Shown piece after piece: positions 1-35,787 of a stretch of 35,787 nt of DNA. The notes under the pieces are model-generated. The model saw nothing but the letters and a program-made list of their open reading frames with translations. It was not told where the DNA came from and searched no databases. Each line of letters opens with the position of its first letter. Within the stretch, counting starts at the first letter, position 1. This DNA is from an uncultured Desulfovibrionaceae bacterium (GTDB taxonomy: Bacteria; Desulfobacterota; Desulfovibrionia; Desulfovibrionales; Desulfovibrionaceae): contig CALUZB010000005.1 in assembly GCA_944325195.1 (NCBI GenBank), positions 88,011 to 123,797 of the forward strand. Reading direction: 5' to 3'. Both the position numbers and the translations under genes were made by a program.

Positions 1-72
1 TTCCGGGTTGGCGGCAAGCCCGTCCGCCCCGACGGAAGGCAACCCGCACGCTGAGGCCACTGTCTGAACCGC

Positions 73-1131
73 TCAAAACCCGGCCAGCATCTGCACGGCT
101 TTGTTCAGCACGGCCTCAGGGGTAATCAGGCGCATACAGCTTTCCCCCCGCGGCCCGCCGGATTTTCCGTGCAGGGAAAACGGACGGCCGGGACAGTCGG
201 CCTCCAACACCTGATCGTCGGCTCCGGAAGGAAAGAAGCCCCAATGCCGGGTGGTGGGTCCGAACAGACCCAGTACCGGGGTGCCTACCGCTGTGGCCAG
301 GTGCATCGGCCCGGAATCGGCGCTGATCAACAGGGCGGCTCTGGCCAGCAAGGCACAGGTAAGGCGCAGATCCGTCTGATTGGTGTAGTCGCCGCCGCGG
401 CCCGCCCCCCCGGCCTCTGCCGCTGTACCGGCAAGCTGCAGGCGCTCCCCGCTGTTCTGCCGCCCCAACACAAACCAGTTAATCCCCCGCTCGCACAACC
501 CTTCCGTCAAACTCCGCCAGTATGCGGCGGGCCAGGTTTTCTGGCTGTGCGTGGCGTAGGGGTGAAGAGCCAGCAACGGCGGATCCGAGCGGCCGCACCC
601 CAGGCCGCTTGCCGCCAGCAGTTGCCCGGCCCGTTCAAGTTCCGCCTGCTCCAAATAGATATGAGGAACCAGTTCCGCCCTGTCCGGCGCCCGGTCTTCC
701 ACAGCCAGGGCGTAACGCTGCGGCACATTGTGCTCAAGCAGACGCTCCCCACAGCAGCGCCGCCCGGAAAGCAGAAACAAACGCCGCGACAGGCCCAGCT
801 TGGGATAGCGAAACACTCTGCCCTTCCATAAACCGGCCAGCAGACGGGAGCGCAGGTTGTTGTGCAGATCAATCAGATCCGCACCGCTATAGGCCTGGGC
901 AATGCGCCGGAACACCCCCAGACTGGCCGGGAATTCCAGTTCGCGCGCACTCAGGCCGATCACCTCACCCACAGCCGGATGCCCGCGCAGTAAGGGAGCA
1001 AGCTCCGCGCGGGTAAGCACCCCGCACCGCCAGCCCCGGCTGCGCCGCCAATAGTCGAGCACGCCGGTAATCAGGGTCACATCGCCCATGGCGCTGAACC
1101 TGACCACCAGTTTTTCAGAACGCTTTGACAT
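73..1131 (-). CDS. Glycosyltransferase family 9 (ADP-heptose:LPS heptosyltransferase-like)
   Basis: A 352-residue protein with the layout of family-9 glycosyltransferases, which transfer heptose from ADP-heptose to the lipopolysaccharide core at the cytoplasmic face of the inner membrane. Visible: the N-terminal VVRFSAMGDV segment (residues 9-18), the start of the C-terminal Rossmann half at LLALHPYA (186-193), and the nucleotide-sugar site LLISADSGPMHLA (267-279) followed by GLFGPT (288-293). Length is normal for the family. The exact acceptor (waaC, waaF or waaQ type) cannot be told from sequence reading, so no symbol is given. It is transcribed leftwards, alone, and is divergent from the lipoprotein gene at 1614. 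Stop is TGA at 73-75. Confidence 0.9.
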   Translation of the reverse strand: MSKRSEKLVVRFSAMGDVTLITGVLDYWRRSRGWRCGVLTRAELAPLLRGHPAVGEVIGLSARELEFPASLGVFRRIAQAYSGADLIDLHNNLRSRLLAGLWKGRVFRYPKLGLSRRLFLLSGRRCCGERLLEHNVPQRYALAVEDRAPDRAELVPHIYLEQAELERAGQLLAASGLGCGRSDPPLLALHPYATHSQKTWPAAYWRSLTEGLCERGINWFVLGRQNSGERLQLAGTAAEAGGAGRGGDYTNQTDLRLTCALLARAALLISADSGPMHLATAVGTPVLGLFGPTTRHWGFFPSGADDQVLEADCPGRPFSLHGKSGGPRGESCMRLITPEAVLNKAVQMLAGF

Positions 1132-1215
1132 GTTTCCTCAATTCACAATCCGCCCCGCGCCCCACTGAAACAACCGACAAACCAAGGGAGAGCCGCCCGG
1201 ACAGGCCGGTTCCGG

Positions 1216-1620
1216 AACAGGCGCCGGGCCGTATGCAGGCAGATGCGGACAGGTTAGCCCCGGCAAAGCCGGTTGTCAACGCTTTCCCCCAAGGGCGGGG
1301 GCGGACATCAAGCCGGGTATCAATCCGGACATCAAGGATATTCTGATGAATGCCGCCCGGTCGGGGCTATCGCCGGACTTACCGACGCTCCTGCTTGACC
1401 TGACCGCTGTTCCGGGTGTATTGATTAATCCTGTGTCTTTTAATCACAATCCGGCGGCCGCCGCCCGGCTGAACCCGTGAAAAACAGGCGGACTTCCGGC
1501 CGAACAGGCTCCCGGCCGTATGCAAGCAGTTGCAGTCAGGGCGGCCCGGATAACGCCGGTGCTCCAAACGCTTCTTCCCCCAAAGACAGGGGCCGGACAT
1601 AAAGGATACTCCGATGAAGG
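1216..1620. repeat. Diverged direct duplication of a leader region in the gap upstream of the lipoprotein gene
   Basis: Two related blocks lie in the gap 1132-1613: about 1216-1351 and 1503-1620. Both begin AACAGGC, share GGCCGTATGCA, then a run of C, a short loop and a run of G (hairpin CCCCC/GGGGG), then GGACAT, AAGGATA and an ATG. The second block leads directly into the lipoprotein start at 1614. The first leads into an ATG at 1346 that opens only a 44-codon frame ending at 1480. This looks like an old tandem duplication whose first copy has decayed. A similar C-run/G-run hairpin recurs near 3420-3437. Confidence 0.5.
1346..1480 (+). other. Short open frame after the first leader copy, probably a gene remnant
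   Basis: An ATG at 1346, placed after the duplicated leader exactly as the lipoprotein start is placed after its own, opens a frame of 44 residues. The product has no recognisable domain, signal peptide or lipobox. It is most simply the stump of a duplicated lipoprotein gene, or chance. Low confidence that it is expressed. Confidence 0.2.
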
Positions 1621-2363
1621 AACCTCTGATGAAAGAGCCGAATCGCAATCCGTTTAACCTCGGTCTGAACACAAGCTCTCCGCTTCCGGGCGCGGCGGTG
1701 CGGGGGGGTTGCCTGCTGCTGCTTGCAGTGGTTGCGGCCCTGGGGTTCGGCTGCTCGCAAGTGAGCATATCCCACCTGCACACCCAGGCCGGGGCAGATG
1801 CGGATTCGGCCCGACTGGACCGCCTGAAGGCGGGAAAATTCAACCTGCTGCCCATAGACCGGGAAGAGCCGTTCAGTGAGCAACTGGCCCTGGATGCGGT
1901 AAAAGCAAATCTGCTGGCCAGAGGCTATCAGTTGGACCCGGACAACCCCGACTTCCTGGTGGCGGTGTGGCATGAGCAGACTTATCAGGCCGACGCCCGC
2001 TTCAGCCTGGCCGCACCGGTTCCCTTTGGTTGGTACAATCCCGGGTTCGGCCGCAACCCGTTCTGGCCCGGCTACAACTCGTTTCAGCGCATCGGGGGAT
2101 ACACTGTGCTCAACAATTACGCGCTGATGACCATTGCCTTTCTTAGCCCGGAAAGCCGGGAAAGCATTGAGCGGAACGCAGGCAACCCGGACGCCCGCAA
2201 TGCGGTGCCGGAGAAAGACATCTACTGGCTGGGTCAGGCCGCCGTGAAAAGCAGTCGGAATGCCTTCACGGTTTTATCCTGCCTTGCCGCCGGCATTCTG
2301 GAAGAATTCCCCAACTCCGGCGTTACGGAGTCCAAATCGGTTGAGCTGACCCGTTGCTACTAG
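1614..2363 (+). CDS. Putative outer-membrane lipoprotein, DUF4136-like
   Basis: A 249-residue predicted lipoprotein. A hydrophobic segment (about residues 32-45) ends in LGFGC, so the mature protein would start at Cys47. The body contains the pattern KANLLARGYQ ... DFLVAVWHEQTYQ (about residues 93-124), typical of DUF4136 lipoproteins, whose function is not known. A central Pro/Gly/Tyr/Phe-rich stretch (PFGWYNPGFGRNPFWPGYN) precedes the C-terminal domain. The start at 1614 is chosen because AAAGGA lies about 8 bases upstream; the in-frame ATG at 1629 would give a shorter n-region and is the alternative. It is divergent from the glycosyltransferase and stands alone. Confidence 0.75.
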   Translation: MKEPLMKEPNRNPFNLGLNTSSPLPGAAVRGGCLLLLAVVAALGFGCSQVSISHLHTQAGADADSARLDRLKAGKFNLLPIDREEPFSEQLALDAVKANLLARGYQLDPDNPDFLVAVWHEQTYQADARFSLAAPVPFGWYNPGFGRNPFWPGYNSFQRIGGYTVLNNYALMTIAFLSPESRESIERNAGNPDARNAVPEKDIYWLGQAAVKSSRNAFTVLSCLAAGILEEFPNSGVTESKSVELTRCY

Positions 2364-2538
2364 GGCGGGTTGACTTCCGTCCCGCCCAAAACAGCGGCGG
2401 AAGGCCCGCTCCCGCCCGGCGTCCCACCCCCCGGAGCAGATTGAAAGCGGCCATAAGCCGGGCTTCTGACCGCTTTGTGCATTGGACCCGCATTCAAGCG
2501 CGGTTGCGCGCGGGCGGACGGCCGACACGGGCAAACCG

Positions 2539-3201
2539 CTATTCCACCGGATAGCCCAGCGGCATTGCCCCGAAATAAATGTCGTCTTCCGCAAGGTTCA
2601 GACTCTTCAGCCACTCGCCGCTGTTTATCGAGCCGATATAGCAGGTGGCCAGCCCCCTGGCGGCGGCGGTAAGATACACGTCCTGCATACTGGCCCCACA
2701 CGACAGATACACACTGTAAAGCAACTCCGGCAGCGGACGGGATGCGTCTTTGCCGCGCAACGGCTCCGGATTGGCCACATAAATCAGCACCACCGGCGCT
2801 TCCGCCACAAAGTCCTGCAGGGCCACAGCCGCACGCAGGTCGCGCTCGTTCACAAACTCAAGGACATGCTCCGCGCCGTTATACAGATAAGTACCCTCTT
2901 TTCCGGTCACATACACCCGGAAAGTGGGATCAGTGCGCCGGGCAAAGGGAATGACCCATTTGCCGCCGGGGGTTTTCACCCCGGCCGCGGCCCAAAGCGC
3001 GTCGCCCAAATCCTGCAGACTCAATTCCTTTTCGGAAAAAGCCCGCAACGACTGCCGCTGTCTGACCGCTTCAAACAGATCCGTGCCGGAAAGTTCGCTG
3101 ACCGCCGGAAGCTCCAGCTTCCCGTCGGACTGAGCTGAAGCCGCTCCGGGCATCATCCAGAAGAACAGCGACAGCAACAACAGAGAAAACGCTTTCATCA
3201 T
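2539..3201 (-). CDS. Exported nitroreductase-like flavoprotein (SagB/ThcOx type)
   Basis: A protein of about 220 residues with a clear signal peptide (MMKAF, hydrophobic core, cleavage near GAASA-Q) followed by a nitroreductase fold. The motif RQSLRAF resembles the FMN-phosphate contact of the family (R-x-S-x-R). PELLYSVYLSCGASMQDVYLTAAARGLATC in pieces (YLSCGASMQD, ARGLATC) matches the mid-domain helix, and MPLGYP is the usual C-terminal end. Members reduce or oxidise small molecules using FMN; an exported form suggests a periplasmic role that cannot be specified. The start is set at ATG 3201 because GGAGGTG at 3211-3205 is an excellent ribosome-binding site; a TTG further upstream overlaps that site and is unlikely. 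Stop is TAG. Confidence 0.8.
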   Translation of the reverse strand: MMKAFSLLLLSLFFWMMPGAASAQSDGKLELPAVSELSGTDLFEAVRQRQSLRAFSEKELSLQDLGDALWAAAGVKTPGGKWVIPFARRTDPTFRVYVTGKEGTYLYNGAEHVLEFVNERDLRAAVALQDFVAEAPVVLIYVANPEPLRGKDASRPLPELLYSVYLSCGASMQDVYLTAAARGLATCYIGSINSGEWLKSLNLAEDDIYFGAMPLGYPVE

Positions 3202-3774
3202 AATCACCTCCAAGCTCTTAAATAACTGTTCAGCTCAAGCCGCTGCCTGCAAGGGCTTCCCGGATTAAAAGGTTGCCCGTCCCAAGCTTTAAGCTCCGCG
3301 TTCGGGGAACACCGCGTTTTTCCCGGAAACACCCGGCGCGGGCGGGCGGCTGAGAGCCGCCGGAGCAAACTCACTTCAAGGTTAATTGCTCCGACTTTTC
3401 CGTTATGACTCAGCCCCTCTCCCCAAAAAGACGGGGCGATTTGACAGGACTTTGGGCTGATGCTATCCGTTACTGCAACCTCTCCCAAAAGGCAAGAGGG
3501 AAATCCGCGCTGAGCCGCCCGCCCAACGGCAAATTTGACGGGTTCGGCAATCACCTCCCCGCCCGACTGTGACCACTAAGCCCAGCCGCCCGGGACATTT
3601 GCCGCACAGCCCGGTCCGCGCTGCCGCAGGCCGTAAGACACGCAAGGCCATTGCCGCGCCTGAGGCGTTTCAGAGCGGGTTGCGGGCAATATTCCACCCC
3701 CGGTCGGAGCCTGGGCGGCGCTCCGTCAGTTTACTTTCTTAAAGGGAAGATTTCAAACCATAAAAGGATTATGC
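3202..3774. other. Non-coding gap with hairpins
   Basis: About 570 bases without a credible gene. It holds a perfect 7-bp hairpin with a GAG loop at 3345-3361, and CCCC/GGGG hairpin sequence near 3420-3437 resembling those before the lipoprotein gene. Short frames here have no ribosome-binding sites or recognisable products. The last part is the leader of the flavoredoxin gene (AAAGGA just before the start). Confidence 0.5.
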
Positions 3775-4350
3775 ATGAAAAAATCATTAGGCGCAAGAAC
3801 TCTGGCCTGGCCCAATCCGGTTTATCTGGTCGGCACTTACGATCACGAAAACAAACCAAACATCATGAACGCGGCCTGGGGCGGCATCTGCTCTTCCGAG
3901 CCGCCCTGCCTGGGGGTATCCGTACGCCCGGCCCGGCATACTTACGATGCAATCATGCGCCGCCGCGCCTTTACGGTGAGCGTGCCCTCCGTTGACCTGG
4001 TGAAACAGGCCGATTTCTTCGGCATCGCTTCCGGGGCGAACCTGAATAAATTCGAGGCTGCCGGGCTTACTCCGGCGCCGGGAGAGCTGGTGGCGGCTCC
4101 ATATGTCAAAGAGTGCCCGCTGGTGCTTGAACTGGAGCTTGTGCACGCCATTCGCCTGGGCTCGCACATTCAGTTCATCGGTGAAATCAAGGACGTTAAA
4201 ATCGATCCCAACTGCCTGGATGAGCACGGCAACCCCGACATCGGCCTGGCCGCGCCCATTCTGTTCGATCCGGCTCTGCGCAATTACCACAGCGTGGGCC
4301 CGGTGCTGGGCAAGGCCTACAGCCTGGGAAAAGACCTGCTGCCCAAATAG
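3775..4350 (+). CDS. flr: Flavoredoxin (flavin reductase-like FMN-binding protein)
   Basis: A 191-residue protein strongly resembling Desulfovibrio flavoredoxin, an FMN-binding electron carrier of the flavin reductase-like family linked to thiosulfate and other sulfur metabolism in sulfate reducers. Recognisable stretches are the N-terminal MKKSLGARTLAWPNPVYLVG, then NIMNAAWGGICSSEPPC, RRAFTVSVPS, GLTPAPGELV, and the C-terminal SVGPVLGKAYSLGK. Length fits the family. Similarity is judged from memory of the family sequence. It is a single gene; downstream lies the tRNA-Pro scar with a terminator facing the other way. It is the best taxonomic pointer in the window. Confidence 0.88.
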   Translation: MKKSLGARTLAWPNPVYLVGTYDHENKPNIMNAAWGGICSSEPPCLGVSVRPARHTYDAIMRRRAFTVSVPSVDLVKQADFFGIASGANLNKFEAAGLTPAPGELVAAPYVKECPLVLELELVHAIRLGSHIQFIGEIKDVKIDPNCLDEHGNPDIGLAAPILFDPALRNYHSVGPVLGKAYSLGKDLLPK

Positions 4351-4520
4351 GCGGCGGCAAGTCCGATCAGGTTGCGTGAAAGCTGAAGACGCATCGGGCG
4401 AATGCGCCCGGCGGCCGGAAAGCCGCGTATCTCCACAAGGCTTTTCCGGGGCGGGCGTTCCGAAAAATCAAAGCAAATCGAACGCGCCGCAACGCCTGCG
4501 GGCGATGCAGGCAGCTCGAC

Positions 4521-4554
4521 AAAAAGGGTTCCCGATATCCTTCGGGAACCCTTT
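4521..4554 (-). terminator. Rho-independent terminator of the disrupted tRNA-Pro gene
   Basis: Inverted repeat AAAGGGTTCCCG / CGGGAACCCTTT (12 bp) with an 8-base loop. On the minus strand the stem is followed by CTTTTTG, a run of T. It lies about 10 bases beyond the CCA end of the tRNA fragment, so it is the original terminator of that tRNA gene. Confidence 0.8.
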
Positions 4555-4564
4555 ATGCGTCAAA

Positions 4565-4610
4565 TGGTCGGAGCGGCAAGACTTGAACCTGCGACCCCCT
4601 GCTCCCAAGG
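4565..4610 (-). tRNA. 3' fragment of tRNA-Pro(UGG); left attachment site of the prophage
   Basis: On the minus strand this is the 3' half of a tRNA: anticodon-loop TTGGGA (UGG anticodon), stem AGCAG, variable GGGGTC, T-arm GCAGG-TTCAAGT-CTTGC (pairs with one G-T), acceptor strand CGCTCCG, then ACCA. The sequence to the right (4611 onward) cannot form the D-arm or the matching CGGAGCG acceptor strand, so the gene is cut at the anticodon loop. Many tyrosine integrases use this half of a tRNA as the crossover core and rebuild the intact tRNA at the other prophage end. The orientation therefore places the prophage to the right of 4610. No intact tRNA-Pro is visible in the window. Confidence 0.8.
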
Positions 4611-5059
4611 GCAAAATCATATTGCCCTATATCACCCTAAAAACCAGCAATATAAGGCTGTTATAAAGGCCACTTGCGCTTTTAAATCCCCTTTAAAGAC
4701 ATTAAAGTTATTATTATCAGTACCGCTGCATTACCGCTTAAAATCTTTTATTGCCTGCCCGACAGCTAATAGGGGGGCGCCCGCACTACCACGATATTTG
4801 AACGATGGTTTTATCGTTTATCAGCTAAGGCCGTTATACGTAGCGGGCGCATCCTTCTTTGGCGAGCGAAGCTCGCCACACCCTCTATCGCCCCACCACC
4901 CCTCCATCAATTTTGTTAAGCAGATGCTCCCTTGGGAACGTCCGGCAAGCGGGTCCTTCCTGGGCGATCCAGGTGAATGGCTACTCTCGACCCCGGAATT
5001 CGGCCGGGAACCAATGGAAAAAATGAGCGGAAAAATGGAAAAACAAAGGTATATATATA
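4611..5059. other. Prophage left-end non-coding region with hairpins
   Basis: About 450 A+T-rich bases between the attachment site and the helicase gene, with no credible gene and no integrase. It holds an 8-bp inverted repeat GCGCCCGC (4777-4784) / GCGGGCGC (4843-4850) enclosing a smaller CGAT/ATCG hairpin, and a perfect hairpin GGCGAGC-GAA-GCTCGCC at 4861-4877. Integrase arm sites or early promoters would be expected here, but I cannot assign them. The helicase leader is AAAGG followed by a TA run. Confidence 0.45.
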
Positions 5060-6688
5060 ATGTCCGATATTTTTAACGATGATAAAAAAATACTGGAGAG
5101 CATCCGGTCCCGTATCTCTATGGAAGACGGCGAGCAGATTGAGCAAAATCCGTCCCCGCCGGAATTATCCCTTGACGACATCATCAAATGTGAACGGGAA
5201 AACATGTTGGGAGACGCTAAGATCTATGCCTATCTAAATCGTGGCAAGGTAGTGTATGTGCATCTCTGGGAGAGCTGGCTACGCTGGACCGGCCATTGCT
5301 GGGAGGCAGATCTTAACGCCCATTACGCCCTGATTTTGGTAGATGACGTGGCGCAGAAATACTTGGAAGCAGCGGCTGAGGCAGCAACGCGCAAAGATGA
5401 CGCGAACCGAAGTGAAGAGGCCCGTGCATATTATTCCGCCTGTCACGAGTTGCTGAAGACACGGGCGCATCGTCTACGAGGGAACTCGCGTAAGCAGATG
5501 CTGGAGTATGTACACTCCGGCGCGGACTCTTTGTCAATCAAGGGCGACGAACTCGACACCAACCCCGCCTTATTCGCCCTGCCCAACGGAGTAATGGATT
5601 TAGATGTGTGCGAGGTGCGTCCTGGACGACCTGACGATTGGCTAACTGTGTATTGCCCCACACCCTGGCAAGGACTTGAAGCCACGTCTCCGCTTTTCGA
5701 TGCGTTTCTGCTCGACATGTTGTCAGATGATCCGGAAATGGTCAGATTTGTACTGCGTTTCATGGGCATGTCTTTGTTCGGACGACAACGGGAGCACGTC
5801 TTCCTGGTCTTCTACGGGGAGCGGGGGCGCAACGGTAAAGACACGCTGATGGGCATCCTACAGTATGTGTTGGGGGCGCAAATGTGCTCAGACGTTCCGT
5901 CAGAACTGCTGATGGAACGGCGGAATATACGAGATCCGGAAAAAGCAGCCCCCGATTTAATGAACCTACGCGGCAAGCGCATCGCCTATGCGTCGGAATC
6001 AGGCCGGAAGCATCGATTTTGCTCAGAGACGGTCAAACGTCTGACCGGAGGGGGGTCAATCACAGCGCGCGGCCTGCATGATAACCATATGACCACCTGG
6101 GAAATGACCCATACGCTGGTACTGCTAACCAACGATCTGCCCTCTGCCCCAGCGGAAGATGAGGCCTTCTGGAACCGTTTTTTGGGGATCGAACTACACA
6201 GGCGTTATGTTGACAACCCTGATCCGGAAAAGCCGGAAGAGCGCAAGAAAGACGTTAAGTTGCGCGAAAAAATGGAAGCGGAATCGCACGGCATCCTGGC
6301 CAGACTGATTGAGGGATATATCGACTACTCCCGCAACGGCTTAGCCCCGCCGCCACAGGTTACGGCGTTCGGCGATGAGTACCGACGCAATGAAGACTAT
6401 ATAGGACGCTTCCTGGAAGACTTCTGCGAGTTGAGCGAGAAGAACCAGACACAGGCATCCATGCTCTACGATGCGTTTGACGTCTGGTACCGGCTTAACG
6501 TCAACTCCAGAGGCGGATATACCCCTAAACGTTTCTCTGGTGACATAAAGAAAAAAGGCTATGTCACCAAAAAGATTTCGGTCATGTACTATCAGGGGAT
6601 AGGACTGACCCCGGCGGCGATGGAGCAGATTGAAGAATACAAGCAGAAGTTCCAGCGCGGGAAGATGAAAGATGATTACGACGGCTGA
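5060..6688 (+). CDS. Phage/plasmid replicative helicase, P4-alpha/D5 type (superfamily 3)
   Basis: A 542-residue protein of the D5/P4-alpha family, whose SF3 helicase domain unwinds DNA at phage and plasmid origins. The N-terminal half (to about 230) contains the D5-N-like region (LFALPNGVMDLD, 171-182). The motor holds Walker A GERGRNGKDT (253-262), a Walker B-like segment LRGKRIAYASES (303-314), motif C LVLLTND (353-359) and WNRF (371-374) near the arginine-finger position. The C-terminal part has the family pattern ILARLIEGYIDYSRNGL followed by a DNA-binding-type domain. It lacks a primase zinc finger; that function sits in the separate gene at 6951. First gene of the prophage after the attachment site. 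Confidence 0.9.
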   Translation: MSDIFNDDKKILESIRSRISMEDGEQIEQNPSPPELSLDDIIKCERENMLGDAKIYAYLNRGKVVYVHLWESWLRWTGHCWEADLNAHYALILVDDVAQKYLEAAAEAATRKDDANRSEEARAYYSACHELLKTRAHRLRGNSRKQMLEYVHSGADSLSIKGDELDTNPALFALPNGVMDLDVCEVRPGRPDDWLTVYCPTPWQGLEATSPLFDAFLLDMLSDDPEMVRFVLRFMGMSLFGRQREHVFLVFYGERGRNGKDTLMGILQYVLGAQMCSDVPSELLMERRNIRDPEKAAPDLMNLRGKRIAYASESGRKHRFCSETVKRLTGGGSITARGLHDNHMTTWEMTHTLVLLTNDLPSAPAEDEAFWNRFLGIELHRRYVDNPDPEKPEERKKDVKLREKMEAESHGILARLIEGYIDYSRNGLAPPPQVTAFGDEYRRNEDYIGRFLEDFCELSEKNQTQASMLYDAFDVWYRLNVNSRGGYTPKRFSGDIKKKGYVTKKISVMYYQGIGLTPAAMEQIEEYKQKFQRGKMKDDYDG

Positions 6689-6700
6689 TTCCCTGAGCTC

Positions 6701-6935
6701 CCGTAGTCATTCCCACGCAAAATTCTTGCGGCGCAAGGTAATCCAGTTGCGTGGGAGGCACGGGAGGCAAAAGGCGCATAACCTTATGCGCGCGCGTGCG
6801 CGTTAATATACACACATACGCGCGTATAGATATATGCGCATATGCTCCCGTGCCTCCCATACACCTATACACACCTACTCTCCCAATAAAATTTTATGGG
6901 AGTGAGTTAGGGAGAATGTAGGGAGTGAAGGGAAC
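6701..6935. other. Origin-like block of nested palindromes and GGGAG repeats
   Basis: Between the helicase and primase genes lie TCCCACGCAA (6711-6720) with its inverted copy at 6747-6756, then a long inverted pair at 6752-6769 and 6843-6859 (TGGGAGGCACGGGAG-type arms). Between these arms are GCGCATAA-CC-TTATGCGC (6774-6791), alternating purine-pyrimidine DNA, and the palindrome ATATGCGCATAT (6832-6843). To the right is CTCCCA...TGGGAG around an AT-rich palindrome (about 6880-6902), then GGGAG repeats to 6935. Palindromes and iterons beside a D5 helicase and primase are what a phage replication origin looks like. Function is inferred from layout only. Confidence 0.55.
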
Positions 6936-6950
6936 AATAGGAAGAACACG

Positions 6951-8528
6951 ATGAATATACTTAACTACCTGCAAAATCGCGGGCTGAAACCCCGCAAGGT
7001 GTCGAGCTCCAAAGGCGGCGAATACGCTTGTCCCTGCCCCATGTGCGGCGGCGAGGATCGCTTTCACGTCTGGCCGGACGAGCCTACCAACCAACAGGTG
7101 CGTGGAAGGTTCTGGTGTCGGGGTTGTGGGGCTACCGGCAACCTGATTAGTCTGCTCATTGAGGACGAGGGTCTTACTTATCCGCAAGCGTGCGAGCGGC
7201 TCGGCATTGAGCTGAAGAAGCGGGCTTTCAGCCCGGTCAACCTAAAGCAGCCCGACGCAAGCCGGATCCCGGAAACGGATTTCCAAGGCCGGACTGTCGA
7301 ACTCCCCCCGGCGGCCTGGGTGGAACGTTGCGCTAAACTGGTAAGCAGCGCCCGGGACAACCTGCTGAACTCTCCGGCTCCGCTCGCCTGGCTGGCCGAA
7401 CGCGGCATCAACCGGGAAATGGCAGAGGCTTTTTCGTTGGGCTGGTTGCCCGGCGAAAAAGGCAAGTCCGACTTTGGGGGCTGGTATGTGCGCCCGCGCG
7501 CATCCTGGGGGCTTCCCCGCGCCGACAAACCCACCTTCAGCTTTCCGCGAGGTCTGGTCATCCCCCGCATTATCACGCGCCACGGTGCCCCTCAGGTCGT
7601 TTCTTTGCGCATACGCCGCCTTGAGTCCGATCGCCGCGCATTTGCCCCAAATATAAAATATTTTGTATTTCCCGGCTCTGCGGTCATGCCTCTGCTCTGG
7701 ATGCCCCCGGCCCTTGCTAACGGCTCCCTCAAAGGCTATGGCGTGGTTACAGTGGAGTCCGATTTGGACGGCATTTTGCTGGCCGGAGTAATCGTCGCTG
7801 CCCAGCTTCCCCTGGGCGTGTTCGTGTGTCAGTCAGACCGGGGCAAACCGGACGCGGCCGCCCATCGAATTATTCGGGACGCGCTTTGCGTATTAGTGGC
7901 CCATGATTTTGACCAGCCCGATCAAAAAGGGCGCCGTCCCGGATCGGCCGCCAGCCGCTGGTGGCTGGAGACATACAGCCGGGCCAGACGCTGGCCGGTA
8001 CCGGTGGGTAAAGACCCGGGCGAGGCCTTTCAGCAGGGCGCGGATCTGGCCCGTTGGCTGAACCTTGGCCTGCCGCCGGTCCTGCAACAAGGGCAGAAGT
8101 GGGAACAGCAAAGTCGGCTTGACCCGACTGCCGGTTTGACCGGACAAAACCAGGAACCGGCCGGGACACCGGGAAAAAACACTGGTCAAGAAATATCGGA
8201 ATACAGGGGGCGGGGGCTGGTCCAAAATCAGGCGCACAGCTATCCGGCTGTTCCAGCTCCGCTCAGGGTTCCGGCTGTTGTCCTGCGCATGGTTGAGTTG
8301 ATGCGCGAGTATGGCTTGACTGTGTTCTGGCATGACAACGGAGGCTTTGGGCTTGAGCACAAAAGCCGCGAGTTCAAGCTTGCGCCGGCAGAAGTGCAAC
8401 GTGAGCTGTCCGAGTGTTTTTTCTCGCCCGAAAGTTGTGATTTTTTTGAAGCGGCCGGTCTTTACGGTCGGATTACGGCTGCCCGGATTGAATGCTACGC
8501 AAACAGCCTGTCCAGGAATGCAGCTTAA
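6951..8528 (+). CDS. Phage DNA primase with CHC2-type zinc finger and TOPRIM domain
   Basis: A 525-residue protein that should make primers for the adjacent helicase. The zinc-ribbon region has Cys27/Cys29/Cys32, His39 and the pair Cys56/Cys59 (WCRGCGATG, 55-63), as in DnaG/P4-alpha primases. A TOPRIM-like core follows: VVTVESDLDG carries the first acidic motif and VLVAHDFD the D-x-D motif. The far C-terminal part (after about residue 390) is low in recognisable motifs. In phage P4 primase and helicase are one protein; here they are two genes with the helicase first. Good spacing from the origin-like block; GGAAGAACACG precedes the ATG. Confidence 0.85.
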   Translation: MNILNYLQNRGLKPRKVSSSKGGEYACPCPMCGGEDRFHVWPDEPTNQQVRGRFWCRGCGATGNLISLLIEDEGLTYPQACERLGIELKKRAFSPVNLKQPDASRIPETDFQGRTVELPPAAWVERCAKLVSSARDNLLNSPAPLAWLAERGINREMAEAFSLGWLPGEKGKSDFGGWYVRPRASWGLPRADKPTFSFPRGLVIPRIITRHGAPQVVSLRIRRLESDRRAFAPNIKYFVFPGSAVMPLLWMPPALANGSLKGYGVVTVESDLDGILLAGVIVAAQLPLGVFVCQSDRGKPDAAAHRIIRDALCVLVAHDFDQPDQKGRRPGSAASRWWLETYSRARRWPVPVGKDPGEAFQQGADLARWLNLGLPPVLQQGQKWEQQSRLDPTAGLTGQNQEPAGTPGKNTGQEISEYRGRGLVQNQAHSYPAVPAPLRVPAVVLRMVELMREYGLTVFWHDNGGFGLEHKSREFKLAPAEVQRELSECFFSPESCDFFEAAGLYGRITAARIECYANSLSRNAA

Positions 8529-8530
8529 CC

Positions 8531-8644
8531 ATGGCAGAAACAAGAAAAAAGCGGGACATACCTGCACAGAATACGAATCAACGGAAAATGGTTCAGTCCG
8601 GGCAGCGTGAGGACGTTATTTTAAGCAAAAGAGTTGAAAGATGA
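8531..8644 (+). CDS. Small basic peptide, translationally coupled to the ParB-like gene
   Basis: A 37-residue frame that fills the gap between the primase and the ParB-like gene. Its stop overlaps the next start (ATGA at 8641-8644), a common sign of translational coupling. The product is rich in Lys/Arg (MAETRKKRDI ... ILSKRVER) with no recognised domain. The ribosome-binding site is weak. It could be a real small protein of the modification cassette or simply a leader that carries ribosomes to the next gene. Confidence 0.45.
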   Translation: MAETRKKRDIPAQNTNQRKMVQSGQREDVILSKRVER

Positions 8645-9429
8645 ATGATTTCGATGTCGAAAAACAAAATCAACAATTTGCTCAAATCAGCAAAACCTTG
8701 TTTGACGGCAAAGCCGAATTGCGCATTGTAAAGCCGGGCTCTCTTGTTTTGCTTGCCCGCAATGCGCGCTATTTCAAAAAAGAAATTTTCCGACAGTTGG
8801 TAAGCAATATCAAAAAAGATTCCCGCCTTTCCAGCGTCCCCCTCTGCTGGGTGAGAGAAGATGGCAAGTTGGAAGTGCTGTCTGGCAACCATCGGGTGAA
8901 AGCGTCCATTGAAGCAGGTTTAGACTACATTCTGGTGTTTGTTGTTACCGAGAAACTTGACCGGGAGCAACAGATTGCAATCCAGCTTTCCCACAATTCC
9001 CTGGTTGGAGAAGACGATCAAAAAATTCTTTCAGAGCTTTGGTCAGAAATGGAAACCCTGGAAGCCAAGCTTTATGCAGGCTTATCCAGTGATACATTGG
9101 CGGAAATAGGAAAAGTTGACCTGCTCACGTTCACAACCCCGGCAGTCGCTACGCGTACCGTCAGCTTTTCTTTTGTCAGCACTGAAGCTGATCGCTTCGA
9201 GCAGGTAATAGACGAATTGGACTTTGCGCCCCAGGGCACAGTGTATCTGGCGCATCTTGCACAATGGGACAGTTTTTTTCAGAACATCTGCGCAATAAAG
9301 GAAAAGTTTGAAATCAAAAGCGCCTCTCTGGCCATACTGAAAATGCTGGAGCTTACAGAGCTTGCACTGGAAGCAGGACTTGGCCGGGGAACAGAAATGA
9401 AAAAGCCGGATGTGAGGGTACAATCATGA
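8641..9429 (+). CDS. ParB/sulfiredoxin-fold protein of a putative DNA-modification cassette
   Basis: A 262-residue protein whose first 130 residues match the ParB/Srx fold: NARYF (41-45), VLSGNHRVKASIEAG (79-93), equivalent to the family's G-x-x-R-x-x-A loop, and IQLSHNSLVGEDD (114-126), like the L-x-x-N-x-x-x-x-E helix of phage ParB proteins. No partner ParA is present, so this is not a partition locus. Stand-alone phage ParB-fold proteins often sit beside DNA methyltransferases and other base-modifying enzymes, where they may act as NTPases or nucleases. The remaining 130 residues are not recognised. It overlaps the next gene by 4 bases (ATGA), so the two are co-translated. Confidence 0.75.
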   Translation: MNDFDVEKQNQQFAQISKTLFDGKAELRIVKPGSLVLLARNARYFKKEIFRQLVSNIKKDSRLSSVPLCWVREDGKLEVLSGNHRVKASIEAGLDYILVFVVTEKLDREQQIAIQLSHNSLVGEDDQKILSELWSEMETLEAKLYAGLSSDTLAEIGKVDLLTFTTPAVATRTVSFSFVSTEADRFEQVIDELDFAPQGTVYLAHLAQWDSFFQNICAIKEKFEIKSASLAILKMLELTELALEAGLGRGTEMKKPDVRVQS

Positions 9430-10775
9430 GCTTTATCGGGGCCATAGCTGCATCTGTCCGCAAAGTATTGGCTGATTATGCTCAGCAGGTCACAACCCCG
9501 ACGTTGATTATCGGGGCGGGCAATTTCACTGTACCGTCAATTTTACGCAGTGTGGGATTCAACGGACGGATTCTTGCCTGCGATGTTTCGCTATACTCTT
9601 CGGCTTTGGGGGCGTATTTAAGCGATCAGGAAATCACTGTTTCAGAAAATAAAGACTGCCCTCCCCAACTGCGCAACCTGCTTGACAATTCAAGCCCGCT
9701 CACGTTGGCGGCTTCCATTGCCCTCATGCTTGACCTGCGCGAGGTTTGGAAATGCAATAATGCTTTCCAGGTTCGTCAGATGGAGAATGCCCGCGAACAG
9801 TGGAAATACCTTATGGACCAGACATGCTTGCGTCTGGAAAAGTTTAAAGAAAATATCGGATCGATTGAGTATCAACCCCGTTGCGGTTTTTCTCTGCTGC
9901 GTGAACATATTGAAAATCCGGATCAAACCGTGTTCGCATTCCCGCCCACATACAAACGGGGATATGAACGACTTGAAAGCCTATTGTCGGCCGCCTGTCA
10001 ATGGCAACCGCCCGTCTATGAAGAAATGACAGACAAAAGCCTAGAGCTTTACGAGCTGATAGCCCGGTTTGGAAGTTATTATGTGGTGCTTGAGAAAGAC
10101 TTACCCGAAGTCTATGCAATACTGGGCGAACCTGTAGCGGTGCTTCCCCGCGGCCTTGAACGTGAAACCTATATTTTAGCCAGACATGCACCGACATATG
10201 TCATTCGTCAAGTCACAAAAAGCGCGCCGGTTCCCCGGATATGGTCACCGACCAGAAAAATTGTCGGAGATGAAGAGCCCAGCCTGGTCTTGCTTTCATC
10301 TCGCCAGACGACCAGGCTGAAGGAGCTGTATATGTCAGCCCGTGTCAACTACACCAGCAATGCTGCGGATCTGATGCTGGGGGTCTGTCTTGACGGTCAG
10401 CTTATCGGCATGGGGGCGATTGTTCCTTCGGCACACGCCTGGAAACTTCCTGAGCCCGGCTTGCAGGCCTATCTTATGGCCGATTTAGCAGTACCCAGCC
10501 AAAACCCCAGATTATCCAAACTGGTGCTTGGCTGTTTGCTTTCCAGTGAGGCCAAACGACTTTTTGATGAAAAAAAACTGGCTCGCCACGAATTTCTTGT
10601 CACCACCGCTTTTTCGCATCACGCCCAAAGCATGAAATATCGCGGCCTGTTCAAGCTCCATTCCCGCATCCCCAAAAATGGAATGAACGCATTGAATTAC
10701 TACTCAAAGTGGGGATCTGACGACTTGAAATCCTCTTTCGACAAATGGCTGTCGAAATACGCTAACATAGCGTAA
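9426..10775 (+). CDS. Methyltransferase-like domain fused to a Mom-like GNAT domain (putative anti-restriction DNA modification)
   Basis: A 449-residue protein with two apparent domains. The N-terminal part resembles a Rossmann methyltransferase: LIIGAGNFTVP (28-37) like the SAM-binding motif, ILACDVS (49-55) with the following acidic residue, and FAFPPTYKRGYE (170-181) where adenine methyltransferases have D/N-P-P-Y/F. The C-terminal part (about 290-430) resembles Mu Mom and other GNAT acyltransferases: LGVCLDGQLIGMGAIVPS, MADLAVPSQNPRLSKLVLG, then EFLVTTAFSHHAQSMKYRGL. Mom modifies adenines so that phage DNA escapes restriction. The substitution of F for D/N in the catalytic motif suggests the first domain may bind DNA or SAM without normal methylation. 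Function is inferred, not shown. Confidence 0.65.
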   Translation: MSFIGAIAASVRKVLADYAQQVTTPTLIIGAGNFTVPSILRSVGFNGRILACDVSLYSSALGAYLSDQEITVSENKDCPPQLRNLLDNSSPLTLAASIALMLDLREVWKCNNAFQVRQMENAREQWKYLMDQTCLRLEKFKENIGSIEYQPRCGFSLLREHIENPDQTVFAFPPTYKRGYERLESLLSAACQWQPPVYEEMTDKSLELYELIARFGSYYVVLEKDLPEVYAILGEPVAVLPRGLERETYILARHAPTYVIRQVTKSAPVPRIWSPTRKIVGDEEPSLVLLSSRQTTRLKELYMSARVNYTSNAADLMLGVCLDGQLIGMGAIVPSAHAWKLPEPGLQAYLMADLAVPSQNPRLSKLVLGCLLSSEAKRLFDEKKLARHEFLVTTAFSHHAQSMKYRGLFKLHSRIPKNGMNALNYYSKWGSDDLKSSFDKWLSKYANIA

Positions 10776-10790
10776 TTATTGAATTTTTTA

Positions 10791-10819
10791 TGTACATAAA
10801 CCTTCCGGCATGCTATAAA
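10791..10819 (+). promoter_or_regulatory. Putative sigma-70 promoter
   Basis: TGTACA (10791-10796), a 17-base spacer, then TATAAA (10814-10819), in the only A+T-rich gap after the modification cassette and about 30 bases before the next start codon. The -35 matches consensus at 4 of 6 positions and the -10 at 5 of 6. Confidence 0.45.
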
Positions 10820-10849
10820 ATAACAAAACATTAACCGGAGGTTAAAAAA

Positions 10850-11200
10850 ATGAAGGAACTGGAAAAGTTTGTCCAAAGCCAGATCGCCGAACAGTACAGG
10901 GTAATCGATGAGATTTGGAGGCGCCGTGTCAACTATGCGAGTGTAGCTGACTACTACGACAAAGAGACCGTCAAGGAGATCGTCCGCCGTATGCCCAATT
11001 TACTGGTGAAAGGCAAAGGCTGTGCGCTTGACGAGCTTGCGGATGAATACGGATTTGAGTCCACTTGCGATCTGGTGGACTTGTTCGTCAACTATGAAAA
11101 CAAGGCAGTAGCATTTGATCGGCAGCTTTCCCAACTCATCGAAGCGGAGTTCCACCCAAACGCTGAATCCTGCCCCGATATCCACGGTACACTGTTTTAG
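10850..11200 (+). CDS. Hypothetical phage protein, 116 aa
   Basis: Preceded by a strong site (CCGGAGG, 7-8 bases before ATG) and its own likely promoter, so it is probably expressed. The product is charged and mostly helical in appearance, with the patterns VNYASVADYYDKETVKEIVRR in pieces (VNYASVADYY, EIVRRMP) and LDELADEYGFES that suggest a small helix-rich fold, perhaps DNA-binding; no catalytic motif is seen. I do not recognise a family. It lies 18 bases before the DUF488 gene and is likely co-transcribed with it and with the terminase genes. Confidence 0.65.
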   Translation: MKELEKFVQSQIAEQYRVIDEIWRRRVNYASVADYYDKETVKEIVRRMPNLLVKGKGCALDELADEYGFESTCDLVDLFVNYENKAVAFDRQLSQLIEAEFHPNAESCPDIHGTLF

Positions 11201-11218
11201 CCATTTTGGAGGTATAGC

Positions 11219-11575
11219 ATGAGAATTTACACGTCATATTTTAATTCCAAGGCCCCGGCCGAACGCAAGGTTTGCATCGCCAAGTCAGCCCGCTTTTTCT
11301 CCGGCCCTCGCGCCAAAGAGTTAGCTCCCTCCAACCCTTGGGCCGGTGGCGATTGGAAACGCGCTTATCTGATCGACCTTGACTCCCGTTTCGGAGCGCT
11401 CGGAATGCTTGATCTCAAGCAATATCTTAGCGCCATACATAATCGAACGCCCAATCCTATTTTGTGCTGCCATGAGGCGAACCCGGAAAACTGTCACCGT
11501 TCCGTGCTCGCCGCGTACATTGAGAAATATCTGGGCATTCCGGTCAGCGAGTGGAGTCCGGGCTGCGAGGATTAA
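11219..11575 (+). CDS. DUF488-family protein
   Basis: A 118-residue protein with the signature of DUF488: a pair of cysteines followed by CHEANPENCHRS (84-95), that is C-x-E-x(3-5)-C-H-R, near the C-terminus, and an N-terminal TSYF strand. The conserved Cys/His/Arg set suggests a nucleic-acid or small-molecule enzyme, but the biochemical role of the family is not established. GGAGG lies upstream of the ATG. It sits between the promoter at 10.8 kb and the terminase genes, only 3 bases before the small terminase start. Confidence 0.8.
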   Translation: MRIYTSYFNSKAPAERKVCIAKSARFFSGPRAKELAPSNPWAGGDWKRAYLIDLDSRFGALGMLDLKQYLSAIHNRTPNPILCCHEANPENCHRSVLAAYIEKYLGIPVSEWSPGCED

Positions 11576-11578
11576 GAC

Positions 11579-12319
11579 ATGAGCAATTTCGATGAACTTC
11601 TGAAAAAAAGTGAGCAGACCGATATCCAGGCGCTGTTAAGCGCCAAGGAAGCGGCTAAGCGCGCTGTTTTGGAAGATCCGTCGCAAATCAATCTGGGAGC
11701 GCTGGACAAGGCCAATAAAATGCTGTCCAGCGCTATAGAAAAACAAAACAGCCTGAAAAGCATGGAAGAGGTGCTTGATTACCTCACCGGCGAGCTTGGC
11801 CGCAAAATCGGCAAGTCCAAACTCTATGAAGACAAGCGGGCGGGTTTTCTGCGGGCCGCCAAAGACGGCAGCTTCAGCAAGCGGGCCGTCAACGCCTATG
11901 CCGCTACTCTCCCGCTTGCAGCCGGCGTTCCGGAACCGCAAGCGGATAAGGCCGCCGCACTTGCCCTGCGCCGCGCCCTGGCCGAGGCGGAAAAGGCGGA
12001 GGAATCCGCCAAGCTGCTGGCCCGCAAGCGGGAAATCCTGGAAGGCAAATACATACTGCGCAGCCAACTGGAAATGCTGCTTGCGGCCAGGGCGGTCACC
12101 CTTGAAGTGGAATTGCGGGCAATGCTCGACCGAGACGCGGACGAATTCATTGAAGCCGCTTCCGGCAACCCGCAAACACGTTCTGCCTTTACGGCCCTGT
12201 TTGTCAAGAAAATCGAGCAGTTGCTCAGCGATTATACCCGGCTTGACGAACTGGAAGTGGAGTTCGAGCCGGATCAGTCCGACATGGAGGAAGAAGATGC
12301 CGACACAGATTCAGACTAA
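11579..12319 (+). CDS. Putative terminase small subunit / packaging accessory protein
   Basis: A 246-residue, acidic, mostly helical protein placed directly before and overlapping the large terminase gene by 23 bases, the usual site of the small subunit that recognises the packaging site. It has an N-terminal region with KSKLYEDKRAGFLRAAKDG, a predicted coiled coil around residues 125-165 rich in Ala/Glu/Arg, and a very acidic tail (about 225-246). No clear Nu1-type winged helix is visible at the N-terminus; an HTH protein encoded just after the large subunit (14304) could share that role. Assignment rests mainly on position. Confidence 0.65.
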   Translation: MSNFDELLKKSEQTDIQALLSAKEAAKRAVLEDPSQINLGALDKANKMLSSAIEKQNSLKSMEEVLDYLTGELGRKIGKSKLYEDKRAGFLRAAKDGSFSKRAVNAYAATLPLAAGVPEPQADKAAALALRRALAEAEKAEESAKLLARKREILEGKYILRSQLEMLLAARAVTLEVELRAMLDRDADEFIEAASGNPQTRSAFTALFVKKIEQLLSDYTRLDELEVEFEPDQSDMEEEDADTDSD

Positions 12320-14282
12320 TCTGCCCGGCTGGCAACCGTCGCCGAAAGTGAAAAGCTTTCGGCGGCCCGTCCCCGCCTGGTTCCCGCCGGAGCTGCGCCG
12401 GGTGGCCGGACAGAAGATAAGCTTCAGCCTGACCGGAGGCGAGCGGAAAATCTGGCGCAAGAAGCGGCATATTCAGCCCAGTGCCTGGGCGGAAGCGCAC
12501 CGAGTGGTGCACAATTCCAGCCTGCCCGGGCGCTGGCATAACGCGGTAACGCCGTATATCGCCGGGATTATGGATGCGTCGTTTCACCCGGCCGTACGGC
12601 GGGTAGTCATTTGCAAAACACCGCAAACCGGCGGTTCCGAAGGCATTTTAAACTGCATCGGCTACATTGTTTCCCGCTGTCCCGGCCCCACAATGCTGGT
12701 TTATCCCGACGAGCTCATGGCTCGCGAGAACGCCCGCGACCGCCTGCTGCCCATGTTGGAAACCTCGCGCGATCTGCGCCGGTATTTCACCGGCAGAAGC
12801 GATGATACCAGCTCTCTGCGCATCGGCCTGCTGAACATGACCCTGCACATGGCCTGGTCCGGCTCAGCCGCCCGTCTGGGCAACAAACCGGTGCGCTACC
12901 TTGTGCGGGAAGAAATAGACAAATGGCAGAACCCCAAAGGCGAAGCCAGCTCCCTCAATCTGGCCGAAGCCCGCCTCACCACTTGGGAAGAGCGCGGCGG
13001 CAAGATGTGGGATATCTGCACCCCCACCACCGAAGAAGGCCCGATCTGGGTCAACCTGAACAATTGCGCGGCGGTTTTCGACTACCAGGTAATCTGCCCG
13101 GCTTGTGGCGTCGCTCAACTTATGCGCTTTGAGCAAATCAGATGGCCTAACGATGAAAACGAACCGTTTCGCGCCTGGTACGAATGCGAACACTGCCGGG
13201 CGGAATGGGATGACAGCAGACGCGACAAGGCCGTGCAACTCGGCCGGTGGGTGGAAAGAGAGAGCGGCCTGCCGCTGGAACATCATCTGGGAAGCCGACG
13301 CCCGAAAAGCATAGGCTTCCACATTCCCGCCTGGATATCCCATTTTGTCTCCCTCGCCAAAGTGTCGGAAGCTTTCCTGAAATATCAGCGCACGAAAGAT
13401 TTAAACGACCTGAAAGACTTTAAGAACCGGTTTTGCGCCGAGCCGTGGGTGGATTATGAGGTTGCCCGCAGTGAAAGCAAAATCCTAGCGCTTTGCGATG
13501 ACCGCCCGCGCGGCGCGGTGCCCGGCCCCTATCTTGACGGCCCGCTGGCCGGTCACCCCCGCGTGGCCGCCCTGATTGCCGGGGTGGACACTCAGGGCGA
13601 GTATCTGCGCTATGTGATCCGCGCCTTCGGTTGGGGCGAGGAAATGCCGTCTTGGCTGGTACAGTGCGGGGCGCTCGATTCCATGCAGGCCCTAGAACGG
13701 CTTTTGTTTCATACGCAATTTTTCGACGCGGCCGGTAATCCCTGGCAGGTGCATCTGGCTGTACAGGACGCAATGGGCCACCATGCCTATGAAGTTTATG
13801 AATTCGCCGCCCGCTACCGCGGCCTGCATCTGCCCTACCAAGGCACCGGGCGGGCTTCCGCCCCAATCATTCTTTCCCCGCGTGAATACTTTCCCGGCAC
13901 AAAAGTCCGCATTCCCAGCGGGGTGAACCTACTGCGCTGCGATGTGCCGTATTTCAGCTCACAGCTTGCTTCCAAGCTTGAAATTGCGCCGTCCGATCCC
14001 GGAGCCTGGCTGCTGCATCAGCAATTTGACCCGGCTTCCGGCTCGCCCCTGCTCGACGACTACGCCCGTGAAATGTGCGCGGAATACTTTGACGACGAAA
14101 AGCAGAAGTGGCTCTGCCCGCCGGGCAAGGCCAACCATTATTGGGACTGTGAAAAAATGTGCCTGGTGGGCGCGCATCATCTGGGTATTCGCAACTGGCT
14201 GCCGCCTTGGGCCGCCCCGGCTCCGCCACCTGCCCGCCCCCGGCAACGCAAACCCCGTCCTGAACCCAAACCCCGCTGGTAG
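12297..14282 (+). CDS. Terminase large subunit, lambda GpA family
   Basis: The 661-residue packaging motor: ATPase that pumps DNA into the prohead plus the nuclease that cuts genome ends. Visible: an adenine-site region near YIAGIMDA, the phosphate-binding segment KTPQTGGSE (107-115, the GpA-type variant of Walker A), Walker B-like VRYLVREEID (199-208), a zinc-ribbon-like insertion (CPAC ... CEHC), and the nuclease domain starting at LIAGVDTQGEY, with AVQDAMGHH further on. The ATG at 12297 is preceded by GGAGGAAG. Longer upstream in-frame sequence only overlaps the small-subunit gene and should be ignored. The Pro/Arg-rich tail is typical. Confidence 0.93.
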   Translation: MPTQIQTNLPGWQPSPKVKSFRRPVPAWFPPELRRVAGQKISFSLTGGERKIWRKKRHIQPSAWAEAHRVVHNSSLPGRWHNAVTPYIAGIMDASFHPAVRRVVICKTPQTGGSEGILNCIGYIVSRCPGPTMLVYPDELMARENARDRLLPMLETSRDLRRYFTGRSDDTSSLRIGLLNMTLHMAWSGSAARLGNKPVRYLVREEIDKWQNPKGEASSLNLAEARLTTWEERGGKMWDICTPTTEEGPIWVNLNNCAAVFDYQVICPACGVAQLMRFEQIRWPNDENEPFRAWYECEHCRAEWDDSRRDKAVQLGRWVERESGLPLEHHLGSRRPKSIGFHIPAWISHFVSLAKVSEAFLKYQRTKDLNDLKDFKNRFCAEPWVDYEVARSESKILALCDDRPRGAVPGPYLDGPLAGHPRVAALIAGVDTQGEYLRYVIRAFGWGEEMPSWLVQCGALDSMQALERLLFHTQFFDAAGNPWQVHLAVQDAMGHHAYEVYEFAARYRGLHLPYQGTGRASAPIILSPREYFPGTKVRIPSGVNLLRCDVPYFSSQLASKLEIAPSDPGAWLLHQQFDPASGSPLLDDYAREMCAEYFDDEKQKWLCPPGKANHYWDCEKMCLVGAHHLGIRNWLPPWAAPAPPPARPRQRKPRPEPKPRW

Positions 14283-14303
14283 GGGCATGAACAGGAGTAA
14301 GAC

Positions 14304-14522
14304 ATGGTTTATACGTCCACAACTCAGCAAACACCGCCGGACAGGAAACCGGACGCGCTTTTGGGGTTGAAAGCCATTGGGGCTTATCTGGGCAAGTCGG
14401 ATAAGACCGTGCGCAAGCTGATCAGAACTGAAGGCCTTCCCGCCCGCAAAATCGGCGGGGAATGGGCCAGCGACAAAACCTGGATTAACGAATGGTTCAG
14501 CAGGTATAAAAAATCCGGGTGA
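14304..14522 (+). CDS. Small helix-turn-helix DNA-binding protein
   Basis: A 72-residue protein with a compact winged helix-turn-helix of the excisionase/AlpA/Nu1 type: LLGLKAIGAYLGKSDKTVRK holds the helix-turn-helix (about 19-38), followed by GLPARKIGGEWASDKTWINEW, the wing and last helix. It starts about 20 bases after the large terminase, with AGGAG upstream. It may help recognise the packaging site or act as a regulator or excisionase; position beside terminase favours the first. A 9-bp imperfect inverted repeat (AGGCTTA 14529 / TAAGCCT 14557) follows and may be its operator or a weak terminator. Confidence 0.75.
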   Translation: MVYTSTTQQTPPDRKPDALLGLKAIGAYLGKSDKTVRKLIRTEGLPARKIGGEWASDKTWINEWFSRYKKSG

Positions 14523-14616
14523 AAAAGTAGGCTTAGCCGGGTTTAGTCATGACTGGTAAGCCTGTATTGTATGGACACGGAGAAATAAAATAGTTATGTA
14601 AAAGGTGAGGAGAGTA

Positions 14617-14826
14617 ATGAAGAGGAAATTTCTGCTGCTACGCTTATGGGAAGCGCTGCTTCGCGATGAGGCGGATGCCAAATACTGGTCTGGAATTTTC
14701 AGTATGACCGGAGCGGCCTGTTTAGCAATAGCTTTCATTGAGGCAAATGTTATTGCCCTTTACATCGGCGGAACCTGTTGTCTTTATGGGCTTAAATTTA
14801 ATCGGAAGGGAGGCGGACGATGTTAA
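14617..14826 (+). CDS. Small membrane protein
   Basis: A 69-residue protein with a basic, amphipathic N-terminus (MKRKFLLLRLWEALLRDE) and two hydrophobic stretches (about residues 27-41 and 44-57) that could form a membrane hairpin. ATG 14617 is chosen because GGTGAGGAG lies just before it; the GTG at 14605 is inside that ribosome-binding site. No family recognised. It overlaps the next tiny gene (ATGTTAA). It begins an A+T-rich cargo island placed between terminase and head genes. Confidence 0.55.
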   Translation: MKRKFLLLRLWEALLRDEADAKYWSGIFSMTGAACLAIAFIEANVIALYIGGTCCLYGLKFNRKGGGRC

Positions 14827-14909
14827 ACAATATCTTGTTTTACGGAAGCTGGACTGTTTTGCTCATAGTGTTCGGCTATCTTGCCTTCTCTCATAAAAAA
14901 AACAGTTGA
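14820..14909 (+). CDS. 29-residue single-pass membrane peptide
   Basis: Frame of 30 codons starting inside the stop region of the preceding gene, with GGGAGGCGG upstream as a ribosome-binding site. The peptide is almost entirely one transmembrane segment (LFYGSWTVLLIVFGYLAF) with a short basic tail. Coupled start and hydrophobicity support a real small membrane protein. Its 3' end overlaps the antitoxin pseudogene on the other strand. Confidence 0.45.
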   Translation: MLNNILFYGSWTVLLIVFGYLAFSHKKNS

Positions 14910-15127
14910 TTCATTTCCTGAACCTGGTTAATCGCTTCCAGCGTTTTCGCGTTCGGCCTGTCCAGGGTCACCTCAAACGGCATTCCCTGCCGCTGAATGG
15001 CCTTGCGCAGAAAGATATTCACCGCCGTGGTCATATCCATGCCCAAAGCCGCGAATAGCGCCTAGACCTGTTTCTTTACCTCGCTATCCTTTCGGATGCT
15101 CATGCTGCTTGTAGAGGCCTTATCCAT
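14891..15127 (-). pseudogene. RelB/DinJ-family antitoxin with an internal amber stop
   Basis: Read on the minus strand from ATG 15127 (GGAG 4-8 bases upstream), the frame gives MDKASTSSMSIRKDSEVKKQV, then TAG as codon 22, then continues without break: ALFAALGMDMTTAVNIFLRK, AIQRQGMPFEVTLDRPN, AKTLEAINQVQEM. This is a typical RelB/DinJ antitoxin with a ribbon-helix-helix N-terminal half. The stop falls where relatives usually have Gln or Glu, so it is one base change from sense. No toxin gene follows on this strand; the plus-strand peptide gene occupies its place. Remnant of a toxin-antitoxin pair. Confidence 0.75.
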
Positions 15128-15149
15128 TGTAAACTCCTGTGCTGGTAAT

Positions 15150-15179
15150 ATAATATGTCTGAAATGTATCTATTGTCAA
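15150..15179 (-). promoter_or_regulatory. Promoter of the antitoxin pseudogene
   Basis: On the minus strand: TTGACA (15179-15174, perfect -35), 18 bases, TATTAT (15155-15150), about 23 bases before the ATG. Two AATGTAT words overlap or flank the -35 region and could be antitoxin operator half-sites. Confidence 0.6.
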
Positions 15180-15225
15180 TGCAATGTATATAAAACAGAT
15201 GTAAACCGTTAAACTTCGATACTCT

Positions 15226-16173
15226 TTAAGCCATCTTCTCAAGTAACACCTCTTTTAACTCCGGATAGTCAAACTGTAAATAATCGCCCAGATCGTCATC
15301 GATGTTTTCGACAAAAGGGTGCAGATATTCACAGAAAGAATATGGGTGTTCCTCATAGGTCAGCCGCATCAAAGGGTGTTCCTGCTCAAGAAAGGCAATC
15401 GCCTTTTCCAGGTCTTTGCGCGTGTCGCACTTTTCCGCGCCGTTCTCAAGAGCAGTTGCCATGCCGTAAGATATAATTGAATCACTTTCCCCAAAGGCGA
15501 GGGCGTAGGCCAACCCCCCGTTTTCGGCAATTAATTTATCATAAAGCTTAAGGATTTGTTGAGGGGTTTTATTTTCACACATGACCTCGCCGAATGCAGT
15601 AGCGAAGTTGTCGGCGAAAGACTCCGGATCTTCTCCATGCCCAATCAGTTTTTCCAATTTGCGATAGCCTTTGGTCACAGTGGCGGCATCAGATATTTCG
15701 TCTTCAGCTTTTTCCAGCTTATCTTGATAGGCGTCGTACTCTTTTTCCGTAAAATCCAAATAATATTTTGCGGGCTGAAAATTGAAGTCGGTAAAGGAAA
15801 TGCTTTTTTTCTTCTTTTTCTTCTTCTCAAGCTGCAACAGCTCAGATTCAACCCATTGATCTGAAAACTGATCGTATGGAGCATGGACGGCGGGCTTGCG
15901 GGATCTCTTTAAGCGCCCGCAGATAATCAGGCTGAGCATAAGCAATCCGCAAGCCATGATAATAGAGACGGCTAAAATGAAACCGTCGATGTCAGGCGCA
16001 TTAATACAGGCGCTGAGCATAAGACAGGCAAGCCCGGCGAACATGAAGGTAAAAACAGCCCTTGGTCTGGTCCTGTATTCCGGTTTTGCAAAAGTCATAA
16101 TTTGTGGAGTAATTAAGCTGACAATTGCCCCTCCAACACATACAAGCCCCAATAAAAAAAGTATTATTCCCAT
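15226..16173 (-). CDS. Hypothetical membrane protein, prophage cargo
   Basis: A 315-residue protein with three hydrophobic segments in its first 90 residues (about 3-25, 40-58, 66-86), then a linker with a run of seven lysines (116-122) and a soluble acidic C-terminal domain of about 190 residues. No family or catalytic motif recognised. GGAAGGG precedes the ATG on the minus strand. It is A+T-rich and runs against all neighbouring phage genes, the usual sign of an independently expressed lysogeny-time gene (moron). Roles such as superinfection exclusion or phage defence are possible but not shown. Confidence 0.7.
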   Translation of the reverse strand: MGIILFLLGLVCVGGAIVSLITPQIMTFAKPEYRTRPRAVFTFMFAGLACLMLSACINAPDIDGFILAVSIIMACGLLMLSLIICGRLKRSRKPAVHAPYDQFSDQWVESELLQLEKKKKKKKSISFTDFNFQPAKYYLDFTEKEYDAYQDKLEKAEDEISDAATVTKGYRKLEKLIGHGEDPESFADNFATAFGEVMCENKTPQQILKLYDKLIAENGGLAYALAFGESDSIISYGMATALENGAEKCDTRKDLEKAIAFLEQEHPLMRLTYEEHPYSFCEYLHPFVENIDDDLGDYLQFDYPELKEVLLEKMA

Positions 16174-16231
16174 ATCCCTTCCTTTTTTTGTTTAGCTTAT
16201 TTAAATTTAATTTAACAATTTCATAAACCCC

Positions 16232-16260
16232 TTGTTCTTTGCGCCGATTTCATGTATTTT
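16232..16260 (+). promoter_or_regulatory. Possible promoter of the C4-like RNA
   Basis: TTGTTC (16232-16237), 17 bases, TATTTT (16255-16260) in an A+T-rich gap. Matches are partial (3 of 6 and 4 of 6), but a promoter is needed here for the structured RNA that follows. Confidence 0.3.
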
Positions 16261-16273
16261 AAAATTTAGGTGC

Positions 16274-16294
16274 TCTCAACACCTTACAAAGGAC
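16274..16294 (+). promoter_or_regulatory. Upstream target-like copy for the C4-like RNA
   Basis: TCTCAAC (16274-16280) and CAAAGGA (16287-16293) are each perfectly complementary to the two antisense segments of the C4-like RNA (GTTGAGA at 16404-16410 and TCCTTTG at 16395-16401), in the same order as the downstream target. No gene start follows closely. Confidence 0.45.
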
Positions 16295-16341
16295 GGTTTG
16301 CCAACCCGTCAGTATGGCTATTCTTATGTCCAGCGATTGTT

Positions 16342-16420
16342 GGCCGGAAGTTGGGGAAAATGTCCAGGGCTTACGCTTAAATATCCCCGGCCGTTCCTTT
16401 GCGGTTGAGAACTTCCGGCC
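16342..16420 (+). ncRNA. C4-like antisense RNA
   Basis: Outer stem GGCCGGAAGTT (16342-16352) / AACTTCCGGCC (16410-16420), a perfect 11-bp pair, encloses a second stem GGGGA (16353-16357) / TCCCC (16384-16388) and a third hairpin CCG (16391-16393) / CGG (16402-16404) with loop TTCCTTTG. This three-stem layout and the location fit the C4 RNAs of phages P1/P7 and relatives, which are processed from the leader and pair with a nearby ribosome-binding site to silence an antirepressor operon. Here the third loop and the segment after it are complementary to the ribosome-binding site of the gene at 16450. An open frame of 36 codons (16314-16424) runs through it, without a ribosome-binding site. Confidence 0.75.
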
Positions 16421-16426
16421 TTAGTT

Positions 16427-16444
16427 TTCTCAAAACAAAGGAAC
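16427..16444 (+). promoter_or_regulatory. Target of the C4-like RNA, including a ribosome-binding site
   Basis: TTCTCAA (16427-16433) is complementary to TTGAGAA at 16405-16411, and CAAAGGAAC (16436-16444) is complementary to GTTCCTTTG at 16393-16401. The second word contains the AAAGGA ribosome-binding site, 6-10 bases before ATG 16450, so pairing would block translation. Confidence 0.7.
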
Positions 16445-16449
16445 TCATC

Positions 16450-17004
16450 ATGACTAACCCCACCCCCACCAATCCGGATCTGTATGAAGGCGAATTCAAC
16501 TGCGAGTTTGAAGCGCGGTTTGAAAGAATGGAAAACGAGATGCGCTCGCTGCTCTATGAGGAAATTCTCAGCCGGGAATGCAATTACGTTTCCGTGTTGA
16601 GGGAGCAGTGCGAAGCCTGGGCCATAGAAAAAGACGCCCCGGCTTTCCTGCAGAGCCTGCCCCTGAGCCTGGGCTATTTGATTTCCATGCTCACCGATGT
16701 GCAGGAAAATTATCGCGACAACCTGTTCTGGCGGCTCAAGGCCGGAATGCTCGCCTTTTTCGCAAACGAACGGGTCATGCAGCGCAACCTGAACTGGAGC
16801 CTGTCTGAAAAGGAGGCGCTGCTGGCCGAACGCGACGCTGAAATCAAAAGCCTGCGGGCAGACCTGGACCGGTATAAGGCCGCGGCCCTACCGCATGAGC
16901 GGATATGCCCGCTCGGCGCACGCATTGTCGCGCCGCAAACTGCCCCAAAAGGAAACCGGCGGGAAAAGAAGATTGAAATCATCAGGAGAATAAGGCAAAA
17001 TTAA
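16450..17004 (+). CDS. Hypothetical protein under predicted C4-RNA control
   Basis: A 184-residue, charged, helix-rich protein. The start is ATG 16450, just after the AAAGGA site targeted by the C4-like RNA; sequence upstream in frame belongs to the RNA region. Residues about 115-150 form a likely coiled coil (LSEKEALLAERDAEIKSLRA), and the C-terminus is strongly basic (GNRREKKIEIIRRIRQN). In P1-like phages the gene in this position encodes a cell-division inhibitor or antirepressor; I see no similarity to those proteins, so only the regulatory logic is comparable. Followed closely by the toxin-antitoxin pair. Confidence 0.65.
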   Translation: MTNPTPTNPDLYEGEFNCEFEARFERMENEMRSLLYEEILSRECNYVSVLREQCEAWAIEKDAPAFLQSLPLSLGYLISMLTDVQENYRDNLFWRLKAGMLAFFANERVMQRNLNWSLSEKEALLAERDAEIKSLRADLDRYKAAALPHERICPLGARIVAPQTAPKGNRREKKIEIIRRIRQN

Positions 17005-17037
17005 GGCTTAAACACAGTGCCGAAAGGAGTTTGTTCA

Positions 17038-17283
17038 ATGGAACCTGTTTATGCCCATTTAACCGTCAGCCTGACAGAGCTTGAGCGCGACCTCTCCAAC
17101 ATCCTGGCTCAGGCCGGGGACTCGCCCGTTGCCGTGTTGAATCACAACAAGCCGGAAGCCTATCTGTTGTCCGCCAGACATTACGAAAGTATTCTCAATG
17201 CCCTTGAGGATGCGGAAGATCGAAAGCTTGTGGAAGAACGCGGCAAAGGGCCGTTTGTTGAGGTGAGTTTGGATGAGCTATAG
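17038..17283 (+). CDS. Antitoxin, Phd/YefM (StbD-like)
   Basis: An 81-residue antitoxin of the Phd/YefM fold, which dimerises, binds its own promoter and neutralises the toxin encoded next. Visible: N-terminal LTVSLTELERDLSNILAQAG and SPVAVLNHNKPEAYLLSARHYE, the typical beta-helix core of the fold, then the acidic C-terminal arm that wraps the toxin (EDAEDRKLVEERGKG). ATG 17038 is preferred because AAAGGAG lies 8 bases upstream; a GTG at 17017 lies before that site. It overlaps the toxin start by 11 bases. Regulation is probably autorepression. Confidence 0.88.
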   Translation: MEPVYAHLTVSLTELERDLSNILAQAGDSPVAVLNHNKPEAYLLSARHYESILNALEDAEDRKLVEERGKGPFVEVSLDEL

Positions 17284-17557
17284 CCTGCGGTTTCATGAAC
17301 TCGCGCTCAAAGAATGGCGGAAGCTGAACCCTGAGCTTCAGAAACAGTTCAAAAATAAACTTGCTGAAAGGCTGGAAGAACCGAAAATACCGGCCTGCGC
17401 CTTATCCGGTATGCCCGATTGCTATAAAATCAAGCTGCGCGCCGCCGGTTATCGCCTGGTTTACCGGGTTGAAGATGATATTCTTTTTGTCACAGTCATT
17501 GCTGTAGGCAAGCGGGAACGCCTGGCTGTTTACAGCAATGCGCGGAAACGAATATAA
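17273..17557 (+). CDS. RelE-family mRNA-cleaving toxin (StbE-like)
   Basis: A 94-residue RelE toxin, which cuts mRNA in the ribosomal A site. The residues known to matter in E. coli RelE are present at the same numbers: Lys52, Lys54 (YKIK), Arg61, Arg81 and Tyr87 (GKRERLAVY, 79-87). The toxin therefore looks intact and active. It overlaps the antitoxin gene by 11 bases, the standard coupled arrangement. Likely role: plasmid-like stabilisation of the prophage or abortive defence. A 20-bp direct repeat and a strong terminator follow. Confidence 0.9.
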   Translation: MSYSLRFHELALKEWRKLNPELQKQFKNKLAERLEEPKIPACALSGMPDCYKIKLRAAGYRLVYRVEDDILFVTVIAVGKRERLAVYSNARKRI

Positions 17558-17591
17558 GCGGCAAACGCATTGTCGCTCCGTGCGCCTGCCC

Positions 17592-17640
17592 AAACCGGGA
17601 AATAACGGAAAAAACCGGGAAATAACCGGAAAAAACGGCG
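17592..17640 (+). repeat. Two-and-a-half copy 20-bp tandem repeat
   Basis: AAACCGGGAAATAACGGAAA repeats with a period of 20 (C 17595 to C 17615), followed by a partial third unit (AACCGGAAAA). It lies in the gap after the toxin gene. It could be a protein-binding site array; purpose unknown. Confidence 0.6.
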
Positions 17641-17671
17641 CCCCCCTTCCCGGCCGGCCCGCCGGTATGTT

Positions 17672-17716
17672 AGCCCTTATGCAAACGCTGATTTCGCAAT
17701 TGCATAGGGGCTTTTT
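17672..17716 (+). terminator. Rho-independent terminator before the head genes
   Basis: AGCCCTTATGCAA (17672-17684) pairs with TTGCATAGGGGCT (17700-17712) over 13 bp with one G-T, loop 15 bases, followed by TTTT. It separates the toxin-antitoxin transcript from the head operon, whose first start codon is only 6 bases beyond the stem, so late transcription must read through it. Confidence 0.7.
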
Positions 17717-17718
17717 AC

Positions 17719-17952
17719 ATGGCACGAATATTCATCTCATACCGGGAACTGTTGCTGCAAATGCAGGACGATCTTGCTTCCGGAGCCTGGCGCACTCTGA
17801 GCAGCTATAGTTTGAACGGACGCAGCTTTACCTATCGCTCTTTTGCGGAATGGCAGAAGATTTTCGAGTTCGTGCGGGAAGAGGCGGCGATTGAAACCGG
17901 CCGGGCCCCTTACCGCGGCCGCATGTTCGCCGGTCAGGGAGCGCGGCGATGA
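17719..17952 (+). CDS. Head-tail connector, gpW-like
   Basis: A 77-residue protein in the place and with the size of lambda gpW, which joins the portal to the tail after packaging. The pattern SYSLNGRSFTYRSFAEWQKI (residues about 29-48) is the recognisable strand-helix core of such proteins (substrate-free two-helix fold with a small hairpin). It overlaps the portal gene by 4 bases (ATGA at 17949). AGGGG from the terminator stem serves as the ribosome-binding site. Confidence 0.75.
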   Translation: MARIFISYRELLLQMQDDLASGAWRTLSSYSLNGRSFTYRSFAEWQKIFEFVREEAAIETGRAPYRGRMFAGQGARR

Positions 17953-19532
17953 ATTTCCGCTCATTCAGATCTCCTTTCAACCCCTGCCGCCCGCGCCGGG
18001 AGCGACGCCCGTTCCCGCCTGTCCCGCCCCGGCGCGGGCTCAAAAATCCAATCACATCTCCCGCCTTGCGTTCCGGTTATGAGGGCGTTGGGTTCAGCCG
18101 CCTGATCGGCGACTGGTTTCCCGGCGGCGTCAACATCAACGCCCTCATAACCCAGTCCAGTCCGCACCTGCGCGCCCGCGTGCGCGATCTGGTGCGCAAT
18201 TTTCCCCCGCTGGCCCGGGCGGTCAACGGCATTGTGGCCTTCACCGTGGGCAAAGGGGCCCGCTTCCAGTCGCTGGCCCTTGACCCGGCCGGCAATCCCG
18301 ACCCGAAACTGCGCCAGCGCATTGAAACGGATTTTCGCGACTGGATGGAACAGGCCGATGTATCCGGCCAGCTCCACTTTTACGAAATGCAGCAGTTGGT
18401 GGTGCGCCAGAAAATGGAGTCGGGGGAAGCGATTGTGCTGTTCACCAGCCCCCGGCGCGCCCGCCGCGGCGAACTGGCCCTGCAGATGTTCGAGCCGGAG
18501 GCGCTGGACTCCCGGCGTTGGCAGGGTCAGGACAAGGATACCGACATTTTCAGCGGCATTGAATACGATATCCGCACCGGTGAACGGGTGGCCTATCATT
18601 TTCAGGCGGAGCTGGGCATGAGCGGTTTTTTGGAATGCTGGCGCGAGCCGGCCGCCAATGTGCTGCATATTTACGATTGCTTACGCCCCGGCCAGATGCG
18701 CGGGGTTACGCCGTTCGCTCCGGCCGTGCTGCTTGCCCGCGACATGGGCGACTACACCGACGCCGAACTGGACGCGGCCAAACTGGCCGCCAAATGGCTG
18801 GCCATGGTCAAAACCCCCAATCCGGAAATTTTTCAGGCGGCGCGCGCCCCCCTGCCGGGCATGAGCCAAAAGCCGCTGCGGGAAGATATCGACTACCTGG
18901 AAAACGCGATCATCGAATATCTGCGCGACGGCGAAGACATTGTTTTCGCCCCGCCCAACGGCCGCCCCGGCGATTCGTTCGAGCGCTTCACCCGCTTTGC
19001 CCTGCGCATGCTCTCGATCACCGGCGGCCTGCCCTATGAAATCCAGTCCGGCGACTATACCGGCATCAACTACTCCACCAGCAAGGCCAGCCGGAACGAT
19101 TTCGCCATGTTCCTGGCTCCGGGTCAGTTCAGCCTGGAGCATCACTTCATCCGCAAGGTCTTCCGCCGCTGGCTCGCCCACGCCGCCCTGAGCAAGGATT
19201 ATCTGCGCGGCTACTTTGTCAGTCCCTGGCGGTTTGAACGCGCCATGTGGATTCCGGCGGGCATGCCCAGCGTTGACCCCTTACGCGACGGCAAAGCCCA
19301 AATCGACACCATTGCCGCCGGGCTGCAAAGCCCGCAAGCCGCCATACTGGCCCGGGGCGATGATCCGGAAGAAGTGCTTTCCCAAACCGCCGAATGGCAT
19401 CGCCAGGTTAAGGAACTGGGGTTGAATATCGACCCGTCGAAAATCGATACCAGCCTGCAGAACAACCCGGCCAAAGTCGGGGCTGATGAACATCTTTCTG
19501 ATGACGAGGCCGAACAGGCCGCAGGATTTTAG
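17949..19532 (+). CDS. Portal protein, lambda gpB family
   Basis: A 527-residue portal protein, the dodecameric ring at the capsid vertex through which DNA enters. Family hallmarks: an Arg/Pro-rich N-terminus, LITQSSPHLRARVRDLVRNF and the following ARAVNGIVAFTVG, and GLPYEIQSGDYTGINYSTSKA with SRNDF, the near-invariant segment of lambda-type portals before the C-terminal crown. Length is normal. Together with the GpA terminase and gpW it makes a lambda-type packaging and head module. Confidence 0.93.
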   Translation: MNFRSFRSPFNPCRPRRERRPFPPVPPRRGLKNPITSPALRSGYEGVGFSRLIGDWFPGGVNINALITQSSPHLRARVRDLVRNFPPLARAVNGIVAFTVGKGARFQSLALDPAGNPDPKLRQRIETDFRDWMEQADVSGQLHFYEMQQLVVRQKMESGEAIVLFTSPRRARRGELALQMFEPEALDSRRWQGQDKDTDIFSGIEYDIRTGERVAYHFQAELGMSGFLECWREPAANVLHIYDCLRPGQMRGVTPFAPAVLLARDMGDYTDAELDAAKLAAKWLAMVKTPNPEIFQAARAPLPGMSQKPLREDIDYLENAIIEYLRDGEDIVFAPPNGRPGDSFERFTRFALRMLSITGGLPYEIQSGDYTGINYSTSKASRNDFAMFLAPGQFSLEHHFIRKVFRRWLAHAALSKDYLRGYFVSPWRFERAMWIPAGMPSVDPLRDGKAQIDTIAAGLQSPQAAILARGDDPEEVLSQTAEWHRQVKELGLNIDPSKIDTSLQNNPAKVGADEHLSDDEAEQAAGF

Positions 19533-19543
19533 AGGTAAATATC

Positions 19544-21829
19544 ATGTCAAAAACCGCTCAACCCCGGATTATCCGCATCCCCTATCAGGCTTCGCGCGCG
19601 ATTGTCCTGCGCTCCGGCCCTTCCGGTCAACCCGCCTCCCTTGACCCGGAACGCCGCACTGTTGAAATGATCGGAGCCACTGAAGTCCCGGCTTTGGTCA
19701 TGGATTGGGAACGCTTTGACCTCGTGCGCGAAGTGCTGGCCATGTCCGGCTGTCAGATCCCCCCAATCGGTCAGGTGCCTCTGCTCGACTCTCATTCCCG
19801 CGAGTCAGTATTCAAAATCCTTGGCTCTTACCGCGAGTGCCGCGTTGAAACCGGAGCCACCGGCCCGGAGCTGGTTGGCCGCGCCTGGTTTTCCGGCACG
19901 AAGGAAGGGCAGGAAGCTTTCTGCCTGGTACGCGAAGGTCACCTGACCGATGTATCTGTTGGTTACGAAGTTAAGGAGCATATCTGGATCGAGCCGGGGC
20001 AGACCTGTGTTTTTGAGGGGAAAACCTACGAAGGCCCTTTGCGCATCGCCACCAGATGGCAGGTGGGGGAACTGTCCCTCTGCCCTATCGGGGCGGATGC
20101 GCAAGCCAAAGTGCGCGCGGCCGGGGCCTCCCGCACATCCGTCAACACCAATCCAACGCCCGCGCGAGCCGTCGGGCCGAAAATCAAGGAGCACGCTATG
20201 GCTGAAATCAGAAAATCCGGCGGCAAAGAGTCCGCCACGCACCTGCGCAAATTTGTCGAGGGTTTGCGCGGCCTGTTAGGGCTGAAACGCCAAGAGGAAG
20301 AAGAAAAACCGGAAGCTGAACGCGAGCAGGGCGCGGACGAAAATCTCACTGCGGAAATCGTACTGGAAGACGAAGCGGGCAATCCGGTAGCCCCGGAAGA
20401 GCTGAACGTTGAGCAGCTCGAAGACGTAATCGACCAGCTCGAAGACGAAATTACCGCCATTGAAGACGAGCAGACGAAGGCGGAGGAAGAGGAGCCCGCC
20501 GCGGGCGAGCGCAAAGGCCTGGTCAAGGCGCGTTTAAGCGGCGGAGCCCGGCTTTCCCCCTCTCAAATTTGCCGGATTGAGCGTGGACGGATTGCCGCCA
20601 TTCGCAACCTGGCCCAGGCGCATAATTTAAGCCCCGAACTTGAAAACGAGTTTGTGCGCAGTGGAGTCAGTCTTGCCTCCGCCAAGGCGAAAGTGCTCGA
20701 CATGCTGAGCAGCCGTCCGCCTCGGGGCGCGTTTCAGGTCAGCATGGGGCAGACCGGGCAGGAAAAGTTCCGGGCGTCTGTGCAGGACAGCCTGTTGTTG
20801 CGCTGTGATATCAGGTTGGATAAACCAGCCCCCGGTGCGGATAACCTGCTTGGTTACTCCCTGCGCGAAATCTGTCGGGAAATGCTCGACCGCGCCGGTC
20901 TGTCCCCCCACGGGCACCCCCTGCAGATGATCGGGCGGGCCCTGAGCACCACCGACCTGCCCGCTTTGCTGGTGGAAACCCAACGCCGCGTGCTGATGGA
21001 GGCCTTTGAAAAGGCCGAGGAAACCTGGCCCCGCCTGTTCTCCACCGGCACTGCCACCGACTTTAAAAAATCCAGGGCCGTGGGACTTGAGGGCGACGTT
21101 AAGCTGTTGGAAATCCCGGAATACGGCGAATACACCGAAGGTCGTCTCGCTGAAGTGGCGGAAGAATGGTTCATCCGCTCCTTCGGCCGCAAAATGGTGC
21201 TCTCCCGCCAGGCGATCATCAACGACGATCTGAACGCCCTGTCTGAAATCCCCCGCCTGTATGGCGAAGAAACCGCCGCCCTGGTGGGCGATGTGGCCTA
21301 CGCGGCCCTGCTTTCCACCCCCAACACAATGGGCGACGGCAAACCCCTGTTCAGCACCGCGCACAACAACCTGTTTTCCGGGCTGGGCGGCGCGCCCACC
21401 GTGGCTAATCTCGGGAAAATCGTCACGGCCATGAAAACCCAGAAGGACAGTTTCGGCAAACCGGTCAGCATCAATCCGCGTTTCTTTTTAGCTCCGGTCG
21501 CGCTGGAAGTGGCTTCCGAGCAGTTTTTCAACACCCAGCTTGCAGGAACCCCGATTTTAGGCGTGCAGGCGCAGCCCCTGGTGCATAACCCCTACGGCGG
21601 AGCGTTTTTTGAGCGGGTGTATGAGCGCCGCCTCGATAGTGTCAGCTCGTCCGACTACTACCTGCTGGCATCCCGCGGAACCGTAACCGTTTATTTCCTG
21701 GGCGGAGTACAAAGCCCCTACATTGAAGAGCGCGTCAACTTCGATACCGACGGGGTGGAATCCAAGGTACGCATGGACGTGGGGGCCAAGGCCCTGCGCT
21801 GGCTGACCATGGCCAAGGCAACCGCTTAG
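19544..21829 (+). CDS. Prohead protease / major capsid protein fusion
   Basis: A 761-residue fusion. Residues 1-about 200 are a prohead protease of the herpesvirus-assemblin-like (S78) fold with His84 (LLDSHSRES) and Ser138 (LTDVSVGYEV) as probable catalytic pair. Residues about 219-340 form a highly acidic, coiled scaffold-like delta region. From about residue 350 follows the HK97-fold capsid domain (RLYGEETAALVGDVAYAAL, LFSTAHNNLFSG, INPRFFLAP, ERRLDSVSSSDYYLLAS, SKVRMDVGAKALRW). The protease should cut the scaffold away during maturation. An internal ribosome-binding site and ATG lie exactly at the junction (20198). Stop is TAG. Confidence 0.9.
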   Translation: MSKTAQPRIIRIPYQASRAIVLRSGPSGQPASLDPERRTVEMIGATEVPALVMDWERFDLVREVLAMSGCQIPPIGQVPLLDSHSRESVFKILGSYRECRVETGATGPELVGRAWFSGTKEGQEAFCLVREGHLTDVSVGYEVKEHIWIEPGQTCVFEGKTYEGPLRIATRWQVGELSLCPIGADAQAKVRAAGASRTSVNTNPTPARAVGPKIKEHAMAEIRKSGGKESATHLRKFVEGLRGLLGLKRQEEEEKPEAEREQGADENLTAEIVLEDEAGNPVAPEELNVEQLEDVIDQLEDEITAIEDEQTKAEEEEPAAGERKGLVKARLSGGARLSPSQICRIERGRIAAIRNLAQAHNLSPELENEFVRSGVSLASAKAKVLDMLSSRPPRGAFQVSMGQTGQEKFRASVQDSLLLRCDIRLDKPAPGADNLLGYSLREICREMLDRAGLSPHGHPLQMIGRALSTTDLPALLVETQRRVLMEAFEKAEETWPRLFSTGTATDFKKSRAVGLEGDVKLLEIPEYGEYTEGRLAEVAEEWFIRSFGRKMVLSRQAIINDDLNALSEIPRLYGEETAALVGDVAYAALLSTPNTMGDGKPLFSTAHNNLFSGLGGAPTVANLGKIVTAMKTQKDSFGKPVSINPRFFLAPVALEVASEQFFNTQLAGTPILGVQAQPLVHNPYGGAFFERVYERRLDSVSSSDYYLLASRGTVTVYFLGGVQSPYIEERVNFDTDGVESKVRMDVGAKALRWLTMAKATA
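20186..20200 (+). promoter_or_regulatory. Internal ribosome-binding site and start at the protease-scaffold junction
   Basis: AAGGAG (20186-20191), six bases, ATG (20198-20200), in frame with the fusion gene at residue 219 (MAEIRKSGGK). Initiation here would yield a 543-residue scaffold-capsid protein without protease, supplying many capsid subunits per protease, as nested starts do in lambda C/Nu3. Confidence 0.55.
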
Positions 21830-21871
21830 TCCGGCGAAACCCGATAAACCTACAACAGACGGAGTTTAACA

Positions 21872-22216
21872 ATGCAGAACTCTTTGAGAGACGGTCGCGC
21901 TGTTGATTATCTTGTGCCTGAAGAGGCGGAAATATCCGGCGGAGATCTGATTGTTTTCCCGGCAATGGTTGCGGTGGCTGCTACGGACGGCCTGCCCGGC
22001 CAGACCATTGCCTGCATAACCGAAGGCGTGTTTGAGCTGCCCCTTGCCGCCGCGGCGACCGCTGCCATTGCCCAGGGCGCCCCGCTTTACGCCGAAGCCG
22101 ACGGCCTGCTTACCCCCGATCAAAACGAGGAAGCCCCTTTTCTCTTGCAGGCCGGGGTAACCTGGGAGGCCTGCGCCAAAGGCGAAACCCATGCCATGGT
22201 AAAAATCAACTGTTAA
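21872..22216 (+). CDS. DUF2190-family protein, probable capsid decoration protein
   Basis: A 114-residue protein made of short beta strands with the DUF2190 pattern: GDLIVFPAMVAVAATD, GQTIACITEGVFELP, AIAQGAPLYAEADGLLT. Members lie next to capsid genes in many phages and are believed to decorate or cement the capsid surface. The gene follows the capsid fusion by 42 bases with ACGGAG upstream. Assignment is by pattern and position. Confidence 0.75.
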   Translation: MQNSLRDGRAVDYLVPEEAEISGGDLIVFPAMVAVAATDGLPGQTIACITEGVFELPLAAAATAAIAQGAPLYAEADGLLTPDQNEEAPFLLQAGVTWEACAKGETHAMVKINC

Positions 22217-22234
22217 GCCGCTGGAGAACCGGAA

Positions 22235-22489
22235 ATGAGTGTCGCCTTCACCCCGCTTGAAACTTTGCTTGTCGGCCTGGCCTTTTCGGTTCTCACCGGC
22301 CTGGTTGTGAAAATCTGGTTCAACGCCAACCATGTCAGCCGCGAGGAGTGCGCCAAGCATGTGGAAGAATTGAATAACTACAAACTGGATTTCAATTTGA
22401 TTTACGCGATGCTGTGCGAAATCGTGCTGCACCTGCCCGACCTCACTCCGGAGCAGCGGGCAAAAATACTGAATATGAAAAAGGAGTGA
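22235..22489 (+). CDS. Small membrane protein of the lysis region
   Basis: An 84-residue protein with one N-terminal transmembrane segment (TLLVGLAFSVLTGLVVKIWF, about 10-29) and a soluble helical tail (HVSREECAKHVEELNNYK ... LTPEQRAKIL). It ends 3 bases before the muramidase gene, whose ribosome-binding site lies in its last codons. It may be a holin partner or antiholin; no family recognised. Confidence 0.6.
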   Translation: MSVAFTPLETLLVGLAFSVLTGLVVKIWFNANHVSREECAKHVEELNNYKLDFNLIYAMLCEIVLHLPDLTPEQRAKILNMKKE

Positions 22490-22492
22490 TTT

Positions 22493-23056
22493 ATGAGCTT
22501 TGAGCTTGCCTTTACCCGCCTGATTGCGCTGGAGGGCAATTACTCCAACGATCCCGCCGATCTGGGCGGGGAAACCGTGGCCGGAATATCCCGTAAAAAC
22601 TGGCCGCAATGGCAAGGCTGGGACTATGTGGACGCCGCGAAAATGCAACCCGGCTTTCCCCGAAGCCTGGCCCGCAACGCCCCCCTGCAAGGGCTGATCA
22701 AAGCCTTCTACCGGCGGGAATTCTGGGACGTTTTCGACCTGGATGAAACTCCCCCCGTCCTGGCGGAAGAGATCTTTGAGCAGGCAGTAAATCTCGGCGT
22801 GAAGAAAACCGCCGAACACCTGCAACGCACGCTCAACGCCCTGAATTATCAGGAAAAATGGGGCTCTGATCTCAAGGTGGACGGCGTTTTCGGCCAGTCC
22901 AGCTCCCGCCGCCTGCGCGCGGCCGCGTCCGAAGGCCGGGAAAAGGCGATAGAACATGGAATCAACGGCCTGCAATGCGCGCATTATATCTTGCTGGCTG
23001 AACAGAAACCGGCAATGCGTAAATTCACCGCCGGCTGGCTTGCCCGGCGCGGCTAG
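22493..23056 (+). CDS. Endolysin: GH108 muramidase with C-terminal peptidoglycan-binding region
   Basis: A 187-residue lysozyme-like enzyme that cleaves peptidoglycan at the end of infection. Glu14 in LEGNYSNDPADLGGETVAGIS (13-33, with the conserved G-G-E-T) is the expected catalytic residue of family 108 N-acetylmuramidases. The C-terminal part (VDGVFGQSSSRRLRAA) is the peptidoglycan-binding-3-like module usual in these enzymes. There is no signal peptide, so it depends on a holin. AAGGAG lies 7 bases before the ATG. Confidence 0.9.
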   Translation: MSFELAFTRLIALEGNYSNDPADLGGETVAGISRKNWPQWQGWDYVDAAKMQPGFPRSLARNAPLQGLIKAFYRREFWDVFDLDETPPVLAEEIFEQAVNLGVKKTAEHLQRTLNALNYQEKWGSDLKVDGVFGQSSSRRLRAAASEGREKAIEHGINGLQCAHYILLAEQKPAMRKFTAGWLARRG

Positions 23057-23065
23057 TCGGAAAAA

Positions 23066-23190
23066 GCAATCCGGCGATCCAGCCGGTGAAAACAAGGCCC
23101 ATTTAAAAAGGCAGCCCGGCGGCACGGGTTCGCCGCGAAGCAAATGCGAAGACCAGTGCCGCCGGTGAAAATAAGGCCCATATTAAGGAG
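23066..23190 (+). repeat. Interspersed hairpin repeat, locus A (one shortened and one full copy)
   Basis: Full copy at 23111-23190: begins GCAGCCCGGCGGCAC, ends GCCCATATTAAGGAG. Arms CCGGCGGCAC / GTGCCGCCGG pair over 10 bp and an inner TTCGC / GCGAA continues the stem. A shortened copy lacking the centre precedes it (23066-23106). The end of the full copy supplies the AAGGAG ribosome-binding site of the holin-like gene at 23196. Confidence 0.85.
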
Positions 23191-23195
23191 ACCAT

Positions 23196-23411
23196 ATGAT
23201 TGACAGTAAAAGCTGGTGGCAGTCCAAAACCGTCTGGGGCGGAATAATCGCGCTTTTAGCCGGGGTTCTCGGCCTGTTCGGCTATAACCTGGTGGAAGCG
23301 GATCAGGCTCAATTGGTGGAAATCGGTTCCGGCGCGGCAGTGGTTGTGGGCTCGCTCATCGCCATTGTGGGCCGGGTGCGCGCCTCAAAAGTCGTGGGCA
23401 AATCAGAGTAG
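23196..23411 (+). CDS. Holin-like protein, two transmembrane segments
   Basis: A 71-residue protein with a short N-terminus containing WWQSKTVWGG, two hydrophobic segments (about 14-31 and 42-60) and a basic tail (GRVRASKVVGKSE). Size, topology and place between endolysin and spanin genes fit a class II holin, which opens the inner membrane for the endolysin. Its ribosome-binding site is the end of repeat locus A. Confidence 0.75.
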   Translation: MIDSKSWWQSKTVWGGIIALLAGVLGLFGYNLVEADQAQLVEIGSGAAVVVGSLIAIVGRVRASKVVGKSE

Positions 23412-23423
23412 GCGGTCAGACGT

Positions 23424-23675
23424 GTGGGGCGGCTCATTCTACGGATTCTCAGCGCCATTGCGGCGGCGGTTCCTTATCTGCTCGACTGGTGGCAGCGGCG
23501 GCAGGAGCAAAAACGCCTGCTTGCCCGCGCGGCCCGCCGCGCTCTTGTTGACGCTGATCCTGACGGCGAGTTCCTGCGCAAATTCAACCCGGACGCAAAA
23601 CTCCCAAACGCTGCCGCCCCCACGCCCGACCCTGAACAGCCTAACTGCGACCCCACAGGGCGGGATCAGCCTTGA
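23424..23675 (+). CDS. Putative inner-membrane spanin (Rz-like)
   Basis: An 83-residue protein starting at GTG 23424: one N-terminal membrane segment (LILRILSAIAAAVPYLL) followed by a basic helical stretch (WWQRRQEQKRLLARAARRAL) and a Pro-rich tail. It sits after the holin, and a lipoprotein frame is nested in it (23521-23766), the hallmark of Rz/Rz1 pairs that fuse inner and outer membranes in the last step of lysis. It is short for an Rz protein and the start is weakly supported. Confidence 0.5.
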   Translation: MGRLILRILSAIAAAVPYLLDWWQRRQEQKRLLARAARRALVDADPDGEFLRKFNPDAKLPNAAAPTPDPEQPNCDPTGRDQP

Positions 23676-23766
23676 CCGGGCCGACACCGCCCGCCTGCTC
23701 AACTATATTGAAGATCTGGAATTTATTTTGGGAGTAAATAATGAATATACCCCGAATTCATTTTGA
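23521..23766 (+). CDS. Putative outer-membrane spanin lipoprotein (Rz1-like), nested frame
   Basis: Embedded in another frame of the inner spanin gene. From TTG 23521 the peptide reads MPARPAALLLTLILTASSC: a short basic n-region, hydrophobic core and lipobox-like end with Cys19, followed by a small Pro-rich segment (TLPPPRPTL), as in Rz1 lipoproteins. The whole product is 81 residues. No ATG is available; AGGAG lies 13 bases before the TTG, so the start is uncertain. The 3' end overlaps the next gene by 26 bases. Confidence 0.5.
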   Translation: MPARPAALLLTLILTASSCANSTRTQNSQTLPPPRPTLNSLTATPQGGISLDRADTARLLNYIEDLEFILGVNNEYTPNSF

Positions 23767-24349
23767 TTTAACTGAAAATTTTGCCCTCACTGTTTTTGGG
23801 GGATTGTCCCAAGAAATGGAACAAGTGGGCAGAAATTTACCCAAAATGATGTCTCGTGTGCAGAATGTAACGATTAAGGGTATGCGGACTGAAATTTCCA
23901 AACTCATCCGTAAAGAGTACGCCACTCCTAAAGGAGATGTCGATCGTTCCATATTCTTGCGCTTCTCCAGCCCGAAAACTCTGTCCGCTTCATTGAGCAT
24001 GAGAGGGCGTACGTCTGTAGAGCTTAGCCGCTACAAACCTAACAGAGTCAAAAAAGGCGTTTCGATTAGAGTGTTAAAATCATCTGGCAGAATTACCATA
24101 AAATCGGGCGGCAAACATGACATCCTTGAAACCTTTAAAAATAAAGCTTCGGCAACATTTATCGCCAAGGGACATGTTTTTGCCCGAACTGTAAATAAAC
24201 CACATCCAATCATCTTATTCGGGCCAAGCTTTCTTACTGTGCTCAATAAAGAAGAGAGCATTAACTACTTGGAAGAAAATGCTAAAAGTCGTTTTCTCAC
24301 CGATTTTTTTAAACAGCTACGCTATGAACTCAGACGCTTGGGAAAATAG
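23741..24349 (+). CDS. Minor tail protein Z-like (gpZ) protein
   Basis: A 202-residue basic protein with the look of phage minor tail protein Z: early amphipathic helix (MEQVGRNLPKMMSRVQN), KGMRTEISKLIRKEY, RSIFLRFSSPKTLSASLSMRG and a late GHVFARTVNKPHP. GpZ-type proteins act at the head-tail joint. Strikingly the gene is A+T-rich while its neighbours are G+C-rich, so it was probably exchanged recently as a unit. It overlaps the spanin lipoprotein end; GGGAG lies 8 bases before the ATG. Confidence 0.7.
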   Translation: MNIPRIHFDLTENFALTVFGGLSQEMEQVGRNLPKMMSRVQNVTIKGMRTEISKLIRKEYATPKGDVDRSIFLRFSSPKTLSASLSMRGRTSVELSRYKPNRVKKGVSIRVLKSSGRITIKSGGKHDILETFKNKASATFIAKGHVFARTVNKPHPIILFGPSFLTVLNKEESINYLEENAKSRFLTDFFKQLRYELRRLGK

Positions 24350-24357
24350 GTGCATAA

Positions 24358-24708
24358 ATGAGCTTTTTCAACGACATGGACGCCGATTTAGTCAAGGCGT
24401 TGGAAGCGGAAATCGGGCCGGGCGAGAATATTCTCATTTACCCCCATGCGGAAGAAGGCGAAACGCCGCCCCCGGTTATGTTCCGGGCGGTGTTTGATCA
24501 ACCCGGGCAGGCAGTCAGCCTGGGCAGTGCCGCCGGAGTAGCCTCCGAGGCTCCCTGGCTGCATCTGCGCGAACGGGATTACTATTTTTTGTTGGGCAGG
24601 CATATGTCCCGCCGCGATCGCTTTGAGATCCGCGGGAAGCTGTACCGCTATGAGCAGCCCGACCCCGACAGCACCGGCTGGATCAGCCTGAAATTACTGG
24701 AGGCCTGA
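24358..24708 (+). CDS. Head-tail completion protein
   Basis: A 116-residue acidic protein placed between gpZ-like and tail-terminator genes. Pattern: VMFRAVFDQPGQAVSLG, APWLHLRERDY and RRDRFEIRGKLYRYEQPDPDSTGWISLKLLE, a small beta-barrel of the kind found in phage head-tail joining proteins (lambda gpFII or related). No gap to the next gene: stop and ATG share bases region 24706-24709. Assignment by size, order and general pattern. Confidence 0.65.
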   Translation: MSFFNDMDADLVKALEAEIGPGENILIYPHAEEGETPPPVMFRAVFDQPGQAVSLGSAAGVASEAPWLHLRERDYYFLLGRHMSRRDRFEIRGKLYRYEQPDPDSTGWISLKLLEA

Positions 24709-25281
24709 ATGCACCCCCGCACGCTGATCCGTCACGCCGCTACTGCGCTGCTTAAATCTCACCCCGACCTGCAAAGCGCCTGCGGCGCACGCATCTTCCC
24801 CAGCCGGGAAGAACATTTCCTGGAAGAGGATCTGCCGGCTGTCGGCGTATATACACTGGACGAACAAGTCATAGATACATCAGACCGCGCGCCCCGGCCT
24901 GACTGGCGTTCGCTTACCCTGGCGGTGGAGATTCTGGACAAGGCCGCTCCCACACTTGACGACGCAATCGATGCCCTGGCCGCCCTGGTTGAAGAGGCTC
25001 TGGGCAGCCCGTCCGCTTTCAGCGCGGTTATCCGCAAGGAATTTCAGTGCGAAAGCCCGATTATGGAAATCGCCTACCAGTCAACCGACATTGAATTCGC
25101 CTCCGACGGCAAACGGGTTATGGGCATAGCTACGTTGAATTATCAAATTGAATATGAAAACAGCCGCCCGCCGGATGATCTGCCCGATTTCCTGCGCGGG
25201 GGCGTTAACTGGCACAGCAGCGAACCGGCGGGAGGAATACCGGATGCAGAAGACCTTATAACCGTGCGAGAACAGGAGTAA
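24709..25281 (+). CDS. Tail terminator-like protein (gpU-like)
   Basis: A 190-residue protein with a tail-terminator layout: LIRHAATALLKSHPDLQSACGARIFPSREE (in part ACGARIFPSRE), LPAVGVYTLDEQ, a TLAVEILDKA strand, DDAIDALAALVEEAL helix, then IATLNYQIEYE, the last beta strand. Such proteins cap the tail tube at the head end and stop its growth. It begins directly at the end of the previous gene, implying coupled translation. Confidence 0.7.
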   Translation: MHPRTLIRHAATALLKSHPDLQSACGARIFPSREEHFLEEDLPAVGVYTLDEQVIDTSDRAPRPDWRSLTLAVEILDKAAPTLDDAIDALAALVEEALGSPSAFSAVIRKEFQCESPIMEIAYQSTDIEFASDGKRVMGIATLNYQIEYENSRPPDDLPDFLRGGVNWHSSEPAGGIPDAEDLITVREQE

Positions 25282-25283
25282 CC

Positions 25284-25490
25284 ATGTCCAATAACCCCCA
25301 AACAGTATTTTTAACTCCCCGGCCCGGCCTGCTGGTGCTCAACCCCGATACCGGCAAACCGCTGGCCCCCGACGGCGAGCATCTGGTTAAAACCGTTTAC
25401 TGGCGCCGCCGTATCCGGGAAGGCGCGGTAAGCGAAAGTAAGCCCGCCGCCGCTCCGGCCGCCCCCGTCCCTCAACCTCAGGAGTTTTAA
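25284..25490 (+). CDS. DUF2635 protein, Mu gp38-like
   Basis: A 68-residue protein just before the sheath gene, as gp38 lies before the sheath gene L in phage Mu. The core LTPRPGLLVLNPDTGKPLAP followed by VYWRRRIREGAV matches the family (K/T-P-x-P-G-L ... YWxRRxxxGxV). Function is unknown. The tail is Ala/Pro-rich. AGGAG precedes the ATG. Confidence 0.85.
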   Translation: MSNNPQTVFLTPRPGLLVLNPDTGKPLAPDGEHLVKTVYWRRRIREGAVSESKPAAAPAAPVPQPQEF

Positions 25491-25493
25491 GCA

Positions 25494-26972
25494 ATGGCAA
25501 TCAGCTTCAACGAAATGCCCGCCGCCTGGCGCGTGCCCGGCATGTTTACCGAGTTTGACAACAGCCAGGCCATGCAGGGCCTGACTCAGCAGGAGTATCT
25601 GGTACTTATCGCCGCTCAGAAAACCGCCGCCGGAACTCACCCGGCCCTGAGCCCGATCATTGTAAGCAGCGAGGCCCAGGCAAAAACCTGGTTCGGAGCG
25701 GGCAGTCAGGCCCACCGTATGGTTGAGCGGTTTCTAGCGAACAACACGGTTACCCGTTTACTGGTCTGCCCGCTGGACGACGATCCCGCAGGCGTAGCCG
25801 CCACCGCCGCAATCGCCGTTACCGGCACGGTAAGCGTGGCCGCGCCTGTCAATCTGTTCATTGCCGGACGCTCCCTGCGCGTGGGCACAAGCGCGGGACA
25901 AACCGCCGCCCAGGTTGCCGCCGCACTCGCCGACGCCATAAATGCAGAAGAAATACTTTGCTGCACAGCGAAAGCAAGTGAAGGCACAGTTACGCTTACA
26001 GCCAAAAACAAGGGCGACGTGGCCAATCAGTACGACATCAGATTTGATTATTACAGCGAAGGGCTTCCGCAAGGCGTGGCTTTTGAGATCACCCCGTTCG
26101 AGAACGGCGCGGGCAACCCGGATATCGGCGACGTGTTCGCGGCTGTGGGCGACCGCTGGTTCCATGTGCTGGCCGTCCCCTACACCGACCGCGCCAACCT
26201 GCGCGCCATTGAGACCGAACTGCTCGACCGCTGGGGCCCGTTGCGCCAGATAGACGGAGTGTGCATCACCGCCCGCGCGGGCAGTTTTGCCGAGCTTACC
26301 ACTTTCGGGCTGGGCGAAGACGGCACCGGCGGAAACTACAGCCGGATCAGCATTATGGAATGCGTGGGCGCGCCCACCCCGCCGTGCGAGCGCGCCGCCG
26401 CAGTGGCCGCCAACGTGGCCTATTACGGCAGTATCGACCCGGCCCGCCCTTTTCAAACCTTACGCCTGGTTGACGATCTCGCCCCGGCGGAAGCCGACCG
26501 GCTCACCGCCCAAGAACAAAACCTGCTGCTTTATTCCGGCATTGCCACCACCTACACCGATGCGGGCGGCAATGTGTGCATCCAGCGGGTAATCAGCAAC
26601 TACCGCCTCACAGCCAACGGTGCGAGCGATGTTTCCTATCTGGACCTCAACACCCATCTGACCCTGTCCTACCTGCGTTATGACTGGAATAACCGGATCA
26701 AACGCAAGTATCCCCGCCACAAGCTGGCCGGAGACGAGGCCCGCTTTGCCCCCGGCCAGGCGGTAATGACCCCGGCCATCGGCAAAAGCGAGGCTGTGGC
26801 CGCCTTTGTGCAGTGGGAGCAGGCCGGGTTGGTGGAAAACATCAAACTGTTCAAGCAATACCTGATCTGCGAGCGCGACGAGAGCGACGTCAACCGGATC
26901 AACTGGCGACTGCCGCCCGATCTGATGAATCAGTTCATTGTGGGCGCAACTCAAATCCAATTCAGATTATAA
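25494..26972 (+). CDS. Contractile tail sheath protein, Mu gpL-like
   Basis: A 492-residue sheath protein, which shows that the virion is a myovirus with a contractile tail. Family features: N-terminal ISFNEMPAAWRVPGMFTEFD, the insertion with repeated Ala-rich strands and RSLRVGTSAGQTAAQVAAAL, the middle domain with NLRAIETELLDRWGPLRQ, and a C-terminal domain with VIQRVISNYRL-like IQRVISNYRLTANG and WEQAGLVENIKLFKQ. Length is normal. Repeat locus B follows immediately. Confidence 0.92.
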   Translation: MAISFNEMPAAWRVPGMFTEFDNSQAMQGLTQQEYLVLIAAQKTAAGTHPALSPIIVSSEAQAKTWFGAGSQAHRMVERFLANNTVTRLLVCPLDDDPAGVAATAAIAVTGTVSVAAPVNLFIAGRSLRVGTSAGQTAAQVAAALADAINAEEILCCTAKASEGTVTLTAKNKGDVANQYDIRFDYYSEGLPQGVAFEITPFENGAGNPDIGDVFAAVGDRWFHVLAVPYTDRANLRAIETELLDRWGPLRQIDGVCITARAGSFAELTTFGLGEDGTGGNYSRISIMECVGAPTPPCERAAAVAANVAYYGSIDPARPFQTLRLVDDLAPAEADRLTAQEQNLLLYSGIATTYTDAGGNVCIQRVISNYRLTANGASDVSYLDLNTHLTLSYLRYDWNNRIKRKYPRHKLAGDEARFAPGQAVMTPAIGKSEAVAAFVQWEQAGLVENIKLFKQYLICERDESDVNRINWRLPPDLMNQFIVGATQIQFRL

Positions 26973-26975
26973 AAC

Positions 26976-27134
26976 GCAACCCGGCGGCATGGGTTTGCCG
27001 CGAAGCAGATGCGAAGACCAATGCCGCCGGTAAAAATAAGGCCCATTTAAAAAAGGCAGCCCGGCGGCATGGGTTCGCTGCGAAGCAGATGCGAAGACCA
27101 ATGCCGCCGGTAAAAATAAGGCCTATATAAGGAG
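26976..27134 (+). repeat. Interspersed hairpin repeat, locus B (two full tandem copies)
   Basis: Two copies with a period of 80 (starts 26976 and 27056). Each has CCGGCGGCAT / ATGCCGCCGG as a 10-bp outer stem, an inner TTTGC or TTCGC / GCGAA stem, and the tail GGTAAAAATAAGGCC. The second copy ends in TATAAGGAG, the ribosome-binding site of the tail-tube gene at 27142. Confidence 0.9.
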
Positions 27135-27141
27135 AACTATC

Positions 27142-27504
27142 ATGGCATACGCCAGAGGCGGCATTACCGTTGTCAGTCTTGACGGCACTGTACAGGAAGC
27201 TAAAGGCGCCTAGACGTATAACCTGGGCAACCCCAAACGCGACGCCATTATCGGCACCAGCGCGGTTACCGGCTTTAAAACCGCGGTGCAGGTACCGTTT
27301 ATCGAGGGGGCGATCACCGACAGCAAAGACCTTGATCTGTCCGCTCTGACCTCCCTGGAAAGCGTGGACATCACCCTGGAGCTGGCCTCCGGTAAAATCA
27401 TCGCCGGTTCCGGCATGTGGTTTGCCGGTGAGGGCAGCGTGACCACGGAAGAAGGGGAAATTGCCGTGCGCTTTGAAAGCGAAACCCCGCTGGAAGAACT
27501 TTAA
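27142..27504 (+). pseudogene. Tail tube protein (Mu gpM-like) interrupted by an in-frame amber codon
   Basis: From ATG 27142 the frame gives MAYARGGITVVSLDGT, VQEAKGA, then TAG at 27211-27213 (codon 24), then TYNLGNPKRDAIIGTSAV, TGFKTAVQVPFIEG, ITDSKDLDLSALTSLESV and EGSVTTEEGEIAVRFE, ending at 27504. The continuous frame of 120 codon-equivalents matches the tail tube family before and after the stop. The ribosome-binding site and order (sheath, tube, E) are intact. Without suppression no tube can form, so virions would be defective. The next in-frame ATG (27286) would omit 48 residues. Confidence 0.85.
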
Positions 27505-27519
27505 TGCCTGGAGGAAATT

Positions 27520-27855
27520 ATGTTGCAAGAAGAAAGTTTAGCTGAGCTTGACCTGCCCGATCCCGAAGCGTCCGGGCTTACTGATGAGGAGAAACCGGAA
27601 GAGGAAATCAGCCTGCCTTACACCCTGCCCCTGAAATATCCGTTTCAGGTTGGTCAAAAGACCGTGTCTGAACTTGTATTTCGGCGTCGCCCCAAATCCG
27701 CTGACGCGGCGGGGGTGAATTTCGGCAACCTCTGCCCCGAGCACGTTTGTCAGATTGCCGGGCGGGTATGCGGCATTTCCCCGGCCGCGCTGCACAAACT
27801 GCTGGATATTTCCGACCTGATCGAAGTGCAGAAGGTGGTAGCCCGTTTTTTGTAG
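27520..27855 (+). CDS. Tail assembly chaperone, short form (gpE/Mu gp41-like)
   Basis: A 111-residue protein between tube and tape-measure genes, the fixed place of the tail assembly chaperone that coats the tape measure during tail growth. Acidic N-terminus, then LPLKYPFQVGQKTVSELVFRRRPKSAD (in part VSELVFRRRP), typical of this family, then a helical end (SPAALHKLLDISDLIEVQKVVARF). GGAGG lies before the ATG. It ends with TTTTTTG-TAG, a slippery site for the longer product. Confidence 0.88.
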   Translation: MLQEESLAELDLPDPEASGLTDEEKPEEEISLPYTLPLKYPFQVGQKTVSELVFRRRPKSADAAGVNFGNLCPEHVCQIAGRVCGISPAALHKLLDISDLIEVQKVVARFL

Positions 27856-28010
27856 AATTCCCGGAAGACTGGCGCGAAATTCTGGGCCTGCTGGCCTACA
27901 GGTTTCACTGGCCGCCTTCCGAACTCTGGCAGCTCACCGCCCGCGACCTGCGTTTCTGGGTCAGGCGGCTGAAATACCTGCACCGCGAATTGCGGTCGGA
28001 AAATACATAA
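27520..28010 (+). CDS. Tail assembly chaperone, long form by -1 frameshift (gpE+E'-like)
   Basis: A -1 shift on TTTTTTG at 27846-27852 changes the reading frame just before the short form's stop and adds 52 residues starting VEFPEDWREILGLLAYRFHW, then ELWQLTARDLRFWVRRLKYL, ending at TAA 28008-28010. The total is 163 residues. E/E' frameshifting in the tail chaperone is a conserved feature of P2-, Mu- and lambda-like phages, and the added part has the Trp-rich, helical look of E' domains. The extension has no start codon or ribosome-binding site of its own, which supports frameshift expression. Confidence 0.85.
27846..27852 (+). promoter_or_regulatory. Programmed -1 frameshift site TTTTTTG
   Basis: Frame-0 codons read TTT TTG TAG; the -1 frame reads TTT TTT GTA. 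This is an X-XXY-YYZ heptamer of the same kind as used by P2 E/E', and it lies directly before the stop of the short form. Confidence 0.85.
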
Positions 28011-28016
28011 ACACAC

Positions 28017-28083
28017 CAACCCGGCGGCATGGTTTGCCGCAAAATGAGCAGACCAGCGCCTCCGGATAGAACAAGGCCGAAAT
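28017..28083 (+). repeat. Interspersed hairpin repeat, locus C (degenerate copy)
   Basis: CAACCCGGCGGCATGG, TTTGCCGC and GACCAGCGCC align with the other copies, with deletions in the middle and mismatched arms (CCGGCGGC against GCCTCCGG). It lies between the E' end and the tape-measure start at 28085, so it keeps the junction position of the family. Confidence 0.75.
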
Positions 28084-28084
28084 A

Positions 28085-29845
28085 ATGCCCCCCAAGCAAT
28101 CAAAATTCGAGCTCATTCTCGGCGCAAAAGATTCCTGGAGCAGGCCCTGGGGCAAATTCCAAAAGGCCCTGGACGCAGGCGAGCAGAAACTCGAGCGCTT
28201 GAGAGAGGCTTCCGCCCGCCTGGGCAAGGAAACCGGTCTTTCCCGTTTTCTGGGCGCCGCCCGGGGCATGGGCGCCGCGTTTAATGCCTCGCTCGATCGG
28301 GCCAAGGCTTCTTTCGGCGCTCTTTCCGGCATTGGTGCTAAGCTTGGCGTTGCTTTCGGCCTTGCCGGCGGCGGAATTGCCGCGCTCACTTACCAAATCG
28401 CGGGCCTGGGCAACGAAGCGGTGAAAATGTCCCAAAAGGCCGGCCTGGGCGTTGAAAGCTGGCAGAAATGGGCGCATGCGGCCGGAGAATCAGGCGCGGA
28501 CGCTGACCAGTTGCGCGATTCGTTTGCCAATTTGAATGAAAAAACCATTGAAGCCGCCCAAGGCAATAAGGACGCCGTCGCCTGGTTCCGGCGGGCCGGA
28601 GTGCAGATCAAATCCACGAACGGCAAGCTGAAGAGTTCCGAAGAATTGTATCTGGAGCTGGCCGATGCAGTCAAGAAGCTTACCGACTCCGGCCAATTGC
28701 GCAAGGCCGAAGCTCTGGCCAAGGCCATGTTCGGTGAAGAAGGCGCGGTAAATCTGCTGCCCATGCTCCGGCAGGGCGCGGCCGGCATCAACGCCCTGCG
28801 CAATGAGGCCGAGGAACTGGGCCTGGTGCTGAGCGAAAAGAACGCCGAGGCCGCTGAAAATTTTCTCAACCGCCTGTCCGGCCTTAAGAACCTTGCCCTG
28901 GGGTTCGCAATCAATCTGGGCTCAAAACTCATCCCCTTGCTTGATGCGCTCGCGGCGGATTTCCAGGGCTGGGCCAAGGCCAACCGCGAGGTAATTAATG
29001 CGAAACTGCAGGAGTTTGTGGAATTTTTACGGCAACGGCTCCCCAAAATCAAAGACACGGTACTGAAAGTAGGGGCGGCCATGCTGGAATTCGGCAAAAA
29101 AATCGCCAAAGTGGCCGATTTTCTGGGTTGGGAAAAAACTCTGGCCCTGGGCCTGGCCGCTCTGGCCGCGGTTATTGCCGGCCCGCTGATTGCGGCGACA
29201 TTGTCTTTCGGCGCCGCCCTGCTCGCCACTCCGATAGGTTGGGTGATTGCCGGGATAGCGGGCGTAACCGCCGCCGTCATCCTGCTCTATAAAAATTGGG
29301 ACAAAGTAGCGGCTTGGTTCAAGGGCCTCTGGACAGACATCAAAAACGCATTCTCCCGCAGCTGGCTTGAAGGGATTGTGCATGTGCTGGAGAACTTTAC
29401 CCCGCTGGGCTGGATAAAAAAAGGCATGGACACTGTACTGGAGTATTTCACCGGCCTGTCCCTGCGCGAGTTAGGTGAAAAACTGCTGGGAACCCTCTGG
29501 GACGGCCTGAAATCCGGCTGGGACAAGGTTAAGGGCTGGCTTTCCGATGCCGTTGGCGGCGGCGGCGTTGGTCGCGGCGCCGGAGACGGGGTTTTCGCCA
29601 CCCCGGCCGTCCAGCCTTCCGGCGGTCGGAGTGACGGGGGCTCTCCATTCGGCCCGCCTTTGGGCGCGGCGGCAATGGCCGCAAACAGCTCTCCGGCCGC
29701 CACTACCCACACAGAAAAACAGGAAATGGAGCTGAAACTGGTACTGCCGCCGGGTATGCAGGCGCAAAGCCTGGACGGCAACGTACCGTCCAACCTTGAT
29801 GTACGCCCGCAAACCGCCGATACCGGCCGGCAAATGACTTTTTAA
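28085..29845 (+). CDS. Tail tape measure protein
   Basis: A 586-residue protein directly after E/E', which sets tail length. The first 60 residues are a charged coiled coil (KFQKALDAGEQKLERLREAS). A phage-tail core domain follows (NEAVKMSQKAGLGVESWQKW, ALAKAMFGEEGAVNLLPML), then long helices, and hydrophobic membrane-like segments around residues 355-400 (GLAALAAVIAGPLIAATLSF in part). The C-terminus is Gly/Ser/Pro-rich. At 586 residues it predicts a fairly short tail. The ribosome-binding site is weak (AAGG from repeat locus C). Confidence 0.9.
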   Translation: MPPKQSKFELILGAKDSWSRPWGKFQKALDAGEQKLERLREASARLGKETGLSRFLGAARGMGAAFNASLDRAKASFGALSGIGAKLGVAFGLAGGGIAALTYQIAGLGNEAVKMSQKAGLGVESWQKWAHAAGESGADADQLRDSFANLNEKTIEAAQGNKDAVAWFRRAGVQIKSTNGKLKSSEELYLELADAVKKLTDSGQLRKAEALAKAMFGEEGAVNLLPMLRQGAAGINALRNEAEELGLVLSEKNAEAAENFLNRLSGLKNLALGFAINLGSKLIPLLDALAADFQGWAKANREVINAKLQEFVEFLRQRLPKIKDTVLKVGAAMLEFGKKIAKVADFLGWEKTLALGLAALAAVIAGPLIAATLSFGAALLATPIGWVIAGIAGVTAAVILLYKNWDKVAAWFKGLWTDIKNAFSRSWLEGIVHVLENFTPLGWIKKGMDTVLEYFTGLSLRELGEKLLGTLWDGLKSGWDKVKGWLSDAVGGGGVGRGAGDGVFATPAVQPSGGRSDGGSPFGPPLGAAAMAANSSPAATTHTEKQEMELKLVLPPGMQAQSLDGNVPSNLDVRPQTADTGRQMTF

Positions 29846-29848
29846 AAC

Positions 29849-29962
29849 GCCGCCGGTGAAAATAAGGGCAATATTAAAAACGCAACCCGGCGGCATGGGT
29901 TCGCCCGCAAAGCGAATGCGAAGACCAGTGCCGCCGGTGAAAATAAGGGCAATATAAAGGAG
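29849..29962 (+). repeat. Interspersed hairpin repeat, locus D (tail of one copy plus one full copy)
   Basis: Partial copy 29849-29880 (only the right arm and tail) and a full copy 29882-29962. The full copy has arms CCGGCGGCAT / GTGCCGCCGG (one T-G wobble), inner TTCGC / GCGAA, and ends ATATAAAGGAG, the ribosome-binding site of the gpN-like gene at 29968. Confidence 0.9.
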
Positions 29963-29967
29963 CAAGT

Positions 29968-31176
29968 ATGGCGCTGATCTTCGACGCAAGCTTCCGCGGC
30001 GTACCCTTTGAGGTCAGAGCAGCCTCTGATCAGCACGGCCGCACCGTGGTATTGCATGAATATCCGCACCGCGCCGCCCCATATCCGGAAGATATGGGAC
30101 GGGCGGCCCGGCTGATAGAAGTGAACGGCTTTGTCTGCGGCAACGCCTGGCAGGCCCGGCGCAATGCCCTGGTCGCCGCATTTGACACAGAAGGCCCCGG
30201 AACGCTGGTGCATCCCTGGTACGGCGAAATCACAGTCAGCCTGAACGGCCCGGTAAAATTCAGCTACCAGGGCGGAGTAGATGGAGAAGCGTCATTTAAT
30301 GCCGTGTTTGTGGAAACAAACGATACAAACTACCCCGATGTATCTCCGCACAACCAAAGCCTGGCTGCTATCCGCTCCGCCCTTTGCCTGGACATGGCCG
30401 CCGCCTGGCTGGACAGCGCCTGCATCCTGGCCGGACAGGCGTCCACAGTTGTGTCCGCTATCATCAGCGAGGCGCAGTCTGTCGCCCGGGTGGTGGAAAA
30501 AGTACAGCAAGGCGATCTTTTGGGCGCGGGCAGCGAGCTCTCAGCCCTGCTTGGGCTGGACGGCTCCGGCATTGCCGATCTGGTTAATCAGGGGCTGGGA
30601 CTGTCCGCCTTGCTCACGCCGATTTTTACCGGTTGGGATACGTCCGCCAAACAGTCAGAGGCGACCGTGGCCATGCTTGCAATCGCAGCGGCCGCACCGC
30701 AAATTTCAAAGCCCGCAGCCCCTGGGGCAACTGCCCTGAGCAGTTGGAAAGCGCGTGCCGCTATCGCGAATTTCCAGCGCGAAGCAGCGACTATAGAGGC
30801 GCTCAAGGCCGCAAGCCTGGCTGTGCCCGCCACCCGTCTGGAAGAATCAAAATTGCGCGAGAGCGTGTTTGAAGCCGTGGAAAACTGCCTGTTGAACACA
30901 GATAACCCGGAGCTTGCGGGCGAGTTGCGCGATTTACGCCGTTACGCCCTGGCCGCTCTGGCCGAAAACGGCTCAGCCGCCCCGGATGTAATTACAGTCA
31001 GTGAATCAGCCACGCTGCCCAGCCTGGTGGTCGCCTATCGTCAGATAGTACGCGAAAGCGGCCGGGTTATTGATTTACTTGAAGCCGAATCCGACCTGCT
31101 GGACCGCAACACCGTTTCCCACCCCGGTTTCGTCCCCGGCGGCAAACCCCTGGAGGCGCTGCGTTATGCCCGCTGA
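29968..31176 (+). CDS. DNA circularisation / tail protein, Mu gpN-like
   Basis: A 402-residue baseplate-hub protein of the Mu gpN family. The N-terminal domain is clear: FRGVPFEVRAASDQHGRTVV, HEYPHRAAPYPEDMGR, then GNAWQARRNALVAAFDTEGP and GTLVHPWYGEI. In Mu the N protein is a tail component also reported to bind and circularise injected DNA. The remainder is Ala/Leu-rich and helical. It overlaps the next gene by 11 bases. Confidence 0.9.
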   Translation: MALIFDASFRGVPFEVRAASDQHGRTVVLHEYPHRAAPYPEDMGRAARLIEVNGFVCGNAWQARRNALVAAFDTEGPGTLVHPWYGEITVSLNGPVKFSYQGGVDGEASFNAVFVETNDTNYPDVSPHNQSLAAIRSALCLDMAAAWLDSACILAGQASTVVSAIISEAQSVARVVEKVQQGDLLGAGSELSALLGLDGSGIADLVNQGLGLSALLTPIFTGWDTSAKQSEATVAMLAIAAAAPQISKPAAPGATALSSWKARAAIANFQREAATIEALKAASLAVPATRLEESKLRESVFEAVENCLLNTDNPELAGELRDLRRYALAALAENGSAAPDVITVSESATLPSLVVAYRQIVRESGRVIDLLEAESDLLDRNTVSHPGFVPGGKPLEALRYAR

Positions 31177-32269
31177 AAATGTGATTTTGCGCATCAACGG
31201 CGAAGACTGGCAGGGCTGGACCAACTGTCAGATCACCCGACAACTCGACGCCGTCTCCGGCAGTTTCAGCATCGGGCTCACCCGCCGGGTGGAGTTCAGC
31301 GGCAAAGTGTTGTCCATTGCCACAGGCGCGCCCTGCGAACTGCTGGCCGGAGACTCCCCCCTGATCAACGGTTATATCGGCCGCCATATGGACAGCGGCG
31401 CGCGCTCGTCTCACGCAATCACGATCACCGGGCGCGATAAAAGCGGAGATATAGTTGATTGCTCCGCTGTGCATTCGCCCGGTCAGTGGTTCGGCCTGCA
31501 TATCGGAGAAATTGCTCAACTGCTTTGCGAACCTTTTGGGGTGCCTGTCAGCCTTGAATGCGACCCCGGCCCCGCCTTCCCCGTATTCAAGCTGGAATGG
31601 GGCGAAACCGCGCTTGATGCGTTGGAGCGGGCCCTGCGTCAACGCGAACTGTTCGCCTTGCCGTCAAATAACGGCGGGATCAGGCTTGCCGAAATCGGGG
31701 TTAAAAGCAGCTCAACCCCGCTTATCCACGGAGAGAATGTGCTGAGCTGGAGCTGGTCAGACAGCGAAGAAGGCCGCTTTTCCGATTACCTGGTGGAAGG
31801 CCAGCAGCCCGGAACGGATGACGCTTTCGGGATAAGCGCCTGCGCGGTGAGCGGCAACGCCAACGATACCGCCATAACCCGTTACCGCCCCCTGCTGATC
31901 AGAGCGGAAAACCAGGTCAACCGCGATGGGGCCGCCCGCCGGGCCGCTTGGGAAAAAACCGTCAGGGCCGGCCGCGCGCGCAGCCTGGAGGTCACTCTGG
32001 CCGGTTGGCGGCAGCAGAACGGAGAACTTTGGGATGTAAATCTGCTTGTTCCGGTGGTTTTTCCGTATTTCGAGATTGAGGACGATTTGCTGATCTCCAA
32101 GGTGATATTTGAGCAAAGCAGAGCCGCCGGAACCATTTGCAAACTGTCTTTAAGCCCGCGCGACGCATTTACGCCGGAACCGGAAGAAGCAAAGCAGGCC
32201 GCCCAGGAACCGGGCGCGAGTAAAGCCTACAGCCAGGCCGAGCTTGCGGATTGGGGGTTTGAGGAATGA
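31166..32269 (+). CDS. Baseplate hub protein, Mu gpP-like (gpD/gp44 family)
   Basis: A 367-residue hub protein that closes the tail tube at the baseplate. Pattern: VILRINGEDWQGWTNCQITRQ at the N-terminus (in part INGEDWQGWTNCQI), SGSFSIGLTRR, ITGRDKSGDIVDCSAVH, ETALDALERALRQRELF, AAWEKTVRAGRARSLEVTLAG and a C-terminal TICKLSLSPRDAF. The start is ATG 31166, inside the last codons of the previous gene, with TGGAGG about 10 bases before; longer upstream in-frame sequence lies within gpN coding and is ignored. Confidence 0.9.
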   Translation: MPAENVILRINGEDWQGWTNCQITRQLDAVSGSFSIGLTRRVEFSGKVLSIATGAPCELLAGDSPLINGYIGRHMDSGARSSHAITITGRDKSGDIVDCSAVHSPGQWFGLHIGEIAQLLCEPFGVPVSLECDPGPAFPVFKLEWGETALDALERALRQRELFALPSNNGGIRLAEIGVKSSSTPLIHGENVLSWSWSDSEEGRFSDYLVEGQQPGTDDAFGISACAVSGNANDTAITRYRPLLIRAENQVNRDGAARRAAWEKTVRAGRARSLEVTLAGWRQQNGELWDVNLLVPVVFPYFEIEDDLLISKVIFEQSRAAGTICKLSLSPRDAFTPEPEEAKQAAQEPGASKAYSQAELADWGFEE

Positions 32270-32817
32270 GGAACCTGAAGGATTTAATGCGTCGGGTGCA
32301 GAATATTTGCTCGCGCGGCGTAGTGCGCGCAATTTCCGCGTCGCTGAAAATGCAGGGCTTACAGGTGCTGGTTTTGCGGGGCGAGGTAATTGACGGCGTT
32401 GAACATGCCGAGCCTTACGGCTTTACCTCTCATCCCCTGCCCGGTGCGGAGGCGTTTATGAACCACCTAGGGGCCGACCGCTCCCATGCCGTGGCCCTGG
32501 TGGTTGCCGACCGCCGCCATCGCCCCACGGATTTGCAGCCGGGTGAGGTCTGCCTGTATAACTGCGAGCAGATCCGCGTGCATCTGACTGAAACCGGCCT
32601 GGTGATTGACGGCGGCGGCCTGCCCATTTTGTTTAAGAATACGCCGCAAATCACCTTTGACACCCCTCTGAATCAAACCAGCGGCGAGGTAATGGACAGA
32701 CTGAACGAGGGCGGCAAAACCATGTCGGCCATGCGTCAGGTGTATGACGCGCACACCCACCCGGAAAACAACGACACAACCACCAGCCCGCCCGACCGGA
32801 AAATGGGAGGCGCATAA
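32266..32817 (+). CDS. Baseplate assembly / spike protein, Mu gp45-like
   Basis: A 183-residue spike protein. It has the N-terminal RRVQNICSRGVVRAISASL, then HAEPYGFTSHPLPGAEAF, ALVVADRRHRPTDLQPGEV, LYNCEQIRVHLTETG, the typical OB-fold and early beta-helix of gpV/gp45 proteins. In Mu the gp45 tip pierces the outer membrane and binds a metal ion by its C-terminal H-x-H; here AHTHPENN near the C-terminus holds His-x-His. It overlaps the genes on both sides by 4 and 1 bases. Confidence 0.9.
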   Translation: MRNLKDLMRRVQNICSRGVVRAISASLKMQGLQVLVLRGEVIDGVEHAEPYGFTSHPLPGAEAFMNHLGADRSHAVALVVADRRHRPTDLQPGEVCLYNCEQIRVHLTETGLVIDGGGLPILFKNTPQITFDTPLNQTSGEVMDRLNEGGKTMSAMRQVYDAHTHPENNDTTTSPPDRKMGGA

Positions 32818-33356
32818 TGTTTTGCGATCTCGCTCTCGGTTTCAGCTCTCCTTCAGGCTGCGACCTGTTACTTACTTCCGGCGATTTGCAGGGCGACTCC
32901 ACCCTGTACACCGCCGTCATTGTCAGCCTGTTCACCAACGCCAAAGCTGAACTCTACGAGGAGCTGCCGTCGGGCGAAACCGACCGCCAGGGCTGGTGGG
33001 GAGATTATCTTGACGACTCGGAAACGCGCGGCCCAACCGGCGCGGCCGGGGCTAAATTCATCCGCCGCCGCAAGCTGGGCTCGCGCCTCTGGCTGCTGCG
33101 GCGTGAAATTCAACATCAGAAAATCGTGGCCCGTGCGGAACAATACGCATCAGAAGCCCTGCAATGGTTGATTGACGATCAACTGGTCAGAGCCGTGCAG
33201 GTTGAGGGCGGCATGGTCCGCAATGGAATCCTGACCTTGCAAATCAGCCTGGATGTTCCGCCCGCTTCCGCCACCCGTCTGCCCCCGGCCGCCTATGAAA
33301 CAAAGAACTGGACGCTGTTTTACGACTACAAAAACAATCTGCCTGTTTCCGGCTGA
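32817..33356 (+). CDS. Baseplate wedge protein, Mu gp46-like
   Basis: A 179-residue gp46-family protein (gp25-like wedge component). Key pattern: LYTAVIVSLFTNAKAELYEE, then QGWWGDYLDDSETRGPTGAAG, KLGSRLWLLRREIQ, and the tail-lysozyme-like helices YASEALQWLIDDQL followed by strands. The W-W-G-D motif is characteristic. Start shares the last A of the previous stop (ATAATG). Confidence 0.9.
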   Translation: MFCDLALGFSSPSGCDLLLTSGDLQGDSTLYTAVIVSLFTNAKAELYEELPSGETDRQGWWGDYLDDSETRGPTGAAGAKFIRRRKLGSRLWLLRREIQHQKIVARAEQYASEALQWLIDDQLVRAVQVEGGMVRNGILTLQISLDVPPASATRLPPAAYETKNWTLFYDYKNNLPVSG

Positions 33357-33377
33357 CCATGAAGGAGCTCCGCACCT

Positions 33378-34469
33378 ATGCCTTGGAATCAACCCACCCT
33401 GAAAACCCTGTACGCGCGGATCAAATCCGACTTCTGCTCATACCTGCTCAATGGCGCCAGTCCCCTGTTCGCTACAGTCATCGGCGTGCTGGCCAAGGTC
33501 TGGGCCGGAGCCTGCCACAGCATGCACCTGTTTCTGGCCTATATTTTTAAAAACGCCATTCCCGACACCGCAGAATCGGACTACCTGCGCCGCTGGGCTG
33601 CTATCTGGGCGGTTTACCCCACCCGGGCGGCGGCGGCCGAAGGCGTTGCGCTGGTCACGGGCAAGGCAGGCGCAAACGTGACCATAAATTGTTGGCTCTA
33701 TCATCAGGCAAGTGGGCTGCGCTATAGAACCCTGGCTGAAAAACGGATTGACGCAAGCGGACAGGCGGAAATTATGGTGCAGGCCGTTACCGCCGGAGCG
33801 GCCGGGAACCTTGAGCCGGGCGCAGTGTTGAAGTTTGTAAGCCCTCTGCCCGACGTCAGTTCCGAGGCTGTAGTGGGCGAGGCCGGCTTAAGCGGCGGCG
33901 TGGCTGAAGAAAGCGACGAATCCCTGCGCGAGCGGCTGCTGTTGAAAATCCGCGAGCCCCCGCACGGCGGCGCGAAACATGATTATGCGGCCTGGGCTTT
34001 GGAGACGCCGGGCGTCACCCGCGCCTGGGTCTATCCCAACCATTACGGGCTTGGCTCCGTCGGCGTCTGTGTCGTGAACGACAACTCACAGTCTACCGAC
34101 AGTCCCCGACCTGACGCCGAAACTCTGGCCCGCGCCCAGGCGTATATTGACGAGGTTAAGCCGGTTACCGCATTTGCAGTTGTATTTGCCCCGGAACTGT
34201 CTCTCTGTACGGTAAAAGTGCGGCTATCGCCGGATACTGAAGCCGTGCGGGAATCTGTGCGCCGTGAACTTGCAGACCTCTTCCGCCGTGAGGCGGAACC
34301 GGGCGGAGTAATCCCGCTCACGCACATTGCCGAAGCCGTCAGCATCGCGGCGGGCGAGTATGACCACCAGCTTGTTGAACCTGTCGCCAATATCAATCCC
34401 GGAGCCGGTATGTATCCCAAACTTGCGGATGTTGAGTTTATGGGCCCGCTGGAGGCCGGAAATGCTTAA
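33378..34469 (+). CDS. Baseplate J-like protein, Mu gp47
   Basis: A 363-residue baseplate J-like protein, building the wedge with gp46 and gp48. Visible: ARIKSDFCSYLLNGASPLF and ANIWAGA-like KVWAGACHSMHLFLAYI at the N-terminus, AESDYLRRWAAIWAVYPTRA, AGAAGNLEPGAVLKFVSPLP, GGVAEESDESLRERLLLKIR, GAKHDYAAWALETPGVTRAW, all standard for the family. AAGGAG lies about 12 bases before the ATG. It overlaps the next gene by 8 bases. Confidence 0.93.
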   Translation: MPWNQPTLKTLYARIKSDFCSYLLNGASPLFATVIGVLAKVWAGACHSMHLFLAYIFKNAIPDTAESDYLRRWAAIWAVYPTRAAAAEGVALVTGKAGANVTINCWLYHQASGLRYRTLAEKRIDASGQAEIMVQAVTAGAAGNLEPGAVLKFVSPLPDVSSEAVVGEAGLSGGVAEESDESLRERLLLKIREPPHGGAKHDYAAWALETPGVTRAWVYPNHYGLGSVGVCVVNDNSQSTDSPRPDAETLARAQAYIDEVKPVTAFAVVFAPELSLCTVKVRLSPDTEAVRESVRRELADLFRREAEPGGVIPLTHIAEAVSIAAGEYDHQLVEPVANINPGAGMYPKLADVEFMGPLEAGNA

Positions 34470-35175
34470 GCGTCGCACCATTGCGGAATACGCCTCTATG
34501 CTGGCCAACCTGTTCCCGCCCGGTCAGGCCTGGAGCCGGAGTGCGGACAGCGGTTTAATCAACCTGAACCGCTCCGCCGCCGTGGAACTGACCAGAATTG
34601 ACGGCGAGGCTCACCGCCTGCTTGCCGAAACCAACCCGGCCAGCACAGTGGAAGCCCTGACTGATTGGGAACGGGTGACCGGTCTGCCCGACCAATGCTC
34701 AACCCTGGCCACTACTTTTGAGGAAAGGCGCGGGCAGGTGCTGATTAAACTTGTGCGCCCCGTGGGTCAGCACGCCGCCTATTACAAAGCTCTGGCAAAA
34801 ACTCTGGGCTATGCAAGCCCGCAAGTAGAAGAGTTCGTGCCTTTTCGCGCGGGCAGCCGGGCGGGTGACCGAATTAACCAGGCTCCCGGCGGGGTATATC
34901 TGCAGGAAGCGGACGGCGAATCTGCGCCGGTGCAGTCCGATTATCACGGCTGGCTTTACACTTGGCGCCTGAACCTGGACACAACCGCCGTGCGTTATTT
35001 TCGGGCCGGGCAAAGCCGGGCGGACGACCGCCTGAGCTCCTGGGGCGACAAGCTGATCGAATGTATTGTCAAACGTTTTAAACCGGCCCATACGATAGTA
35101 ATTTTCGCTTATGGCGCGGCGGCTGCGGAGGCGATCGCTTCAAGCGGTTATTGCGAATACTGCGGCGATGCCTGA
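34462..35175 (+). CDS. Baseplate wedge protein, Mu gp48-like (DUF2313/YmfQ)
   Basis: A 237-residue protein of the YmfQ/gp48 family, last of the wedge proteins. Pattern: YASMLANLFPPGQAWSR at the start, TVEALTDWERVTGLPDQC, ERRGQVLIKLVRP, YYKALAKTLGYASPQVEEF, and a C-terminal IECIVKRFKPAHTIVIFAYG, a near-invariant end segment. GGAGG lies 8 bases before ATG 34462. Confidence 0.92.
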   Translation: MLKRRTIAEYASMLANLFPPGQAWSRSADSGLINLNRSAAVELTRIDGEAHRLLAETNPASTVEALTDWERVTGLPDQCSTLATTFEERRGQVLIKLVRPVGQHAAYYKALAKTLGYASPQVEEFVPFRAGSRAGDRINQAPGGVYLQEADGESAPVQSDYHGWLYTWRLNLDTTAVRYFRAGQSRADDRLSSWGDKLIECIVKRFKPAHTIVIFAYGAAAAEAIASSGYCEYCGDA

Positions 35176-35206
35176 CTGAATTTTAACTTGGAACAAGGAG
35201 CAATGT

Positions 35207-35787
35207 ATGTTTAAAATCGATGGCCCGGATGCAGTGGCGGTAAAACCGGAAAAAACCGCCCCCGCTTCCGATGCGGGTTATTTTTACGGCGGCAACCCGG
35301 CTACCGGGCAAATGGCGACAATGGTTACGGCCGACTGGCTGAATACGGTACAGGAAGAACTTACCGCGGTAATCCGGGGCGCGGGTATTGCGCTTGACCG
35401 CAATGACGACACCCAGCTTGCCGCCGCGATCCGGGCTCTGCTTGCGCGGGGAACGCTCCAAATCGACACCTTCCGCCAATCCTTCATCGGAGCGCCCCGC
35501 TGGTGGAGAAGCTATAACCTGCCGCCCAATCATGTCTGGGCCGACGGCAGTCTGGCGCTGTTCGAAGACTGGCCCGAATTTGCCGAAATGTTTTTTAGCG
35601 GCGGTCTCTCCGGCATGGTGCTGTCAGCCGATGCAACCTCAGATAATATGATTTCCGCCGCCGCCAAGTGGGTGGGACACCCCGAAAATATCGGCCTTTA
35701 CACTCCCCGCCTGGGCGGCTGGTTTATGCGCAACTGGACGCCCGGACAAACCAAAGACGCAAACCGCAACTCCGGCTCCGCGCAGGC
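35207..35787 (+). CDS. Tail fibre / tail collar protein (truncated by the window edge)
   Basis: The first 193 codons of a fibre-type protein. Begins MFKIDGPDAVAVKPEKTAPA, then GYFYGGNPATGQMATMVTAD, WLNTVQEELTAVIRGAGIAL and DDTQLAAAIRALLARGTL, the usual tail-fibre N-terminal domain that attaches to the baseplate. Fibres bind the host surface. AAGGAG lies 6 bases before ATG 35207; an ATG at 35203 in another frame stops after two codons. It runs off the window. Confidence 0.88.
   Translation, partial: MFKIDGPDAVAVKPEKTAPASDAGYFYGGNPATGQMATMVTADWLNTVQEELTAVIRGAGIALDRNDDTQLAAAIRALLARGTLQIDTFRQSFIGAPRWWRSYNLPPNHVWADGSLALFEDWPEFAEMFFSGGLSGMVLSADATSDNMISAAAKWVGHPENIGLYTPRLGGWFMRNWTPGQTKDANRNSGSAQ

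Follow-up and report, generated by a model that had tools for sequence, protein, structure and literature searches.

We identified a three-gene phage module whose Dam-like/GNAT protein is predicted to put an acyl-type group on a base, likely adenine, of phage DNA and so block restriction enzymes, a prediction that we hold at roughly even chances. Phage DNA modified in this way would probably be protected from bacterial defences. What the sequences themselves show is the domain make-up, the residue conservation, the recurrence of the ParB-like and DUF488 partners and, in 27 of the 61 loci with full flanks, a large-terminase-type cluster within 5 kb downstream. The window (the whole stretch of 35,787 nucleotides that was analysed; G000:C5:88011-123797, in a genome of 27 contigs) reads, from its gene content, as a contractile-tailed prophage in a bacterial genome, with genes for P4-type primase-helicase, zinc-ribbon primase, large terminase, portal, head protease, tail sheath, tape measure and baseplate. 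The initial annotation of this region as a DNA-hypermodification cassette, with a methylase-like/Mom-like fusion and a ParB-fold partner, is partly supported as a whole. Its placement of the cassette early, ahead of the packaging genes, agrees with the primase genes on one side and the large terminase gene on the other.

The genes of the module all lie on the + strand and encode a ParB/Srx-fold partner (262 aa, phrog_7405; 8641..9429), a 449-aa DAM-like/GNAT two-domain protein (9426..10775) and a DUF488-N3a-type protein (118 aa; 11219..11575), the last being a recurrent member of the same module that had been missed before. Three ATGA-coupled frames had been proposed, and the ATGA overlap between the ParB-like and 449-aa ORFs was found as described. 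The remaining frame, a 37-aa ORF (8531-8644) taken for a cassette member, was dropped, as it matched no family and had no convincing relative in the collected loci (best tblastn E 1.1). In eight relatives (L012, L013, L014, L021, L022, L024, L025 and L087), a gene belonging to the primase cluster of the window stops at most 4 nt from the ParB start; because this leaves no room for the 37-aa ORF, the ORF is probably a chance one. Between the 449-aa and DUF488-type genes lies a gene for a 116-aa protein (10850..11200, +) with no clear family match, whose membership of the module is uncertain. Its cluster (cluster 17) occurs in 12 loci in all and lies near the cassette in some relatives (within 7 genes in 10 of 138 target loci, the window being counted twice, as W and L001).

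By its Pfam matches, the 449-aa protein is a member of the PF22555 (DAM-like-phage1) and PF22559 (GNAT-phage-like) family, with scores of 201.7 and 121.9 bits against gathering cut-offs of 27 and the whole domain covered. Structure prediction, which had been named in advance as a check, returned both a Dam-like Rossmann fold and a GNAT fold (AF2 model, pLDDT 93.6, pTM 0.71), and Pfam and the model agree on a Dam-like N-terminal half (residues 3-269; 9432..10232) and a GNAT-like C-terminal half (residues 283-445; 10272..10760). The GAGNF and FPPTY sequences reported in place of the usual methylase motifs are both present in the N-terminal half, as motif I GAGNFT (residues 30-35; 9513-9530) and a motif IV-like FPPTY (residues 172-176; 9939-9953), and the SMKYRG core of the GNAT domain is encoded at 10629-10646.

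The likeness of the protein to Dam and other D12-class N6-adenine methyltransferases (PF02086) lies in the Dam-like Rossmann fold and SAM motifs I and II, whereas the family differs from them by a C-terminal GNAT domain and by the residue that replaces the Asp of DPPY. Residues were counted over 346 distinct members (240 listed proteins plus loci proteins of at least 300 aa, including the window protein and three amidoligase-fused proteins). At the catalytic-Asp position, 335 of them carry F, A or Y (F 260, A 40, Y 35, S 3, D 2, others 6), and the window protein, with F172, does not have the catalytic (D/N/S)PP(Y/F/W) motif of D12/Dam methylases. Profile-profile alignment (hhalign) with 15 D12 methylases sets D153...FPPTY of the family on D...DPPY (P = 0.0039 for the whole alignment and 0.0024 for the domain only, with probabilities of only 9-12 per cent). 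DPPY is invariant in these 15 aligned sequences, which were taken from the 24 D12 loci in which a search for an open frame containing DPPY succeeded. G32 of SAM motif I is kept in 340/345 members and D53 of motif II in 337/343, both being present in the window protein; the GNAT residues D353, K365, S402, K404, Y405, R406 and G407 are each kept in at least 338/342, and 12 of the 16 invariant columns of a 95-sequence family alignment fall in the GNAT half. The family therefore seems to retain a SAM site and to have lost the residue needed for N6 methylation, its GNAT core apparently being the most constrained part.

The window copy has all of the listed core residues except the motif III Asp, which is C at residue 153 (found in 10/346 members), and it carries M329, A331 and A400 where its own branch has K, D and P. 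Because of these departures, the window's copy may be altered relative to the family. A reading of its GNAT domain as a dead copy lacking K329 and D331 was dropped: each residue occurs in 117 of the 120 first homologs, and in the wider set both are limited to the nearer, mostly Desulfobacterota, branch, so that they are only a branch feature. A 676-aa protein with ParB, DAM-like and GNAT parts in one chain (P0068) was not used as a natural fusion, as its linking stretch looks out-of-frame by eye. Inspection by eye also revealed an intein-like insert in the DAM-like domain of a 675-aa homolog (P0189), exactly between FPPTY and the next GGYE, and an HNH-endonuclease-like insert within the GNAT half of two homologs (P0079 and P0081), directly before the Y..SDLAV strand. 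Inteins favour active-site motifs.

The C-terminal half had been described as a GNAT enzyme of the Mom kind, and this stands for the fold, which is like 8bv8, but not for the sequence, where no profile link to Mom was obtained. The 449-aa protein thus resembles Mom, the methylcarbamoylase of phage Mu (PF25680; PDB 8bv8), by fold and does not join it by sequence; it differs further in its fusion to a Dam-like domain and in its ParB and DUF488 partners. With an E limit of 1, PF25680 gave no match to the protein (weak ones are removed by the filters of HMMER), and hhalign comparison of the family with 12 Mom proteins (that of Mu and 11 from genomes of the host's class) aligned 19-21 columns at a probability of 0.5-0.9 per cent. 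Structure comparison of the model placed Mom among the closest folds, tied with SbzI, with 11 chains ranking above Mom in Foldseek, ten of them GNATs. Ser124 of Mom counts as essential, S124A being inactive according to the PDB title; the probably equivalent helix start in the family is R/K-L-x-K, with S or A about evenly at residue 364. Mom-family matches occur in 19 of 149 genomes of the host's class (18 of the 19 over the cut-off). None was found in the host genome, and three D12 adenine-methylase matches lie elsewhere in it (contigs C17, C23 and C26). Published work mentions Mom-family GNATs fused to nucleases in jumbo phages (PMC7824862) and DefenseFinder 'Mom' calls on Desulfovibrio piger prophages (PMC12724379); the latter calls may be either true Mom or the present DAM-like/GNAT family.

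For the 262-aa partner, the proposed ParB/Srx fold was recovered in the structure check that had been named in advance, the model having a ParB N-terminal nucleotide-binding fold. SGNHR and QLSHN motifs are encoded at 8881-8895 and 8983-8997 (+). Within the ParB/Srx superfamily (chromosomal ParB, sulfiredoxin), the best ParB matches cover about residues 18-124, those to KorB 8qa9 and ParB 6t1f reach about residue 163, and the helical part past about 163 has no ParB match among the matches listed. No ParA family was named by PHROGs among the 19 window ORFs scanned. The window DUF488 protein scores 21.5 bits against PF22751, below the 27-bit cut-off, and its clustered relatives 41.9 and 42.7 bits. 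It carries C84-x-E86-x5-C92-H-R, and C84 together with C92-H93-R94 is kept in 89 of 90 cluster members. Among the 61 loci with full flanks, a ParB gene is absent nearby in 18 and a DUF488 gene in 25.

The top BFVD match of the whole 449-aa model is an 'amidoligase enzyme' (E 2.6e-23, 458 columns), and the GNAT half matches phrog_2443 (E 3.3e-4 for the window protein, down to 4e-9 in distant relatives). This phage amidoligase fusion (Amidoligase_2, PF22556 DAM-like-phage2 and PF22559) shares the GNAT core and the ParB and DUF488 partners with the window protein, and differs from it in the added amidoligase and in Dam SAM signatures that are unrecognisable by eye. Three loci of Bacteroidota genomes (L158, L159 and L188) each encode a single protein in which a DAM-like domain is combined with Amidoligase_2 and PF22559, and a ParB-like gene adjoins it. 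The DAM-like domain matches PF22556 in L158 and L188 and, below the cut-off, PF22555 in L159. The amidoligase set comprised 39 loci (36 viral loci among 78 kept, plus L158, L159 and L161), in which a ParB-like gene adjoins in 33 and a DUF488 gene lies within 5 kb in 34; when identical proteins are collapsed, the values become 28/34 and 29/34, one of the 34 (L327) being a fragment without the amidoligase part. A racemase-like gene lies near 16 of the 39 loci and an Octopine_DH gene near 16 others, never together, and a D-Ala-D-Ala-ligase-type ATP-grasp gene near 21. When one representative of each was compared with Pfam, Octopine_DH and Dala_Dala_lig_C were above the cut-off and Ala_racemase_N just below it. 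Among 33 distinct fused proteins, the amidoligase motifs FG.E.E and T.EFR are invariant and GGE.N nearly so, KYRG of the GNAT domain is invariant in the 32 that reach it, and the Dam signatures GxGNFT, CDxSLY and FPPTY were not recognisable by eye. Other genes seen near amidoligase-type cassettes are a PAPS-reductase and a radical-SAM gene (L159, 2075-3763) and a ThiF-type gene cluster (9/39 loci).

From this make-up of the amidoligase loci it follows that ParB, DUF488 and GNAT are the constant core, and that the donor-making side changes. To judge from the amidoligase-fused form, the donor is not the same in all phages and can resemble an amino acid. Because the SAM motifs are kept in the main branch and unrecognisable alongside the amidoligase, the comparison hints that the amidoligase stands in for a SAM-dependent step. 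One study lists the phrog 2443 amidoligase beside a gamma-glutamyl cyclotransferase in Clostridium prophages (PMC11318856).

The gene set is widespread in phages, and one search from a distant branch of the family returned 916 proteins. Among 59 near relatives searched for the family, the window's own genome was the only one with the DAM-like domain. Viral relatives were recovered by an alignment-based scan, a single-sequence scan having given none. All three core genes are present in Faecalibacterium phage FP_Brigit, Gordonia phage Clawz and Mycobacterium phage Megabear, and Microbacterium phage ValentiniPuff has the DAM-like/GNAT and ParB genes and no DUF488 in the 6.4 kb examined. FP_Brigit also has a gene for SAM synthetase (L184, 1963-3141), roughly 1.8 kb upstream of its cassette.

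Anatomy and gene association make up the observed part, and we infer all catalytic steps of the module. The Dam-like domain would grip duplex DNA and turn a base out, likely adenine, without ordinary N6 methylation; it may only recognise DNA, as the initial annotation had it, or may also use SAM for another transfer. The GNAT domain would then move a group onto the base from a CoA-like or aminoacyl donor, with the ParB-like protein binding nucleotide and holding or loading the enzyme on DNA. The DUF488 protein, in which the family cysteines are kept, might prepare or trim the donor, this being the least supported of the steps.

GNAT-fold enzymes act on many substrates, which counts against DNA acylation as the reading of the module, as do the rank of Mom in the fold comparison and the missing profile link to it, the departures of the window's copy from the family, and the loci that have no ParB or DUF488 gene nearby. 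The acceptor could instead be a protein of the host or of the phage, in which case the Dam-like and ParB-like parts would only place the GNAT on DNA. Proteins are common GNAT targets, and the top GNAT matches in Foldseek include protein N-acetyltransferases; in addition, the phage GNAT Rac is said in two articles to act on RNA polymerase (PMC7824862 and PMC7552054). We nevertheless regard protein acylation as quite improbable, since the Dam fold and the dedicated ParB-like partner point to DNA as the substrate and the closest folds include Mom. The NCBI name 'putative antirestriction adenine methyltransferase' implies an ordinary DNA adenine methyltransferase acting against restriction, with the GNAT half as an accessory. 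That is unlikely given that D occupies the catalytic position in only 2 of the 346 members and S in 3, against the invariant DPPY of the aligned D12 methylases, that the GNAT half holds most of the invariant columns, and that the amidoligase-fused form has an intact GNAT core beside Dam signatures lost to the eye.

A role in packaging, with the module acting on the DNA only at certain places such as the terminase cutting site, to mark or process it there, and not guarding the genome as a whole, would account for the large-terminase-type clusters downstream of 27 full-flank loci and for the terminase genes that come after the cassette in FP_Brigit and ValentiniPuff. It would also suit a small HTH-like gene (probably a small terminase, below Pfam cut-offs) near 31 of the 39 amidoligase-type loci, and ParB proteins are DNA clamps. 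We consider it improbable, because no large terminase was detected downstream in 34 of the 61 full-flank loci (clustering may miss divergent ones), none is annotated among the 24 features shown for Clawz, and amino-acid-type donor enzymes suit bulk chemistry better than site marking.

Beyond DNA acylation as such, we tentatively suggest, as a possible but doubtful extension, a modular DNA-decoration platform in phages of many bacterial phyla, in which a core of DAM-like/GNAT writer, ParB-like clamp and DUF488 enzyme is combined with swappable donor-making enzymes. For the main branch, which takes in Desulfobacterota, Bacillota, actinobacterial phages and others, the suggestion is that the Dam-like domain still uses SAM, though for something other than simple N6 methylation, perhaps to add an aminocarboxypropyl or carboxymethyl group for acylation by the GNAT domain. 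The second branch, found in Bacteroidota genomes and uncultivated phages, would make an amino-acid or peptide-like group by means of its amidoligase together with an opine dehydrogenase or alanine-racemase-like enzyme and a D-Ala-D-Ala-ligase-type enzyme.

The domains are already named in Pfam, and some relatives carry the predicted NCBI name; these are names and domain models, while the ParB/DUF488 partnership and the swap of donor enzymes come from the present analysis. Work by Burroughs and Aravind (2020) on the rhodanese-phosphatase superfamily and by Iyer et al. (2009) on amidoligases is a likely source for parts of this description. No published description or test of the module was recognised among the matches listed, by titles and abstract openings, and an earlier description is possible; nor was one recognised in excerpts of PMC9503650 and PMC12839542. 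Polyvalent proteins with GNAT, ParB and adenine-methylase domains are described in PMC5512222.

By its predicted function, the module would be a case of phage DNA hypermodification. Such modifications give phages one of their chief means of evading restriction and yield new enzymes, and some members of this family are named in databases for a methylation of which their active site seems incapable. With all core genes in three cultured phages and two in a fourth, the function is answerable by mass spectrometry of phage DNA. The family is large and its members come with recurring partners, joined in one branch by enzymes that handle amino acids; if the platform exists as suggested, amino-acid or opine side chains on DNA bases would be a new class of hypermodified DNA.
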